This document shows, in pieces, positions 1-64,000 of a stretch of DNA of 64,000 nt. The first letter of the stretch is position 1, and each line of letters opens with the position of its first letter. Below the pieces are notes generated by a model. The model searched no databases. It was not told the origin of the DNA and saw nothing but the letters and a program-made list of their open reading frames with translations. Source of the DNA: Myxococcales bacterium (GTDB lineage Bacteria > Myxococcota_A > Polyangia > Polyangiales > Houyiibacteriaceae); contig JAOTYL010000006.1 in assembly GCA_029861865.1 (NCBI GenBank), positions 1 to 64,000 on the forward strand, given 5' to 3'. Made by a program: the position numbers and the translations under genes.

Positions 1-128
1 CCGGCGACAACGTGAAGATGAAGGTCAACCTCATCACCCCTGCGGCGATGGAAGAAAAGCAGCGCTTCGCGATTCGTGAAGGTGGCCGCACCATCGGCGC
101 CGGCGTCATTTCCAAGATCATCGAGTAA
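1..128 (+). CDS. tuf: Elongation factor Tu, C-terminal fragment (gene enters from the left)
   Basis: Reading from base 3, the frame encodes the last 41 residues of EF-Tu, domain III, with the family-typical end ([16 protein letters not shown], then Glu and TAA at 126-128). EF-Tu delivers aminoacyl-tRNA to the ribosome in the cytoplasm. The gene lies 4 bases upstream of rpsJ, the usual str/S10 junction. The 5' part is outside the window, so length and start cannot be judged. Confidence 0.95.
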
Positions 129-132
129 GACA

Positions 133-441
133 ATGGCAGCGAACAAGATTCGGATTCGACTCAAGGCTTACGATCACCGGTTGTTGGACCAATCGGCGAC
201 AGAAATCGTCGACACGGCGAAGCGCACCGGTGCGCGGGTCGCGGGTCCGATTCCGCTGCCTACACGCATCAACAAGTACACCGTGCTCCGCGGGCCCCAC
301 GTCGACAAAAAGGCGCGCGAGCAGTTCGAGATTCGGACTCACAAGCGGTTGTTGGACATCCTGGATCCTACTCAGCAGACGCTCGACGCCCTCATGAAGC
401 TCGATCTTTCGGCGGGCGTCGACGTGGAGATCAAGTCGTAA
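133..441 (+). CDS. rpsJ: 30S ribosomal protein S10
   Basis: The 102-residue product has the S10 hallmarks: an N-terminal [15 protein letters not shown] stretch, the GPIPLPT loop and the [13 protein letters not shown] segment. S10 is part of the 30S head and, in other bacteria, also the NusB partner in antitermination. I start at the ATG at 133, since an in-frame ATG at 76 lies inside tuf. The next gene begins 12 bases downstream and is rplD, not the expected rplC. Confidence 0.97.
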
Positions 442-453
442 GGCGGTAAGCTC

Positions 454-1077
454 ATGCCAAAGGTAAAGGTTTACAACTTGAGCAAGAAGGGTGTTGGGGA
501 GATCGATCTCTCCGACGACGTCTTTGATGCCAAGGTCAATGAAAGCCTCTTCTACGATGTTCTGAAAGCGCAGCTTGCGACCCAGCGCAAGGGCGCTGCT
601 TCAGCTCAGACTCGAGCCGAGGTTACGGCGACTAAGCGCAAGATGTACAAGCAGAAGGGTACCGGCAATGCGCGTCACGGCTCCCGGCGAGCGCCGATCT
701 TCGTCGGTGGCGGTACGGTTCACGGCCCCAAACCACGTGATTTCGGGTATCGGCCCCCTCGAAAGATGCGACTTGGCGCACTCAAGGGTGCGTTGAGCCT
801 GAAGCTTCGCGAGGGCCGACTCCTGGTCGTCAAAGATTTCGAGCTCAAAGAGATCAAGACCAAGAAGCTCGCTGACGTTTTGGCCAAGCTCAAGGTCGAC
901 GGTGGTGCGCTCATCGTCGACGGCAAAGAAAACGAAAAGCTCCGGCTGAGTGCGCGCAATCTGCAGAACCACTCGGTTCTGCCGCCCGAGGGCGTGAATC
1001 TCTACGATCTACTTCGTCACGAGCACCTCGTGCTCACCAGGACCGCGGTCGAAGCTCTGGAAGCGAGGTGTCAGTGA
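454..1077 (+). CDS. rplD: 50S ribosomal protein L4
   Basis: The 207-residue product matches L4 in length and in its conserved loop (KMYKQKGTGNARHGSRRAP, then GGGTVHGPKPRDF), which reaches into the exit tunnel near 23S rRNA. In E. coli, L4 is also the autogenous repressor of the S10 operon; that role is not visible here. Its TGA stop at 1075-1077 shares one base with the rplW ATG, which suggests translational coupling. In the canonical order rplC would precede it, but only 12 bases separate it from rpsJ. Confidence 0.97.
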   Translation: MPKVKVYNLSKKGVGEIDLSDDVFDAKVNESLFYDVLKAQLATQRKGAASAQTRAEVTATKRKMYKQKGTGNARHGSRRAPIFVGGGTVHGPKPRDFGYRPPRKMRLGALKGALSLKLREGRLLVVKDFELKEIKTKKLADVLAKLKVDGGALIVDGKENEKLRLSARNLQNHSVLPPEGVNLYDLLRHEHLVLTRTAVEALEARCQ

Positions 1078-1367
1078 TGCACGTCGAAGACGTAATCAAG
1101 CGACCCCTCTACCTCACCGAAAAAGGCGCCAAGCTTCGCGAGGAGGAAAACAAGTACACGTTCGAGGTCGATCTCGACGCCAACAAGCTGCAAATCAAGA
1201 CTGCAGTCGAGACCCTGTTCAAGGTGACGGTTGATGACGTGCACACGCTCATCATGCGCGGTCACATGCGGCGCATGGGCCGAGGCTTTGCCAAAACCCG
1301 CAACTGGAAAAAAGCGGTCGTGACGCTCCGTGAAGGCGAAACGATCGACTTCTTCGAGGGAGCCTGA
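1077..1367 (+). CDS. rplW: 50S ribosomal protein L23
   Basis: The 96-residue product has L23 features: [11 protein letters not shown] near the N-terminus, and the [15 protein letters not shown] and [16 protein letters not shown] segments. L23 sits at the exit-tunnel opening and docks trigger factor and SRP. The ATG at 1077 overlaps the rplD stop. A GTG at 1068 in the same frame would add three residues but lies inside rplD. Confidence 0.96.
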
Positions 1368-1369
1368 TC

Positions 1370-2200
1370 ATGGCTATTCGTAAGTTCAAACCTACCTCGC
1401 CATCGCGCCGCTTCTACGAAGCGCCCGACTTCGACATGATTACGCGAGGCAACAAGCCAGAGAAGAAGCTTCTCGACCCGAAGAAGCAAACGGCGGGCCG
1501 AAACAACCAAGGTCGCATCACCTCACGCTTCCGAGGTGGCGGCCACAAGCAACGGTACCGCCGAATCGACTTCAAGCGAAGCAAGATTGGCGTGCCCGCT
1601 ACCGTGAAGGCGATCGAGTACGATCCAAACCGCTCTGCCCGCATCGCGCTGATCTGGTACGCCGATGGCGAGAAGGCTTACATTCTCGCGCCAGACGGGC
1701 TCGAGGTTGGCCAGCAGGTCCTCTCCTCGCGCTACGCCGACGTGAAGCCGGGCAATGCCATGCAGCTTCGTCACATGCCGCTTGGCACGATGATTCACAA
1801 CATTGAGCTGAAGATCGGAAAGGGCGCTCAGCTCGTTCGCTCGGCAGGCACTGCGGCCCAGCTGATGGCTAAGGATGGAGACTACGCCCAAATTCGTTTG
1901 CCCTCTGGCGAAGTCCGGATGGTACACCTCAACTGCCGCGCCACCGTGGGGCAGGTCAGCAATTCGCTTCACGCGCGAATCACGCTCGGGAAGGCTGGAC
2001 GCAAGCGTTGGCTTGGCCGCCGTCCGCACAATAGGGGCACGACCATGAATCCAGTCGACCACCCGATGGGTGGCGGCGAGGGTCGCAGTGCTGGTGGACG
2101 TCACCCATGCTCGCCCTGGGGCCAACTCGCCAAGGGCTTGAAGACCAGAAAGAACAAGGCGACCAACAAATACATCATTCGCCGGCGAAAGAAGAAGTAA
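1370..2200 (+). CDS. rplB: 50S ribosomal protein L2
   Basis: This is full-length L2 (276 aa). It has the RNA-binding domain motif [18 protein letters not shown] and the C-terminal [13 protein letters not shown] loop carrying the histidine near the peptidyl-transferase centre. It is a core 50S assembly protein. The TAA stop at 2198-2200 overlaps the rpsS ATG by one base. Confidence 0.98.
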
Positions 2201-2502
2201 TGGCACGTTCAGTGAAAAAGGGGCCGTTCATCGATCCGCACCTCGAGGCGAAAGTCGAGGCTGCGAGTAAATCAGGCGACAAGAAGATGATTCGTACTTG
2301 GTCGCGCCGCTCGACCGTCACACCCGACTTCGTGGGGCAGACCTTTGCCGTACACAACGGGCGCAAGTTCGTGACCGTCTTCGTCACCGAAAACATGGTC
2401 GGCCACAAGCTCGGCGAGTTCGCACCGACGAGAACGTTTGGTGGTCACGCTTCTGACAAGAAGGGCGGCCGCAAGATCAACCCGCAGACGGGTAAGAAGT
2501 GA
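2200..2502 (+). CDS. rpsS: 30S ribosomal protein S19
   Basis: The 100-residue product begins [15 protein letters not shown] and contains [16 protein letters not shown] and [15 protein letters not shown], all S19 signatures. S19 binds 16S rRNA in the 30S head with S13. The frame is open upstream to 2107, but the ATG at 2200 gives the standard N-terminus and overlaps the rplB stop codon. Confidence 0.97.
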
Positions 2503-2504
2503 TC

Positions 2505-2855
2505 ATGGAAGCGCTCGCAAAAGCACGGTTTCAAAGGATTTCGCCTCGCAAGGCACGCGTCGTGCTCAACATGGTGCGCGGCAAGAACGTCGCCGAAGCG
2601 CTCAATGAGCTTCGGTTCACGACCAAGTCCGCGGCGCCGATCGTGGCCAAGGTCATCGGCAGTGCGATCGCGAACGCAAGGCAAAAAGACGAGGAGATCA
2701 ATTTGGACGATCTCTTCGTCAAGACCGCTTTCGTCGACATGGCACCGAACCAGCACATGCGTCGGTGGCGGCCTCGAGCACAGGGCCGCGCGACGCGCAT
2801 TCTAAAAGGAATGAGTCACATCACTGTCGTGCTGAGCGACGGGGAAGAGAGTTAG
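2505..2855 (+). CDS. rplV: 50S ribosomal protein L22
   Basis: The 116-residue product has the L22 core: [17 protein letters not shown] near the start and the beta-hairpin region with [17 protein letters not shown], which lines the exit tunnel. The ATG at 2505 is chosen over the GTG at 2499, which overlaps the rpsS stop. It is tightly packed in the operon, with 2 bases to rpsC. Confidence 0.96.
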
Positions 2856-2857
2856 AC

Positions 2858-3520
2858 GTGGGCCAAAAAGTACATCCTTATGGTTTCCGCCTCGGCGTCG
2901 TGAAGACGTGGAAGTCAAAATGGTACGAGGACAAGAACTACGCGAAGTGGCTTCACGAAGACCTGAAGCTCAAGCGCACCATCAGAAAGAAGTTCGCCCA
3001 CGCTGGCATTGCCGAGATAGAAATGGAGCGCGCGGCGAACAAGGCCAAGGTGGTCATTTACACTTCGCGGCCCGGCATCATCATTGGAAAGCGCGGCGCA
3101 GGGGTCGAGCAGCTCAAGGCCGATCTTCAGAAGCTGACCGACAATGAGCTATTCCTCGACATTCAAGAAGTGCGCAAGGCCGAGACCAACGCGCAGCTGG
3201 TCGCCGAGAACATTGCGACTCAGCTCGAGCGCCGTGTCGCTTTCCGTCGCGCCATGAAAAAGGCCGTGTCGACTGCAATGAAATTCGGTGTGAAGGGAAT
3301 TCGAGTGACCGCATCGGGTCGTCTCGGTGGTGCCGAGATCGCGCGTACGGAGTGGTACCGCGAGGGGCGTGTGCCTCTCCACACGCTCCGTGCGGACATC
3401 GATTACGGCGAGGTCACCGCACATACGAAAGCCGGGACCGTGGGGATCAAGTGCTGGATCTTCAAGGGCGAGCAACTCGCGCAACGCCCTGGTGCGGTAA
3501 TTCCCGGAGTGCGGGTCTGA
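2858..3520 (+). CDS. rpsC: 30S ribosomal protein S3
   Basis: The 220-residue S3 starts at a GTG (2858) giving [13 protein letters not shown]. It carries a KH domain ([20 protein letters not shown], roughly residues 64-85) and the C-terminal [21 protein letters not shown] region. S3 lines the mRNA entry channel and has helicase-like activity in characterised ribosomes. The frame is open upstream, but only this start gives the conserved N-terminus. Confidence 0.97.
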
Positions 3521-3529
3521 GGACCAGTC

Positions 3530-3946
3530 ATGCTGCAACCAAAGAAAACCAAGTTCCGCAAGATGATGAAAGGCCGCATGCGCGGAAAGGCGTATCGTGG
3601 CAGCAAGGTTTCGTTCGGTGACTTCGGCCTCCAGGCCGTCGAGCCCGGTCGGATTGACCAACGTCAGATCGAGGCGGCTCGCATGACGATTCAGCGAAAG
3701 GTGAAGCGTCAGGGCAAGCTCTTCATTCGCATCTTCCCGGACAAACCGATCACCAAGAAGCCGCTCGAAACTCGGATGGGGAAGGGCAAGGGCGGCGTCG
3801 AGGGCTGGGTCGCCGTGATCAAGCCGGGGCGAATGTTGTATGAGATCCAAGGCGTTTCCGAGGAGCTCGCGCGGGAGGCCTTCAAACTGGCCGCGCACAA
3901 GCTGCCGCTCAAGACGGCGTTCCGGTCGAGGGAGGCCGAGCTATGA
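3530..3946 (+). CDS. rplP: 50S ribosomal protein L16
   Basis: The 138-residue product starts [19 protein letters not shown] and contains the [21 protein letters not shown] and [18 protein letters not shown] segments that define L16, which contacts tRNA at the A site. It overlaps rpmC by four bases (ATGA), consistent with coupled translation. Confidence 0.97.
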
Positions 3947-4158
3947 AGCCCGCCGACATCCGTGAAAGCACCACCGAGGAGCTCTCGATCATGGAAGGAG
4001 ACCTTCGCCGCCAGCTTTGGAAGGCGAGGTTCGACAACCATTCGAGTCAACTCGACGACACGAGCTCTATTCAGAAGCTTCGCCGGGATCTCGCCCGCGT
4101 GAAAACGATTCTTACCGAGCGCCGAGCCTCCGAGGCCGGGGCCGAGAGCAAGGAGTAG
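3943..4158 (+). CDS. rpmC: 50S ribosomal protein L29
   Basis: This is a 71-residue two-helix protein with the L29 pattern ([44 protein letters not shown]). L29 sits beside L23 at the exit tunnel. The start overlaps rplP by four bases. The C-terminal tail EAGAESKE is slightly longer than in short L29 homologues. Confidence 0.95.
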
Positions 4159-4163
4159 GGGCC

Positions 4164-4517
4164 ATGACCACATCGACGCCAGAGGCCAGTGACAGGTCCC
4201 AACCAACTACTACCGCACGGACACCTACGCCGAAAATCGTCAAAGAGCGTGGGCGTCGTCGTCGTCTCGTCGGACGCGTCGTCAACGAAACGCAAACCGA
4301 CGGGCGCGCCCAAAAAACAATCGTGGTAGAGGTCATCCGTCGTGCGCGCGACCCCTTCTACACGAAGTACGTCAAGCACAAGAAGAAGTTCCACGCGCAC
4401 GACGAGAACAACGAGTACCGCAAGAACGACGTCGTCGAGATCCGCGCTTGTAGGCCGCGTTCAAAGACGAAGCGTTGGGAGGTCGTCCGCCTAGTCGAGC
4501 GGCCGCCGGAGGTATAG
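4164..4517 (+). CDS. rpsQ: 30S ribosomal protein S17 with N-terminal extension
   Basis: S17 is recognised by [24 protein letters not shown] and [22 protein letters not shown]. The product is 117 residues, about 30 more than usual. The extra part is a Thr/Ser/Pro-rich N-terminal tail ([20 protein letters not shown]) before the OB fold. The ATG at 4164 is 5 bases after the rpmC stop. An internal start would give a normal length but would lack a better-placed ribosome binding site, so the tail is probably real, though unproven. Confidence 0.93.
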
Positions 4518-4519
4518 CC

Positions 4520-4888
4520 ATGATTCAGAGTGAAACACAGTTGGATGTGGCCGACAACAGCGGCGCGAAGCGAGTGGCTTGCATCAAGGTGCTCGGTGGT
4601 TCGCGCCGTCGATACGCCGGACTGGGCGATGTGATCGTCGTATCCATCAAGGAAGCTCTGCCGACCGCTCGCGTTAAGAAGGGCGAGGTGGCTCGTGCGG
4701 TCGTCGTGCGCACCAAGCGTGGTTACCAACGACCGGACGGCACCTACATCAAGTTCGACACGAACAGCGCTGTGCTCATCACCAAAGAGAACGAGCCAAT
4801 CGGTACCCGCATTTTCGGCCCCGTCGCTCGTGAGCTGCGAGCGAAGCGCTTCATGAAGATCGTCTCGCTTGCCCCGGAGGTTGTGTGA
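4520..4888 (+). CDS. rplN: 50S ribosomal protein L14
   Basis: This is exactly the family length (122 aa). It starts [19 protein letters not shown] and has the [11 protein letters not shown] and [14 protein letters not shown]-type segments (here [14 protein letters not shown]) plus the terminal LAPEVV. L14 forms intersubunit bridge B8 and contacts L19. Its TGA at 4886-4888 overlaps the rplX ATG. Confidence 0.98.
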
Positions 4889-5205
4889 TGACTGCGCGCA
4901 TAAAGAAAGGCGATCTGGTACAGGTCATTGCGGGCAAGGACAAAGGCGAGAAGGGCCGTGTTCTTCAGGTGGTGCGCGCCGACTTGCTGCTCGTCGAGGG
5001 CGTCAACCGCGTGAAGCGGCACCAAAGCCCCAGGAAGTTCCGCGAGGCGGGTATCGTCGAAAAAGAAATGCCGATTCACGCGTCCAACGTCATGCTCGTC
5101 GACCCAAAAACCGATGAACCCACCCGCATTCGCATCGAAGCCGACAAGAAAGACGCGGACAAGCGCGTCCGCGTAGCCGTCAAGAGCGGCTCGGTCCTGG
5201 ATTGA
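4888..5205 (+). CDS. rplX: 50S ribosomal protein L24
   Basis: The 105-residue product carries the KOW motif early ([23 protein letters not shown]) followed by [11 protein letters not shown] and [16 protein letters not shown], typical of L24, an early 50S assembly initiator. The ATG at 4888 overlaps the rplN stop; a GTG directly before it is less likely. Confidence 0.97.
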
Positions 5206-5221
5206 GGCTTGGAGTATTGTC

Positions 5222-5773
5222 ATGAGTGAATACGCAGCCAGACTCAAGACCAAATACAAGGACGAGGTCGTCCCTCAGCTGATGAAGGATTTCGGTTTCA
5301 AAAATGTGATGCAGGTTCCAAAGCTCGATCGAATCGTCGTCAACATGGGCCTCGGCGAAGCGGTGCAAAATGCGAAAGTTATCGAGTCGGCCACCGAAGA
5401 GCTGACCGCGATCACAGGTCGAAAGCCGATCGTGACGCGTGCCAAGAAGTCGATTGCTACTTTCAAATTGCGCGAGGGGATGCCGATCGGCGTCATGGTA
5501 ACCCTACGCGGCGACCAGATGTACGACTTCTTGGATCGTCTGGTGTCGCTCGCGCTTCCGCGCACGCGCGACTTCAAGGGAACTAGCCCCAAAGCGTTCG
5601 ATGGCCGTGGCAACTACACGCTCGGCATCAAAGAACAGATCATCTTTCCAGAGATCAACTACGACAAAATCGACCGTATCAAAGGCATGAACGTGACCTT
5701 TGTGACCACGGCGAAAAACGACGACCAGGGACGTGCCTTGCTTCGATCGCTCGGCATGCCGTTTAGGAACTGA
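5222..5773 (+). CDS. rplE: 50S ribosomal protein L5
   Basis: The 183-residue product has L5 features: [21 protein letters not shown], the [17 protein letters not shown] block, [21 protein letters not shown] and the C-terminal [19 protein letters not shown]5 binds 5S rRNA and the P-site tRNA elbow. The spacing is 16 bases after rplX and 8 before rpsN. Confidence 0.98.
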
Positions 5774-5781
5774 GGAAGCAG

Positions 5782-5967
5782 ATGGCTAGCAGGCGAGCAT
5801 TTGCCAAAATGGAAAAGACACCGAAGTTCTCGGTGCGACAACGGAACCGTTGCAAAGTCTGCGGGCGACCGCGGGGTTACTACCGCAAGTTCGAGATGTG
5901 CCGCATCTGTCTCCGTAAATACGCGCTCTCTGGGGATATCCCTGGAGTCACGAAGTCGAGCTGGTAG
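5782..5967 (+). CDS. rpsN: 30S ribosomal protein S14, zinc-binding type
   Basis: The 61-residue product is the short Zn form of S14. Two CxxC pairs (CKVCGR and CRICLR) flank the central YYRKFEM segment, and it ends KSSW. The Zn form contrasts with the roughly 100-residue Cys-less form used by many Proteobacteria as a zinc-sparing paralogue. None is seen in this window. Confidence 0.96.
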
Positions 5968-5978
5968 GAGGTGCAGTC

Positions 5979-6371
5979 ATGATGACCGATCCAATCGCTG
6001 ACATGCTTACGCGCATCCGAAATGCCGCTCAGGCGCAACACCAGCAAACGAGCATTCCCTCTTCGAATCTCAAGCAGCAGCTGGCGGAGATTTTGAAGCA
6101 GGAAGGCTTCATTGACGATTACAGCGTCGACAACAGCGCGCACAAGAGCCTCACGATCGTTCTCAAGTACGGCCGGGATCGCCAGAGTGCTTTCGTTGGC
6201 ATGCGCCGGGCGAGTCGTCCAGGCCGGCGTTTTTACGTCGGCCACAAGGACATCCCGCGAGTTCAGAACGGTATGGGCGTTGCGATTTTGTCGACATCAG
6301 CAGGGATCATGACGGACCGCGACGCGCGCGATAAGCGGGTGGGCGGCGAGGTGTTGTGCGAGGTTTGGTGA
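5979..6371 (+). CDS. rpsH: 30S ribosomal protein S8
   Basis: The 130-residue product begins [16 protein letters not shown] and ends with [18 protein letters not shown] and GGEVLCEVW, all S8 signatures. S8 is a primary 16S rRNA binder and, in E. coli, the spc operon repressor. An AGGAGGTG-type ribosome binding site lies 7 bases upstream. The stop overlaps the rplF ATG. Confidence 0.97.
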
Positions 6372-6964
6372 TGACCGAAACGCATACAGGAAAGCAGTCC
6401 CGAAACGGAAAGAAGCCCGTCCAGCTCACGGAGGGCGTCGAAGTCACGATCAGTGGCAGGGAGGTAACCGCGAAGGGGCCAAAAGGCGAGCTCAAGCATA
6501 CCGTTCCCGCCGAGGTGGTGGTCGAGCAGCAAGAAGGGAAGGTCACGGTGCGTCCCGCTCCTGCAGCTGGCAAGCTGGGCCTTCAATACCAGGGTCTCAC
6601 GCGTGCCATTCTCAACAACATGGTCGAAGGAGTTGCGACCGGCTACCAGCGATCCCTCGACTTCCGAGGCGTCGGTTACCGTGCCGAGTTCAAGAACGGC
6701 CAACTCAAGATGACCGTCGGTCTCTCGCACCAGCCACTGCTCGACATTCCGAAAGCGGTTACCGTAAAGATCGAGACGATCGACGAAGCCGGCACCAAGT
6801 TCCCCCGCGTTCATCTCGAGTCGCCTGACAAGCAGCTCGTAGGCCGAATTGCAGCCCGCATTCGGCAGGTTCGGCCGCCCGAACCGTACAACGGCAAGGG
6901 GGTTCGTTACACCGGTGAACACATCAAAGAGAAGGCCGGAAAGGCCGGAAAGGCCGGAGTCTGA
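6371..6964 (+). CDS. rplF: 50S ribosomal protein L6
   Basis: The 197-residue product has both L6 domains: [21 protein letters not shown], then [15 protein letters not shown] and [10 protein letters not shown]-like ([15 protein letters not shown]). It ends with [33 protein letters not shown], the expected C-terminal signature. About 18 extra residues precede the usual start. The ATG at 6371 overlaps the rpsH stop, favouring this start over internal ones. Confidence 0.96.
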
Positions 6965-6966
6965 TC

Positions 6967-7311
6967 ATGCGGCGAAAAGTCATAGGACGCGCACGGCGCA
7001 AACTACGGATTCGCAAGAAGGTGCAAGGCACTTCCGAGCGTCCGCGTCTAACTGTGTTTCGAAGCGCGAAACACATCTATGCCCAGGTCATCGATGACGT
7101 GGGCGGTCGCACCATCGCGTCCGCGTCCAGCGTCTCAGGGAGCACGGGCGAAAGCAAAGTCGCTTCCGCGAAATCAGTGGGCGCCCTCGTTGCCAAGGCG
7201 TGCATCGACAAAGGGGTCGGACAGGTCGTCTTCGACCGCAGCGGGTATCAATATCACGGGCGTGTTCGTGCGTTGGCCGAGTCGGCACGCGAAGCAGGCC
7301 TAAAGTTCTGA
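6967..7311 (+). CDS. rplR: 50S ribosomal protein L18
   Basis: The 114-residue product has a basic N-terminus, then [20 protein letters not shown] and [25 protein letters not shown], the hallmarks of L18, which binds 5S rRNA together with L5. The gene lies 2 bases after rplF. Confidence 0.97.
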
Positions 7312-7318
7312 GGATCAA

Positions 7319-7900
7319 ATGGCATACAAAGACGAAATCATTGATCCAGCGTCGCTCGACGATTTGACCGATCGGGTTATCTTCATCAACCGTGTCGCAA
7401 AGGTTGTGAAGGGTGGCCGGCGGTTCAGCTTCAGCGCCCTGGTTGTCGTAGGTGATAGTAACGGCCATGTCGGCGTTGGCATGGGCAAGGCGAATGAGGT
7501 TCCTGAAGCGATCCGCAAGGGCACCGACAGTGCAAAGAAGAATCTATTCCGAGTGCCCCTAACCGGTCGTACGATCCCCCATCGGGTCGTAGGCCATGCA
7601 GGCGCCGGACGTATCATCTTGCGCCCTGCCTCCGAAGGTACGGGTGTCATTGCGGGCGGTGCGATGCGCCCCGTTCTCGAGGCGGCTGGCGTCAAGGACG
7701 TCCTCGCCAAAATCCTCGGCACCACGAACCCACACAACGTCGTGAACGCAACGGTCGCTGCGCTTCGAGAGCTCGAGTCCCCTGCGGACGTGTCTCGGAG
7801 GCGCGGCCGACGTGCAGGCGACATCCAGCAGTTCAAGCACGGCCCCAAGTCTGAGCGGCCAGCTGAGCCTGAAGCTTCTACGGAGGCCAGCGCGTCGTAG
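7319..7900 (+). CDS. rpsE: 30S ribosomal protein S5
   Basis: The 193-residue product has the S5 double-stranded-RNA-binding fold ([46 protein letters not shown]) and the C-terminal [29 protein letters not shown]. The last 30 or so residues form a charged tail not needed for the core fold. S5 contributes to decoding accuracy and the mRNA entry site. Confidence 0.97.
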
Positions 7901-7911
7901 GAGAAAGAGTC

Positions 7912-8103
7912 ATGACCGCGACCAAACTCAAAGTCACCCAAGTTCGAAGCGGCATCGGTCGGATCGACCGGCATCGGCGAGTCTTGAAAGGCCTCGGTCT
8001 CCGCGGACCGCACAGCGAGGTCGTGGTCGACAACACGCCCTCGTTTCGCGGGATGATCAAGAAGGTGCTGCACCTCGTCAAAGTTGAGGAAGTCAATGAG
8101 TGA
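7912..8103 (+). CDS. rpmD: 50S ribosomal protein L30
   Basis: The 63-residue product has the L30 pattern LKVTQVRSGIGRIDRHRRVLKGLGLRGPHSEVVVDNTPSFRGMIKKVLHLVKVE. The length and position between rpsE and rplO are standard. Its 3' end overlaps rplO by eight bases. Confidence 0.96.
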   Translation: MTATKLKVTQVRSGIGRIDRHRRVLKGLGLRGPHSEVVVDNTPSFRGMIKKVLHLVKVEEVNE

Positions 8104-8575
8104 CCAAGACGAAACGCCCATTCTCTCGCGGCTCCGGCCGGCCGAAGGTTCGGTTCGCGGCAAGAGGCGCAAAGGCCGCGGGCCAGGCTCCGGTCTAGGC
8201 AAGACCGCAGGGCACGGGCAGAAGGGCCAAAAAGCTAGGCATCCCGGCAACTTCAGCAAGCTTGGCTTCGAGGGCGGCCAGATTCCACTCTACCGACGCA
8301 TCCCCAAGCGTGGGTTCACCAATCCTTTCACCAAGAAGGTGGGGACCATCAACGTGAAGGACCTCGCGCGTTTCGACAGCGGTGCGACGGTGGACGAAGC
8401 GGCGCTTCGAAAGGCAGGCCTCATCAAGCGCAAAGTGTACGCCATCAAGGTTCTAGGCGATGGAGAGCTGGACAAAGCGCTGACCGTCAAAGTCCATGCG
8501 GCCAGCGCAAGTGCGGCTGCAAAAATCGAAAAGGCCGGCGGCTCCGTCGAGCTAGTTCAAAAGGGCGGCTCCTAA
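8096..8575 (+). CDS. rplO: 50S ribosomal protein L15
   Basis: The 159-residue product carries the L15 signature GKRRKGRGPGSGLGKTAGHGQKGQKAR and the FEGGQIPLYRRIPKRGF segment. The chosen ATG at 8096 lies within the end of rpmD (8-base overlap). An ATG at 8084 would extend the overlap with no gain in conservation. L15 is a late 50S assembly protein. Confidence 0.96.
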   Translation: MSDQDETPILSRLRPAEGSVRGKRRKGRGPGSGLGKTAGHGQKGQKARHPGNFSKLGFEGGQIPLYRRIPKRGFTNPFTKKVGTINVKDLARFDSGATVDEAALRKAGLIKRKVYAIKVLGDGELDKALTVKVHAASASAAAKIEKAGGSVELVQKGGS

Positions 8576-8590
8576 CCCTGTAACGGATCC

Positions 8591-9916
8591 ATGAGCACCA
8601 TCGCAAACATCTTCCGTATCCCCGAGCTCCGTCGCCGAATCCTCTTCACGTTGGGCATGCTGGCTGTCTACCGGATCGGGATTTTCGTCACGACCCCGGG
8701 CGTCGACCGTGCGGCCATGCGTAAGTACGTGGCCGGTCAATCGGGCGGGTTCTTGAGCTTGTTCAACTTGTTCTCGGGTGGTGCGCTCGAGCAGGCGTCA
8801 ATTTTCGCGCTCAACATCATGCCGTACGTCTCGGCGAGCATCATCTTGTCGTTGATGACGGTTGTCGTGCCTACGCTCATGGAGCTCCGAAAGGAGGGCG
8901 AAGCCGGGCAGCGGAAGATCAATCAATACACGCGCTATGGCACAGTGGGTCTGAGCATCTTTCAAAGCTTCGGTCTAGCCATGTTGTGGGAGGGCTGGAA
9001 CGAGAGCTCGACTGCCGGCGATATCGTCGCCAATCCCGGTTGGAGCTTCCGTTTCATGACGGTGTTGGCGCTGACGACCGGCACATCGTTCTTGATGTGG
9101 CTCGGTGAGCAGATCACCGAGCGTGGCCTCGGCAACGGTATCTCGTTGATCATATTCGCAGGTATCGTCGCGAATCTTCCTGATGCGCTCTTCATGACCC
9201 TAGAGCAATTCAAGCTCGGCGAGCTTCAGCCGATCGACCTGATGTTACTCATCGTGATCGCTCTTGGAACCACCGCGTTCATCGTCTTTTTCGAGCGTGC
9301 TCAGCGGCGGCTGCCGATCACTTACGCGAAACGGATGATCGGGCGAAAGATGTATGGCGGCCAGCAATCCCACTTGCCTCTTCGCGTCAACATGGCCGGC
9401 GTCATTCCGCCGATTTTCACGTCGTCGTTGATGATGTTCCCGGTCACTCTGGCCGGCACCAACATCCCGTTCCTTTCGGATGCGATGCGTTGGATCAGTA
9501 ACAACCTGGTTCCTGGCGGTTGGGTCTACATCGTCGTCTTTGCAGTGATGACGATCTTCTTCTGCTTCTTCTATACGGCGATTACTTTTCAACCCGTCGA
9601 CGTCGCCGAAAACCTCAAGAAGCAAAGTGCCTTCATCCCGGGTGTTCGCCCAGGTAAGGCCACTGCGGAATACATCGATGCGGTTCTCACCAGAATCACG
9701 GTCGGCGGTGCCCTCTACGTAGCCGCGGTCGTCACCGTGCCGACACTCCTTCAGGCGCGATGGAACGTGCCTTTTTATCTCGGGGGTACTTCGTTGATGA
9801 TCGTGGTCGGCGTGGCCCTCGACTTCGCTCAGCAGGTCGAGAGCCATTTGATCACGCGCCACTACGAGGGCCTCACCGGGACCAAAGGCTCCCGCATTCG
9901 AGCGAGGAACGCATGA
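8591..9916 (+). CDS. secY: Protein translocase subunit SecY
   Basis: The 441-residue polytopic membrane protein has the SecY motifs TPGVDRAAM, the plug/TM2 region [23 protein letters not shown], the QYTRYGT loop, [19 protein letters not shown] and [20 protein letters not shown]. It forms the Sec channel with SecE and SecG in the inner membrane; those partners are not in this window. About ten hydrophobic segments are apparent. The final ATGA overlaps adk by four bases. Confidence 0.98.
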
Positions 9917-10566
9917 CGGATCTGCTCCTCTTTGGACCGCCCGGCGCAGGTAAGGGCACCCAGGCCAAGTTCTTGATCGAGCTTCTCGGCATCCCGCAGA
10001 TCTCGACCGGCGACATGATGCGGGCCGAGCGCAAGTCGGGCTCGGAGCTCGGCCGGAAGTTCGACGAGTACATGTCCGCTGGAAAGTTGGTGCCTGACGG
10101 CCTCGTCCTTGATCTCATCGAGAAGCGTCTAACGCAGGAAGATGCGAAAAACGGTGCGATCTTCGACGGTTACCCGCGTACGGTCGCTCAGGCAGAAGCC
10201 CTCGATCAGCTCCTCGCGAAGCTCGGCCGACGGATCGACCGAGTGGTTTCACTCGAGGTTCCCCTCGAGGCCATCGTCGGGCGTGTCACCGGCCGACGGG
10301 TCTGCCTCGAGTGTGGACAGACTTACCACGTCCGCTATACTCCGCCGCCCGAAAACGGGGAGTGCATCTCCTGTGGTGGGACCAAAATTGTGCAGCGATC
10401 GGACGACACCGAGGAGGTCGTGCGGAAGCGCTACGAGGAATACAAAGCCAAGACCGAGCCGGTGCTGGCCCATTACGAAGCCAAGGGCGTCGTGAAGGCT
10501 GTTCGAGGTGTCGGTTCTTTAGAAGAAATCACAGAACGTATTAAGGAAGCGATTGGGGTTGAGTAG
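9913..10566 (+). CDS. adk: Adenylate kinase, zinc-LID type
   Basis: The 217-residue product starts with the P-loop (GPPGAGKGT, residues 8-16), has the [10 protein letters not shown]-binding segment and FDGYPRT. The long LID domain has four cysteines, C131/C134 and C151/C154, which should bind zinc. The enzyme interconverts ATP + AMP and 2 ADP in the cytoplasm. The secY-adk order is common; the map gene that often follows adk is absent here. Confidence 0.97.
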
Positions 10567-10589
10567 CTGAAGGAATGACTGGAGCCAAC

Positions 10590-10787
10590 ATGACCCGAGG
10601 TGTCATCGAAGCGGTGCTACCTAGGGCGCTCTACCGAGTGAGGCTCGAGGACGGTGTGGAAATCACCGCATCGCTAGCCTCAAAAGCCAGACAGGTCACG
10701 GTGAAGCTGATACCCGGAGACGGCGTGTTGATCGAGTTATCCCCTTATGACCCGACGAGAGGACGAATCAAAGAGAGGCTGACATGA
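10590..10787 (+). CDS. infA: Translation initiation factor IF-1 (short, divergent)
   Basis: The product is an S1/OB-fold protein ending with the IF-1 signature ([23 protein letters not shown]). The more N-terminal part is divergent ([27 protein letters not shown]). I start at the ATG at 10590, which has GGAG at 10581-10584 with a 5-base spacer and gives 65 residues. An ATG at 10575 gives 70 residues, nearer the usual 72, but its AGGA directly abuts the start. IF-1 occupies the ribosomal A site during initiation. The stop overlaps rpmJ. Confidence 0.9.
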
Positions 10788-10897
10788 AGGTTCGACCAAG
10801 CGTCAGAAAGATTTGCGAGAAATGCAAGATCGTGCGCCGAAAGGGCGTCGTGCGCGTCTTGTGTGAAAACCCCCGTCACAAGCAACGGCAAGGATAA
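10784..10897 (+). CDS. rpmJ: 50S ribosomal protein L36
   Basis: A 37-residue gene starts at the ATG overlapping the infA stop and ends TAA at 10895-10897. The product is the Zn form of L36: [19 protein letters not shown], then C27 and H32, giving the C11/C14/C27/H32 ligand set. Its position between infA and rpsM is canonical. Confidence 0.96.
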
Positions 10898-10902
10898 CGA
10901 GC

Positions 10903-11274
10903 ATGGCACGTATCGCAGGCGTCGACCTTCCAGGTCGAAAACACACGGTGATTGCGCTGCAGTACATCTACGGGATCGGCCCGCATCACGCGAAGCAGAT
11001 TTGCGAAAAGACTGGGATTTCGGAGAGCAAGCGCGCGGACGACCTCGACGAGAACGACATCAAGGCGATCCGCGAATGCATCGACCAGAACTACAAGGTC
11101 GAAGGCGACCTTCGTCGCGAGGTCAACATGCACATCAAGCGGCTGATGGACCTTGGTTGCTACCGTGGCCTCCGTCATCGGCGTGGCCTACCGTGCCGCG
11201 GCCAGCGCACCCACACGAATGCCCGCACCCGTAAAGGTCCGAAGCGCGGCGCCATGGCCAGGAAGCGAACTTAG
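10903..11274 (+). CDS. rpsM: 30S ribosomal protein S13
   Basis: The 123-residue product has the S13 pattern: [34 protein letters not shown], then [27 protein letters not shown]13 lines the P site and forms intersubunit bridges. It is followed one base later by rpsK. Confidence 0.97.
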
Positions 11275-11275
11275 A

Positions 11276-11671
11276 ATGGCGAAAGCGAAAACCACCAAAG
11301 GTAAGAAGCGTAAGACGAAGAAGGTCGTGACTAGCGGTATTGCGCACATCCAGTCCACCTTCAACAACACGATCGTGACCATCACGGACCTTCAAGGTGA
11401 GGTGGTCTCGTGGTCGTCCGCCGGTGCGCGGGGCTTCAAAGGCTCGCGGAAGAGCACGCCCTTCGCCGCTCAGCTCGCGGCCGAGGACGCAGCTCGCAAG
11501 GCGCAAGACGCGGGTATGAAGACCGTTGCGATCTTCGTCAGAGGTCCTGGCTCAGGCCGTGAATCGGCACTGCGCGCATTTCAGAACGTCGGCATGCGGG
11601 TCACCCTGCTGCGCGACGTGACCCCGATCCCACACAATGGCTGCCGCCCTCCCAAGCGGCGGCGCGTTTAA
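11276..11671 (+). CDS. rpsK: 30S ribosomal protein S11
   Basis: The 131-residue product has the S11 features [38 protein letters not shown] and the C-terminal [18 protein letters not shown]. The ATG at 11276 lies one base after the rpsM stop; the frame is open upstream inside rpsM. S11 forms the 30S platform. rpsD normally follows, but here the next gene, 18 bases on, is rpoA. Confidence 0.97.
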
Positions 11672-11689
11672 GAGCTGCGGAGGCAACGA

Positions 11690-12712
11690 ATGACGAGCCC
11701 AAATCTGGTTGCACGTAACTGGCGAGAACTCATCCGGCCGAGGAATGTCCCGGTCGACCACGAAAGCTTGAGTGATACTTATGGTAAGTTCGTAGTCGAG
11801 CCGCTCGAGCGCGGCTTCGGCATCACGCTCGGTAACTCGCTTCGCCGGGTGCTTCTGTCCTCGCTTCAGGGTGCCGCGATTACAGCCGTGAAGATCGACG
11901 GTGCGCTTCACGAGTTCACGTCGGTTCCCGACGTTGTCGAGGACGTCACGGAGATGGTTCTGAACTTCAAGGAAGTCGTCGTCCGATCCCACACAGCGCG
12001 GACCCAGAGCTTACGGATCGAGAAGGAAGGGCCCGGTATGGTGACCGCCGGCGACATCCAGGTCAGCGATCAGATCGAGATTCTCAATCCGGACCACAAG
12101 ATCTGCACCTTATCCAAGGGTGGCCGCTTTGCCGCCGAGCTCACCATGAACGTGGGCCACGGCTACGTGCCCGCGGATCGCAACAAGACGGCCGGAATTC
12201 CGATCGGCACGATCGCAATCGATTCGCTTTTCTCACCGATTCGCAAGGTCAACTACGCCGTGACCAATGCTCGTGTCGGTCAGATCACCGACTACGACAA
12301 GCTCACCCTCGAGGTCTGGACCAACGGAGCGGTGAAGCCGGCCGACGCAGTCGCATACGCCGCGAAAATCCTAAAGGACCAACTCACGATCTTCATCAAC
12401 TTCGAAGAGCACGACGAGCCGGTCGAAGAGGAGAGCAGCGAGGAGCCGCTCAACGAGAACCTGTTCCGCTCGGTGGACGAGCTGGAGCTCTCGGTTCGCT
12501 CTGCGAACTGCTTGCAGAACGCCAACATCAAGCTGATCGGCGAGCTCGTGCAGAAGAGCGAAGGCGAAATGCTCAAGACGAAAAACTTCGGGCGCAAGTC
12601 GCTCAAGGAAATCAAGGAAATCTTGGCTGATATGGGGCTCTCGCTCGGTATGCAGATCGACAACTGGTCGCAGATGCTCGAGCGCTGGAGAACCCAGCAG
12701 GCCAGCCAGTAG
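11690..12712 (+). CDS. rpoA: RNA polymerase alpha subunit
   Basis: The 340-residue product contains the assembly domain ([32 protein letters not shown]; the [24 protein letters not shown] region) and the C-terminal DNA-binding domain ([47 protein letters not shown]), joined by an acidic linker around residue 240. It dimerises to start core polymerase assembly and contacts UP elements and activators. Confidence 0.98.
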
Positions 12713-12734
12713 CGATGGTCGCGGATAGGTCGTC

Positions 12735-13211
12735 ATGAGGCATCAGAAGGCAGGCAGAAAGTTCGGACGCAACACGAGCCATCGGCGTGCCATGTTTCGG
12801 AACATGGCGGGCAATCTCGTCTTGCACGGACAGATCAAGACGACCGATGCAAAGGCGAAAGAGCTCCGGCGCATCGCTGACCGGCTGGTGACGAAGGCCG
12901 TTCGGCTCGGGGATGACCTCACGGTCGACGTGGCGAAGCTCAAAGACGAGGACGAGCGTCAGCGCATCCTCGCTCGACGCCTCCACGCTCGCAGGCAGGT
13001 CGCCCGCTTCCTTCCAAAGCAGCTCGCGAAGACCAATCCGGACGGCACGGTCGAGGAAGTGGACTTGATCCACAAGCTTTTTACCGACATCGCCCCGCGC
13101 TACCTCGACCGCGCAAAGAACGACAAGGGGGGCGGCTACACCCGCGTCATCAAGGTCAACCACCGTCGTGGCGACAACGCCCCGATGTCACTGATCGAAT
13201 TCTTGTCCTAG
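12735..13211 (+). CDS. rplQ: 50S ribosomal protein L17 (long form)
   Basis: L17 is recognised by [28 protein letters not shown] and, near the end, [24 protein letters not shown]. The 158-residue length exceeds the common 115-130. The extra residues lie in the middle (roughly 75-115), a basic insertion between the two conserved blocks. It is the last gene of the superoperon. Confidence 0.96.
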
Positions 13212-13271
13212 CAGCACCAGCGCCTGAGGGGTGTGTTGTTTAGGCCGAACGGTTGACGTTACCCTCGTCTC

Positions 13272-13721
13272 ATGGCCACTGCGCGAGACAACAAGGACCT
13301 CGTCATCGATGAGCGCGTGACGATTCCTGGGTCCGACTTATCCTGGAGTGCGAGCCGTTCCTCGGGGCCGGGCGGACAGAACGTCAACAAGGTTGCAACC
13401 AAAGTGACCCTCCGTTTCGATCTTCGCGGAACGGATGCCCTGAGCAGATCCCAGAAGAGCCGATTGCGAAGGCTTGCTGGCCGACGCTTGGACGCGGAGG
13501 GCGGAGTGCTCGTGACCGCTCAAGCAGAGCGTTCGCAGCGGCAGAATCTTGCGCGGGCTCGCGACGGGCTCAGACGCTTGATCGTCAAGGCGCTCCCGAC
13601 CCCCAAGCGCCGGGTTGCCACCAAGCCCACGCGCGCGGCGAAACGGCGCCGCCTCGAAGACAAGCGACAAAGGAGCCAGAGGAAGAGGTCGCGGGCCAAA
13701 GTGAGCCACCACGACGACTAG
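13272..13721 (+). CDS. arfB: Peptidyl-tRNA hydrolase ArfB (ribosome rescue factor)
   Basis: The 149-residue product has a single release-factor catalytic domain with the GGQ motif at residues 34-36 (SSGPGGQNVNKVATKV). It lacks codon-recognition domains. It ends in a strongly basic tail (KRRRLEDKRQRSQRKRSRAK), which in ArfB/YaeJ enters the empty mRNA channel of stalled ribosomes. It should release nascent chains without a stop codon. It lies 60 bases after rplQ. Confidence 0.92.
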   Translation: MATARDNKDLVIDERVTIPGSDLSWSASRSSGPGGQNVNKVATKVTLRFDLRGTDALSRSQKSRLRRLAGRRLDAEGGVLVTAQAERSQRQNLARARDGLRRLIVKALPTPKRRVATKPTRAAKRRRLEDKRQRSQRKRSRAKVSHHDD

Positions 13722-13724
13722 TCC

Positions 13725-14003
13725 TTAGCGAGTGATCCGAAAGTCGGTGTACTCGCCGGTGTAGCTCCGCCAGCGCACATTGACGTCATCGACACGCGCT
13801 GTCGATGGGCCCTTCTGCGACCACGCGAGGAAGTCTTTTACGTCATCCTCTTCCCCTTCGGCGACGATCTCCACCGAGCCGTCGGAGCGATTTTTCACCC
13901 AGCCGCTCAGCCCGTGTTGCCGTGCCTCACGCTGTGCAGTTGCACGGAAGTACACACCCTGCACGCGGCCCCGGACTACCAGGTGGATTCGTTTCTGACC
14001 CAT
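13725..14003 (-). CDS. acyP: Acylphosphatase
   Basis: This is the full family length (92 aa). The phosphate-binding loop and catalytic Arg lie in VRGRVQGVYFRATAQREA, followed by the catalytic Asn in GLSGWVKNRSDGSVEIVAEG. It hydrolyses acyl phosphates in the cytoplasm. The gene converges on arfB with three bases between the stop codons. Confidence 0.95.
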   Translation of the reverse strand: MGQKRIHLVVRGRVQGVYFRATAQREARQHGLSGWVKNRSDGSVEIVAEGEEDDVKDFLAWSQKGPSTARVDDVNVRWRSYTGEYTDFRITR

Positions 14004-14006
14004 GGT

Positions 14007-14270
14007 TCAGCGATTGTAGCGTACGCCCATGACGTGAAAGTAGCCGAAAATCATGATCTGCCGAGCGTGCCACGCAACCGACTCACCGCTTTGCGCAGCG
14101 ACGCTCTTGGCGAATGCAATGGTTTCAGCAACGTGAACCGCGACCAGACCAAGAAGGAGCATGCGACCGATCTCAGGTGCGGGCACCATCGTAGGGGTCA
14201 GCAACGACAGGAATCCCCAAGCCCAACCGGTCAGGGCGATCACTTTCCCAAGCGCAACGACGAGTTTCAT
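14007..14270 (-). CDS. Small integral membrane protein, DUF1145-like
   Basis: The 87-residue product (from the ATG at 14270) has two hydrophobic helices (VVALGKVIALTGWAWGFLSL and IGRMLLLGLVAVHVAETIAF). It ends with a short soluble tail ending HVMGVRYNR. The layout resembles DUF1145/YhhL-type proteins of unknown function; this is a resemblance only. A GTG at 14306 would add 12 residues and overlap the upstream phosphatase gene. It lies 3 bases before acyP. Confidence 0.6.
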   Translation of the reverse strand: MKLVVALGKVIALTGWAWGFLSLLTPTMVPAPEIGRMLLLGLVAVHVAETIAFAKSVAAQSGESVAWHARQIMIFGYFHVMGVRYNR

Positions 14271-14283
14271 CCGGGGAGCATAC

Positions 14284-15939
14284 TCAATCGTGGAGGCGCA
14301 TGACACCTGGAAGTGGTTCCGGGGGCGCTAGCGCCGGCGGAGGAATGTCGAGCAAGCGGCTGAGGGTCGCGGCGACGTGGAGCACGCTGCGCATCTTCTT
14401 GCTCGTTCGGCGCTCGATTCCTGCGCCCCACATCAGGACCGGAATCTGGCGGTCGTACGGCCACGGCGAGCCGTGATTGGTTCCCCCATTCTCGGCGAGG
14501 GCATCGAACCAGCCCTCTCTCGTAACCAAATACAGGTCTCCTGAGGGGTTCTTTGGAATCGATGCGCCCACGAGTCGTTCCATGGCGCGGTTGCTCGCCC
14601 GTAGCTTTGCGCCGGCATGCGCATTGTAGACCGCTTTGACGCCCTCGAGCATCGGCATCGCTTTGATGAGAGCCTTGTCGAGCTCTTTGTGGCGTTGTTT
14701 ACCTGCCTGGGTGTACGTGATCAAAGGAGGAACGTAGGCAGCGATCCAATCTCCTTCACCAAGCGCCGAATCGGCGGCGCGTTCCGCATGCCCCGTCACC
14801 TCCGGATTCCTGATCCGCCCCGCCTTGCCTCCATCGGCGAGCACGCGCTCGGGCATGGGGGCGATTCCGTGATCCGCGGTCATGACGAATGCCACCGGAC
14901 CTCGCGCTTCCAATATCCTCACGAGTCGCCCCATCGCTCGATCAGTTCGAAGTAGATTGTCTGCGTACTCCCAGGACCTGGGTCCCCAAATATGCCCAAC
15001 GACGTCGGTTGCCGAGATGCTGAGCACGAGAAGATCGGGCACGTCGTCCATGCCCATGTCTTCGGCCTTAACGGCGGCGAAAGCTGCGGCCATGAGGTAT
15101 TCGGTCGACTCGGGTATGAATGTGAACGCAGACCAAGGATCGGTTGTCGTCCACGGGTCATGGGGAAAGCTTGGGTACAGTTCACCGAGCCATGCGTCGG
15201 GCCCAAAGTTCGCTTCGAGCCAAGTCGGGTTCTCGGGCTCCCAGACTTGAAGCAGGGGCTCGACCGGATTGGCTTCGACGAAAGCCCGCAACCAGGCCGG
15301 CAGTCGGCCGTTTGGCGCGTAGAACGTCGATGTAGTCATGGCTCGTGCTTTCGAGTCGTAGAACACCGCTGCATCGGGTCTTTGGCCGACAGCGAGAACC
15401 GCCGAACGGCCCTTCATCGAAATACCCACGATCCGCGCCTCTCCACCGCTGTGTTGATGGAGGACGTCGGCGACTGTCGGCGCTTGCAAGCTGGTAGGAC
15501 TGACGAACCGCCGGGGATTTCCGATCACCGCGTGCTTGCGATCGTCGACTGTCATCAGCGTTCCATGCTCTGGGTCGAAGATCGCGTTCCCGATGATACC
15601 GTGCACCGCGGGCGTGACGCCTGTCGTAAGCGAGGCGTGGCCCGGTGCCGTCTGTGTCGTGGCGAAGGGGAAGGAGGTTGAGTGGTATGCGCCGTTTTCA
15701 TAAGCACGACGCAGCGTGCTATTCGACGGAAGGATTGGCAGATATGCGTCCAACACCCAACTGGCGAGTTGATCCACGATGATCAGCACGACGAGCTTCG
15801 GTGCCACGTCGGCCTTTGCGGGGGGAGCGACCGGGGGGGATTCGAGTTCGACCGTTGGCTGCGCCTGTGGGGTTCTGGGGGAGCATCCAACAAGGCCGAG
15901 CGAAGCTGCCGTCAGTAACGTAATGAAGATTCTAGGCAT
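14284..15939 (-). CDS. PafA-like alkaline phosphatase lipoprotein (type I phosphodiesterase/phosphatase superfamily)
   Basis: The 551-residue product starts with a lipoprotein signal (MPRIFITLLTAASLGLVGC, Cys19 as acylation site). The alkaline phosphatase core follows: the metal-binding LIIVDQLASW, the nucleophile region with TQTAPGHASLTTGVTPAVHG (Thr), MTADHGIAPMPE and the late GGTNHGSPWPYDRQIPVLMWG metal site. This pattern matches PafA-type Zn phosphatases, which release phosphate from monoesters in the periplasm or on the outer surface. No Pho regulator or pho box was noticed nearby. Confidence 0.85.
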   Translation of the reverse strand: MPRIFITLLTAASLGLVGCSPRTPQAQPTVELESPPVAPPAKADVAPKLVVLIIVDQLASWVLDAYLPILPSNSTLRRAYENGAYHSTSFPFATTQTAPGHASLTTGVTPAVHGIIGNAIFDPEHGTLMTVDDRKHAVIGNPRRFVSPTSLQAPTVADVLHQHSGGEARIVGISMKGRSAVLAVGQRPDAAVFYDSKARAMTTSTFYAPNGRLPAWLRAFVEANPVEPLLQVWEPENPTWLEANFGPDAWLGELYPSFPHDPWTTTDPWSAFTFIPESTEYLMAAAFAAVKAEDMGMDDVPDLLVLSISATDVVGHIWGPRSWEYADNLLRTDRAMGRLVRILEARGPVAFVMTADHGIAPMPERVLADGGKAGRIRNPEVTGHAERAADSALGEGDWIAAYVPPLITYTQAGKQRHKELDKALIKAMPMLEGVKAVYNAHAGAKLRASNRAMERLVGASIPKNPSGDLYLVTREGWFDALAENGGTNHGSPWPYDRQIPVLMWGAGIERRTSKKMRSVLHVAATLSRLLDIPPPALAPPEPLPGVMRLHD

Positions 15940-16085
15940 CGAGCGAAACCTAACTTGGCGTGCCGCTTCCCGCTAAGTTCCCGTGTCTTGCGCGGCGTCT
16001 CGGATCGTTGAGTCGATACGAACCTGGTCGGTGCTGGCAAACATCGGTCAACCCGAGCCGAGTGCAGTCGCGATCTAGTTGATAT

Positions 16086-16158
16086 TAGGAGGTAATTCTG
16101 ATGCGACGGTTGCGCTTAATGCGCGCTGGCCCGATGATTTGCTCATTCTGGCCTCCTA
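16086..16158 (+). promoter_or_regulatory. Structured leader upstream of rpmE with a sequestered Shine-Dalgarno-like sequence
   Basis: A perfect TAGGAGG at 16086-16092 is complementary to CCTCCTA at 16152-16158. Between them is a smaller GCGC-TTAAT-GCGC hairpin. TAGGAGG precedes an ATG at 16101 that opens a short frame, so this could be a leader peptide or a self-sequestering regulatory fold. L31 leaders are known regulatory RNAs in other phyla; that this is one is inference. The rest of the 15940-16200 intergenic stretch shows no further gene. Confidence 0.4.
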
Positions 16159-16200
16159 GGCTACATACCGCGGCCTCTCTCGGCGAGGGAGCACAAGAGC

Positions 16201-16449
16201 ATGAAACCGGACATTCATCCTGAATACAACGTCATCACGGTGCACTGCGCCTGCGGGAACTCGTTCGAGACCCGCTCGACGAAGCACATCGAACAGGTGG
16301 ATATCTGCTCGGCTTGCCACCCGTTCTACACGGGCAAGCAGAAGCTGGTGGACACGGCGGGTCGAGTCGAGCGTTTCCGCAGGAAGTACGGAAAGGCCGG
16401 CAAGGGCAAGAAGGCCGAGGCGACGCCGGACGCCTCCGCTGACAACTAG
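16201..16449 (+). CDS. rpmE: 50S ribosomal protein L31, zinc-binding
   Basis: The 82-residue product is the C+ form of L31. It starts [27 protein letters not shown] and has the [13 protein letters not shown] motif, giving a four-ligand Zn site. The last 15 residues form a charged tail. A GAGGGA ribosome binding site lies about 10 bases upstream. It heads a run with the DUF1385 gene and prfA. Confidence 0.96.
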
Positions 16450-16476
16450 GCGGCCGTGCCCCACAAGGGCTTCATA

Positions 16477-17499
16477 ATGGCCACCATGGCCCAGCCCTAC
16501 ATCGGTGGACAGGCAGTCATCGAAGGCGTGATGATGCGCGCGCCGGCATGCCTGACCGTCGCGGTGCGCCGACCCGATGGCGCGATTGCAGTTCGCGAAG
16601 GCCCGTATCGTTCCAAGTGGTCGAAGAAGCTTTGGAAACTTCCCGGATTTCGGGGCGTTGCGATGCTGGTCGAGTCGTTGACCATGGGTTTTTCGGCGCT
16701 TCAGTTCTCCGCTGAGCAGCAGATGACCGAACAAGAGCTCGCCGAAGAGGGGGACTCGGGGAAAATGGCGGTGGCGATTTCGACGCTGCTCGCGCTTGGG
16801 CTGTTCATTGCGCTTCCACAGGCCCTGGCGAGCTGGACCGCCAAGGGCGCAGGATGGGATCTCGGCCTCACCGACACCGGTTTCCACGTCTTGATCGGCG
16901 GCTTCAAGCTCTTGGTCTTCGTGGGCTATCTCTTCGCGATCAGCCAAATCCCCGATGTGCGAAGGCTTTTTCAGTACCATGGCGCCGAGCACAAAACCAT
17001 TCACGCGTACGAGAAGAAACTTCCGCTCACCGTACAGAACGTGCAGATGCAGAGCACGCTTCACCCACGGTGCGGCACTACCTTCCTGGTCGTGGTGATC
17101 GTCGTTTCGATCATCCTCGGTTCGCTTGCAGCTCCTCTCTTGATGCCAGATGTGGAGGGGTGGCTCGGTCAGGTGGCGCTCCTAGCGATACGCATCGCCC
17201 TTCTTCCGCTCATTGCGGCGATTTCCTACGAGCTTCAACGATTGAGCGCACGCTTCTGCACTGCGGGCTGGAGGCGCGTGTTTCTCTTTCCGGGCTTCTT
17301 GTTTCAGAAGATCACGACCCGCGAGCCGGAGGACGATCAAGTCGAAATCGCGATCGCCGCGATGGAGGCGGCCGCATGGCGAGATCGCATCCAAGACGCG
17401 GCGCCAAGCGGAAACGACCCCATTGTTTTTGCGAGTTTCGACCGCTTCAGGGAAGTATTGAGCGGGGACGGCTCGCTCAGTGCGTCCCGCGCGGCCTAA
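16477..17499 (+). CDS. DUF1385 membrane protein (YqhQ family)
   Basis: The 340-residue product has the DUF1385 N-terminus (YIGGQAVIEGVMMRAP) and the conserved FQYHGAEHKTIHAYEKK segment. It also has HPRCGTTFLVVV and several transmembrane helices (about residues 100-160 and 200-245). The molecular function of this family is not established. An AAGGG at 16465 is spaced 7 bases from the ATG at 16477, preferred over the GTG at 16456. Linkage to rpmE and prfA is common in bacteria. Confidence 0.85.
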   Translation: MATMAQPYIGGQAVIEGVMMRAPACLTVAVRRPDGAIAVREGPYRSKWSKKLWKLPGFRGVAMLVESLTMGFSALQFSAEQQMTEQELAEEGDSGKMAVAISTLLALGLFIALPQALASWTAKGAGWDLGLTDTGFHVLIGGFKLLVFVGYLFAISQIPDVRRLFQYHGAEHKTIHAYEKKLPLTVQNVQMQSTLHPRCGTTFLVVVIVVSIILGSLAAPLLMPDVEGWLGQVALLAIRIALLPLIAAISYELQRLSARFCTAGWRRVFLFPGFLFQKITTREPEDDQVEIAIAAMEAAAWRDRIQDAAPSGNDPIVFASFDRFREVLSGDGSLSASRAA

Positions 17500-17502
17500 A
17501 CG

Positions 17503-18576
17503 ATGCTCCCCGAAGACAAGCTCGAGTCGCTGACGGCTCGCTATCGCGAGATCGAAGAGCTCCTTTGCCAGCCGAATGTCGTCTCCGATGCGAGGAGATA
17601 TACGCAGCTCAACAAGGAGCGTGCGGACCTGCAAGAAGTAGTCGAGGTGTGGACGCGCTACTGTCAGGTCGGCGCGGATATTGCGGGACACAAGGAGGCG
17701 CTGTCCGATTCCGATCTTCGCGAGCTCGCCGAAGACGAGATCCCGGGCCTCGAAAGAGAACGCGAAGAGCTCGAGGCGAGAATCAACGTGTTGCTGCTTC
17801 CGAAGGACCCAAACGACGAGCGCAACACGATCCTCGAGATTCGAAGCGGCACGGGGGGGGAAGAGGCAGCGCTCTTTGCCGCGGATCTCTTTCGCATGTA
17901 CTCGCGCTACGCAGAAACCCAAGGCTGGAAAGTCGAGGTGTCTTCGACTAGCGAGGCGTCGGCAGGAGGCATCAAGGAGATCATCGCCGAGGTCTCTGGC
18001 GACAATGTTTATTCGAAGCTTCGTTTCGAAGGCGGGGTTCACCGTGTCCAGCGGATTCCGACTACCGAATCTCAGGGTCGTATTCACACGTCGACCGCGA
18101 CAGTGGCGGTCATGCCGGAAGTCGACGACATCGACGAAGTCAAGATCGACCCGAACGATCTCGAAATCTCTACGACAGCGGCCGGCGGTCCTGGAGGTCA
18201 GCACGTCAACCGGACGATGTCCGCCGTCCAGATCAAACACTTGCCGTCTGGCATCATGGTCCGTTCAGAGCAGCAGCGTTCGCAACATCAGAACAAGGCC
18301 AAGGCAATGCAGATCCTATCGGCCAAGCTCCTCGACCTCGAACGCGAGGCCCAAGCCAGCGCGATCAGCTCGGAGCGGAGAAGCATGGTCGGAACGGGCG
18401 AACGCTCGGAAAAGATCCGCACCTACAACTTCCCGCAGAACCGCGTGACCGACCATCGCATTCAGCTGACCCTTCACAACCTCGACCGGATGATGGAGGG
18501 CGACATCGGAGATATGCTGACCGCCTTGCGCAGCCACCATCAGGCCGAGCTGATGAAGCAGCAGGGCGAAAGCTAA
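17503..18576 (+). CDS. prfA: Peptide chain release factor 1
   Basis: The 357-residue product is a class I release factor. The catalytic GGQ is at residues 231-233, and the codon-recognition tripeptide lies in VQRIPTTESQGRIHTS as P-T-T (residues 186-188). That matches the PxT of RF1, which reads UAA/UAG, rather than the SPF of RF2. GTGGEEAALF is the domain 2 signature. The usual downstream partner prmC is absent: the next gene is on the other strand. Confidence 0.96.
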   Translation: MLPEDKLESLTARYREIEELLCQPNVVSDARRYTQLNKERADLQEVVEVWTRYCQVGADIAGHKEALSDSDLRELAEDEIPGLEREREELEARINVLLLPKDPNDERNTILEIRSGTGGEEAALFAADLFRMYSRYAETQGWKVEVSSTSEASAGGIKEIIAEVSGDNVYSKLRFEGGVHRVQRIPTTESQGRIHTSTATVAVMPEVDDIDEVKIDPNDLEISTTAAGGPGGQHVNRTMSAVQIKHLPSGIMVRSEQQRSQHQNKAKAMQILSAKLLDLEREAQASAISSERRSMVGTGERSEKIRTYNFPQNRVTDHRIQLTLHNLDRMMEGDIGDMLTALRSHHQAELMKQQGES

Positions 18577-18588
18577 CCGCCGGCAATC

Positions 18589-20364
18589 TCAAGGTGGGAG
18601 ACAAAGCAGCTCACCAGGACCTCGAATGGGCTGATCCTCGCGGGCAAAAGACATATTCCCGTTCTCGTCGATCTCGACGAGCGGAATCGCGTCGACCCCA
18701 AGCCGCTCGTGGAACTCCTCGAGGGAAAGGCTCTCCTCGATCGCAATCGTTGTGATCGCTGCACCGGACTTCGTCAGACTGGCTAAGGTGTCGTGACTCG
18801 CTCCGAGAGCGAACGTGTTTGAGAGAAGCTCCGTCGGGTATTCTTCTGGCGAGCGTCCGGGTTCAGGGCTCGGCTCGAGCTGATAGACGTTGGATTCACC
18901 AAACATCTTTGCGAAGTGGCGAGCCGCGAGCGTGTTCAACTCGTCATTCGGCGTCAGCGCCAAGAAGCGACCCACTCCGTCGAGGTCGAGTCGTCTGAGC
19001 AGCGGGCGATGCAAGATGCTACCTCGTTCAGCCTCGATACCCATCGCACGGGCGCTCTCTACCTTGGCCCTGTCGGAATCCACCACGATCGTCCGGAACC
19101 CTTTTTGTGTCAGGGCCTGGCCAAGAAGGCGGGCGAACCGATCGGCGCCCAGTATCAAGATTCCCTGCACGCTGTCTTGACCGAGCCCAAGACGCCGGAC
19201 GAGCGGGGACGCGCCGAGCCCGTAGACGAGAACCGTGACCGCGATCACCAGAAACGTGACGGGCATGATCGCCGTCGCTTCTTCATACCCTGACTCTACC
19301 AACTCGAGCGCAAAAACCGAGGATACGGCAGCGGCCACGACGCCTCGAGGAGCAACGGCACTGACCAGGATGCGATCCTTGAGTGGCAAACCAGATCGGA
19401 TGGTCGAAAGCCAGACGGACAACGGCCGCGCGATGAGGATTGCGAATGCAACGAACAAAAGTGCTCCCGAAGATAAGCCCGTGAAGTCACTCAGCTCCAT
19501 TCTCGCAGTGAGCAGGATGAAGAGCGCGGAAATGAGGAGAACTCGCGCGTGTTCTGTGAATTCCACGCTTTGTTCGATGCTCACGCGCTTCTGGGAAGCG
19601 AGCGCGACGCCCATGACCGTCACCGCCAGGAGGCCAGACTCGGCCTGAATTTGGTTGGCGACCGCGTACGCAGCAAGGGCAGCCGGCAGAACCACGGCAT
19701 TGTGAAGAAACTCGGGGAGGAGGTCTCGTTCTCGTAGCTTGACGAACAGAAACGCCGCCAATAGGCCCACTGCCACGCTGAGAACGGCTGCCTTGAAAAT
19801 GCCTAAAGACACTACAGAGAAGGCTCGGTCGACCTCTTCTGCCTTGATTCCTTGGAAAACGAGAACGGCAAGGATGGCTCCGATCGGGTCGTTGAGGATG
19901 CCTTCGAGCTTGAGAATCGACGCTACGCGGGCTTTTGGCCGTGCGTGACGAAGCAGTGGTCCGATGACGGTCGGTCCCGTGACGACGAGAATCGCACCGA
20001 GCAGAAGCGCGACCTCGATCTTGAGGTTCAACAAGTAGAACGCCGCGGCCGAAAGTGCTGACCAGGTCACGGGTATCCCAATGATGATGAGGCGCCGCAC
20101 GGGCTTGGCGACGCCTCTGATTTCATCCAGGCTCGCCGACAGGCCGCCTTCGAAGAGGACCACCGCAGCTGCCAGCGAGACAAACGGGAAAGTCAGATCA
20201 CCGAGTACCTCTTCCGGCCTAAAAAGGCCCGTGACGGGTCCGGCTAGGAAGCCGAGAGTCAGGAGAACGAGAATGGAGGGAATCCGCCAACGCCAAGCGA
20301 CCCATTGCGCGACTGCGCCGAGGGCGACGAGAGTGACGATCCCATTGACGATGCCGTGGTCCAC
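18589..20364 (-). CDS. Cation:proton antiporter (CPA1/NhaP type) with C-terminal nucleotide-binding regulatory domain
   Basis: The 591-residue product has about 12 hydrophobic helices to residue 400, with the ion-binding stretch LKLEGILNDPIGAILAVLVF (Asn-Asp pair). A soluble Rossmann/RCK-like domain follows (GILILGADRFARLLGQAL and VVDSDRAKVESARAMGIEAERGSI), then a last domain of about 90 residues ending in LCLPP. It should exchange Na+ or K+ for H+ across the inner membrane, gated by the cytosolic domain. The start is a GTG. It converges on prfA. Confidence 0.88.
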   Translation of the reverse strand: MDHGIVNGIVTLVALGAVAQWVAWRWRIPSILVLLTLGFLAGPVTGLFRPEEVLGDLTFPFVSLAAAVVLFEGGLSASLDEIRGVAKPVRRLIIIGIPVTWSALSAAAFYLLNLKIEVALLLGAILVVTGPTVIGPLLRHARPKARVASILKLEGILNDPIGAILAVLVFQGIKAEEVDRAFSVVSLGIFKAAVLSVAVGLLAAFLFVKLRERDLLPEFLHNAVVLPAALAAYAVANQIQAESGLLAVTVMGVALASQKRVSIEQSVEFTEHARVLLISALFILLTARMELSDFTGLSSGALLFVAFAILIARPLSVWLSTIRSGLPLKDRILVSAVAPRGVVAAAVSSVFALELVESGYEEATAIMPVTFLVIAVTVLVYGLGASPLVRRLGLGQDSVQGILILGADRFARLLGQALTQKGFRTIVVDSDRAKVESARAMGIEAERGSILHRPLLRRLDLDGVGRFLALTPNDELNTLAARHFAKMFGESNVYQLEPSPEPGRSPEEYPTELLSNTFALGASHDTLASLTKSGAAITTIAIEESLSLEEFHERLGVDAIPLVEIDENGNMSFAREDQPIRGPGELLCLPP

Positions 20365-20406
20365 GTGAGCTCAGCCAAAGCGGTTTCGCGAAACTGGTTC
20401 CAAAGG

Positions 20407-20412
20407 TATAAT
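20407..20412 (+). promoter_or_regulatory. Consensus TATAAT -10 element immediately before a GTG start
   Basis: TATAAT lies 6 bases upstream of the GTG at 20419, so transcription would start at or next to the start codon. The segment at -35 (around 20384-20389) is poor. This would make a leaderless mRNA, which is an inference from spacing alone. Confidence 0.4.
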
Positions 20413-20418
20413 CACCCT

Positions 20419-20679
20419 GTGTCTACGCTTGTCCCGGAAGAAATAGACCTGAATGAGTTGCGGCGCCAGCTTCAACAGCATTTCGGCGAAGTGCCGCCCG
20501 CAGGCTATGTCCGTGGAAAGACCGAGCTGCGAGCAGCGCTCGTCCAAATCCTTCAGTGTTCGGAACTCGAGAGCGAGCAACTGGTCGACACTCTCGAGGC
20601 GCGTCGAATGATCCAGTACGATGGTGACAAGCGCGAAGCGGTGGATGACTTGGAGAGTTTTTGGCGGCTCGCACCGTGA
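20419..20679 (+). CDS. Hypothetical small acidic protein
   Basis: The 86-residue product (MSTLVPEEIDLNELRRQLQQ near the start) is acidic, leucine-rich and predicted helical, with no Cys, no signal peptide and no recognised motif. The GTG at 20419 is chosen because the TATAAT sits just upstream. The frame is open further upstream to 20305, inside the antiporter region. It is divergent from the antiporter gene, and its stop is followed 27 bases later by a hexanucleotide repeat array. No function can be assigned. Confidence 0.6.
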   Translation: MSTLVPEEIDLNELRRQLQQHFGEVPPAGYVRGKTELRAALVQILQCSELESEQLVDTLEARRMIQYDGDKREAVDDLESFWRLAP

Positions 20680-20705
20680 AGTGAAGGGGAGGGGAGGGCA
20701 CTCGC

Positions 20706-20800
20706 GCCGGCACTGACGCTGGCACTGACACTGGCACTGGCACTGGCGCTGGCGCTGGCGCCGGCGCTGGCGCTGACGCTGACACTCGCACTGACACCGC
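20706..20800 (+). repeat. Hexanucleotide array R1 (CTGRCR on plus strand)
   Basis: About 15 imperfect six-base units (CTGGCA, CTGACA, CTGGCG, CTGACG) run from 27 bases after the stop of the small plus-strand gene to the stop codon of the minus-strand gene at 20801. The same unit recurs at five other places in the window. Confidence 0.9.
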
Positions 20801-21676
20801 TCACGGTTGGAGGATGCCGTTGGGATCTAGCTCCATGGCAAGCCGGTCGAAAACGTTCTCGCTCGCCGGCAATGGCGTCTGAGAGACGCCGATCTCCCGG
20901 TGATTCGTGATCTCCGTCCCCCCGTTTTCCGCGACGACGCGCCTCATCACCTTCGTAGCGGCTTGGTAGCGTGGGCCCTCGACTTGGAGGACGAGCTGAA
21001 GCTCGTTTCCACGGGTGGCTGTCCGAAGCGGGCGCACCCCGTGTCCGCGTATCCACGTGAGCGCCCGGCTGGCAGCTCGGGAGTCGGGGAATGAGAATGC
21101 AAACAGCGATTCGGCGAGCTTGGCTTGGGCAACGAGATGCGCTCCTACGATGATGCCGAGGCGCCCGCGTGCACCGATGACCGCGTGGATCAAGTCCGGC
21201 CCTACCGCCCGGCGAGGCGCCGGTCGAATCGACAGCTCAGCTCCCGAGGGGAGTACCATCTCGAGGCCAGCGACGCTTTGCACGACAGGATCGTTCGCCT
21301 TATCGGCTCGGCCAAGGCCGCCACGCGCGAGCCAGGCTCCAACCTGTTCACCGTGAAGCTCTGTGGGCACGCCCAACGTCCAACCGTTACCGTTCGCCTT
21401 CTCCTCGACCGTGCCGAGCGTGATGCCCGCTTGGACATGGATGATCCTCGACACGTCGTCGACGGAGATGATCGCATCGAGTCGATTCATGATGAGCGCC
21501 GGCCGGTCGGGATGCTCCTCCCCGCCGGGGACTTGCAGGGAGGTGCCGATCTCGTTGGCCAGCTGCAACAAGTGGATGACGGCGCGCGTCGAAGCCGGGC
21601 TGATCGTCGGCTGCATACCGCTCTTGTCGAGGGTGCCCGGAAGGCTGAGCTGCACCTCTTCGAGAAAATTAAACAC
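20801..21676 (-). CDS. FAD-binding (PCMH-type) oxidase-like protein, GlcE-like
   Basis: The 291-residue product resembles the FAD-binding half of the FAD-linked oxidase family. It has PASTRAVIHLLQLANEIGTSLQVPGG, then IISVDDVSRIIHVQAGITLGTVEE and RGRLGIIVGAHL, and a short C-terminal part ending ELDPNGILQP. It lacks the long substrate-binding domain of full-size members, as in GlcE subunits. The start overlaps the upstream FAD-oxidase gene by eight bases, so the two are probably a heteromer or share a pathway. The substrate is unknown. Confidence 0.75.
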   Translation of the reverse strand: MFNFLEEVQLSLPGTLDKSGMQPTISPASTRAVIHLLQLANEIGTSLQVPGGEEHPDRPALIMNRLDAIISVDDVSRIIHVQAGITLGTVEEKANGNGWTLGVPTELHGEQVGAWLARGGLGRADKANDPVVQSVAGLEMVLPSGAELSIRPAPRRAVGPDLIHAVIGARGRLGIIVGAHLVAQAKLAESLFAFSFPDSRAASRALTWIRGHGVRPLRTATRGNELQLVLQVEGPRYQAATKVMRRVVAENGGTEITNHREIGVSQTPLPASENVFDRLAMELDPNGILQP

Positions 21677-23255
21677 CGTCCCCTCCTCGGATCGGGATCA
21701 ACGACCCTGGATTCAAAATACCCTGAGGGTCGAGTGAGCGCTTGATGCTTCTCACTACCTCGACGGCGACTCCTTGCTCCCGCCGCATCATCGGTGCCTT
21801 CGACCGTCCGACCCCGTGGTGGTGGCTCAGCGTTCCACCGACATCGACCGCCGCGCGGAGCGCTGAACGCCAAGTTTCGTCATAGCGTTCAAGCGCCGCT
21901 GAATCATCAGACGCCGCTCCGGCAAACGTGAAGTAGATCGACGCGCCTTCTGGATACGCGTGACTGAAATGCGCCATCACGAATACGTGCGGAGCAAGCG
22001 CCTTGCGAACGGCTTCGTACATCGGCCACATTCGAGACCAGGTCGCGGCCACTTCCATGGTGTCTATGAATGCGCCAGCGGCGAAGAAGGCCGACTGCCG
22101 GTAGCTAATCGAGTGCCGGTGCGCGAGCCAATGGCGCGCCGGATCCTCGCCCGTGTCGTGAGCGCGAAAGCCACTGCAGATGCGTTGGGCTTCGGCGTGC
22201 TCCGCGCGTCCGATCTCGGGGTCGTCTTCCCATACCAGTACGAGCTTCGCGCCTCCCATGGCGGGATCCGCGATATCGATCAGGCGGTTGATCGCGCTCG
22301 GGCGGCGGATCAGTCGAACCAGTGACCGCAATCCGACTCCTGGCCCCGTGCTCGTATCGGACGGGTCGCGTGTTTCCCCTTTGTCTTTGCTCTTGAAGCT
22401 GCGGGAGATCATCGAGTCAAACGGATCATATAGACGCGCGACCGCGGGGCGCAGGCCGGCTTGATAGATCTGCCGAATCGCTTCGAGCCCGTCTTCGGTG
22501 TGGCGAAACAACCACGACGAAAACCGGCGTTCGGTTGGCGCCGGATCGAGCTGCAGCTTTGCTTCCGTAACGACGCCGTAAATCCCCTCGCTTCCAATGA
22601 ACAAAGGCAACAGCGCCGCGTTGTCGCCATCCTGATCCGCGCGCCAAATCTTCCCCGTCCCGTCGACGAACGTCAGCCCGAGGACCCGATCTTCGATCTT
22701 TCCGTAACGTCCTGAGGTCTGCCCAGCGGCACGACAAGCGATCCAGCCACCCAACGTCGAGCAATAGATCGACGAGGGAAAGTGTCCGAACGTGTAACCT
22801 TTTGCGTTGAGTTGGTTTTCGAGAATTTGACCGATGATGCCGGCGCCCGCGGAGCAGGTCAGAGTGTCCGGATCGACGTGATCGATGCCGTCCATTCGTT
22901 TGACGTCGATCAGAATCGTGCGGTCGTCGGGCGAGATTCCACCGCACACCCCGCTCCCGGCGCCGTAGGGCACAGCCGGGATTCCACGCTCGGCCGCGAA
23001 TCGCAGAACCTCAGCTACCTCTTGCACATCTGCAGGCCACACGATGACCGCGGGTGGAGCGATCGCCGCCTCCCCTGCCCGAGTCCTGATTTGCTGCCGC
23101 GGCCACAGGTCTCGCGCGTATGCGGCTCGGTCTGCGGGGTCCGTAGAAGCGCGACCTCCGCTGACCAGCTCACCGAGATCCTTGCGGAGCGATTGGGCCT
23201 CGGCGGATGGAACAAGCACGTCGGCTGTGGTACCGCGCACTGGGACAATGGGCAA
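21669..23255 (-). CDS. FAD-linked oxidase, alkyldihydroxyacetonephosphate synthase-like
   Basis: The 528-residue product has the PCMH FAD domain (VPYGAGSGVCGGI), then HFPSSIYCSTLGGWIACRAA and GRYGKIEDRVLGL, and a C-terminal SHHHGVGRSKAPMM before SLDPQGILNPG. The SSIY...GGW and HHHGVG motifs are characteristic of alkyl-DHAP synthases (ether lipid synthesis) rather than lactate or glycolate oxidases. The annotated TTG start at 23255 overlaps the ribA start on the other strand; GTGs at 23240 or 23219 are plausible alternatives. It is translationally linked to the GlcE-like gene downstream. Confidence 0.78.
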   Translation of the reverse strand: MPIVPVRGTTADVLVPSAEAQSLRKDLGELVSGGRASTDPADRAAYARDLWPRQQIRTRAGEAAIAPPAVIVWPADVQEVAEVLRFAAERGIPAVPYGAGSGVCGGISPDDRTILIDVKRMDGIDHVDPDTLTCSAGAGIIGQILENQLNAKGYTFGHFPSSIYCSTLGGWIACRAAGQTSGRYGKIEDRVLGLTFVDGTGKIWRADQDGDNAALLPLFIGSEGIYGVVTEAKLQLDPAPTERRFSSWLFRHTEDGLEAIRQIYQAGLRPAVARLYDPFDSMISRSFKSKDKGETRDPSDTSTGPGVGLRSLVRLIRRPSAINRLIDIADPAMGGAKLVLVWEDDPEIGRAEHAEAQRICSGFRAHDTGEDPARHWLAHRHSISYRQSAFFAAGAFIDTMEVAATWSRMWPMYEAVRKALAPHVFVMAHFSHAYPEGASIYFTFAGAASDDSAALERYDETWRSALRAAVDVGGTLSHHHGVGRSKAPMMRREQGVAVEVVRSIKRSLDPQGILNPGSLIPIRGGDGV

Positions 23256-23871
23256 CAGCAGTAATCATCCGCCGACCGTGGAACGATATTCAGAGGCCGA
23301 TCTTGCCACGCGTTTCGGGCCATTTCGGGTCGTCGTGTACAAGGAGCTCGACGGCGACAAGGAACACATTGCGGTGATCGTCGGCCAGTTGAAAGGCGCC
23401 GAAGACGTTCTAGTTCGCGTGCACAGCGAGTGCCTCACGGGCGAGGTACTACATTCATTGAAGTGCGACTGTCGAGGCCAGCTCGACCTGGCTCTCGAGC
23501 GCATTCAGCAGGTCGAAAGGGGGGCGGTACTATACCTTCGGCAAGAGGGTCGTGGGATCGGCCTCGGAAATAAGATTCGTGCGTACGCCATGCAAGACGA
23601 GGGGCTCGATACGGTCGATGCAAACCTGGCCCTAGGATTCGAAGACGACCAGCGTGGTTATCTGGTGGCTGCCGACATGCTCCGCGATCTCGGCGTGAAG
23701 TCGGTCGCGCTCATGACGAACAACCCTCGAAAGGTCGCGGGTTTGGAGGGGGACGGTATCCGGGTTTCGCGCCGTGAGCCGCACGAAGTCGAAGCTCACG
23801 AGCACAATCGTGATTACCTGAAGACCAAGCAGGCTCGGCTCGGTCACTTAGGCCAAAACGGCGACGACTGA
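23248..23871 (+). CDS. ribA: GTP cyclohydrolase II
   Basis: The 207-residue product has the RibA zinc site, with cysteines 62, 73 and 75 (HSECLTGEVLHSLKCDCRGQ). It also has the catalytic YLRQEGRGIGLGNKIRAYAMQDEGLDTVDANLALG, and MTNNPRKVAGLEGDGI for GTP binding. It opens GTP to the first riboflavin intermediate. It is a stand-alone domain, not the RibBA fusion. The ATG at 23248 is preferred; the frame is open upstream into the divergent oxidase gene. Confidence 0.95.
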   Translation: MGNSSNHPPTVERYSEADLATRFGPFRVVVYKELDGDKEHIAVIVGQLKGAEDVLVRVHSECLTGEVLHSLKCDCRGQLDLALERIQQVERGAVLYLRQEGRGIGLGNKIRAYAMQDEGLDTVDANLALGFEDDQRGYLVAADMLRDLGVKSVALMTNNPRKVAGLEGDGIRVSRREPHEVEAHEHNRDYLKTKQARLGHLGQNGDD

Positions 23872-23901
23872 AGGGGGAGTCTGCGTACCCTCGTCTTTGT
23901 G

Positions 23902-24564
23902 TCAAGAAGGAGCATGCGCTTCAGACAGTTGGGCCAGGAGCGAGGCCACCGCCGATGTCACGAGCCCGACTCGCTCGTTGACGTCGATCGCCTGCAAGAT
24001 CCGCTGTCGATCTTCGGGGCTCACCACGAGCTGGTCTGCCACGACGTCCGCCGCACGCCCGGCCGGAAGCTCCGCGGATACCTGTAACGAAAAATCGGGC
24101 TGCCGTTCGCGAACACGCGACGCAACGCTCATGGAGACGGCCATCATGGCCATCACGTCCGCCGAGGAGGCCGTACCGATGTCTGCGATAGGCACCGCTC
24201 GCGCCAGCCTGTAAGGCAGATCGTCGCTCGGAAGCTCCTCGAGGCGGACGCGATGAAGCCCGTGCAAGATGATGTCGTAGGTTCCGTCTTCTCGAAGCTG
24301 GTGGCCCACGATCCGTCCTGCCCCCGCGATCTCGTGAATCGGCGGCTTTCCTTCGTAGTCTTCCTCCCAGCCTGAGGCGAGCAGTGTGACGGCCATCGCC
24401 TTCGGACCGCTGTCGATGCAGTCTGCTGCCAGGCGCCGGTAGCGAGGCTCGAACAGGTGAAGGGGCAGTGCGGTGCCTGGAAAGAACACGACCCGCGGAA
24501 GCGGAAACAACGGCAAGCGTGAAAGCTCTTCCGCGGTAAGGGGACTGCTCGGGAGCCAATCCAT
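23902..24564 (-). CDS. LON peptidase substrate-binding (N) domain protein
   Basis: The 220-residue product is almost entirely a Lon N-domain: LSRLPLFPLPRVVFFPGTALPLHLFEPRYRRL, then GWEEDYEGKPPIHEIAGAGRIVGHQ and ILHGLHRVRLEEL. There is no ATPase or protease part. Stand-alone Lon-N proteins are widespread, but their function is poorly known. It lies directly downstream of a MerR regulator gene (9 bases), so the two may be co-transcribed. Confidence 0.88.
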   Translation of the reverse strand: MDWLPSSPLTAEELSRLPLFPLPRVVFFPGTALPLHLFEPRYRRLAADCIDSGPKAMAVTLLASGWEEDYEGKPPIHEIAGAGRIVGHQLREDGTYDIILHGLHRVRLEELPSDDLPYRLARAVPIADIGTASSADVMAMMAVSMSVASRVRERQPDFSLQVSAELPAGRAADVVADQLVVSPEDRQRILQAIDVNERVGLVTSAVASLLAQLSEAHAPS

Positions 24565-24573
24565 TTGGCGATT

Positions 24574-25083
24574 CTACCCGCAGTCGTGCCAAAGTACACG
24601 CAGCGCGCGAGGCAGCTCTGGGTTGCTCAGTACGTCGCACTTCTCGCACGACAGAGGGAAGTTTCCCTTTTCGCAGGACTGGCACTCGGTCAGCACCGAG
24701 ACCATCGCCGTCAACTCTTCGCGGAGCTTCCTGAGCTTGGCGATCTTGTGCTGCATCGTCTCGATCTGCTCGTTCAAGACGTTCGACATTCGATCGCTTG
24801 CTTCCTCGGGGCACGCGCAGCCCGACTTGAGGCAGAAGAGGTCTTTGATGCCCTGAAGCGAGAGCCCTGCCTCGCGAAGATCCAGGGCCAACTGGAGCTT
24901 CATGAGCTCACGGCCTGAAAAGAGGCGATGACCGCACTCGCTTCGTCGCTCGGGCTGGATCAACCCTTCTTGCTGATAGAACCGCACGGTCCGAAGCGTG
25001 CTCCTGCTCAGGCGGGCCATGTCGCCCGTGGTGAGCAGCTCGCCGCACCCGGCTTCGACGGTTGATGTAGATGAATCGGTCAC
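24574..25083 (-). CDS. MerR family regulator with cysteine clusters
   Basis: The 169-residue product has the MerR winged-helix HTH (TTGDMARLSRSTLRTVRFYQQEGLIQP, ERRSECGHRLFSG), then the dimer helix and a cysteine-rich part (CLKSGCACPEE; CQSCEKG; SCEKCDVL). The cysteines suggest metal or redox sensing, as in CueR/ZntR/SoxR, but the exact pattern is not one I recognise. I start at the GTG at 25083; the longer frame is not credible. A MerR-like promoter lies just upstream. Confidence 0.85.
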   Translation of the reverse strand: MTDSSTSTVEAGCGELLTTGDMARLSRSTLRTVRFYQQEGLIQPERRSECGHRLFSGRELMKLQLALDLREAGLSLQGIKDLFCLKSGCACPEEASDRMSNVLNEQIETMQHKIAKLRKLREELTAMVSVLTECQSCEKGNFPLSCEKCDVLSNPELPRALRVLWHDCG

Positions 25084-25093
25084 GGAGCAGATT

Positions 25094-25154
25094 CCGAAAA
25101 CATGTGTGTTTCCAGGAGCTTGTGCAAATATGGAGGCCGGGTGCCGGGTGTCAA
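25094..25154 (-). promoter_or_regulatory. Promoter and palindromic operator of the MerR gene
   Basis: On the minus strand, TTGACA (25149-25154) is separated by 18 bases from TATTTG (25125-25130). A near-palindrome, GGAAACACACATGTTTTCGG (25094-25113), lies between that -10 element and the GTG at 25083. MerR proteins act on promoters with long spacers. Here the palindrome is downstream of the -10, so its role as their site is uncertain. Confidence 0.45.
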
Positions 25155-25693
25155 GGGTCTGGGGCCATCCCCTCGGGATTATTGAGCAAAGCCAGATACG
25201 CCTGCTCGATGCCTTCGAAGCGCACACCGAACTTGTAGAAGTCGTCCTCGCGCACGTCGCCGAAGACCGAGAGCGCACGGTCGACCTTCGCGCGATCGAC
25301 CGGCGCCACCTGTAGATGCGAACCCCAGCCCCCAGCCTCACGACGGGTTAGCACCTCGAGGGCGACTCCAATCGGGTTGAGCTCGAGAGAGCACCGCTCG
25401 AACTGGAGCCGCCAGTCCTCAGGCGTGTCCGAGGCGCAATCCCACTTGCCGTCCCGGAGGTGCCGTCGCAAGACCTCTCCGAAGTAGGCGCCGCACATCG
25501 GTGCGAGCAAGGAGACCACTTCGTCGCGCGGCGAGTCCACCAGCTCCGCATAGTGATCGAGGATCGAGAGGGTGTCCTGGGTCAGATCGAGCTCGAGGCC
25601 AGTCGCGTTCTTCACCGAGGTCACGCATGCCACGGTAAGGTCTTGGATGGCGGTGTCGGTCTCCATCTCACCGCCAGGATCGCGCGATTCCAT
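25151..25693 (-). CDS. Conserved hypothetical protein
   Basis: The 180-residue product has no signal peptide, membrane segment or motif I can name. It is acidic and predicted mixed alpha/beta (SILDHYAELVDSPRDEVVSL; GAYFGEVLRRHLRDGKWDC). The beginning MESRDPGGE may be extra, since an ATG at 25666 (METDTAIQ) is an equally good start. It may be co-transcribed with the MerR gene 67 bases downstream, although a promoter-like sequence lies between. Confidence 0.7.
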   Translation of the reverse strand: MESRDPGGEMETDTAIQDLTVACVTSVKNATGLELDLTQDTLSILDHYAELVDSPRDEVVSLLAPMCGAYFGEVLRRHLRDGKWDCASDTPEDWRLQFERCSLELNPIGVALEVLTRREAGGWGSHLQVAPVDRAKVDRALSVFGDVREDDFYKFGVRFEGIEQAYLALLNNPEGMAPDP

Positions 25694-25853
25694 ATGGATA
25701 GAAATGGTGTCTGACTCGTCCGCACATCGGCAAGCTGAGGAGATATTCGCCGGAACTGACTAGCTTTTCGGCTGTTTATCGACCGGACGGTACTTCGACC
25801 GGGCGTTTGGTTTCGTGTAACATACAGACTCCGGGCGAATTGACCAGCCAATC

Positions 25854-26591
25854 ATGCGGATCGGCATATTCAGCGATGTACATGCGAATCTCGAGGCGAT
25901 GTCAGCCGTCATGGAGGCCTACGCGCGCGAGGAGATCGACGTCTATTATTGCCTAGGCGACGTGGTGGGTTACGGAGGCAGCCCCAACGAGTGCTCGGAT
26001 TTGGTGAGGGATATCGCCGAAGTCACGATCCTCGGGAATCACGACGCGGCGGTCGCCGGCCGGATGGACTATTCGTACTACTACGAGGCTGCGCGCGAGG
26101 CGCTCGATTGGCACGCTTCGGAGCTCACCGGCGAGAACATGCAGTGGCTCAAGGAGCTGCCGTACAAGCATCGTCTCGAAGCCATCGGGGTCGACTTGTG
26201 TCACGGATCCCCTGTTCGCCTCGAGGAGTTCGAGTATATTTTCGCTCCAGACCAAGCAGCCGAGTGCCTCCCGATTTGGAACGATCTCGGGCACATTACG
26301 CTCATCGGTCACTCGCACTTGTGCAAGGTGTTCGCCCTTCGTCCCGGGGAGGTGGAGGAGCTCCCGCCCGAGGACTTCGCCCTGCAAGAGGGCACGAAGT
26401 ACATCGTCAGCGTCGGTTCGGTGGGTCAACCCCGCGATTACGACAATCGCGCAAGCTATACGATCTACGATAGCGACACCAAGACGTTCTTATTCAAGCG
26501 CATCGAGTACGACATCGAGGGCGCAGCTTCGAAGATCTTCGAAGCGCGCCTCGAGCGAAACTTCGGTCAGCGACTTTTCATCGGCGTCTAG
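25854..26591 (+). CDS. Metallophosphoesterase (YfcE-like superfamily)
   Basis: The 245-residue product has the full two-metal phosphoesterase motif set: SDVH (residues 7-10), GDVVGYGG, GNHD, then CHGSP and GHSHL. It hydrolyses phosphoester bonds, and the substrate cannot be told from sequence. There is no signal peptide, so it is cytosolic. The 3' end overlaps the convergent LuxC gene by 14 bases. Confidence 0.92.
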   Translation: MRIGIFSDVHANLEAMSAVMEAYAREEIDVYYCLGDVVGYGGSPNECSDLVRDIAEVTILGNHDAAVAGRMDYSYYYEAAREALDWHASELTGENMQWLKELPYKHRLEAIGVDLCHGSPVRLEEFEYIFAPDQAAECLPIWNDLGHITLIGHSHLCKVFALRPGEVEELPPEDFALQEGTKYIVSVGSVGQPRDYDNRASYTIYDSDTKTFLFKRIEYDIEGAASKIFEARLERNFGQRLFIGV

Positions 26592-27807
26592 CGCGGAGCA
26601 GGCCGTGCCAGACCGGGCGGCCGTCAGCAGGGGCTTCGAGCGGCGGGGTCTGCATCGTGCCGATGTCGGTCGCATACGCTTTCCATGATGCACTTTCGAC
26701 GAATAGGGCCGTGAGCTCTCGCAATGTCCACCGGTCGGTTCCCACGCACTTGAGATGTGCCGCGAAGGCCTTCATCGACGTGAGGGCGTCATCGAGGGTT
26801 CCAACCGGCGCGATCGTGGCGTTTCGATAGCCGGGGCTCCAGCGGATCTCGCCGGTGCAGTTGATCGCGAGTGCATGCTCACGACCGCGAAGTAGCGTCC
26901 CTTCTACCTCGGCCAGGCCACGCCACTGTGTTTGTGCTGCGCCAATGGCTTCGGGAAGCGGACCTCGGGGCAACGTCTCAGCGAGGGCCTCGAGCGCTCC
27001 CGAAAGCCTAGTGGCGAAGTCGTCCAACGGCGTGCCAGGGGTGTCCTCGACGTAGATCACCTGTGGAGACAAGCAGCCGCGCTGATCGTAAGCGGCGAGG
27101 TCGAGCGCCAGACGTGCCGTGATGTCGTCGATCGAGTCGGGTGTGAGTGATCGAGCGCTGCAGTAAGCCACGCTGACTCCGTGTCCATGCGAAATGACCG
27201 AAATGTGGTCACCGATTCGCTGGTTTATCGCGCCTACCGTTTCGTCGGTTCCATAGACAGCTACCGCTTCGGCGAGCTCAACCAAGGCGGCTTCTCGGTC
27301 GACATCGCCTCCGGGGAACACCACTAAGTCCATTGCCGTGCCGAGCTCCGAGTCTGCGCATCGCAGCGCCTCCCGGATCAAGCTCGGAAACCGCGTTTCG
27401 CTCGACGAAGCTTTGACCAGAACGGGCACACCGAACAGGAGCGGCACGACGATCCCGCGGACCGAAGCGGTAAAGACATTGCCCGCCAGCAAGACCGACA
27501 AGAAAGAGATCGGCTCAGGCCTCGGGCCAATTACCTCCGTCGCGTCCTCGGCAACCCGGAGCAGCGCGCCTCTGCTCACTGTCCCGAGCGTAGTGCGGAG
27601 GGCCCAGGCCACCATTGCATGACTCAATCCGGTCTCTTGTGGAAGCATCTTCCTGGCTTCGCGCCCAAGGGGGGTGTCCTCACCGAGGGCCTTCGCGGTC
27701 GCCTCGAGCCACCGTGCCCGCTCTTCGACCGAGCGCCCTCGGAGGATCTCGCCGGCTTCGAGAACCGCTCTGGCACGCTCACGGATGACCGAAGGATCGT
27801 CCGTCAT
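26578..27807 (-). CDS. luxC: LuxC-family acyl-CoA/acyl-protein reductase
   Basis: The 409-residue product is a LuxC-type long-chain fatty aldehyde-forming reductase. It has LAGNVFTASVRGIVVPLLFGVPVLVK in the nucleotide-binding region and the catalytic cysteine in YDQRGCLSPQV (Cys245). It should reduce a fatty acyl thioester to the aldehyde with NADPH, taking the acyl group from the LuxE partner. The ATG at 27807 follows the LuxE stop by 2 bases. The window has no luxAB, so luminescence is not implied. Confidence 0.9.
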   Translation of the reverse strand: MTDDPSVIRERARAVLEAGEILRGRSVEERARWLEATAKALGEDTPLGREARKMLPQETGLSHAMVAWALRTTLGTVSRGALLRVAEDATEVIGPRPEPISFLSVLLAGNVFTASVRGIVVPLLFGVPVLVKASSSETRFPSLIREALRCADSELGTAMDLVVFPGGDVDREAALVELAEAVAVYGTDETVGAINQRIGDHISVISHGHGVSVAYCSARSLTPDSIDDITARLALDLAAYDQRGCLSPQVIYVEDTPGTPLDDFATRLSGALEALAETLPRGPLPEAIGAAQTQWRGLAEVEGTLLRGREHALAINCTGEIRWSPGYRNATIAPVGTLDDALTSMKAFAAHLKCVGTDRWTLRELTALFVESASWKAYATDIGTMQTPPLEAPADGRPVWHGLLRARRR

Positions 27808-27809
27808 GT

Positions 27810-28865
27810 TCAGCTCACCCCTAGGGCCTCGTCGGCCGCCAGTGAGCAACCGCGCGGAGGGGCGCCCGGCGCACGGCCCTTGACGACGATCCCGTCCTCG
27901 ATCCGCGTCGCGAGATCGGAGGTCTGAACGCAGCACACCGAATCCAAGCTCGCGCAGTCATCGATCCGGAGGACACCAGACAGAGCGCCCTGGACCGGCT
28001 CCAAGGTGTCCGGATCGACCGGTGTTGCACGCACCCACGGTGGGACCCAAAGGCGCCTCGCTGACGAAATACCGGTCAGGTCGTCACGCAGGGTGGTTTC
28101 GTACATCTGGGAGCTGAGCTCGGTCATGCCGTACTCGGCGACGATCCAGGGCTCTGGGACTCCGTAGCGCTGGCTCATCGTGCGCCTGAGCGCCGCTGGA
28201 TCCACTTCACGCGAACGGCCCTTGTAGCCCCCAGTCTGCATGATGCGGCTCCCCGCCGGGAGCGCGATGCGCAGGTCGCCGAGCTCATCTTCGGCGTGCA
28301 CAAAAGCGAACGAAGTGCCCAACAATGCGATCGCCTGACCGTCGGCAACCGCCTGGGCCAGCGTGGTTTCGAGGCGATCGATGTCGAGTGCGTCGTCGTG
28401 CCAGACCCAGGTGTGCTCGGTCCCGAACCACTCGGTGAATCGCGTCAGCATGTAGCTCAGTGAAGAGTCCGGGGCCTCCTCTTCGTGAGGCACCACCAAC
28501 ACTAGGCGCATCCGCTCGACGTCCGGGAACAGCATGTGCTTGGCGGCTGCCCTCGCCGCGGCATCGTAGAGGCTGAGATCCCTGAAGACGCGAGTGCTTC
28601 GGTCCGACGATGTCGTGCCCGAGCTTCGAAAGACGCGGGCGTCCTCTTCGGGCGGATGCCAGGCGATTCTCCGAACGCGAAACACGTCGGTTGGCAGGGC
28701 AGGGGGCCAGGCGCCATCTCGGTGTAAACGACCATACTCGGGAATGTGTGCCGCCTGCCATACCGCGATGTCCGCGATCAGTCGATCCCGCACCGCATCC
28801 TTGCGTGTGCCAGGGTTGGCGATGAGCGCTCGGACGCGCCGCTCGAGCTGGCTCCGAACGCTCAC
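27810..28865 (-). CDS. luxE: LuxE-family acyl-protein synthetase
   Basis: The 351-residue product is an adenylate-forming LuxE homologue. It has VFRSSGTTSSDRSTRVF (nucleotide loop), MQTGGYKGRSREV, and AEYGMTELSSQMYE. A C-terminal cysteine, PPRGCSLAADEAL (Cys340), matches the acyl-accepting Cys that LuxE uses before transfer to LuxC. It overlaps the aminotransferase by four bases (28862-28865), a strong sign of co-translation. Confidence 0.9.
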   Translation of the reverse strand: MSVRSQLERRVRALIANPGTRKDAVRDRLIADIAVWQAAHIPEYGRLHRDGAWPPALPTDVFRVRRIAWHPPEEDARVFRSSGTTSSDRSTRVFRDLSLYDAAARAAAKHMLFPDVERMRLVLVVPHEEEAPDSSLSYMLTRFTEWFGTEHTWVWHDDALDIDRLETTLAQAVADGQAIALLGTSFAFVHAEDELGDLRIALPAGSRIMQTGGYKGRSREVDPAALRRTMSQRYGVPEPWIVAEYGMTELSSQMYETTLRDDLTGISSARRLWVPPWVRATPVDPDTLEPVQGALSGVLRIDDCASLDSVCCVQTSDLATRIEDGIVVKGRAPGAPPRGCSLAADEALGVS

Positions 28866-30175
28866 GAGGTCGTCTCCAGCACTCGCTCAAGCACGCTGAC
28901 GAAATCATCGAATCGCGGCTGGCTCAGGGTCACCGGGGGCACGAGCTGAACGACGTCGCCGTGCTCTCCCGCCGGAAGCACCAGATATCCCCGCTCGAGA
29001 AGTGCTCGTGTCACCCAGAGGGCTCCGAGCTCCGCCTCGAGGCGAAGGCCGAGCATCATGCCGGCATGCCGAATCTCGGAGACCCCCCGAAGGGACGCCC
29101 GCTCGAGTGATCGCGCGAACGCAGCGCCTCGCTCGTCGGATAGCGCGACCAAGCCCTCTTTCTCGATCACGTCGAGCGTCGCAAGAGCGGCCGCCGCGCC
29201 GAGCGGATCGCCATAAAAAGTTGCGGTATGGATGGCTTCACGGTCGGGATCGCCCCAAGCACGCATCACCTCTTCACCGGCGATGCATGCGCTCACCGGC
29301 AGCCCCCCTCCGAGGGCTTTTCCGACACAAATGACATCGGGGTTCAGCTCGTCCTCGACCGACCGCCACCATGCTCCGCAACGACCGAGCCCTGTGAAGA
29401 TCTCGTCTGCGATCAGCAAAGCGCCGTGTTGCTTACACCTCTTGCCGAGCTCTTGCAGAAACCCTGGCGGTGGCACGCGCACTCCGGCCCTCCCTTGCAC
29501 GGGTTCGACGATCAGAGCGCCGATCTCGCTCCAATCGTCTGGCAGGCTGCGGAGCGCCCGATCGACGTCGTCGGCATGTGGCCACTGCGCGAAGCAGACG
29601 TGTGAATTCAGTTGTCGAGCGAACGGTGCGCGGAAGCGCTCCGCGAAACCCGATACCGCCAACGGCCCATACGACAAGCCATGGTAACCGCCTTCGAAAG
29701 CCACTACTCCTGGTCGCCCGGTCGCCATCACCGCGGTCTTCAATGCCGCCGTCACGGCGTCCCCGCCGCTGAGCGAGAGCATCGCGCGCGCTTGTGGCCA
29801 AGGCGACAGCGCACACAGCCTTTCGAGAAGCTCGATCTTCACCGATGACGGGTAGAGGTCGCCGAGCGCGTGCAGTAGCACATCGGCCTGCTCCTTGACG
29901 GCCTCGACGACAATCGGATGTCGGTGCCCGATGAAAGCGACTCCGAAGCCCGAAGTGAGGTCGACATACCTGTTGCCATCGGCGTCGACCACATTGCTTC
30001 CTTGGGCCTCGACCCAAACGATCGGATCGTGATTCGCCCCTGTGAGCTCCGCTCTTCGCTTTCGACGAGTCGTCAGCGCTGGGCATTCGCTCGCAGCCAA
30101 CCGCTCCACCCATGCTTGGCCGGCGTTGGCTGGGATGGGGTTGCGGACTGCAGGCGGCGCATCACCGAGGGTCAC
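28862..30175 (-). CDS. Class III pyridoxal-phosphate aminotransferase
   Basis: The 437-residue product is a class III aminotransferase. It has VDLTSGFGVAFIGHRHP, the GGYHGLSYGPLA region, LLIADEIFTGLGRCG with the cofactor Asp257, and VICVGKALGGGLPVSA with PLP lysine 286. The substrate is not evident. In this operon with LuxE and LuxC it may act on a fatty aldehyde to give an amine, or supply the amino acid part of an aminoacyl lipid; both are inference. Confidence 0.88.
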   Translation of the reverse strand: MTLGDAPPAVRNPIPANAGQAWVERLAASECPALTTRRKRRAELTGANHDPIVWVEAQGSNVVDADGNRYVDLTSGFGVAFIGHRHPIVVEAVKEQADVLLHALGDLYPSSVKIELLERLCALSPWPQARAMLSLSGGDAVTAALKTAVMATGRPGVVAFEGGYHGLSYGPLAVSGFAERFRAPFARQLNSHVCFAQWPHADDVDRALRSLPDDWSEIGALIVEPVQGRAGVRVPPPGFLQELGKRCKQHGALLIADEIFTGLGRCGAWWRSVEDELNPDVICVGKALGGGLPVSACIAGEEVMRAWGDPDREAIHTATFYGDPLGAAAALATLDVIEKEGLVALSDERGAAFARSLERASLRGVSEIRHAGMMLGLRLEAELGALWVTRALLERGYLVLPAGEHGDVVQLVPPVTLSQPRFDDFVSVLERVLETTS

Positions 30176-30207
30176 CAGAACGGGCTAGCGCTCAGCCGGT
30201 GCCGCCG

Positions 30208-31566
30208 TCAACTGCCAAAGGGCTTGGGCTTCCAGGGGAAGAAGACGAAAGCACGCTCACGGGCCTTGCGGAGCAGCTCGTGGCCATCGATCAACAAGAC
30301 GTCAATCTCGAGATTGCGACCCCGGCCCACATCCGAGAGCTCTTTGATGATGGCCGTGACGTTGTCGCGATACGTGTCCATGATGCGGAGGCCGATCGCT
30401 GGGCTCGGGTCCCCTCCAGGGCGTGCCACCTTGCAGTACGACGCCCACTCCACCTCGGGGTAGCGGCGAAGCACGACTCGGAAGGTTTCCATCAGCTCCT
30501 CGTCAGGCGGGTACAGCAGCTGTACGAGCTCGATCGCCTCACCGATCGCAGATGCCGCGAGGCGTGACGGTCGCGGTGCGTCTTTGTCTGACGGCGACTC
30601 TTCAGCCGGGGGAGAGTCGACAGGGTCCTTCTGTATCGGTTTGACGGGAGGAAGCGGAAGTTTGCCCGGCGGTAGCAAGTCGGACGCACGTGCCGCCGGT
30701 GCCGTTGGCGCATCGGAGTTGAGCTTTGCGCGCGATGTGGCGCCGACGGCTGGCGCTTTGGACTTCGCGGCGGTCGGTGGAACGATGCTGGCAGCACCGT
30801 ATGTTCCTGCGACCTCCATCCTTGAGGATTCTGGTCCGACTTCCTCGATCTTCGGCGGTGGGGTGCTATCCGGCTTGGCGTCCGGGCGCGAGCCCCGTCG
30901 ATCGCCAGTGATTCGATTCCGCGACCGCCCGGCCGGTCTGCGGTGCGGTTTGGTGGGTGGCTCGCTCTCGTGTTGAACCTCGTGCGGCTTGGTCGGATGA
31001 TCGCTCAAGCCGAGGAGCTTTTCGGCGTGCGAGGGTGCCATGCTGTACATCGTCGAGATCTGGCTGGGAGGCTTCTCGACCGGGGGCGGAAAGGAGCTCG
31101 TCGTTGCGGGCACCTCGGAATTCGGCGCGGGTGGCCGCGAGGTTCGGAACGGCCCGGTAGCGTCCATCTCGCGGAGCACCACTCGGATCTCTTCGCGGTT
31201 GTACTCGAGCGAATGCGCGTTGGCGATGTCGACGACGACGAACGCGTACTCGCGAGTCCAGGCGTGCCTCAAGATGTCCTCGCCTGCACTCTCGTGCGTG
31301 GCGAGATTGCCATCTGGGTCGAGCCAGCCGAACTGGCGAGCCGCCGCCATCAGTTCCCTCTCCGAGCTGAATACGGCCAGCGCTTCTTCACCATCACCGT
31401 TGATCAGCGTTCGGAAGCCTTCCGCGCGCGGCTCCCAAGTCGCGAGCCAAACGTCGCGTGCCACCATGCCCTCGAGCGCCTCGGCCTTGGCACGAGCGCT
31501 ACTCGCGCCTCTTCTCAAGAGTCGAAGGAATGTTTCGACACCGCGATCATCCACAGGGCTCGCCAT
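30208..31566 (-). CDS. SseB-like protein with a long proline-rich linker
   Basis: The 452-residue product has an N-terminal domain of about 120 residues like SseB/PF07179 (WEPRAEGFRTLINGDGEEALAVFSSERELMAAAR). A Pro/Ser/Lys-rich linker of about 200 residues follows, then a C-terminal part (residues 350-440: PDEELMETFRVVLRRYPEVEWA and LEIDVLLIDG) resembling the SseB C-terminal domain. It has no signal peptide. The ATG at 31566 has an AGGAG site. Its partners and function are unknown; SseB domains in other systems enhance secretion-associated proteins. Confidence 0.65.
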   Translation of the reverse strand: MASPVDDRGVETFLRLLRRGASSARAKAEALEGMVARDVWLATWEPRAEGFRTLINGDGEEALAVFSSERELMAAARQFGWLDPDGNLATHESAGEDILRHAWTREYAFVVVDIANAHSLEYNREEIRVVLREMDATGPFRTSRPPAPNSEVPATTSSFPPPVEKPPSQISTMYSMAPSHAEKLLGLSDHPTKPHEVQHESEPPTKPHRRPAGRSRNRITGDRRGSRPDAKPDSTPPPKIEEVGPESSRMEVAGTYGAASIVPPTAAKSKAPAVGATSRAKLNSDAPTAPAARASDLLPPGKLPLPPVKPIQKDPVDSPPAEESPSDKDAPRPSRLAASAIGEAIELVQLLYPPDEELMETFRVVLRRYPEVEWASYCKVARPGGDPSPAIGLRIMDTYRDNVTAIIKELSDVGRGRNLEIDVLLIDGHELLRKARERAFVFFPWKPKPFGS

Positions 31567-31636
31567 CCAGCTCCTACACCGTCCATCTTCCATTGTAATC
31601 CTGAAGGAGTATCGGAATGCAAGTTTTCTCTCGCGC

Positions 31637-31664
31637 TTGACACGCCACGGACGGCGGCTAGGCT
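31637..31664 (+). promoter_or_regulatory. Promoter of the tRNA-Phe gene
   Basis: TTGACA (31637-31642) is a perfect -35. TAGGCT (31659-31664) is the likely -10, with a 16-base spacer. The tRNA starts 18 bases later. A GC-rich discriminator between them is typical of stringently controlled stable RNA promoters, which I infer only from composition. Confidence 0.6.
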
Positions 31665-31681
31665 CCGCGCCTGCTTTTCGG

Positions 31682-31754
31682 GCCCAGATAGCTCAGTTGG
31701 TAGAGCAGTGGACTGAAAATCCTCGTGTCCCTGGTTCGATTCCAGGTCTGGGCA
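31682..31754 (+). tRNA. tRNA-Phe (anticodon GAA)
   Basis: The 73-base cloverleaf has acceptor GCCCAGA/TCTGGGC, D stem GCTC/GAGC, anticodon loop CTGAAAA and T arm CCTGG-TTCGATT-CCAGG, with discriminator A. The anticodon is GAA. The CCA end is not encoded (ACC then G). The anticodon stem GTGGA/TCCTC has one T28-T42 mismatch. The gene is monocistronic, with its own promoter and terminator. Confidence 0.97.
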
Positions 31755-31769
31755 CCGCTCGGAAGCGAG

Positions 31770-31814
31770 GCCCCCGCAGCCGGAAGACCGCGGGGGCTGT
31801 CCCTTTTTAGGGAC
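31770..31814 (+). terminator. Terminator region after tRNA-Phe
   Basis: GCCCCCGC (31770-31777) pairs with GCGGGGGC (31790-31797), followed by TGTCCCTTTTT. A second small stem, GTCCC-TTTTTA-GGGAC, covers 31799-31814. Together they form a strong intrinsic terminator. Confidence 0.8.
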
Positions 31815-31858
31815 GTCTGTGCGTGATAGGCTCCGGTCGCGCAAGGGAGGCAAGCAAC

Positions 31859-33892
31859 GTGGAAAGCCGCTGGTCAGACGCAGAGGCCCGGGCGACGATC
31901 GAACGATATCGGGGAGACCCCGCCGTCAACGAAGACATCGCTCTGCGCGTATACACGTCGGGCCTGATCGGAAAGGATCCAGCGCTCGTCTTGCACGGTG
32001 GTGGCAACACATCGGTCAAGACCACGATGCGCGACGACACGGGGCGCGATGTCATGGTCCTATGTGTCAAAGGGAGCGGTTGGGACCTCGGTGGCATCGA
32101 GCCTCCGGGGCTCCCTGCGGTTCGCCTCGAGAGTCTCGGAGCCCTGCGTGATCGTGACGCTCTTTCGGACGAAGAGATGGTGAACGCACAGCGGACCCGG
32201 CTGATCGACGCCAGCTCACCGAATCCTTCGGTCGAAACGCTTCTCCATGCTTTCCTTCCCCACAAGTTCATCGACCACTCGCACGCAGATGCGATCCTCG
32301 CGCTCGTCGACCAGCCTAACGCCGACGAGGTGTGCCGGGCTGTCTTTGGAGACACCTTGGCGATCGTCCCTTACATCATGCCAGGGCACGCGCTGGCCAA
32401 GCTCGCGGCTGAAACCTACGAGCGAAATCCCGATGCCGAAGGTCTTCTGTTGCTTCGACACGGGCTGTTCACGTTTGGCCAAACTGCAAGGGAAAGCTAC
32501 GAGAGGCACATCGCCGCGGTGGACAAAGCCGAGCGTTTCGGGCGGACTGCCGTGGCGAAGGCGGAGTCGACTCGGGTTCCCAGGGACGAGATCAGTTATG
32601 CGACGATCGCGCCGATCTTGCGGGGAAAGCTCGGAGAAGGTGAGAGGCGCTACCTGTTGAGCCTCCGCGCCAACGACACGATCAAACGGTTCCTCGGCCG
32701 CGCGGATCTCGCCACGATTACCCAGCGTGGGCCAGCCACGCCCGACCACGTGATTCGAACCAAGCGCGTGCCCCTGCTCCTAGATCTGTCTTCCAAGATG
32801 GACCCATCGGGGATCGCATCACACATCGACGAGAAACTTCAGGCTTATCGCGAGGCGTATCGCGCCTATGTCAAGCGCGAGTCGAGCGCCAAGGGACGCG
32901 AGGTGGCACAACTCGATCCCGATCCGCGAGTCGCCTTAGTTCCAGGTGTCGGCATGATTTCCTTCGGCTCGACGGAGAAGGCGGCGGCAATCGCGGGTGA
33001 CGTCTACGAGCACACCATCGGCGTGATCGAAACCGCGGAGGCGATAGGCCGATACGAAGCGCTTTCAACGGCTGATCTCTTCGATATGGAATACTGGTCG
33101 CTGGAGCAGGCGAAGCTTGGGCGATCACAGCCCAAGTCCTTGCAGGGTCGTGTGGTGTACGTCTCCGGGGCAGGCCGGGGCATCGGCGCCGCTTGTGCTC
33201 GGGCTTTTGCGGATGCCGGTGCTTCACTTTACCTCACAGACCGGGACGAAGAGGCACTGGTTGGAGTCGCGACAGCGCTTGGCGCGCACTACGAAGTCGT
33301 CGACATGGCGAACGAGTCTGCCGTCCGAAGGAGCGTAGAAGGCTGTATTCGCGCATTCGGTGGGCTCGATGGCGTCGTGTCGAACGCTGGTATTGCTCCG
33401 CAAGGCGCAATCGGTGAGATCAGCACCGACGATTTGAAGCACAGCTTCGAGGTGAACTTCTTTTCGCATCAGTACCTCGCTTCATCGGCGCTACAGGTGA
33501 TGCGCATACAAGGGATGGGCGGCTTTCTTCTCTTCAATGCATCCAAAGCGGCGTTCAATCCTGGGAAGGGCTTTGGCCCTTACGCGATCCCCAAGGCGGC
33601 AGTCGTTGCTTTGATGAAGCAATACGCGATCGAGGGGGGCAGCATCGGGGTTCGCAGCAACGCCGTGAACGCCGACCGCATTCGGACCGGCTTGCTCGAC
33701 TCGGAGGACCTCGAGCGCCGCGCGGCAGCCCGTGGTCTCGACCCAGATGCGTACTACAGGTCGAATCTACTGCACCGCGAGGTCACGGCGAAGGACGTAG
33801 CCGAAGCATTTCTCAACTTGGCCCTCGCGCCGAGCACGACGGGATGCGTCATCACCGTCGATGGTGGAAACATCGCCGCTTCACCCCGCTAG
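31859..33892 (+). CDS. Bifunctional rhamnulose-1-phosphate aldolase / short-chain alcohol dehydrogenase
   Basis: The 677-residue product is a two-domain fusion. The N-terminal half is a class II aldolase (VLHGGGNTSVKT; HSHADAILALVD; LLLLRHGLFTFG). The C-terminal half is an SDR with the Rossmann GAGRGIGAA, a NAG motif (SNAGIAPQG) and YAIPKAAVVAL (Tyr and Lys of the catalytic set). The fusion is the RhaEW-type enzyme of L-rhamnose or L-fucose breakdown, producing L-lactaldehyde and oxidising it. The GTG at 31859 has AAGGGAGG 8 bases upstream. No other rhamnose genes lie nearby. Confidence 0.88.
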   Translation: MESRWSDAEARATIERYRGDPAVNEDIALRVYTSGLIGKDPALVLHGGGNTSVKTTMRDDTGRDVMVLCVKGSGWDLGGIEPPGLPAVRLESLGALRDRDALSDEEMVNAQRTRLIDASSPNPSVETLLHAFLPHKFIDHSHADAILALVDQPNADEVCRAVFGDTLAIVPYIMPGHALAKLAAETYERNPDAEGLLLLRHGLFTFGQTARESYERHIAAVDKAERFGRTAVAKAESTRVPRDEISYATIAPILRGKLGEGERRYLLSLRANDTIKRFLGRADLATITQRGPATPDHVIRTKRVPLLLDLSSKMDPSGIASHIDEKLQAYREAYRAYVKRESSAKGREVAQLDPDPRVALVPGVGMISFGSTEKAAAIAGDVYEHTIGVIETAEAIGRYEALSTADLFDMEYWSLEQAKLGRSQPKSLQGRVVYVSGAGRGIGAACARAFADAGASLYLTDRDEEALVGVATALGAHYEVVDMANESAVRRSVEGCIRAFGGLDGVVSNAGIAPQGAIGEISTDDLKHSFEVNFFSHQYLASSALQVMRIQGMGGFLLFNASKAAFNPGKGFGPYAIPKAAVVALMKQYAIEGGSIGVRSNAVNADRIRTGLLDSEDLERRAAARGLDPDAYYRSNLLHREVTAKDVAEAFLNLALAPSTTGCVITVDGGNIAASPR

Positions 33893-33902
33893 TGTGCGGC
33901 CT

Positions 33903-34847
33903 CTAGTAGGCTCGGCCGAGGGTCGAATCGGTATTGGCTGCGGGGACGTCCGCGCCGTTTCGAAGCGCCAAATAGAGTGCCACCAAGATGAGGGTGGCCA
34001 ACGGTCCACCAAACAGAAAACCGATTCCGCAGAGCAACATCGAACCAAAGGCGATGAGCCCAGAAATGATTGTGACGCCGAGCAGCAACCAGCGGTGGCC
34101 ACGAGCGATGCGCCACGAATACACGACCGCTTCAATCGGACCCGCGCTGTCGTTATAGGCGAGCTCGAACTGGGCGAAGACGATCCCGAGAAAGATGTAA
34201 ACGTAGATCGGAATGCTGACGACGAAGAAAACCAAGAAGGCAGGTTTGGCGACCTCGAATGCGTCTTCGAGTGGCATGTCGAGGTCGATCGATCCGACGG
34301 AGAGGAAGAATACCACCGCGCCGATCGCGGCGAATACGGCCACGAGCGGGACCCAGATCGCAAGTACTTGGAGGATGTATTTCACCGCCTTGTTGATCTG
34401 GCTGAATAGCGCTCCAATGGGCGTGGGCTTTCCGTGAAGCGCGTGGATCGCCATCGCGGTAAAACCCATCCCCAGCACGCCTTGGATGACTGTTTGCAGG
34501 ATCTGAACCCCGACCTGAAGACCGGTCATGAGGGCTTGGGCCGCAGGGTTTGGATCGCCTCCGGAAAGAAGCGCCCCGAAAACGCCGACTACCAAGCCGA
34601 GCGCGAAGGGGATGCCGAACCCGATCAGCAGCATGAGCACAGTCCCGAGCACCCAGGTGCCCACGTCCCGCTGCCAAGCGGCGGACGCTTTCGAAACCAG
34701 ATCGCCAATGGTCACGCTTTGTCGCGTGAGCGCGAAGGCCGTATCGGGCTCGAGAGGGGGGGCCTGAGGAGGGGGCAGGTGCGCCGGAGGCACAGGTTCT
34801 TGGGGATCGTCCTGGTCCGAGGGATCCATCCTCCGCAGACCTATCAT
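33903..34847 (-). CDS. Polytopic membrane protein
   Basis: The 314-residue product has a soluble Pro-rich N-terminal part (PVPPAHLPPPQAPPLEP) and about five to six transmembrane helices. They include WVLGTVLMLLIGFGIPFALG, ILQVLAIWVPLVAVFAAIGA and WLLLGVTIISGLIAFGSMLL. Overall it resembles glycerophosphodiesterase-associated membrane-domain or DUF4013-like proteins, but I see no catalytic motif. The ATG at 34829 (MDPSDQDD) is an alternative start. Function unknown. Confidence 0.7.
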   Translation of the reverse strand: MIGLRRMDPSDQDDPQEPVPPAHLPPPQAPPLEPDTAFALTRQSVTIGDLVSKASAAWQRDVGTWVLGTVLMLLIGFGIPFALGLVVGVFGALLSGGDPNPAAQALMTGLQVGVQILQTVIQGVLGMGFTAMAIHALHGKPTPIGALFSQINKAVKYILQVLAIWVPLVAVFAAIGAVVFFLSVGSIDLDMPLEDAFEVAKPAFLVFFVVSIPIYVYIFLGIVFAQFELAYNDSAGPIEAVVYSWRIARGHRWLLLGVTIISGLIAFGSMLLCGIGFLFGGPLATLILVALYLALRNGADVPAANTDSTLGRAY

Positions 34848-34925
34848 CTCAGCGATCCAGAACGAACAAAATTACAGCTCGATTCCTTTCATAAAACGCG
34901 AATTTGGGCTCGACTCAACCTCGGG

Positions 34926-34947
34926 AAAAAGGGGACTGTCCCCCTTT
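34926..34947 (-). terminator. Intrinsic terminator of the epimerase gene
   Basis: Reading on the minus strand from the stop codon, AAAGGGGGACAGTCCCCTTTTT forms a GGGGA/TCCCC stem with a short loop and a T run. It overlaps the TAA of the gene at 34946 by two bases. Confidence 0.7.
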
Positions 34948-35857
34948 AATTCCAGCGGAAGCCTTCCATGGTTTGCTTCGCGGAGTAGCGTGGCTCGAAG
35001 CCGGTGGCTTCGACGAAGGCTTTGTTATCGATGACGATCGGGTACTTCACGTGCGCGATCGCGTCGTCGGGCAAGTAGGGGAAACCGAAGCGACCAAGGA
35101 CGCTCGAGTACAAAGGCTCGGGGATCGGGATGCCGCGTTTGCCGGTGGCTGCCACGACGGTCGACAGCGGGACTGGAGGAGGGCCTGCGACATTGAAGAC
35201 GCCCCTCAGTCGCTTCTCGACAGCCAAGGTGATCGCCTCTTCCGCATCCCATTCGTGCATGAGTTGGTAGAGAGGATCGAAGCCCATGACCATCGGCACG
35301 CGGCTCTTCGATAGAAAGCTTGCGAGCGTACCGCCTCGACTTGGACCGAGGAAGTAGCAGAGGCGGAGGACGGCCGTGTCGATCTCCGGCCATCGCCAAA
35401 GCGCGCTTCCGGCATACAGATCGGCCGCCACCAGATCGGCGAGCTCCTTGAACGCCGCACCGGCCAAAGGAGGCTCGTCCTCGGTATGGTAAAGCGGCGA
35501 GTCTGGACTCGCGCCGTACACGGTGTGTCGACCGACGAACACCGACTGGCCCACGCCATATTCGTGGCAGTATTCGAAGAGCTTGCGGGTGCCGCCCAAG
35601 TTGATTCGATAGCGCTCCTCGGTGCCGGTCGTGAAATGGGTGACGGTCGCCATGTGAACCAGCGCATCCGGCCTCGCTGTTCGAAACACATCTTCGGCCG
35701 GGCGCTTGCGGATGTCGGCTTGGTGCATCTCGACGCCTTCAGGCACGTCGGGCCATGGACGTCGATCGATGCCGATGACCTCATGCCCGCGTCGCACGAG
35801 TCGGTACGCCACACCTCGCGCCAAGGTTCCACTGATTCCGGTGATCAAGATCTTCAT
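34946..35857 (-). CDS. NAD-dependent epimerase/dehydratase (extended SDR)
   Basis: The 303-residue product has the Rossmann glycine motif near the N-terminus ([16 protein letters not shown]), then [14 protein letters not shown] and a [12 protein letters not shown] segment. The canonical YxxxK is not clear here, so the reaction is uncertain. It overlaps the next gene by four bases (acyltransferase), which hints at a joint role in lipid or surface sugar metabolism. Confidence 0.8.
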
Positions 35858-36702
35858 CGTGAGGTGTCTTCCTTTGGGTCCGGCATCTTCTCAAACATGA
35901 AGGCTTGGGGTCGCGCGTCGAGCCCCGTGCTGATCAGTCCTTCCATCGAGGCACGGACTTGGTCGACGTACTCTTGAATGACGTGGTCAGGCTCCGACCC
36001 GTCTCCCTCGAAGTGCATGGGTAGGCCGTAGTACACTTGACACGCGACCGGCAGTGGAAAAAAAACGAGTTGAGGTGCGACCGGCACGAACGGCCCGTTG
36101 ACGAGCCTAGCAAGCCACTTGATGTGAAAGAGCTGCGGGAACGCCTCCTCGCCGCCGATGAAGGCGCATGGGATCACGGGCGTGCCGGTCTTGAGCGCGA
36201 GGCGCATGAAGCCGGTCCCGAACCGGACGAGCTTGTAACGGTCTTTGTAGAGCTTCCCGGCCCCGGCCGCCCCCTCGGGAAACACCACGACGAGTCGCTC
36301 GTCCTCGAGGAGGTACGCGCCGTGCTCGGGGAGGCCGGTGAGATGCCCGAGCCGACTCAGTGCGACGGACGCAAATGGGGACCGCGTGAGGAAATACTCC
36401 GCCATCCCTTGACCGAGGCGGGGCGCTTCGTCGTTGAGGACGAGCGACGTGAAAATCATGGCCGCGTCCGCGCCGATGCCTCCCGAGTGATTTGCGACGA
36501 CGAGCGCGCGCCCCTGCCGTGGAATGAACTCCATCCCGAATGCCGTGACCTTCAGATAGTGACGGTAGAGGTAGGCCATCGGCGAATAGGCGCGGACCAA
36601 TGCCTTTTTCGAAAGGCCGAATCGATCGAAGCCGTAGTCGTCGAACGCGATCGGAAGCCGGTCGATATTCAGCCGAACTTGTTTGTCATCGAAAAACGAC
36701 AT
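35854..36702 (-). CDS. Lysophospholipid acyltransferase family protein (PlsC-like)
   Basis: The 282-residue product has the acyltransferase HX4-5D motif as [12 protein letters not shown], then the FPEGAAG motif ([12 protein letters not shown]) and [17 protein letters not shown], all typical of 1-acyl-glycerophosphate-type acyltransferases. The start is the ATG at 36702; the upstream GTG at 36732 lacks a ribosome binding site. It acts at the inner membrane surface. Its stop overlaps the epimerase start, so both are probably one operon. Confidence 0.82.
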
Positions 36703-36768
36703 CGGTGCCCCGCTGAAGCCACCTGCAGCCACCCGCGACCACCGGATTGGCTCATGGTCGACTCCTTC

Positions 36769-37026
36769 TTACTTCTTCCAAAGCGGGCGTTTGAAGCACC
36801 ACAGGGTCGAGGTGGCGCTGCCGGCGGAGGTCACGAGCTCCCAGCCCTGTTCACCCATCTTGTTAGACCGCGCCGTCACTTGGGCGACGCCAGACGCCTC
36901 GAAGCACTGATACTGCCACTGATTTCTCTTGGCGGGAGTGTCGGCGGCAACGGGGTTGATCTGCGTGGTAAACAAACCGGCGACGAACGCACCTAACACA
37001 AATACGGCGACGATGATGGCTCTCAT
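36769..37026 (-). CDS. Small exported hypothetical protein
   Basis: The 85-residue product has a cleavable signal peptide (MRAIIVAVFVLGAFVAGLF, ending near VAADTP) and a mature part of about 55 residues. The mature part has two cysteines (CFEASG and WCFKRP) and a KMGEQGWELVTSAG block resembling the DUF4177-type fold seen in small exported proteins. I cannot assign a function. It lies between the acyltransferase and the sigma54 activator. Confidence 0.7.
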   Translation of the reverse strand: MRAIIVAVFVLGAFVAGLFTTQINPVAADTPAKRNQWQYQCFEASGVAQVTARSNKMGEQGWELVTSAGSATSTLWCFKRPLWKK

Positions 37027-37064
37027 GACCTTACCTCCTGAGATCGGAGCTTATAACACGCGGT

Positions 37065-38600
37065 CTAGTTCTTGAGCCGGTGTTTTTTGAGCTTGCTCTG
37101 CAGAGTCGTGGGCTTGAGCCCGAGGAGTTGGGCCGCACCGTCGGTGCCGTAGATCTTGCCATTGGTTCGTCGCAGCGCCAGTGCGAGGTAGCGTCGTTCG
37201 TGCTCGTGTAAGGGCAGCATCTTCGCGAGATTGTCGTCCGCCGCCGACGCTGGGCCCGCAGTCGCATTACCACCCAATGCGAGATGCGTCGCGTCGATCA
37301 CGCCACCTGGTTGCAGGATCGTGGCGCGCTCGAGCGTGTTCACCAACTCGCGCACGTTGCCGGGCCAGCTTTGATTCATCAATGCGTCGAGCGCAGCGTC
37401 ACTCAGTGTCCATGGCCCACGACCCGTGCGTTTCGCTAGCTGCTCGAGGAATTGTTCGGCGATCACTGGAATGTCTTCGAGGCGGTCGCGCAGTGCGGGC
37501 AGCTCGAGCGGGAACGCAGCAAGGCGGTAGTATAAATCAGAGCGAAACCTGCCATCTGTGATCGCCTTTTCGAGGTCGGCGTGCGAGGCGGCGATGACTC
37601 GAACGTCGACCCGAATCATCTCGTCCGAACCGACGGGCTCGAAAGTCCCTTCCTGCAGCACGCGCAGCAACTTGCTCTGAGCGGAAAGCGGCATATCGCC
37701 GATTTCGTCGAGCAAGAGCGTCCCGCCATTCGCCGTCAGAAACCGCCCCGGCCGGCGCCGATGCGCTCCCGAGAAAGCACCTTTGACGTGGCCAAAAAGC
37801 TCGCTTTCGACCAGGTTCTCCGGGATTGCCGCACAGTTGAGCTTCACGAACGGTTCCTCGACGCGGCCGCTCCACGCATGAACGGCCTGGGCCAGTACCT
37901 CTTTACCGACGCCGGTCTCTCCACGGATCAGGATCGGCATGTCCGACGCGGCACCCTGTTTCGCGAGCTCGGCCAGCCGCCGCAACTGCGGCGAGCGACT
38001 AGACTCGATGGCGCGGCAGGCTTGGGATCCGCCGGACTCCTCGACTAGGAGTCGATTCTGCTCCTTGAGCGCAAGCCGGTAGCGATCGAGCAGCCGCGAT
38101 TGCTCGGCAAACAACATCGCATAGGATACGAGTTGTCCGTACACGCCGGCAAGCTCCACGGCCTCGGGCCGATAGGTCTCGCAGACCATCCGATCGAGCG
38201 TGATGATCCCGAGCGAGCGGTCTGCTGCGTACAAGGGAACGACCATGCACGAGTGACCGTGCTCCAAGTCGAGGACGCCGTCATAGGGGTCGCCCTCGTC
38301 GCCGGCGTGGTTGTGCTGCTCGAGCGCGATCGGCTTTCGGGTCTCGAGTGCGCGGACGATGGTCGGAAAATCGTTCAACCGAAGGCGGTGTCGCCGAACT
38401 CGCTCGTTGGCCAGTGGGCCGTCCGCGACCTCGACGATCAGCTCCTCGCCCTCGAGCGCCAGAACCGCGGCGAGGTCGTACGGAACGACGTCGCGGAGGG
38501 CCGCGAGCGCATGGTGAAGCACGGTTTCGAGCTGGTTTGGCTGGCTTGCAAGCTCGGCCAGAGCGTGGAGATCGCGCGTATAGTCCCGAAGCTCCGCCAT
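37065..38600 (-). CDS. Sigma54-dependent transcriptional activator with N-terminal GAF domain
   Basis: The 511-residue product has a GAF sensor (about residues 20-175), an AAA+ domain and a Fis-type HTH at the end ([29 protein letters not shown]). The AAA+ domain has Walker A GETGVGKE (227-234) and the sigma54-contact loop GAFSGA (274-279). It should activate RpoN promoters in response to a small ligand or redox signal. The loop carries Ser where most have Thr (GAFTGA), a known variant. It is divergent from the operon at 39591, with the LLM gene between. Confidence 0.93.
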
Positions 38601-38702
38601 TCGATGACTATGGGACCGAGATATCGTGGCAGCAACGGTATTTCGGTCTTCACCTTCAACGTTATTTCGTCGTCTCGGGGCCGGCGACGACCCCTAGGTC
38701 AC

Positions 38703-39575
38703 CTAGCCGAGGATGTCAGCGACGCGGTGAACATCGTCGGGGTCCGAAGTCGTCGGCACCAAGAGCACGTCGTCGGCGCCAGCATCTTCGGCGTGCCGGA
38801 GCGCATCCTTCAACGCCTCGCGTGTCGTCGCGACGCAGATCTGTTTGACGCTCTCCCGCGCCACCGGCGCCATGAAGTTCAAATACCGGTCGAGGTACGC
38901 GTCGAGTTGCGCACGCGCGTGGGGTCCCAGCGCATACCAAAATCCCGTGCCAAGCCATGGTTCCGGCCTGCCCCGTGCCTTCCATGACCGCCGCGCCGCC
39001 TCGAATTGCAGTTCCATCTCTGCGCGTGCCGGCCCGAAGCTGAAACCGCAGAGGCCATCAGCCCATTTCGATGCGACTTCGATCGACTCGACCATGAGCG
39101 ACCCCGCCAACAACTTCGGCCCGCCCTCCTGCACTGGAGCGGGCCCGACGGGGAGGGCGCCTTCGACCACCGGCTCGCCCCGCCACACGCTCCGCATCGT
39201 TTCGACGCTTTTCGCGAGACGGGTCAGGCGCCTCCCGAGGGGCGCTTCGACTGATTGGTAATCTTGTTCGCGACCGCCGACCCCCAACCCTGCCACGAAA
39301 CGGCCGCTGGAAAGCACGTCGATCGTCGCAAGCTGTTTGGCGAGCATCACGGGGTTGTGCAGCATCGGTACGAACACGTCGCTGACGACTTTGACGCGCT
39401 TGGTGAGCACCGCCGCCGCCGACAAAGCGGCCGTCATGTCGGGATTGTAAAAAGAGATGCGCTCGCCCGCGGCGATGCTGGCGAACGGGCCCGAGTCGAT
39501 CCGCTCGCACCACTTCAAAAAGGTTTCTCTGTCGAGCCCCGGCGCCATGACCGGGAGGTTGATGCCGATTTCCAT
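38703..39575 (-). CDS. LLM class (F420/FMN-dependent) oxidoreductase
   Basis: The 290-residue product resembles luciferase-like monooxygenase family members. It has an N-terminal [15 protein letters not shown], then [39 protein letters not shown] and, near the end, [23 protein letters not shown]. These TIM-barrel enzymes use F420 or FMN; I see no clear cofactor choice. It is divergent from the operon at 39591, sharing a 15-base intergenic space. Confidence 0.82.
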
Positions 39576-39590
39576 ATGCTAGGGTACACC

Positions 39591-40640
39591 ATGCGCAACG
39601 CGAAGGACTTCTTCAAACCCATGGCCATCGGGGCTCCGGCGCCCGTTCGCGAAATCCCGTTTCGGCCATCGCGGATGATCCATTTCTTCGACCCGAGTAA
39701 CCCCAAGATGGCTGCCAAAGCGCCGAGCATCGCCGCCAAGTGCGATGTGCTTCTCGGCAACCTCGAAGACGCAATTCAAGCCGACAACAAAGTCGATGCC
39801 CGCGAAGGGTTCGTGAAAATCGCCAAGGAGAACGACTTTGGCGACTGCCAGCTTTGGACGCGCGTCAACAGCCTCGACAGCCCCTGGTTCCTCGATGACA
39901 TGACACGAATCGTGCAAGAGGTGGGGGACAAGGTCGACGTGATCATGGTGCCCAAAGTCGAAGGCCCTTGGGATATCCATTATGTCGATCGTCTCCTCGC
40001 GCAGCTCGAGGCGCGTGCCGAGCTCCAGCGTCCAATATTGGTGCACGCGATTCTCGAAACGGCCCTCGGCGTGGCCAACGTCGAAGAGATAGCTGGAGCG
40101 AGCCCGCGCATGCAGGGGCTGAGCTTGGGTCCCGCGGATCTGGCGGCATCGCGTCGCATGAAGACCACTCGTGTCGGCGGCGGTCACCCTGGCTACTTGG
40201 TGCGGACCGATCCGGACCCTGACGATCTCGACGCGCCACGCGAAACCGCCCAGCAAGACCTTTGGCATTACACGATCGCGCGGATGGTCGATGCGTGTGT
40301 CGCCAATGGCATCTTCGCGTACTACGGCCCGTTTGGAGACATCCGGGATACCGTCGCTTGTGAAGATCAGTTTCGGAACGCTTTTCTGCTCGGTTGCGTC
40401 GGCGCATGGTCGCTTCATCCGGTGCAGATCGACATCGCCAAAAAGGTCTTCAGCCCGCCCGTCGACGAGGTGCTTTGGGCCAAGCGCGTCATCGAAGAAA
40501 TGGGTGACGGTACCGGTGCCGTCATGATCGACGGCAAAATGCAGGACGACGCAACCTACAAGCAATGCAACGTGATGGTCGAGCTTGCGCGGAAGCTCGC
40601 CGAGAAAGACGACGAGCTCAAGCAAGCATACCAGTTCTAG
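39591..40640 (+). CDS. Malyl-CoA/methylmalyl-CoA lyase-like (HpcH/HpaI-CitE family)
   Basis: The 349-residue product has the family core: [24 protein letters not shown] and [14 protein letters not shown]. It also has [21 protein letters not shown] and [22 protein letters not shown]. The last segments resemble those of L-malyl-CoA/beta-methylmalyl-CoA lyase (Mcl1). It would cleave malyl-CoA to acetyl-CoA and glyoxylate, or the reverse. The ATG at 39591 is chosen; an ATG at 39576 overlaps the divergent gene. First gene of a five-gene run. Confidence 0.8.
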
Positions 40641-40648
40641 GAGCTCCG

Positions 40649-41521
40649 ATGATTACGACGCATCGACCTCGTCGAAGTGTATTGTACATGCCTGGCTCGA
40701 ACGCCCGGGCCCTCGACAAGAGCCGAACGCTACCGGCGGACGCCTTGATCTTCGATCTCGAAGACGCCGTCGCCCCTGACGCCAAGGTGACCGCACGCAT
40801 CCAGGTCGTCCAAACCGTCGAGGCTGGCGGCTACGGGAAACGCGAGATCCTGATCCGCACCAACGGGTTGAACACGCCCTGGGGCTACGATGACTTGGCA
40901 GCGGTTGCGGCGATCGGCGCGGACGCAATCCTGCTTCCGAAAGTCGAAAGCGCGGAAATGGTGCGCCAGGCCGAGTCGGTTTTGGTAACCCATGGTGCGG
41001 CGACCGAGCTGGCCATTTGGTGCATGATGGAAACCCCGCGCGCGATGCTGCATGCCGAGGAAATCGCGGATGCGAGCCCACGCCTCGGAGGCTTGGTGAT
41101 GGGTACGTCGGACCTCGCCAAGGATCTCCAGGCGCAGCATACGGCGATGCGGCTCCCGCTCATCACGTCGTTGGGCCTGTGCATGCTCGCTGCACGTGCA
41201 GCTCGGATCGCGATCCTCGATGGGGTCTTTCTGGATCTCAATGACCAGGAGGGTTTCGTCGAATCCTGTCGCCAGGGGGCCGAGCTCGGCTTCGATGGCA
41301 AGACCCTGATCCATCCGAAACAGCTCGCGGCGGCGAACGAGGTGTTCGCACCCTCCGACGAGGAGATTAGGCTCTCCCAAGAGATCATCGAAGCTTATGC
41401 CGAGGCGGAAGCACAAGGAAGGGGTGTGGTGGTGGTGGACGGCAAGTTGATCGAAAAATTGCACGTCGATCACGCCAAGCGTGTAGTCGCCCTGGCCAAC
41501 GCGATCAGGCCCCTTGCCTAA
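40649..41521 (+). CDS. CitE-like CoA ester lyase
   Basis: The 290-residue product has the CitE family N-terminus (RRSVLYMPGSNARALDKSR) and the metal/CoA-binding segments LIFDLEDAVAPDAK and LIRTNGLNTPWGYDDL. LLPKVESAEMV and KTLIHPKQLAAANEVFAP complete the core. It should split a short acyl-CoA such as citramalyl-CoA or malyl-CoA. An AGGAG site precedes the ATG at 40649. It is a second paralogue in the same operon as the malyl-CoA lyase, suggesting two sequential or alternative lyase steps. Confidence 0.85.
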   Translation: MITTHRPRRSVLYMPGSNARALDKSRTLPADALIFDLEDAVAPDAKVTARIQVVQTVEAGGYGKREILIRTNGLNTPWGYDDLAAVAAIGADAILLPKVESAEMVRQAESVLVTHGAATELAIWCMMETPRAMLHAEEIADASPRLGGLVMGTSDLAKDLQAQHTAMRLPLITSLGLCMLAARAARIAILDGVFLDLNDQEGFVESCRQGAELGFDGKTLIHPKQLAAANEVFAPSDEEIRLSQEIIEAYAEAEAQGRGVVVVDGKLIEKLHVDHAKRVVALANAIRPLA

Positions 41522-41555
41522 CGCGGAGAAGAGGGGCTAGTCTCCCCGTTCCACT

Positions 41556-42749
41556 ATGCGCTTTTACGAATTCGAAGCGAAGCAACTCCTCGAAAAGCAC
41601 GGGATTCCGCTGGTTCAGAGCGAGCTCGTCAAGACCGCCGACGAGGCCAAAACGGCAGCCTCGAAGATCGGCGGTCCCGTCATTTTGAAGGCCCAGGTCA
41701 TCGCCCCCGGCCTCACGACTGCGTCGGTCCAAGAGGTGGCCGACCCTGCCGGTGCAAAAGCTGCTGCTGCCACGCTGCTCGGGCTCGACGATGGTGGTCG
41801 CAAGCCCAACGGCATCCTCGTCGAGGCGCGACCTACTGGCGAAGCGGTGTACAGCCTGAGCTTCACCTATGATGGAACCACCAAGCTTCCTGTCATCGCA
41901 GCCGCCAACATGGCCGGCAAGATCGACGACCTCGGCGATACGCATCCCGAGCGTATCGTCCGCCGGCATTTCTCGGCGCTTTATCCGTTCTCGGACTACA
42001 TCGCCAAAGAGCTCGCCAAGTCACTTGTGCTCGGGGGGAACGACCTCAAGCGCATGACCCGGATCGTGTCCGGGCTCGCGCGGCTCTTTCTGAAGTACGA
42101 CTTGGCCGACCTCGACATCACGTCCATGGTCAAGCTAGGTGAAGGCAGGTTCGCGGTGCTCGACGTCGAGGCCGATCTCGAGATCGAGGCGCGCCACCGA
42201 CAACGGCCAATGCTCGACGACCTCGGTTTTGCCAAGGACGACCTTCGGCAGGTGCGCGAACCGACCAAGTTCGAGCTCGAGGGAGCGCGGATCGACGCCG
42301 AGGATCCTCGCGGCATCATTAGCCCGATCGCCGAGTTCGACGGCAACATCGGCCTGGTCATCGGCGCCGGCGGAGGCTCGCTGACCTTGACAGACGCAGT
42401 CCGGAAGCACGGTGGTCGACCAGCCAATTACGCGGCGATAGGCGGTAACCCAAGCGTCGACAAGGCTCGCAGGCTCACCAAGCTCGTCTTGAGCAAGCCG
42501 GGCGTCGACAAGATCGCCGTCATGTCGAACGTGGTTTCCAACACGCGGGCTGATCTCGTTGCACGTGGCGTCATCAAAGGCATTACCGAGCTCGGTTTCG
42601 AGCCCAAAGACAAGATCTTGATCTTCCGCGTCCCAGGAGCTTGGGAGGCTGACGCCGCCAAGATCCTCCAGAAGTACGGCGTCGAGTACTGCGATCGAAC
42701 GGTTTCGATCAGCGAAGCGGCGCGACGTGCCGTCGAGAAAGTTAGTTAG
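41556..42749 (+). CDS. Acyl-CoA ligase beta subunit (SucC/MtkA type)
   Basis: The 397-residue product is an ATP-grasp beta subunit. It has MRFYEFEAKQLLEKHGIPLV, an early GGPVILKAQVIAPG, then the C-terminal domain starting SPIAEFDGNIGLVIGAGGGSL and ANYAAIGGNPSVDKARRLTKLV. Succinyl-CoA and malyl-CoA synthetases share this layout. The operon partners make malate-CoA ligase (malate thiokinase) attractive, but substrate cannot be read from sequence. Confidence 0.85.
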   Translation: MRFYEFEAKQLLEKHGIPLVQSELVKTADEAKTAASKIGGPVILKAQVIAPGLTTASVQEVADPAGAKAAAATLLGLDDGGRKPNGILVEARPTGEAVYSLSFTYDGTTKLPVIAAANMAGKIDDLGDTHPERIVRRHFSALYPFSDYIAKELAKSLVLGGNDLKRMTRIVSGLARLFLKYDLADLDITSMVKLGEGRFAVLDVEADLEIEARHRQRPMLDDLGFAKDDLRQVREPTKFELEGARIDAEDPRGIISPIAEFDGNIGLVIGAGGGSLTLTDAVRKHGGRPANYAAIGGNPSVDKARRLTKLVLSKPGVDKIAVMSNVVSNTRADLVARGVIKGITELGFEPKDKILIFRVPGAWEADAAKILQKYGVEYCDRTVSISEAARRAVEKVS

Positions 42750-42760
42750 AAGGATCCGCA

Positions 42761-43660
42761 ATGGCCGTCATCGTCCACGAAGATTTTCAGTTCATCGTCC
42801 AAGGCATCACTGGGCGCGAGGCGTTGAACTTCACCCGTGAGTGCCTCGAGTACGGCTCGAAAATCATCGGCGGCGTCACTCCAGGCAAAGGGGGCCGTGA
42901 GGTGTACGGTGTTCCGGTCTACGACACCGTTCGCGAGATCACCGATACACAAAGAGTCGATGGGACCGTCATCACGGTGCCACTCGCGTTTGCGCCAGAC
43001 GCCGCATACGAGGCGATCGACGCTGGGATCAAGGAGATCATCATCATCACCGAGGGCATTCCCCGCAAAGACGCTTCGGCGGTGGTTGAGTATGCCGCGC
43101 TCCACGGGGCGCGGGTGATCGGCCCCAACTGCCTGGGCATCATCGTGCCCGACGTCTGCCGCTTTGGAAGCCTTGGTGGGCCCGCGGTCGACTGCCGCAA
43201 AGCTTTCAAGCCGGGAGTCGTTGGCGTGATGTCCCGTTCAGGCGGGATGACCACCGAGATCTGCAACGCCCTGACCCTCTCTGGGCTTGGCGTGAGCACC
43301 GCGATCTCGATCGGCGGTGACCCCGTGATCGGGTCGACCTACGCCGACCTGATTCCGCTGTTCGAGGCGGACAAAGACACCAAGGCAGTGGTGGTGTACT
43401 CCGAGCCTGGGGGCACAGCCGAAGCCGAGCTCGCGCGCTGGACCCAAGAACACAAAAGCCGGCTCCCGATCGTGGCCTTCGTGGCAGGTCGCTTCATGGA
43501 TGAGATGCCCGGGATGAGCTTCGGCCATGCAGGCACGGTCGTAAACAAGAAGGTCGATTCGCCGGCCGACAAGATGCGCCGAATGCGAGAGGCTGGCATT
43601 TCCGTCGCCGAAGAGATCGGCGACATTCCAAACCTCGTCCGAGAGCGCATCGGAAACTGA
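42761..43660 (+). CDS. Acyl-CoA ligase alpha subunit (SucD/MtkB type)
   Basis: The 299-residue product has the CoA-binding Rossmann domain (VQGITGREALNFTRECLEYG; GGVTPGKGGREVYGVPVYDTVREI) and the phosphohistidine segment FGHAGTVVNK. It pairs with the beta subunit gene 11 bases upstream. Together they convert a dicarboxylate to its CoA ester with ATP or GTP in the cytoplasm. Confidence 0.88.
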   Translation: MAVIVHEDFQFIVQGITGREALNFTRECLEYGSKIIGGVTPGKGGREVYGVPVYDTVREITDTQRVDGTVITVPLAFAPDAAYEAIDAGIKEIIIITEGIPRKDASAVVEYAALHGARVIGPNCLGIIVPDVCRFGSLGGPAVDCRKAFKPGVVGVMSRSGGMTTEICNALTLSGLGVSTAISIGGDPVIGSTYADLIPLFEADKDTKAVVVYSEPGGTAEAELARWTQEHKSRLPIVAFVAGRFMDEMPGMSFGHAGTVVNKKVDSPADKMRRMREAGISVAEEIGDIPNLVRERIGN

Positions 43661-43676
43661 GCGGCAGAGGATCATC

Positions 43677-43898
43677 ATGGCTATGTTCATACGCGTGGAT
43701 GTCGACAAAAGCGTCATCGAAAAGACTCCCGGGCTGGCCGATAAGCTCGTCGAAGTGTGCCCCGTCAACATCTTCAAAGTTGGCTCCAAGCCGAGCTCGG
43801 TCGAAATCGTCGAAGACAACGTCGACGAATGCACCCTCTGCGACCTGTGCATGCAGGCCTCCCCCAAGGGGGTGCGCGTGGTGAAGTTGTACGAGTAG
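43677..43898 (+). CDS. Small [4Fe-4S] ferredoxin
   Basis: The 73-residue protein has four cysteines that can ligand one [4Fe-4S] cluster: C28 in EVCPVN, then C52, C55 and C58 in ECTLCDLCMQASPKG. The second half-motif lacks the fourth cysteine, so a single cluster is expected. It is the last gene of the operon. It may donate electrons to a partner encoded elsewhere. None of the neighbours here is a clear reductase. Confidence 0.85.
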   Translation: MAMFIRVDVDKSVIEKTPGLADKLVEVCPVNIFKVGSKPSSVEIVEDNVDECTLCDLCMQASPKGVRVVKLYE

Positions 43899-43909
43899 GG
43901 GCGTCAACC

Positions 43910-44043
43910 GGTGACCCGGGCCACGGCACGGGACGGGCGTGCTCGCAATGGGGCCCCGGTCGCCCTTTGCGATAAGTACGGATCCTGACGCGGGCTCCTC
44001 CCCATCGCTGTGCTGCCCATCCCGCGCCGCGGCCCGAGTCACC
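43910..44043 (-). repeat. Long inverted-repeat element, copy A
   Basis: A 24-base arm at 43910-43933 (GGTGACCCGGGCC...) matches the reverse complement of 44020-44043 at 21 of 24 positions. As minus-strand RNA, the three differences become G-U wobbles. Outside the arms lie GCGTCAAC (left) and TACTCCTCGAGAACAG (right), identical to copy B at 54.5 kb. The loop is 86 bases. With the array below it fills 43899-44339, where I see no gene. Confidence 0.85.
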
Positions 44044-44055
44044 TACTCCTCGAGA

Positions 44056-44331
44056 ACAGCGTCAGCGACAGTTGCCAGTGCCAGTGCCAGTGTCAGTGTC
44101 ACTGTCAGCGACAGTGCCAGTGCCAGTGACAGTGCCAGTGTCAGTGCCAGCGACAGTGTCAGTGCCAGTGCCAGCGACGGTGTCAGCGACAGTGCCAGTG
44201 CCAGCGACAGCGACAGTGTGAGTGGCAGCGCCAGTGCCAGTGTCAGCGACAGTGTCAGTGCCAGCGACAGTGCCAGTGCCAGTGCCAGCGACAGTGCCAG
44301 TGTCAGCGGCAGCGCCAGTGTCCGCGACAGG
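44056..44331 (+). repeat. Hexanucleotide array R2 (GNCAGY on plus strand), the longest copy
   Basis: About 46 units of GTCAGT, GCCAGT, GACAGT, GTCAGC, GCCAGC, GACAGC and a few variants run unbroken. The array abuts the stop codon of the minus-strand gene at 44340 (8 bases) and the border of inverted-repeat copy A. The frame reads as alternating Ala/Val/Asp and Ser with no start or other gene support. Confidence 0.95.
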
Positions 44332-44339
44332 CTTGGCGG

Positions 44340-45605
44340 CTATTCCTGCGGCGTCACCGGCATGTCCCAAGGTGTTCCCATCAATCCGAGGATGAGCCGT
44401 CGAAGCTTTGATGGCTGCCGACGCGTCGGTCTGAGGGGAAGCTCGTGCTCCTTCATGAGCCCCGAACGAAGGCCAGGCAGCAGCTCGAGCTTGCCGTACG
44501 GCGCTAGCGTTTGATCGACCGCCTCACGATCGGCGTTCGAAAGCCGTTCGTACTCGTTCTGAAGCACCTGAAGGCAATACACACGGTAGTGCGTCACTCT
44601 GAGCTTCGGATAGGTGACGCCGTGCGCACGGTGGTCGACCCGCTTCTTGCCCGCTTGCCACGCCCGTGCAGAGCGGACGAGAAACGGCCAATAGGTTTGC
44701 ACGATGTCTTTCAGAAAGTAGCGCCAGCCCCGGTGTGAAAAGTCGGAGAACACCGGTTCGCCGGGCAACCTGCTTGCGCGTGAATTCCAAACCCGTCCGA
44801 CCCACGCGTATACGGCGGGTGCCCGCTCCTCCATGACACGGCTCGGCGTCGGGTCTTGGGCGTAATGGCGGAACATCGGTCCGAACAGACCGATATCGAC
44901 CAGGGAAGGGTGGCGGCCGAGCAGGTACGGTTGTTCTTCCAGAATCGCGCTCATATTGTCGAGCAGGTCGAGGTAGTGTTGCTTGATGTGGGGCTCGGTT
45001 TCGGCCGTCATTCCATCGCCCTTGAGGTACGTCGCGATCTGACGCCGCCCGTAGTACCAACCCGCCAATCGATTGGGTGCCGGGAAGTCGCCAAGCACTT
45101 CGTTTCCGATCCGTGACATCAAGAGCTTCCGCGTTTCGGCGGGTCGCCAGCGCCAATAGAGCGCCGCGCGCCAACACCATTCATCGGCGTAGTCCTCGAC
45201 CAGCTTCGACAAGAACCGCAGCACCGGGTCCCTTGGAATGACCGTCGGCTCCGGATACTGGAATTCCAGCCATTCGATCATCGGCGTCGTGTCCTTGAGC
45301 CATTGACCGTTTGCCATGCGGATGACTGGGACCTTCATCAGGCCGCTGGCGGGCAGCACCTCATCGCGCATCACTTTCATGTCGACGACGCGGCGCTCGT
45401 ACGGGATCTCTTTGTACCGAAGATAGGCCTCCATCTTGCCGCTGAAGTACGACATGTTCGCGACGTACGCCGTCATCGGCTCCCACTCGAAATGCCTGAC
45501 GAGCAAAGGGCCAGGGGGCTGTCGGCCCAGCGTCCAGCTTGGCGGGTCGCTCGACGGGAATGACTCGACGCCCGCTTCGTCGACGATGTCCAGAGCGTCG
45601 TCCAT
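44340..45605 (-). CDS. Glutathione S-transferase family protein
   Basis: The 421-residue product starts with a short ESFPSSDPPSWT motif (residues 14-25) that recurs in many otherwise unrelated proteins. A thioredoxin-fold GST N-domain follows (FSGKMEAYLRYKEIPYERRVVDM; GLMKVPVIRMANGQWLKDTTPMIEWLE). The long helical C-domain (about 150-330) includes PYLLGRHPSLVDIGLFGPM. The last 90 residues are basic. A detoxification or transferase role is expected; the substrate is unknown. Confidence 0.82.
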   Translation of the reverse strand: MDDALDIVDEAGVESFPSSDPPSWTLGRQPPGPLLVRHFEWEPMTAYVANMSYFSGKMEAYLRYKEIPYERRVVDMKVMRDEVLPASGLMKVPVIRMANGQWLKDTTPMIEWLEFQYPEPTVIPRDPVLRFLSKLVEDYADEWCWRAALYWRWRPAETRKLLMSRIGNEVLGDFPAPNRLAGWYYGRRQIATYLKGDGMTAETEPHIKQHYLDLLDNMSAILEEQPYLLGRHPSLVDIGLFGPMFRHYAQDPTPSRVMEERAPAVYAWVGRVWNSRASRLPGEPVFSDFSHRGWRYFLKDIVQTYWPFLVRSARAWQAGKKRVDHRAHGVTYPKLRVTHYRVYCLQVLQNEYERLSNADREAVDQTLAPYGKLELLPGLRSGLMKEHELPLRPTRRQPSKLRRLILGLMGTPWDMPVTPQE

Positions 45606-45646
45606 GGACTTGCGAGCTTATCAGGCGCCGTGCGACCTCTCAAAGG

Positions 45647-47728
45647 CTAGAACCGAAACGAGTACTCGAACGAAAGCCAGTGTTCGGGGTTCGGAACGCG
45701 CGCAAGGGTGGATTCACGACGATCGAGGAAGACGCGCACGTCGTATCGCAATCGCAGGGCGTCCCGCTTGCGCAGCGTCACCGCGACCTCTAGGTAGCTC
45801 CACAACACCTGGGCGAGCTGGTAATTGTTGGCGATGTCATCGAAGTCGTACCGCGCGCGAGCCCGTAAGCGGAGCCGGTCGATTGGCCGCGCAATGATCT
45901 GAAGCAGTGCCGCGATATCCTGTCGGGGTCCACCGGTTGCAACGAGCCCAACCCATTCGTGCTGGTATTGCGCCGCGATCGTCAGACGCCGACCGAGCTC
46001 GCAGGCAAGGCGTGTGGCGGTCACCAAACCTTGATCATTGCTGCTTCGATAGGACGTCCAGAACGCCCAGCGCCACGGCCCGTGGAGATCTACGTCCACG
46101 CGAGCGAAGAGGACCGCGTTTACCCCGCCTCCGGAGAGTCTGTGCCAGACATCGACGACGCTTCGGAGACCCAACTTTCGGCCGAAGTTGCTCGTCGTCC
46201 TCAGGCGGCCCCCGGTTTCATCACGCGCTCGAAGCCCGTCGAGCTCGTCGGGAGCGGACACGGGTCGCGCGTAGGGGTTCGCGTAGCTCTCACCGTAGTA
46301 GCGAACCGAGATGTCGAGCTCGGTCGTTTGGAGCACGGTGACGCTTCGGAGGACCGCGCCATAGCCGCCCCCGCCGTTCGGCTGTGCGTCGAAGCTCCGC
46401 GAGACCTCGACAAAGAAGTCTTGCACACCAAATCCGTATGCTGCGTCTACCCCGAGCGCACCAAAGGGGCCGCCAAAAGGCCTCGTCGCGAATTCTTGGA
46501 AGTCGAGCTCGACGCCATCGACGAGCCATTTCGGCGCGGACCCGTAACCCGTGATGCCGATGTGGGCTCGGGCGTTCCAGAAGTAAGCAACATTCGCTCC
46601 GCCAAGACCTTCGGCCATCGAGATAGGCAACATCCCGAAGCTGAGCTGGCTCGCCGGCTTCGTCGCGTCAGCGTCGCGCACGTATACCGGGGGCGCCTTG
46701 CAAGCGGGGTCTTCATCGAGACGGGGGTCTTGGCATGCGCTCGCATTCGCCACCTCCGCCTGCGGGACTCGGTGAACTTGATAGGAACCCCATCCGTACG
46801 CCTGTAACCAGCCAGGCCCTACAGCCACTCTCCGCACGCCGACCGCGGCACCCGCGAGGCGGTTCGTCCATTGGTAGTCGGGCGTGACCCGCGCCACCCG
46901 ATCGGTCGGGCACGGCGATTCGAGCAGCTCTCCCGCCCTGCGCCGGCATCGTAGGGCGAGGTCGTTTCCTCTCCTCAGCTCGTAGTCACCGAAGAACCCA
47001 TTCGGGCTGACCTGATCGGTCACGTCGAAGGTCAACCGTTGACCGAACCCGATGCGATAAGTCCCGACGACCACCTCCCACTCGTCGTCGTCCCACTCCG
47101 TGTAGAGTTTCGGAAGCACGAACCGGACCCGTTCGGGCTCTGCGCTCAGTCCTTGGCGGTTTTGATCCCATCGCACCCGATGAACATCGTTGCGAGTGAG
47201 CACGACTACAGCACCGATGTCGAGATTGCGGAGCGTCTTGACCCGCGCCTGAGCCGCCGCAGCGGGTGGAAGTCGATCGTAGAGCCCACTCCACCGCGTG
47301 TGCACCCGCGTGAACCCATCGGTTTGGGGTTTCGGCGCCTTGCGAGAACGCACGATGACGAATGCACGAATCGCGTCGAGCAGCTCCCGATCGAGCGCCC
47401 CGGCCGCCTTGAGATCTTCGACCGAGCGAATGCCTCCCGCCTCGGCCCGATAGCGGAGGATCCGATCCACGTGCGCGAAGTCGAGGTTTGGCAAAGCGTA
47501 GAGCCGCTCCCGATCGGCCCGGTTAAGGTCGACCTTGCTCTGATAGAGAAGCAAGAGCGCATTGAATGAACGTTTGGAGAGCTGCCCAGACACGAGCAAG
47601 TCGTATAGGTCTTCCTCGGCCTCGACGTGGACGAAAACCTCGTATTGAACGGCTCTCGCGGCCCTCGGAAACCATGCGACGAGCCACGCAGATACGAAGA
47701 GGATGCCATGCACACGCCTCAGAGACAC
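45647..47728 (-). CDS. Outer-membrane beta-barrel protein with N-terminal helix-hairpin-helix domain
   Basis: The 693-residue product has a signal peptide (RVHGILFVSAWLVAWFPRAAR). A ComEA-like helix-hairpin-helix region follows (residues 64-125, VDLNRADRERLYALPNLDFA), and the remaining 560 residues are beta-rich with a terminal aromatic strand (HWLSFEYSFRF). The HhH suggests sequence-independent DNA binding at the cell surface, and the C-terminal strand signature suggests outer-membrane insertion. The start is a GTG. It overlaps the lamin-tail gene by 10 bases. Confidence 0.75.
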   Translation of the reverse strand: MSLRRVHGILFVSAWLVAWFPRAARAVQYEVFVHVEAEEDLYDLLVSGQLSKRSFNALLLLYQSKVDLNRADRERLYALPNLDFAHVDRILRYRAEAGGIRSVEDLKAAGALDRELLDAIRAFVIVRSRKAPKPQTDGFTRVHTRWSGLYDRLPPAAAAQARVKTLRNLDIGAVVVLTRNDVHRVRWDQNRQGLSAEPERVRFVLPKLYTEWDDDEWEVVVGTYRIGFGQRLTFDVTDQVSPNGFFGDYELRRGNDLALRCRRRAGELLESPCPTDRVARVTPDYQWTNRLAGAAVGVRRVAVGPGWLQAYGWGSYQVHRVPQAEVANASACQDPRLDEDPACKAPPVYVRDADATKPASQLSFGMLPISMAEGLGGANVAYFWNARAHIGITGYGSAPKWLVDGVELDFQEFATRPFGGPFGALGVDAAYGFGVQDFFVEVSRSFDAQPNGGGGYGAVLRSVTVLQTTELDISVRYYGESYANPYARPVSAPDELDGLRARDETGGRLRTTSNFGRKLGLRSVVDVWHRLSGGGVNAVLFARVDVDLHGPWRWAFWTSYRSSNDQGLVTATRLACELGRRLTIAAQYQHEWVGLVATGGPRQDIAALLQIIARPIDRLRLRARARYDFDDIANNYQLAQVLWSYLEVAVTLRKRDALRLRYDVRVFLDRRESTLARVPNPEHWLSFEYSFRF

Positions 47729-49299
47729 GGTCGGTTTGGCGCACCGGGTGTGCCCAGGTCTCCCTCGCCGTAGGGCGCGATCGCGTCACAGACCAAACCC
47801 CATTGGTCGACCTGCGTTGCAACCCCCGGCCGCGACCGCTCATACGAAACCGAATCCAACATCTCGTCGTTTATGCTGAGGGACACCGTTTCGTCGGCGT
47901 TGTTGAGCGAAACACCGAGCTCGGCGTCTACGAACGGGATGCCTCCATTCTCGGCGCCGTCGGAGTTTCGTGCGAATACCACGTACGCCCCAGATGGTAC
48001 CGATAGGCACTCTTCCCGTTCGAGCATGGTGGCTGCTCCCGCGAGGTCGGACCACACCAGGCCGTTGAGGTCGGCGGCCGCTTTGAAAAGGACCTCGACC
48101 CATTCACCATCTCGGTTGCCTGCCATCGACGGGTTGGCCATCCACTCGACAATCTCGACCTCCGCTGCAGACGGGCTCCGAATCGGTCGCGCGGTATCCC
48201 CGTCGAAGCACATTCCCTCCTCGAGAACCGGAGCGCACGACGGGTTCGATGCACCCGGAGTGCCGAAGTTGGCCTCGCGGTACTCGTGGTCGGGCTGGGC
48301 GTCGACCAGGCACAACACACCGTCCGGATCGATTTGCCAAGCCCTGCCTTCTTCGGAGCCCACATAGTCGACACTGTCGAGGACGGTTTCCTCCACTGCG
48401 ACCACGATGCTGCGCTCATTGCTATTGCCGAGGCTGAAATCGAGCTCCGCGTCGACGCGGGGAGCCGCCGCCGGACTCGCTCCGAAGACGACCCGTGTGC
48501 CCGCGTCGACCGGAAAACAGGCATCGGCGACGATGGGTTTGCCAAGTGAGCCGCGCTGCGGACCCAGTCGCACGCCATAGAGGTCAGCCGACTCGGTGAA
48601 CGACACTTCGACCCACTCGAGCTCGCCGTCCGGGCCGTTGGGGTTTGCCATCCATTCGGTGATCTCTACTTTGCCCGGGACAAGCAGATCGATGGCGCGC
48701 CGCGTCTCGCCTTCACGACAGGTGCCTTCTTGCGGCGCCTCTTCGCATACGCTGTTGGGCGCACCGGGCGTGCCGAAGTTTCCTGGGGAGAACTCGGAGG
48801 CGGTCTCAGGGGCAAAGCACCAATGAGTCGCGTCGTCGTTCGAGCCGTCGTTCGGGACGAGCCGGCCGTCGAGCTCCAGGGCGCGACCGTCTCGCGTGCT
48901 CGCGTACCCAACCCAGTCGATGATGACCTCGCCACATCGGACCGCCAACGCAGCCTCGGAGTTGCGAAGGCTCTCGAGTCCGCTTCCCAACACGAAGTAG
49001 CCCTCCGCTGCAACCTGGCCATCGCCAAGTCGATGCTGCGACGCGCCGGTTCCATCGTTACGGCTCGAAACGAGGGTCAAGCCCTCGAGCTCGAGGACAC
49101 CTCCACTTGCATTGAAGAGCTCGATGTACTCACCGTCTCCGTCACTTCCGTCCGGGTTCGCATGAATCTCCGTAATGACGACGTCGCCGGGCGCGACTTC
49201 TTCACACCCTGTTTCAGTCGCGAGTGGTTCCCTCCCGCAACCGCAGAACACCAACGCCAGGCACACGCATCCGTGCGCCCAACCGCGTAATCCCACCAT
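47719..49299 (-). CDS. Lipoprotein with three lamin-tail domains
   Basis: The 526-residue product has a lipobox-type signal (VCLALVFCGCGREP). Three repeats of a lamin-tail-like domain follow, starting VVITEIHANPDGSDG, VEITEWMANPNGPDG and VEIVEWMANPSMAG. Each repeat ends with a [FL]GTPGA[PS]N block and a Cys. Bacterial lamin-tail domains often accompany secreted nucleases and ComEC-type proteins; function here is inferred. Co-directional with the SNase-like gene (60-base gap) and the barrel gene (overlap). Confidence 0.85.
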   Translation of the reverse strand: MVGLRGWAHGCVCLALVFCGCGREPLATETGCEEVAPGDVVITEIHANPDGSDGDGEYIELFNASGGVLELEGLTLVSSRNDGTGASQHRLGDGQVAAEGYFVLGSGLESLRNSEAALAVRCGEVIIDWVGYASTRDGRALELDGRLVPNDGSNDDATHWCFAPETASEFSPGNFGTPGAPNSVCEEAPQEGTCREGETRRAIDLLVPGKVEITEWMANPNGPDGELEWVEVSFTESADLYGVRLGPQRGSLGKPIVADACFPVDAGTRVVFGASPAAAPRVDAELDFSLGNSNERSIVVAVEETVLDSVDYVGSEEGRAWQIDPDGVLCLVDAQPDHEYREANFGTPGASNPSCAPVLEEGMCFDGDTARPIRSPSAAEVEIVEWMANPSMAGNRDGEWVEVLFKAAADLNGLVWSDLAGAATMLEREECLSVPSGAYVVFARNSDGAENGGIPFVDAELGVSLNNADETVSLSINDEMLDSVSYERSRPGVATQVDQWGLVCDAIAPYGEGDLGTPGAPNRPCL

Positions 49300-49359
49300 G
49301 TCGACCTCCCGCCTCTCTCGGTTGGTGGGTTATCGGTCGAAGGTGCGCTTGGTTTCGTG

Positions 49360-50499
49360 CTACTCGGCCGCTAGAGCGGTTTCGCCAGGCCATGGGAGCG
49401 AAGGAAGGTCGATCTGCTTCACGCGCCCGACCACGATCTGAAGCGTCCGGTAGTTGCCTCGTTCGTAGCGTTCGACCGGTCCTCGCACCCTCACCGGCTC
49501 GCCCTGGTGACGTGTGAGATCACAACGTTCGAATACCTCTTTGTCTCGAAAGATGATCGGAAGGTCGTTGGCCTGCTCGCCGCCTAGCACGACCCGCACG
49601 AGTCCCCGGAAATGCTCCACCTTGTCGACGGTCCCGAGCACGGTCACTTCCTCGCCAAGCCTTTTCTCGAGCCGTGCCTTGGCGTCCCAATGGGTCAGCA
49701 CGATGAAATCGTCCCGCCCGGCCGCTTGATGCTCGAAAGCCTGGATGAAGTCAGCACGCGCATCCCACCAGTCTTTTCGCACGGCGTAGTCGCCATACCC
49801 CTCGGCGTTTGGATCCCAGATGCCGCGTTGGGCACGCCGAGCCTCGGCCTCCGCCCGCGCGAACTGATTGTGAAAACGATGAGAGTATCCGTACTTCGTG
49901 AAATAAGGGCTCATCCCGGCGCGAACGGCTTCGACATTGTAGCTCGTCCATTTGCCGTCTTTCTGCACGAAAGCGTACGCGAGAAGTCGGCCGTAGCGCC
50001 CACGAAGTGCCTTCGGTTCGTCCCGTTCGAGCCGTACGATGTCGGCCCCATCGAAGAACGTCTCGGCAAACTCCACGGCTCGATTGCCCATCGGCGTGCC
50101 CGCTTTTCTCGGACGCACCGCGTTTCCCTGCTTCCGTTTCAAATACTGGTCGAAGTCGGCTTTGATCGCGGCTTGGTCCCGTTTGCTGCGTACCACCTCT
50201 TCGGTGTCGATCGAGAGCAGTCGAACGGAGCCCTCGAGATTCTCTACACGGATTGTGTCTCCATCGATGACCGCGCGCGGCGCAAGCCGGTACTCTCCGA
50301 TCACGAGACCTTCCTCGAAGTAAACCTCGGCTGGCTTTTCGTCTCCGGCGACGGGATCGGCCGCGCTGCTCGTTGCAGAGGAGCGGTTGGGCGTGCCCCC
50401 CAGGCCCTCCGCGGTGGCATCGCGTCCGCAGCCGTACCCCGCCAGACACGTCCAGACGACGAGACACACGATGCGACCCCTCAAAAGCATCGACACCAC
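49360..50499 (-). CDS. Staphylococcal nuclease-like lipoprotein
   Basis: The 379-residue product has a lipoprotein signal (CLVVWTCLAGYGCGRD). An SNase OB-fold domain (residues 70-245) carries RAVIDGDTIRVENLEGSVRLLSIDTEE and GRYGRLLAYAFV, the active-site Arg/Asp/Glu neighbourhood, and ARRAQRGIWD. A second OB-like domain follows (TVLGTVDKVEHFRGLVRVVLGG). It likely cuts nucleic acid in the periplasm or at the surface. A GTG start at 50499 or an ATG at 50490 is possible. Confidence 0.8.
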   Translation of the reverse strand: MVSMLLRGRIVCLVVWTCLAGYGCGRDATAEGLGGTPNRSSATSSAADPVAGDEKPAEVYFEEGLVIGEYRLAPRAVIDGDTIRVENLEGSVRLLSIDTEEVVRSKRDQAAIKADFDQYLKRKQGNAVRPRKAGTPMGNRAVEFAETFFDGADIVRLERDEPKALRGRYGRLLAYAFVQKDGKWTSYNVEAVRAGMSPYFTKYGYSHRFHNQFARAEAEARRAQRGIWDPNAEGYGDYAVRKDWWDARADFIQAFEHQAAGRDDFIVLTHWDAKARLEKRLGEEVTVLGTVDKVEHFRGLVRVVLGGEQANDLPIIFRDKEVFERCDLTRHQGEPVRVRGPVERYERGNYRTLQIVVGRVKQIDLPSLPWPGETALAAE

Positions 50500-50523
50500 C
50501 GTAGGGGATTTCAGCGGAGCGGG

Positions 50524-52011
50524 CTACTCTTTGTCTTTGTCGCCACTTTCGACGCCTGCCAGCTTGCGAGCGAGCGCCTTCTTGAAGCCGAGGTTCATCT
50601 GACGTCCGATTTGAATGCGCTGCGCCTGGGGAGACCCGGCGCCATGCATCGACTCGGTCAGATACCCAACCGCGTTGCGACCCATCGTCATGTTCTCGAT
50701 CAATCGAAGCACCCGAATCCGCGCTTCGGTAGGGACATCGGCGCGGCCTTTGAGGTACTTTTCGAGTAACGCCTTGAGCTCGGGGTGCTCGAGCTCTTTT
50801 TCGGAGGGGGCGGTGCTCACGAGGCCGCCGGCGAGGTCTTGGGCCAGCCTCCCGATCTCGAACGGCATCTTCGTCACGTGGTGCTTGCACACGTTGGCGA
50901 GCATGTCGTCGTTCAAGTAGACGCCGGACCTCATGGCCTTTGCCTGATGCGACGAGGCGATGCCGGCCGCGTACATCGTTTCGTTGAGGTGCGTCATCTG
51001 CACGAGCTTGTCTTTGATGTGCGAGGCCTTCTCGACCCCGTTGTACTCGGCGGCTTGAGCCGCGGCTCCGATCAACACGTCACCCACGCCGGTTTTGCAA
51101 ACGTAGCTTCGACGGTGATAACAGGTGAAGCGCTCGACGAGCATCGATGCGAACTCGTACTCGCCGTCCATGAAGACATGGCTCCAGGGAACGAACACGT
51201 CATCGAGGATCACCATCGCCTCCTGGCCCGAAAAAGATGCGTTGCCCACGTCGATCGAGCCGCCTTCCATGCTGCGCGTGTCGCAAGACTGTCTTCCATA
51301 GACGTAGGTAATGCCGGGCGCGTCGACCGGGAACGCAGCGACGACGGCGTAGGCTTCGTCCTTGGGACCGAGGCGCATGGTCGGCATCGCGATGATCCAA
51401 TGCGAGTTGATACAACCGGTTTGGTGGGCCTTGGCACCACGCAACCAGATGCCGTCGTCGTTTCGCTTCGTGATGTGAACGAACAAGTCAGGGTCGTCTT
51501 GCTCGTGAGGCGCCTTGCTTCGGTCTCCTTTGACGTCCGTCATCGCCCCGCCAACGACGTAGTTGTGCTGCTGCATCGTCGTGAGGAAGGCCTTGAGACG
51601 CTCGTGGTAGGGGGTGCCGTGCTTCTCGTCGATCTCATAGGTAACCGAGTGAAGCGAGTTGAAGGCGTCCATTCCGACACACCGTTGAAAGCAAGTACCC
51701 GTGTTCTGCCCGAGCTTGCGTTGCATCATGTTTTGGGCGACCAGGTCTTGTGGGCTTTGCGCGATGTGCAGGAAGCGATTGACGCGACCGCCGGTGAGAT
51801 CGGACTCGGCCGTGGCGACCTCGGGTTCTCGCAGCGCCAAGTCGTAGGTCTCGGCGACGGCGTTGATCGATGGACGGATCAGTGGATGGTCCACCGGTTC
51901 GTCGACCAGCTCACCGAACAGAAAAACTCTCAGGTTCCTGCCCCGCAGGCTGTTGATGTAGTCTTCCCCGCTTTCAATTCGCGCTGGGGAATCGCCATTT
52001 CCGCGCGGCAT
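50524..52011 (-). CDS. 4-hydroxybutyryl-CoA dehydratase / 4-hydroxyphenylacetate hydroxylase family protein
   Basis: The 495-residue product belongs to the HpaB/AbfD family. It contains GTCFQRCVGMDA (Cys107, Cys111) and YHRRSYVCKTG (His299, Cys305), a Cys-X3-Cys plus His...Cys set like the [4Fe-4S] ligands of AbfD. That favours the dehydratase over the plain flavin hydroxylase. However, the His-Cys spacing is one residue shorter than the AbfD numbering (H292, C299). The ATG at 52011 has GAGGAGG 5 bases upstream; an earlier ATG at 52029 is possible. Confidence 0.8.
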   Translation of the reverse strand: MPRGNGDSPARIESGEDYINSLRGRNLRVFLFGELVDEPVDHPLIRPSINAVAETYDLALREPEVATAESDLTGGRVNRFLHIAQSPQDLVAQNMMQRKLGQNTGTCFQRCVGMDAFNSLHSVTYEIDEKHGTPYHERLKAFLTTMQQHNYVVGGAMTDVKGDRSKAPHEQDDPDLFVHITKRNDDGIWLRGAKAHQTGCINSHWIIAMPTMRLGPKDEAYAVVAAFPVDAPGITYVYGRQSCDTRSMEGGSIDVGNASFSGQEAMVILDDVFVPWSHVFMDGEYEFASMLVERFTCYHRRSYVCKTGVGDVLIGAAAQAAEYNGVEKASHIKDKLVQMTHLNETMYAAGIASSHQAKAMRSGVYLNDDMLANVCKHHVTKMPFEIGRLAQDLAGGLVSTAPSEKELEHPELKALLEKYLKGRADVPTEARIRVLRLIENMTMGRNAVGYLTESMHGAGSPQAQRIQIGRQMNLGFKKALARKLAGVESGDKDKE

Positions 52012-52046
52012 GACCGCCTCCTCGAGCATTTAGCTTACCACGCGAC

Positions 52047-52916
52047 TCAAAGGCGCGCGCCCACCAGCTCCGGCCAGGTCTCGTTCACGAAAAAACGGCC
52101 CTTTGCGTCCTTCGCGACGCGTCCGAGCGCGACTTGGTGGTCATGGGTGAAGAAGATTCGCCCCCGCTGCTCCACGAGCCGGCCGAGGAGCTCGGCTTTT
52201 TCGTCGACCAGTTGCTCCGGGCTGCGGTCGTATCCCATGGTGATCGGGAGGTGCATCCACGCGCGCCCGGGGATCAGGTCGGCTGCGTAGACCACTGGGC
52301 CGTCATCGCCCGCGACCTCGGTCAACATCAACCCCGGCGTATGACCATTCGAAAGCCAGAGCTTGTATGCGCTGCCTAACGCGTCGGACCTGTGGCCCTT
52401 CACCACTTCGAGTCGTCCGCTTTGTTCCAGCAGAGCGGGGAGCTCTGCGATGAACGAGCGGCGATCGCGGGGGTGCGGTCGTCGAGCGCGCTGCCACGCG
52501 TCCCAGCTCACCACGTAAGTGGCTTTTGGAAACAGAAGCTCCATCGGCGCGTCGGGCTCGTACCGGCTGAGGAGCCCGCCCGCGTGATCGAAGTGAAGAT
52601 GGGAAAGGACGACGATATCGACGTCGTCGTGCGAAAAACCAGCAGCCGCGAGGCTTTCCAGCAAGACGTGGCGCTCTTCCTGCACTCCATAGCGATCGCG
52701 CAACTGCGGAGGAAAGAAGGCGCCGATGCCCGCCTCGAACAAGATGAGTCTGTCTCGTTCTTGTATGAGCATTGCGCGGCAGGCCAACGGTATTCGATTT
52801 CGGTCGTCGGGCTCGACCCATTGTGCCCACATAGCGCGCGGAACGTTGCCAAACATCGCGCCGCCATCGAGGCGTTGTGAGTTTCCGAGGATCGACCAGG
52901 CCCGCGTACCCCCCAT
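52047..52916 (-). CDS. MBL-fold metallohydrolase
   Basis: The 289-residue product has the metallo-beta-lactamase motif as [14 protein letters not shown]. It also has a later [12 protein letters not shown] metal-binding segment, [11 protein letters not shown] and [10 protein letters not shown]. This resembles quorum-quenching or glyoxalase-type MBL hydrolases. It has no signal peptide. The substrate is unknown. It lies directly downstream of the universal stress protein gene. Confidence 0.86.
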
Positions 52917-52952
52917 GCGGCGAGCGTAACAGGGTCGCGCCGCCCTTTGAAG

Positions 52953-53381
52953 TCACCGTCGAAATACGAATACGTTGCAACGGGCGTGGCGTACGACCCG
53001 CTCGGCCACGCTTCCGATCAGCCACAGCTCGACACGGCCGTGTCCATGCGAGCCGATCGCGATCAGGTCGACATCGTTGTCCTTTGCGTAGTTGCAGATC
53101 GCCCGAGCGGGGGCGTGGTCCTCGAGGACGACGGTGTGAGCGTCGAGCCCGGCTAGTAGTTCGTCGCGAAGCTCGTCGAGCTCGGCTTTGTGTGTCTCTT
53201 TGGTGGGGGCTGCCCGCTCGGGCAGGAGGACCGCTTGCGGTGGCACGAACGCTCGCGGATCGGTCACGTAGATCAGCGTGATCTTGCTCTGATTCGCTTT
53301 GGCGTACTCGCAGACCGCTTCGATCGTGCGTCGCGAGTGCTCGGAGAAGTCCACGCCGACGAGAATGTGCTTTGCCGCCAC
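52953..53381 (-). CDS. Universal stress protein (UspA family)
   Basis: The 142-residue product is a single Usp domain. It begins HILVGVDFSEHSRRTIEAV, has LIYVTDPRAFVPP and ends with the ATP-loop motif IAIGSHGHGRVELWLIGSVAERVVRHARC, G-X2-G-X9-G(S/T) like. It probably binds ATP in the cytoplasm. The GTG start is at 53381. It is followed by the MBL hydrolase on the same strand. Confidence 0.92.
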   Translation of the reverse strand: MAAKHILVGVDFSEHSRRTIEAVCEYAKANQSKITLIYVTDPRAFVPPQAVLLPERAAPTKETHKAELDELRDELLAGLDAHTVVLEDHAPARAICNYAKDNDVDLIAIGSHGHGRVELWLIGSVAERVVRHARCNVFVFRR

Positions 53382-53406
53382 GCGAGAAACCTATCATCTT
53401 TCGCCC

Positions 53407-53706
53407 ATGTACGGCATTCAGGCAGGTCGATTGATGGTGACGGCTGGGCTTTGTCTCGCGTTGCTCATCGCAGGGTGCGGAGGCTCCAAGAGCGCGCAGG
53501 ACACGAGCACGACGACCGCGCCGCCTGGCGCCGAAGGGACCGAGCGCCCGCGACGTGCTGGGACGATTGCCTGCCGTCTCCACAGCTGCTCACCACCCTA
53601 TTTCTGCAACGAAGAGAGCGGGGTCTGCGAGATGCTGCCCTGCAAGACGAAGAAGGACTGCCCCTACGACTACAAGTGCGACCTCGCGCGCAATGTCTGT
53701 CGCTAG
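53407..53706 (+). CDS. Small cysteine-rich lipoprotein
   Basis: The 99-residue product has a lipobox (LCLALLIAGCGGSKS, Cys24). A low-complexity Thr/Ser spacer and six further cysteines follow in the mature C-terminal part (ACRLHSCSPPYFCNEESGVC and PCKTKKDCPYDYKCD). The spacing resembles EGF-like or toxin-like disulfide modules, without a family I can name. The frame is open upstream, but the ATG at 53407 gives the signal peptide. Confidence 0.75.
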   Translation: MYGIQAGRLMVTAGLCLALLIAGCGGSKSAQDTSTTTAPPGAEGTERPRRAGTIACRLHSCSPPYFCNEESGVCEMLPCKTKKDCPYDYKCDLARNVCR

Positions 53707-53753
53707 CCTGGATTTGGCGATCGGTGCGAGTGGAGGTTGTTGAGCCGTCTCGT

Positions 53754-53864
53754 GATGTTAGCGTCGATAACATCTCTTGGCAGCCATATGTTACCAGCGC
53801 TTACATTTAGGTGTGAGCGGTGCTAACATTAGCGGTCCTCGGAAAGTAAGCATTGGTAACATGC
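53754..53864 (+). promoter_or_regulatory. Cluster of palindromic operator-like sites upstream of tetR
   Basis: The region has four inverted repeats of TGTTA/TAACA type. They are GATGTTA-N7-TAACATC (53754-53774), ATGTTA-N7-TTACAT (53788-53806), GCTAACATTAGC (53822-53833) and GCAT-N7-ATGC with TAACAT inside (53850-53864). Three share the 7-base spacing. This fits binding by the TetR-family protein encoded just downstream, with autoregulation. No clear -10/-35 pair was found. Confidence 0.6.
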
Positions 53865-53882
53865 TCTGGTAGGCTGAGGCGC

Positions 53883-54488
53883 ATGAGCTCCGATCACCAG
53901 CCTTACCACCACGGAAACCTTCGCGAGGCGCTTCTCGAGGCCGCTTTTCGTCTGGTCGATTCCCAAGGGCCCGAGGCGTTCAGCATGCGGGCGCTGGCAC
54001 GAGACGCAGGCGTGTCGTCCGCCGCGCCTTTTCGGCATTTCTCCGACAAGCGGGTCCTACTCGATGCGGTCGCCGAACGCGCTCGGGCCGAGCTCGACCG
54101 CACCCTCGATGAGGCCACCGCCCAATGTGCCGATGCGCTCACGCAGTTCCGCGCGATGACCGTCGCTTACGTTCGATTCGCGGCTGAGCATCCGACGCTT
54201 TTTGACCTGATCCACAGCGCTGGATCGACCCCGGGCCGATTTCCAGGCGACCTCAACGATGAGCGCCGTCTGAAGTTGATCGCGCTCATCTACGAGGGCC
54301 AGAACGCCGGCCTCATCCCCGAAGCCGACCCAGAGCTCATCGCATTGACCAGCGAGGCCCTCACCCACGGCCTGGCCAGAATGGTCGTCGACGGCCACCC
54401 GCGCCTGGCATCGCTCTCCTCGGAAGACGCGAGAAAGCTCGCCCTCGCTGCGACCCAGCTCCTTCAGTCGGGGATCGGGCTGTCGTAG
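53883..54488 (+). CDS. TetR/AcrR family transcriptional regulator
   Basis: The 201-residue product has the TetR N-terminal HTH (GNLREALLEAAFRLVDSQG, FSMRALARDAGVSSAAPFRHFSDKRVLLDAV) and an all-helical ligand domain. The ATG at 53883 gives a standard MSSDHQPYHHGN start. The recognition helix region AAPFRHFSDK is conserved in the family. Its ligand and targets are unknown. It probably regulates itself through the sites upstream. Confidence 0.92.
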   Translation: MSSDHQPYHHGNLREALLEAAFRLVDSQGPEAFSMRALARDAGVSSAAPFRHFSDKRVLLDAVAERARAELDRTLDEATAQCADALTQFRAMTVAYVRFAAEHPTLFDLIHSAGSTPGRFPGDLNDERRLKLIALIYEGQNAGLIPEADPELIALTSEALTHGLARMVVDGHPRLASLSSEDARKLALAATQLLQSGIGLS

Positions 54489-54507
54489 CAGCGGCTCTGC
54501 GTCAACC

Positions 54508-54674
54508 GGTGACCCGGGGCGCGCGACAGGCACGCCCTCGCCCGCTCAGACATCCTCGGCGGGGATGTTTGGGGGCGGTGTTGAATCCCTCCGAGTCGCA
54601 AGCGCGAGCAAGATGGGTTGGCGCCTGCGGAACTCGCGTTCGAGGACATGCCTGCTCGCGCGCCCCGGGTCACC
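54508..54674 (-). repeat. Long inverted-repeat element, copy B
   Basis: A 24-base arm at 54508-54531 (GGTGACCCGGGGCGCGCGA...) matches the reverse complement of 54650-54674 with one inserted base. GCGTCAAC before the left arm and TACTCCTCGAGAACAG after the right arm are shared with copy A at 43.9 kb. The loop is 118 bases and not similar to copy A. No gene is seen in 54489-54730. Confidence 0.88.
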
Positions 54675-54687
54675 TACTCCTCGAGAA

Positions 54688-54730
54688 CAGTGTCAGTGCC
54701 AGTGTCAGTGGCGGTGCCAGTGTCAGCGCC
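54688..54730 (+). repeat. Hexanucleotide array R3 (GNCAGY on plus strand)
   Basis: About seven units (TGTCAG, TGCCAG, with one TGGCGG) lie between inverted-repeat copy B and the stop codon of the minus-strand gene at 54731, which it directly abuts. Confidence 0.85.
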
Positions 54731-55786
54731 TTAGAACTTGCGGGTTTCGCCGATGTGGAGGAGCCAGCCGCGTTGCTCGCCAAGAGGGCTTGCGGCTGCT
54801 GCTTTGCGAAAACGTTCTGGGGGTTCGTGGAGTGGCTCGTCGGAGAGATCGAAGGTGCCGTAGTGCATGGCCACGGCGGCTCGGGCCTTCAGATCGATCG
54901 CTGCTTGGACGGCTTCCTCGGGGTTCAGGTGCGACGCCTTCATCATCGCGACCGGCTCGTAGGCGCCGATCGGAACGGCCGCGAGGTCGAAGGGCCCGAG
55001 CGCCTCGGCGATCTTTGCAAAACCGTCGAAGTACCCGGTGTCACCCGCGAAGTAGAAGCGCCGCTTCGTTCCGACTACCGCCCATGAAGACCAAAGCGCT
55101 TCCCGATCGTCGTCGAGGCCTCGTTTGCTCCAGTGTTGGGCCGGTAGACAGTGTACGCGGACGCCTTCGTATTCGATCGAGTCACCCCAGTCGAGCTCTT
55201 CCACGTTGTCGATCCCGTTTTCGCGTAGGAGCTCGCCGTTCTCGAGAGGGACGAAGAAACGCGTGTCGGGATTTCGTTTGGCGAGGGCGACCAGGGTGGG
55301 CAGGTCGAGATGGTCGTAGTGATTGTGCGAGACCACGACGAAATCGATCGGAGGTAGATCCTGCATCGCGACACCAGGAGGCACGAAGCGCCGCGGGCCG
55401 GCGAACGACACCGGGCTCGGAGTCTCCGACCAGATCGGATCGGTCAGAAAGGTGACGTGATCCATTTGCACGAGCATCGTCGAGTGGCCGACCCAGGTCA
55501 CGGTAGGTGTGCTGTGCTCGGCGTTCTCGCGGAGGTAGGCACCGTCGTTGGCGATTTCGTCGGGTGCACCGGGCCGGTCAAGAAAGGAGCCGGCGATACG
55601 CCTCAAGAAGAACGGAAAGCGGACCGAGAGGCTGCCGTGCGGCAGATCGCCTGTGAAGTTCAAGAAGCGACCGTCCGAGTCACGCGGTGCCGGCCCGAGC
55701 GAACCGATCGCGGGCTCTGCAGCGACCGAGGTGACCAGACACAGAGCGAGAAGTGCGAGCGCCAAAAAAGTTGGCCTTCGGAACAC
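54731..55786 (-). CDS. Exported MBL-fold hydrolase (NAPE-PLD/UlaG-like)
   Basis: The 351-residue product has a signal peptide (FLALALLALCLVTSVAAEP). A metallo-beta-lactamase fold follows: VTWVGHSTMLVQMDHVTFLTDPIWS, SHNHYDHLDLPTLVAL, the FYFAGDTGYFDGF and LAAVPIGAYEPVAMM segments, and HYGTFDLSDEPLHEPPERF. The pattern is that of N-acylphosphatidylethanolamine phospholipase D-like enzymes. It probably acts in the periplasm on a lipid or phosphodiester. The start is a GTG. Confidence 0.85.
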   Translation of the reverse strand: MFRRPTFLALALLALCLVTSVAAEPAIGSLGPAPRDSDGRFLNFTGDLPHGSLSVRFPFFLRRIAGSFLDRPGAPDEIANDGAYLRENAEHSTPTVTWVGHSTMLVQMDHVTFLTDPIWSETPSPVSFAGPRRFVPPGVAMQDLPPIDFVVVSHNHYDHLDLPTLVALAKRNPDTRFFVPLENGELLRENGIDNVEELDWGDSIEYEGVRVHCLPAQHWSKRGLDDDREALWSSWAVVGTKRRFYFAGDTGYFDGFAKIAEALGPFDLAAVPIGAYEPVAMMKASHLNPEEAVQAAIDLKARAAVAMHYGTFDLSDEPLHEPPERFRKAAAASPLGEQRGWLLHIGETRKF

Positions 55787-55813
55787 CAGAGGCCCCTACC
55801 ACAGTGGCGAGTG

Positions 55814-55866
55814 CCGGCACAGGCGCTGACGCCGACACTGCCACTGACACTGGCCCTGCCCCTGAA
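55814..55866 (+). repeat. Hexanucleotide array R4, degenerate (CTGRCR on plus strand)
   Basis: About eight decayed units (CTGACG, CTGCCA, CTGACA, CTGGCC) sit between the start of the minus-strand MBL gene and the plus-strand gene at 55940. It is weaker than the other arrays, possibly older. Confidence 0.65.
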
Positions 55867-55939
55867 ATTCCCTAGGATCTAGGAGCTTGGGCGCCGTCGG
55901 CTTGCGCTGGGTCGGCGCTTGATAAACTCTTCGCGGACT

Positions 55940-56959
55940 ATGCCCGTAATAATTTTATTGGTGGCGGCAGCCATCTTCGCGGTGGGTTGTGGGAGCGGCG
56001 GTGACGATGGGTCGGCGTTTGTTGCGACTTTGGAGCACACCTTCGATCCCATCCTGGTGGACTCCTCGGCTGAAGAATACTGGTGTCAGAGTTGGACGTT
56101 GGACAACGACGAAACCCTCTACGTCAACAGAGTGCGGCAGGTCAACGACGGCGCTTGGCACCACTCGAACTGGTCCTTTGTTCCCGAAGAAATGTACGGG
56201 GAGGATGGGACGTGGAAGTGCCGCGACCGTAATTGGAACCAGGTGGAGGCCGCTCTAGCCGGCGGTGTGATCTTCGCTCAGTCGACCCAATCCTTCGAAG
56301 AGGTGCAAGCGTTCCCCGAAGGTGCGGTCATCGTCGTGCCACCGCGCAGCAAGATCGTTGGAACCGTCCATCTCTTCAATGCTGGAGCGGCCCCGATCAA
56401 CACCTCGCTGACGATGGGCCTTCAGGCGATCGAGGAAGAAGCAGTCGAGGTCAAGCTGCGCGAAGTCAGCTTCCTCATGTCCGACATCGCAATTCCTGCG
56501 CAGCGACGGTCGCGCTGGTCACAGACGTGTGACATCGGCGACTTTGTCGGCGAATCTTACAACATTTACTACGTGCTCGGCCACTATCATCAGTGGGGGA
56601 ACTCTTTCCAAATGAGCTTCGTCGACGACGACGGGAACCAACGCTCGATCGTGGACTTCACGAACAACCCAGGCGATACGCTCGGCGTCACGATCGATCC
56701 TCCGCTCAATTCTGAAGGCGCGGGGCGTCTCAACTACGTCTGCGGGTACAACAACACGACCGACCGGGTGCTTCACTGGGGCAACAATGGGCAGGAGGAA
56801 ATGTGCCAGTTCCTTGCCTACATCGATGGTGACACCAAGATCGCCGCGTTCGAAGGCGGTTTGGTTGAGGACCCGCAGCCCACCGGCGAAACCGAGGACG
56901 GCGTATTGCTGTACGACCTGCCGTGCGGCTCTCCCTTCGGTCTTCCGGGGCGGAACTAA
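55940..56959 (+). CDS. PHM-like copper type II monooxygenase, lipoprotein
   Basis: The 339-residue product has a lipobox (AAAIFAVGCGSG, Cys17). Metal ligands align with the two copper sites of peptidylglycine monooxygenase-like enzymes: H74/H75 in AWHHSNW with H144 in GTVHLFNAG, then H215/H217 in LGHYHQWG with M288 in QEEMCQF. I infer a copper-dependent oxygenase or binding protein at the outer surface. The ATG at 55940 is preferred over a TTG at 55919. No other obvious partner is nearby. Confidence 0.75.
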   Translation: MPVIILLVAAAIFAVGCGSGGDDGSAFVATLEHTFDPILVDSSAEEYWCQSWTLDNDETLYVNRVRQVNDGAWHHSNWSFVPEEMYGEDGTWKCRDRNWNQVEAALAGGVIFAQSTQSFEEVQAFPEGAVIVVPPRSKIVGTVHLFNAGAAPINTSLTMGLQAIEEEAVEVKLREVSFLMSDIAIPAQRRSRWSQTCDIGDFVGESYNIYYVLGHYHQWGNSFQMSFVDDDGNQRSIVDFTNNPGDTLGVTIDPPLNSEGAGRLNYVCGYNNTTDRVLHWGNNGQEEMCQFLAYIDGDTKIAAFEGGLVEDPQPTGETEDGVLLYDLPCGSPFGLPGRN

Positions 56960-56984
56960 GACGCCCGAGGCGTAGCCGTAGCCC

Positions 56985-58514
56985 TTACGGAGCGGCCGCG
57001 AGGCCCTGTTCGACCTCGTCCGATTCCTCGAGCTGACGTTCACTCTCGAAGAAGGCAACCTCGTAGTCCGCCGAATTCAGGCGACGTGTGCGCAAGATGT
57101 ACTCCCAGGCGAACCCTGGGTAGAGCGAGCGATTACGGCCATCACTCGACAGATACCAACTGTGGCATCCGGACCCCCAGACCATGTGCTTCATGCGGCG
57201 TTGAATGCCTTCGTTGTAGCGGTCCTGTACGTCTTGGCGGACGTCGCAATACTTGATGTCCTCGGCCATCATCTTTTTGATCGCTTGAAGGGCATGCGCG
57301 ATTTGCGCTTCGGTATAGACCAGTACGGACGTGTGCCCGGGGCCGGTGTTCGGGCCCATCATCGTGAACCAGTTCGGGAAGCCAGAGACCGTCATGCCTT
57401 TGTAGGCCATGGCGCCATCGCGCCAGGCCTCGTCGAGGGTTCGACCGCCCCGGCCTCGGATCTGAAACGGAGCCGCGGCTAGACCCAGCAGGAAACCGGT
57501 TGCGAGGACGATCACGTCGAACACGTGTAGCTTGCCATCCGTGGTCTCGATCCCTTCGCGCCGAATGGCTTCGATCGGCTCGGTGATTAGTTCGACGTTG
57601 GCGCGCTCGAAGGCTGCCCAATAGTCGTCGGAGACGAGGACACGCTTGCAGCCGAACTGAAAGTCGGGGGTCAGCCGCTTTTGGAGCTCGGGGTCTTGGA
57701 CCTGGCGGCGCAAGTTCCACATCGAAATCGATCGACCGATGCGCGACAGGAGCTTCGAATCGAGAAAAACGATGGGGCCCAAAAGCTCGCTGAGCCAGTA
57801 CTTGAAGAAACGCGCGATGCGCAGGAGAAACGGAAAACGGGCGGCAAGCCGTTTCACGCGCGGCGAATACTCGAGGTCGAACTTCGGCACGACCCAGGCG
57901 GCGGTGCGCTGGAACACGCTGAGCTTCGCGACCAGCGGTGCGATCGAAGGCACGACTTGGATGGCGCTTGCGCCCGTGCCGATGACAGCGACCCGCTTGT
58001 CGGTGAGGTCGACTTCGTGATTCCAGCGCGCCGTATGGAACATGTCGCCCGAAAACTCATCGATCCCGTCGATCGTCGGATAGGAAGGGTCGACCAAGCC
58101 CCCGACGCCCGAGAGCACGACCCTCGCTGTGAAGGTGTCGCCCTCGTTGGTCTTCAATGCCCAAGTGCCTTTCTCTTCGTCGAACTCGGCGCTTACGATC
58201 TCGGTATTGCGCCGGAGGTGCTTTTCGAGACCCCACTTGTCGACGAGGCCGATCAGGTACTCTTGAATCTCTTGCCAGGTCGAATAGCGCCTACTCCAGT
58301 TCGGGTTTTGCTCGAAAGACAGCGAGTACACGTGCGACTGCACGTCGCAGGCGCAACCCGGATACGTGTTGTCGCGCCAGGTCCCGCCGACCTCGCTTGC
58401 GCGCTCGAACATCGTGAACGACTCGATGCCCTCCTGTTTCAACCGAATCGCGGCGCCAATACCGGAAAACCCAGCACCAATGATCGCGATCGGAAAGTCC
58501 TCTTGGTCCGGCAA
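56985..58514 (-). CDS. Flavin-containing monooxygenase, Baeyer-Villiger type
   Basis: The 509-residue product has two Rossmann motifs (IIGAGFSGIGAA, residues 11-22, and VIGTGASAIQ, 177-186). Between them is the Baeyer-Villiger fingerprint FSGDMFHTARW (154-164). It should oxidise ketones to esters or lactones with NADPH and FAD. The start is TTG at 58514. It converges on the copper monooxygenase gene. Confidence 0.92.
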   Translation of the reverse strand: MPDQEDFPIAIIGAGFSGIGAAIRLKQEGIESFTMFERASEVGGTWRDNTYPGCACDVQSHVYSLSFEQNPNWSRRYSTWQEIQEYLIGLVDKWGLEKHLRRNTEIVSAEFDEEKGTWALKTNEGDTFTARVVLSGVGGLVDPSYPTIDGIDEFSGDMFHTARWNHEVDLTDKRVAVIGTGASAIQVVPSIAPLVAKLSVFQRTAAWVVPKFDLEYSPRVKRLAARFPFLLRIARFFKYWLSELLGPIVFLDSKLLSRIGRSISMWNLRRQVQDPELQKRLTPDFQFGCKRVLVSDDYWAAFERANVELITEPIEAIRREGIETTDGKLHVFDVIVLATGFLLGLAAAPFQIRGRGGRTLDEAWRDGAMAYKGMTVSGFPNWFTMMGPNTGPGHTSVLVYTEAQIAHALQAIKKMMAEDIKYCDVRQDVQDRYNEGIQRRMKHMVWGSGCHSWYLSSDGRNRSLYPGFAWEYILRTRRLNSADYEVAFFESERQLEESDEVEQGLAAAP

Positions 58515-58559
58515 GTAGGCACAGATTATTCCGGTGATCGCCTCCGCGCCAGTACCCGG

Positions 58560-58638
58560 GTCAGTGTCAGTGTCAGTGCCAGCGCCAGTGCCAGTGTCAG
58601 CGTCAGTGCCAGCGCCAGTGTCAGTGCCAGCGCCAGTC
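58560..58638 (+). repeat. Hexanucleotide array R5 (GNCAGY on plus strand)
   Basis: About 13 units (TGTCAG, TGCCAG, CGCCAG, CGTCAG) fill the 126 bases between the FMO start and the stop codon of the minus-strand TonB receptor gene at 58641, stopping 2 bases before it. Confidence 0.9.
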
Positions 58639-58640
58639 GC

Positions 58641-61322
58641 TTAGAGGCGGAATCCTATTTGAAAGATGAAGCTCCGAGGTGCTCCGGCCGCGACGTGTCG
58701 GGCGGGTGTCCCCGAGGGCGTGGCTCCCGGGTTCCAATTCGATTCGAAGATGAACTCCTGGGCCGCATATTGCACGTTCACGACGTTGTAGATCTGTAAG
58801 CCCAGCTCGAAAAACCGCCAAGAGAGCCCTGCTGAGAGGTCGAGGAGGTTGACTCGCGGGGAGCGCTCGGCAAACCGAAGAGGTCGTTCGCCGAGGAAGG
58901 TGTACGCAAGGCCCACATTTCCGCGAAGCGGATATCTTCCAAGCATGACGAGCTGTCCTGCTGCGCCGAGGTCGAGCCGAAGAAGCCACGGGGGTACGAA
59001 CGGTACGGGGTCGCCTGCTTGGAGGCCGGCACTTGGCTCGCCGGGCTCGGGCTCCGGAGTTTCGTCCAGGGTTGCGTGCGCGTAGGTCACCGATACCGCG
59101 CCAAACAGCCATGGGAGCGGACGAAACTGCGAATAGAAAGTTGCGCCGATGCGCGTCGTTGGACCGAGCTCTTCAAAGCGAGCCTCGTGTGCTTCGAAGA
59201 TCAAATCGTTGTCGAGCTTCGCAAGGAAGCCTGTCAAAGCGAGCTTTAGTTGCTCGTTCTGACCGATCCGAGATCGCAAACCCACGTCCGCCGAGTGTAC
59301 TCGGGTAAACGGAACGCCTTCGTTCTCGACTAAGGAACGAGCTTGCGGAGAACGAAAGCCGCGACCGTAGGCCAGTACGATGTCGAGCTCCTCGATCGGT
59401 TTGACGGTGACTACGGCACGGGGCCCGACAGCGACGCCTGCCGCCGTGCGCCTGTAACCTGGGGTCGAGTCGGGCGGTAGCGGATCCGGCCGCACGCTTT
59501 CCTCCAGGTCGTTGACATCGAAGAAGAGCACGTCGGTTCGGACGCCGCCTTTGATGTTCAGGAACCGAGTGAAGTCCCAATCGAGGTCGAGCCACATACC
59601 GATGTCGCCTTGCGTGATGTCGGCGTCGATTCGCTCCTGGTAGATGCGATTCGACGGGGCTTCGATCAGATTCAGCTCCTGCCCGATGATGTCGACACGA
59701 CCCGCGATGCCAAGCTCTACGGTGCCCTTCGCCCAGTCTGCGGGGGTGAACTGCCTGGTTCGATGCCGGGCGTTGCCGCCTAGGACGAAACGACGATCGA
59801 GCTGCTCAATGAGGTCGCCGGGGGTATCCCCGTTCTCGTCGGTCTGCAGAAACCCGGTGAAGTTCTGCTTCAATCGAAAGTCGTGAAACTGAACCCACAG
59901 ACCGAAGCTCGAGTTTCGAAGGTTCTCGTCGCGGCGTTCGCCGGACACCCCGAGCGTGCCCGCCATGTTGAAGCCATTTTGAGCTCGCGCCGTCTCGAAT
60001 GGATAGACACCCAACCAATCGATCTCTCCTGCTTGGACGTCGTCGAGGCGCACGACCCCTGCGAGGTCATACCGGGTGCCGCCGAAACCGGCGTGGACGC
60101 GAAAGCGCCACTTGTCGCGACCGAAGCCGTATTGAAACATCACCGATCCATCGATCCCGCCTCGATTTTCGCCGAACCCGTCGGTTCGTTGCAGTTGGAA
60201 CGCCCCGAAAGTGTCCGTGGCGCCTCTTTCGGGCGCGAAAATCGCGATCTGTCGAAACGTGCGGAAGGAGCCGAGCTCGGTCTTGGCGTAGACCCCGCGC
60301 TCGAGGACGCCGAGATCGTAGTCGACGCTGCCAGCGATCGCGAAGTCACCTTGTCGCGGATCGTAGACACCCTCGACCACGCGCAGGTCACGCACGGTCT
60401 CCGGGATGACGAAGTTGAGATATGCATAACCCTGGCCGTGGATGTGCGACGGCTGATTGACTGGAACGCCCCCGACTTTGAGCTCGATGTCCTGTCCGTG
60501 CTCGGAATCGAAGCCTCTCAAGAAGATGCGCTCGCCCACTGCACCACCTTCTGGGCGCGCGACGTAGAGACCGGGCACGCGTTTGAGGAGATCGCTTGCG
60601 GTGAGGACCGGGACGGCATCGAGGATCTGTCGATCGATGTTGAAGTCTGCAGCTCCTCTTCCACCCGATCGCAGGCGCTCCGCATCGACCTCCGCGTCGG
60701 TTCGGTAGACATCAGGCTCAGGCACCTTCGTCTTCACCTCGGCGATCTCTGCGGGGCCGGCTTGCGCGGGGACGTTGCCTGGTATTGGGGTTGCTGCAAC
60801 GTGCGGCGCGGCCTGCGGTTCGTGGGTCTCGCCTTCGTGGGGAACGCCAGCCGCAGGAGGCTCGAAATGCACCGCAACCCGAATCCGGCTCGATACGGGG
60901 GTGTCCCCGCGACGCGCAGGCTCGAAGGTCCAGGTTCTCACCGCCTCGATCGCTGCTTGGTCGAAATCGCCGCCGGCCGAGTGCTCGACCACGATGTCCG
61001 TCACGCTCGCCTCCGCGGTGACCGTGATCCGCAGAACGACGGTCGGGTGGACCCCTTCGCCCTCTCGGCCGGGCGGGTAGTGGGGGGGCGGCGCCTCGAT
61101 CAGGTGCGGCGGGTGCAGCTCAGTGCCAGTGTCAGTGCCAGTGCCAGTGTCAGCGTCAGTGTCAGCGTCAGTGCCAGCGTCAGTGTCTGCGCCAGCGTCA
61201 GTGTCTGCGCCAGTGTCAGTGCCAGCGTCCGGAACGTCCTGCGCTTGGACCGATGCGCTTGCCAACAGGGCCACAGCCCAGACCACCACGATCCTCGTGT
61301 TGTTGTTTCTGATTCGTGTCAT
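58641..61322 (-). CDS. TonB-dependent outer-membrane receptor with fused TonB C-terminal-type domain
   Basis: The 893-residue product has a signal peptide (VVVWAVALLASASVQAQ) and an Asp/Thr/Gly/Ala repeat linker (residues 31-65) encoded by array R6. A TonB C-terminal-like domain follows (about 66-165, TVVLRITVTAEASVTDIVVEHSAGGDFDQAAIEAVRTWTFEPARRG), then plug and barrel ending FIFQIGFRL. Plug features include ASDLLKRVPGLYVARPEGG and FLRGFDSEHG. Fused TonB_C parts occur in other deltaproteobacteria. The ligand is unknown. It lies directly downstream of a His/Cys-rich exported protein. Confidence 0.88.
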   Translation of the reverse strand: MTRIRNNNTRIVVVWAVALLASASVQAQDVPDAGTDTGADTDAGADTDAGTDADTDADTGTGTDTGTELHPPHLIEAPPPHYPPGREGEGVHPTVVLRITVTAEASVTDIVVEHSAGGDFDQAAIEAVRTWTFEPARRGDTPVSSRIRVAVHFEPPAAGVPHEGETHEPQAAPHVAATPIPGNVPAQAGPAEIAEVKTKVPEPDVYRTDAEVDAERLRSGGRGAADFNIDRQILDAVPVLTASDLLKRVPGLYVARPEGGAVGERIFLRGFDSEHGQDIELKVGGVPVNQPSHIHGQGYAYLNFVIPETVRDLRVVEGVYDPRQGDFAIAGSVDYDLGVLERGVYAKTELGSFRTFRQIAIFAPERGATDTFGAFQLQRTDGFGENRGGIDGSVMFQYGFGRDKWRFRVHAGFGGTRYDLAGVVRLDDVQAGEIDWLGVYPFETARAQNGFNMAGTLGVSGERRDENLRNSSFGLWVQFHDFRLKQNFTGFLQTDENGDTPGDLIEQLDRRFVLGGNARHRTRQFTPADWAKGTVELGIAGRVDIIGQELNLIEAPSNRIYQERIDADITQGDIGMWLDLDWDFTRFLNIKGGVRTDVLFFDVNDLEESVRPDPLPPDSTPGYRRTAAGVAVGPRAVVTVKPIEELDIVLAYGRGFRSPQARSLVENEGVPFTRVHSADVGLRSRIGQNEQLKLALTGFLAKLDNDLIFEAHEARFEELGPTTRIGATFYSQFRPLPWLFGAVSVTYAHATLDETPEPEPGEPSAGLQAGDPVPFVPPWLLRLDLGAAGQLVMLGRYPLRGNVGLAYTFLGERPLRFAERSPRVNLLDLSAGLSWRFFELGLQIYNVVNVQYAAQEFIFESNWNPGATPSGTPARHVAAGAPRSFIFQIGFRL
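61119..61228 (+). repeat. Hexanucleotide array R6 inside the TonB receptor gene
   Basis: About 18 units (GTCAGT, GCCAGT, GTCAGC, GCCAGC, GTCTGC) run in frame within the minus-strand receptor gene. They encode the Asp/Gly-Thr/Ala linker after the signal peptide. It is the only array with a coding reading. Confidence 0.9.
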
Positions 61323-61379
61323 TCACCACTCTGCCGCCGCGTGCGCCACGCGGTCGTTCGTTCATCTCAAAGGTGAACG

Positions 61380-61793
61380 TCAGGCAGGCGGCGAGTTCTT
61401 TGGGGCGAGTTGGTAACGGGGCGCAATCTCTGACGGGGCGACCTCGATCTCTAGGCGATCGGGGGGCACTATCGTGAGCACACCTGCAATCGTTGCACCA
61501 TCGATCGGCGTCACCGCGTCGCGACGCTCCGTTGCGAGCGAGCAGTGGTCGTGTGAGGCTTCACGCTCCGGATCGGACGTGCCGCGCAGCGATCGATCAA
61601 CGTCGGCCGTGAGGTCGACCGGATGCCCGTGCGCGTCGTGAACCAGCTCACCATGCTCGGCGCACTTCGTGTGCTCGACCAGGAGCATGTGGCCCCCGCT
61701 CGAGCCTTGAAGAAGGAGCGCGAGAACGCCGAGCGTTGCCCAAGCCCTCCGAATCACGAGGGATCTAGGTGCCATTGGTCGCGCACAGGACAT
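61380..61793 (-). CDS. Small exported His/Cys-containing protein
   Basis: The 137-residue product has a hydrophobic N-terminal segment (RRAWATLGVLALLLQGSSGG), then His and Cys clustered in HMLLVEHTKCAEHGELVHDAHGH and ASHDHCS. This looks like a metal-binding exported protein. It lies 57 bases upstream of the TonB receptor gene, on the same strand, so both could belong to one metal-uptake operon. That is inference. No family name can be given with confidence. Confidence 0.7.
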   Translation of the reverse strand: MSCARPMAPRSLVIRRAWATLGVLALLLQGSSGGHMLLVEHTKCAEHGELVHDAHGHPVDLTADVDRSLRGTSDPEREASHDHCSLATERRDAVTPIDGATIAGVLTIVPPDRLEIEVAPSEIAPRYQLAPKNSPPA

Positions 61794-61931
61794 CGCCAGC
61801 GACTGAGTATGCAGGGTTTCCGTCAGCCATCAACCGGCCGCTCTCGGCAGCTGGCGCTTGGTCACCCTCTCGGGCTACACCTTCTGGCCTGGCAGCACGC
61901 TAGGATCTAATGGCTCCGGGGAGCGCAGCGG

Positions 61932-63461
61932 ATGTCGAGGGAAGAAACCACCGAGGTAACACGGCGCCACGTTTTTGCGCTGCAAGGGCTCTCCGCAAAG
62001 CAGGAGGAGGCTCGCATCGTCGTCCTCGCCGGCAAGCTGGCGGGAGACAAGTACGCCATCGACGAGGAGCTGACCTTCGGGCGAGGCGCCGAAGCGGACG
62101 TCAAGATCGACGACAACCTGGCCTCGCGAATGCACGCGCGGATCTTCCAGCACGAGAACGGAGCCTACGTCGTCGAAGACCTCGATAGCCGCAACGGAAC
62201 GCAGGTCAACGGGATGGCGATCACGCGGCAGGTGTTGACGTACGGCGATCGCATTCAGATCGGGAGCTGCTTGCTTCTGTTTGCACACCACGACCCGATG
62301 GAAGAGCAGGTTGCCCATCGTCGCAAGCTCGAAGCGATCGGCCGGCTTGGTACCGGCGTGGCCCACGACTTCAACAATCTTCTCGGTGCGGTGCGCTCGA
62401 GCATCGATTTTCTCAACGGATTGCCGCCTGAGACCAAACTGAGCGACCCCAATGTCCGGGAAGCCTTCAACGACATCCGGGCTGCCGCGAGCGCCGCAAC
62501 AGAGATGACAAGCCGGCTTCTCGGCTTTGCGCGCGAGGTGCATCGCAGCCACTCCGAGGTCGATTTGTCCGAGCTTTGCCATCACGTCGTGCAGCTGGCT
62601 CGACACACCTTTCACCGGAGCATTCGCATCAACGCCAAGATCGATCGTGGCCTCACGGTGGTGGGCGATCGGGGGCAGCTTCACCAGCTCTTGATGAACC
62701 TCTTGATCAACGCGCGAGATGCGATGCCAAAAGGCGGCAAGCTCACGATCAGGGCAAAGAAAGCCGATCGGCGCGATCTCGAAAAAGCGCCGCTCAATCC
62801 CTTGGTCGCGCATGCGCTCATCACGGTGAAGGACACCGGTATCGGGATGGATGACGAAACCCGAGAGCGGGCCTTCGACCCCTTTTTCACGACCAAGGCC
62901 GACCAAGTCGGAGCCGGGCTAGGGCTCGCCGCCGTGTACGAGATCGCCAAGGGTCACAACGGCCACATCACCGTGCACAGCATGCCCAATCGTGGAAGCA
63001 CCTTCCAAGTGGTCTTTCCGCTCGCGAGCGAGCAGTCGATACCGCCGACCAAGCCGAGCATGCCCGCGATTCCAGTCCCGCAGACGCAGCTGCTGATCAT
63101 GCTCGTCGACGACGAAGACGTCGTTCGCCGAAGCGCGGGCCGGGTCGTTCGACAGAGTGGCCATCGCGTGATCTTTGCGCGAAGCGGGCAAGAGGCGCTT
63201 CGGATCTATGGTGAGACACAGCCACGGCCGGACTTGGTCTTGATGGATCTCAATATGCCCGGGATGACCGGGGACCAAGCCTTCAAGGAGCTGAAGGCCA
63301 TGGATCCTCAGGCACCGGTGGTCTTCGTGTCGGGCTACTGGGATGGAGCGCTCGAGCGTGAGCTTCGCAGCATGGGAGCGCTTGGTTTTGTCCAAAAGCC
63401 CTACGAAGCTGCTACGCTCCGGGACGCCATCGTGCAGGCGATGACGTCCCAAACTTCATGA
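61932..63461 (+). CDS. Hybrid histidine kinase: FHA - HisKA - HATPase - receiver
   Basis: The 509-residue product has an FHA phosphothreonine-binding domain (about 28-118, LTFGRGAEADVKIDD, SRMHARIF and EDLDSRNGTQVNG). A HisKA domain follows with the phosphorylated His145 in GTGVAHDFNNLLG, then a HATPase domain (LHQLLMNLLINARDAMPKGG, TDTGIGMD-like KDTGIGMDDETRE) and a C-terminal receiver (LIMLVDDEDVVRRSAG, LVLMDLNMPGMTG). No membrane segment is visible, so it is cytosolic. It overlaps the methylase gene by four bases. Confidence 0.93.
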   Translation: MSREETTEVTRRHVFALQGLSAKQEEARIVVLAGKLAGDKYAIDEELTFGRGAEADVKIDDNLASRMHARIFQHENGAYVVEDLDSRNGTQVNGMAITRQVLTYGDRIQIGSCLLLFAHHDPMEEQVAHRRKLEAIGRLGTGVAHDFNNLLGAVRSSIDFLNGLPPETKLSDPNVREAFNDIRAAASAATEMTSRLLGFAREVHRSHSEVDLSELCHHVVQLARHTFHRSIRINAKIDRGLTVVGDRGQLHQLLMNLLINARDAMPKGGKLTIRAKKADRRDLEKAPLNPLVAHALITVKDTGIGMDDETRERAFDPFFTTKADQVGAGLGLAAVYEIAKGHNGHITVHSMPNRGSTFQVVFPLASEQSIPPTKPSMPAIPVPQTQLLIMLVDDEDVVRRSAGRVVRQSGHRVIFARSGQEALRIYGETQPRPDLVLMDLNMPGMTGDQAFKELKAMDPQAPVVFVSGYWDGALERELRSMGALGFVQKPYEAATLRDAIVQAMTSQTS

Positions 63462-64000
63462 TCAAGTACATAGGCTCGAAACGAGTGTTGGTGCCGCACA
63501 TCGTGCGTGCGGTGTCTGCGTTTCCCGAATCAGGGCGAATTCTCGATCTGTTCTCCGGGACATCGCGTGTCGCGCGAGGGCTCAAGGAGTCGGGGAGATA
63601 CGTGATCGCCAACGATCACCTGGCTTACGCGGCGACTTTGGCGCGGTGCTACGTGCAAGCGGATGCGGAGCGCTGGCGGGCACAGGCGGCCAGTTTGATC
63701 GCAGAGCTCGCGGAGGTCGAGCCCGCGCCCGGATACTTCACCAAAGCCTTCTGCGAGGACGCGCGCTACTTTCAGCCTCACAACGGGGCGCGTGTCGATG
63801 CGATACGCGAGAAGATTGCAACCCTCTTGCTGCCACCCGAGCTCGAAGCGATCGCTCTCGTTTCATTGATGGAGGCTGCCGACAGAGTCGATTCGACGAC
63901 TGGCGTACAGATGGCGTACCTGAAACAGTGGGCGCCCCGGGCGTTCAACGACCTCGAGCTCCGAATGCCTGCCATTTTGCCGGGTCCGGGTGAATCGCTA
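63458..64000 (+). CDS. DNA adenine-specific methyltransferase (D12 class), 5' part
   Basis: A reading frame from the ATG at 63458, overlapping the kinase stop (ATGA), stays open for 181 codons to the end of the window. The product begins MIKYIGSKRVLVPHIV, then RILDLFSGTSRVARG (SAM-binding FxGxG-like motif), GYFTKAFCEDARYFQ and TTGVQMAYLKQWAPRA. These match N6-adenine D12 methylases. The DPPY catalytic motif would lie beyond the window, so the identity is firm by fold and provisional by catalysis. Confidence 0.82.
   Translation, partial: MIKYIGSKRVLVPHIVRAVSAFPESGRILDLFSGTSRVARGLKESGRYVIANDHLAYAATLARCYVQADAERWRAQAASLIAELAEVEPAPGYFTKAFCEDARYFQPHNGARVDAIREKIATLLLPPELEAIALVSLMEAADRVDSTTGVQMAYLKQWAPRAFNDLELRMPAILPGPGESL

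Follow-up and report, generated by a model that had tools for sequence, protein, structure and literature searches.

In the genus to which this DNA belongs, a complete genetic element was found that consists of a hexamer array, a hairpin, gene A, the convergent gene B, a second hairpin and a second array in the same orientation as the first. We give about an even chance to the reading that the dispersed hexamer arrays form the non-coding part of a family of selfish, mobile-looking elements that code for proteins by one or two small genes of the four-helix-bundle type, similar to 23S rRNA IVPs. Movement of the element, binding of the A and B proteins to the arrays and a role in array growth are what we infer. 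A mobile origin had been one of the candidates named in the original prediction, which was made on six arrays in the window, and it is now strongly supported by the array-linked four-helix-bundle gene elements and by a hairpin element, E1.

The window, 64,000 nucleotides long, lies at the beginning of contig C5 in a genome (G000) of 4.23 Mb and 23 contigs. The closest named relatives of the genome are uncultured Myxococcota MAGs, including the single-contig chromosome CP070713.1 and SG8_38.

The A/B gene pair and its flanking arrays

The gene pair, designated E2, lies outside the window and comprises the convergent genes A and B, with a long hairpin ahead of each, between two arrays. A and B are TIGR02436/PF05635 four-helix-bundle proteins, scoring 49 and 63.5 bits against the TIGR02436 cut-off of 24, and the Pfam cut-off was passed by 16 of 16 A/B proteins. 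The order array (plus), A (plus), B (minus), array (plus) was observed at all eight loci of the genome with assembled flanks, as far as the contigs reach, one of the loci being truncated and some cut by contig ends. In congeners, 32 distinct A/B loci obey the rule of a single array orientation with no exception. Three loci had no visible array; two of these are at contig ends and the third (L310) belongs to a more distant subfamily. The distance from array to ATG is mostly 80-145 bp, with the hairpin in between, and the A/B genes are under purifying selection (dN/dS 0.07-0.14).

Intact copies hold only A and B between the arrays, and no transposase, recombinase or reverse transcriptase was found in the element. 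E2 therefore lacks the encoded transposase or recombinase of a DNA transposon or insertion sequence, as well as the reverse transcriptase and template/variable repeats that accompany the Avd gene in a diversity-generating retroelement. A 23S rRNA intervening sequence lies inside the rRNA gene, whereas the A/B copies lie between arrays in the spacers of protein genes. A single RVT_1 gene is present in the genome (C6:2949-3413), far from most A/B copies. No clean insertion with target duplication was seen; the array flanks would mask a duplication, and the corresponding sites of the sister species G018 are short or decayed.

Several contigs end in hexamer arrays or A/B elements (C2 start, C3 end, C5 end, C6 start and end, C10 start), so that the copy numbers are lower bounds, also in the more fragmented genomes. 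One of these ends, positions 1-6208 of C6 (L047), contains an RAYT/IS200-like ORF, a reverse transcriptase (PF00078) and ORFs named by eye as relaxase/MobC-like. It is bounded by two 215-bp direct repeats, 96% identical, that include hexamer arrays, and the stretch resembles a mobilizable element that was joined at an array.

The association of the genes with hexamer arrays was also observed in other genera of Polyangia. In G035, G122, G189, G252 and G316, loci of the gene family are flanked by degenerate hexamer arrays with other units, CCGACT, GACCGC, CGTCRG and CGGRGT among them. These five genera were examined because repeat matches came first, gene copies then being found there; the 20 stretches tested were taken from the list of gene matches regardless of repeats. 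An array of period 6 and at least 60 bp lay within 500 bp of 26 of 26 genes, compared with a mean of 1.3 and a maximum of 5 of 26 for random places in the same stretches. The base period of the arrays near these genes was 6 in 54 of 78 and a multiple of 6 in 11 more (65 of 78). The rule covers a branch of the PF05635 family, since the top-scoring Pfam loci often consist of a single gene without arrays (L347, L352, for instance). In G066, the reading frame of many PF05635 copies is crossed by one or two TAG codons, and these copies could be pseudogenes or reflect TAG reassignment.

Window arrays and their history in sister species

Tandem Repeats Finder recovered the six arrays where the original prediction had placed them; no other array of 6-bp period in the window is clearly significant. 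The limits given here are those of a phase-aware scan. The longest, a plus-strand (CAGYGN)n array of 274 bp at 44057-44330, fills the gap between E1 and the stop codon of a minus-strand GST-like gene, from which it is 9 bp away. E1 itself (43901-44059, plus strand) is a 159-bp inverted-repeat element directly upstream of this array; its terminus reads CTCGAGAACAG, followed by the array, and the RNA fold of 43901-44050 has a z score of -4.8. The array at 54688-54730 (plus strand), which abuts the stop of the minus-strand gene 54731-55765, is likewise preceded by a plus-strand E1, in this case a variant (54499-54687) with conserved ends and a replaced middle; at that site, G018 has an E1 that is typical but shortened. 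The minus-strand array at 20697-20797 begins 3 bp past the stop of the minus-strand gene 20801-21676 and has the same orientation as the gene, while the plus-strand array at 58546-58637 lies 3 bp past the stop of a TonB-domain receptor gene. The array at 55816-55864 (minus strand) occupies a divergent intergenic spacer, in which the start codons on either side are 50 and 75 bp away. Only the array at 61121-61229 is coding, as originally claimed. It is on the plus strand, antisense to the TonB-domain receptor gene 58641-61289 (minus strand); it reads DAGTDTGADTDAG..., and the product is a low-complexity stretch rich in D, A, G and T. A/B genes were found near none of the six arrays, and an Rfam search of the window matched only a tRNA.

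A ferredoxin-like small ORF (43683-43898) is located between the succinyl-CoA ligase alpha gene and E1, which starts 2 bp past its stop. At the site orthologous to the 44057 array, the stop of the ferredoxin-like ORF is immediately followed in other congeners (L050, L051, L055, L057) by an inverted-repeat element that is not E1 and reads GGGGACACTCTCC...GGAGAGTGTCCCC.

The sister species G018 is about 90% identical to the window and collinear with it. It has 24 four-unit matches to the array pattern, compared with 931 in G000, and no A/B genes, and its arrays are shorter or decayed at five of the six window sites. The array at 20697 is found in the same place, and is shorter, in both G018 and G009; that at 55816-55864 is kept in G018 with differences mostly at degenerate positions; the site of 58546-58637 has one or two units at most; and the coding array is shorter. 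Four sites of G000 elements (E2a, E2c, E2d and E2g) were compared with G018. At the E2a site, G018 carries a deleted E1 remnant and a short array, and the gene pair is absent. The E2c site has one or two units and the E2g site a few decayed units, while the short array at the E2d site is accompanied by what looks like a decayed element end, suggesting loss as well as gain. Both G018 and G009 have the array after the FAD oxidase gene at the matching place, and its length differs. Together, the comparisons with G018 and G009 indicate that the arrays are passed on by descent and that their length changes rapidly; a lineage that lacks the genes has short arrays, which is a co-occurrence only.

Origin of the arrays

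The unit had been described as GNCAGY. The family is the same, and CAGYGN proved to be the better notation. The genome contains 931 perfect four-unit matches (474 + 457) to CAGYGN versus 13 for the reversed control pattern. The original prediction had proposed a scan of the genome and its relatives; arrays were found throughout the genus, in 18 of 19 genomes, and are thus not absent from relatives, while the other genera of the family are near zero. The control motif (GYGACN) gave hundreds of matches in other Polyangia genera (G154, G157, G161, G172, G173), where no PF05635 gene was detected, and represents another hexamer family without the genes. Among 1,358 CAGYGN units, positions 1, 3 and 5 (C, G and G) are 97-99% invariant, position 2 is A in 90%, position 4 accepts T or C and position 6 any base. 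As the scan weights positions 1, 2, 3 and 5 equally, the looser position 2 is genuine. No sign of copying of whole arrays between loci was seen, as the arrays have no long runs of identical units in common beyond chance. An assembly artefact is unlikely, given that 18 of 19 independent assemblies, the single-contig G014 among them, contain such arrays.

The main rival to a selfish-element origin, to which we assign a substantial but minority chance, is that the arrays are neutral microsatellites that grew by slippage in unconstrained spacer past stop codons while other neutral DNA was lost. In that case the elements would only exploit the arrays as safe places to land, without contributing to their formation or upkeep. 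The arrays do have the short tandem unit, the many intergenic sites and the lineage restriction of microsatellite- or STRR-like repeats. Their location past stops and between convergent genes, the orthologous arrays of different length in G018 and G009, and local higher-order periods are consistent with this explanation, as is the occurrence of arrays in genomes without detected A/B genes: G005 and G004, both fragmented assemblies, have 158 and 225 array matches and no A/B gene detected. On the side of the selfish-element reading, gene count and array count are weakly correlated across 19 genomes (rho 0.48, p 0.04). Growth by slippage, in turn, predicts that neighbouring units are alike, and adjacent identical units were rarer than in shuffles (lag 1, z -3.4). 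Identical units were commoner than in shuffles at lags 2, 3 and 5, a similarity that taken alone fits the microsatellite explanation; the whole pattern, low at lag 1 and high at lags 2, 3 and 5, is not expected from plain unit-by-unit slippage. Moreover, a single degenerate motif dominates the genus, the gene-bearing other genera have other hexamers, mostly of period 6, and the odd positions of the unit are fixed while the even ones vary, all of which argues against neutral microsatellites.

The placement of the arrays was analysed in 1.62 Mb (38% of the genome) containing 91 arrays, a sample partly chosen for matches to E1 or four-helix-bundle genes, in which genes were called by a purpose-made codon-usage caller. 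In this sample 70 arrays are intergenic, 18 overlap coding sequence and 3 are at edges, while intergenic DNA makes up 9.8% of the sequence. For well-scored genes and non-overlapping edges, 28 of 75 stop-facing edges were 0-10 bp from the stop, compared with 2 of 52 start-facing edges near the start (Fisher p 4.6e-6), and a further 16 genes end inside an array. The position of the array within the residual spacer was non-uniform where the flanking genes are in tandem (p 3e-7) or convergent (p 1.6e-5); in the divergent spacers of the sample no departure from uniformity was detected. Convergent spacers hold 25 of the 70 intergenic arrays and 13% of intergenic bases.

The proximity to stops and the excess in convergent spacers are what would be expected of host regulatory elements at gene 3' ends, whether terminators, 3'-UTR structures or binding sites of nucleoid or replication proteins, an explanation that we consider unlikely. 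The original prediction had reported arrays just past stop codons with CTGRCR on the gene strand. In the window the proximity to stops was confirmed (3, 9, 0 and 3 bp at 20697, 44057, 54688 and 58546), but the strand rule fits only the last three; at the first array, originally placed at 20706, the strand had been misread, the gene strand being CAGYGN. A fixed orientation relative to the neighbouring gene did not emerge from the sample either (22 anti versus 12 same, p = 0.12), and no relation of array orientation to GC skew, used as a guide to the replichore, was detected there (p 0.19). The originally claimed placement by stops is thus upheld and non-random, and the claimed strand is not upheld. 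Furthermore, a 3'-UTR RNA structure, also an original candidate, was not borne out, both array strands folding no better than shuffles (z -1.0 and -1.4). The sister species G018 lives with very few arrays, and more distant congeners (L238-L242) have none at the orthologous site after the MBL gene, which is also against a host regulatory function.

E1 has the properties of a MITE-like hairpin, being short and non-coding with terminal inverted repeats and dispersed copies, and most of its near-full copies end in an array in fixed orientation; that the arrays are variable tails of E1 and spread mainly with it is nevertheless very improbable, given that there are only about 13 such copies, whereas the number of arrays in the whole genome extrapolates to roughly 200, that about one unit or none follows several copies of E1 (L166, L169, L178), and that four of the six window arrays are without E1.

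If the arrays are the non-coding partner of the selfish element family, those of the window would be gene-less (solo) copies or unoccupied landing sites. The gene pair may be gained or lost when it inserts into an array or when the arrays on its two sides recombine. The A/B proteins, which have ring-forming relatives in S23 and in Avd of diversity-generating retroelements, might recognise sequence with a 6-bp period, and arrays would persist mainly past stop codons, where insertion and length change by six bases are presumably harmless. Several observations speak against the selfish-element reading: most arrays have no A/B genes nearby, G005 and G004 have arrays and no detected A/B gene, no clean insertion and no gene for a mobility enzyme was seen, the E2d site points to loss as well as gain, arrays share no long unit runs beyond chance, and the test in other genera covers five genera that were first noticed for their repeats.

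Relation to known systems

These findings raise the possibility, put forward tentatively, of a new class of bacterial selfish system, whose four-helix-bundle proteins would bind degenerate six-base arrays, maintain them and spread them. The protein would set the period, the base sequence would drift from lineage to lineage, and each genome would carry along several hundred solo arrays in trans. No description of such a gene-repeat partnership was found in the literature searched, a limited search that is not proof of absence, and nothing relevant was found there on myxobacterial repeats or on four-helix-bundle proteins together with repeats. To our knowledge, neither a clear function nor a way of spreading has been established for the four-helix-bundle genes of the IVP/S23 type, although these are familiar since long ago; lineage-specific hexamer arrays tied to such genes across Polyangia provide a concrete target. 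Sister species with and without A/B genes constitute a natural experiment, and simple binding and stability assays are possible. The link between genes and arrays could also explain why the spacers of a whole genus are filled by one degenerate hexamer and not by a variety of random microsatellites.

The STRR sequences of cyanobacteria are short tandemly repeated repetitive heptamers. Like them, the arrays are short, degenerate, tandem, intergenic, dispersed and lineage-specific repeats in a bacterium; unlike them, they have a six-base period, prefer stop codons and stand in a fixed association with two conserved genes and a hairpin element. Interspersed repeats of the REP/BOX/MIRU type are non-coding and intergenic, with hairpins and variable tandem units, and often follow genes. 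The arrays and E1 share all of these features and differ in that the unit has six bases, that an array can reach 45 units and that there is physical linkage to protein-coding elements.

The 23S rRNA intervening sequence with its S23/IVP gene has been described as a 'selfish genetic element' in helix 45 of Coxiella 23S rRNA (PMC4990558). E2 resembles it in the TIGR02436/PF05635 protein family, the hairpins, the presumed selfish nature and a means of spread that is not known, but is free-standing in intergenic hexamer arrays outside the rRNA gene and usually has two convergent genes. PF05635 also resembles Avd of diversity-generating retroelements (PMC10053308); by family assignment, A and B have the homologous four-helix-bundle fold, while E2 is without a reverse transcriptase or template/variable repeat. 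The defining architecture of the partnership of genes and arrays is shared by neither rRNA intervening sequences nor STRR-type repeats.
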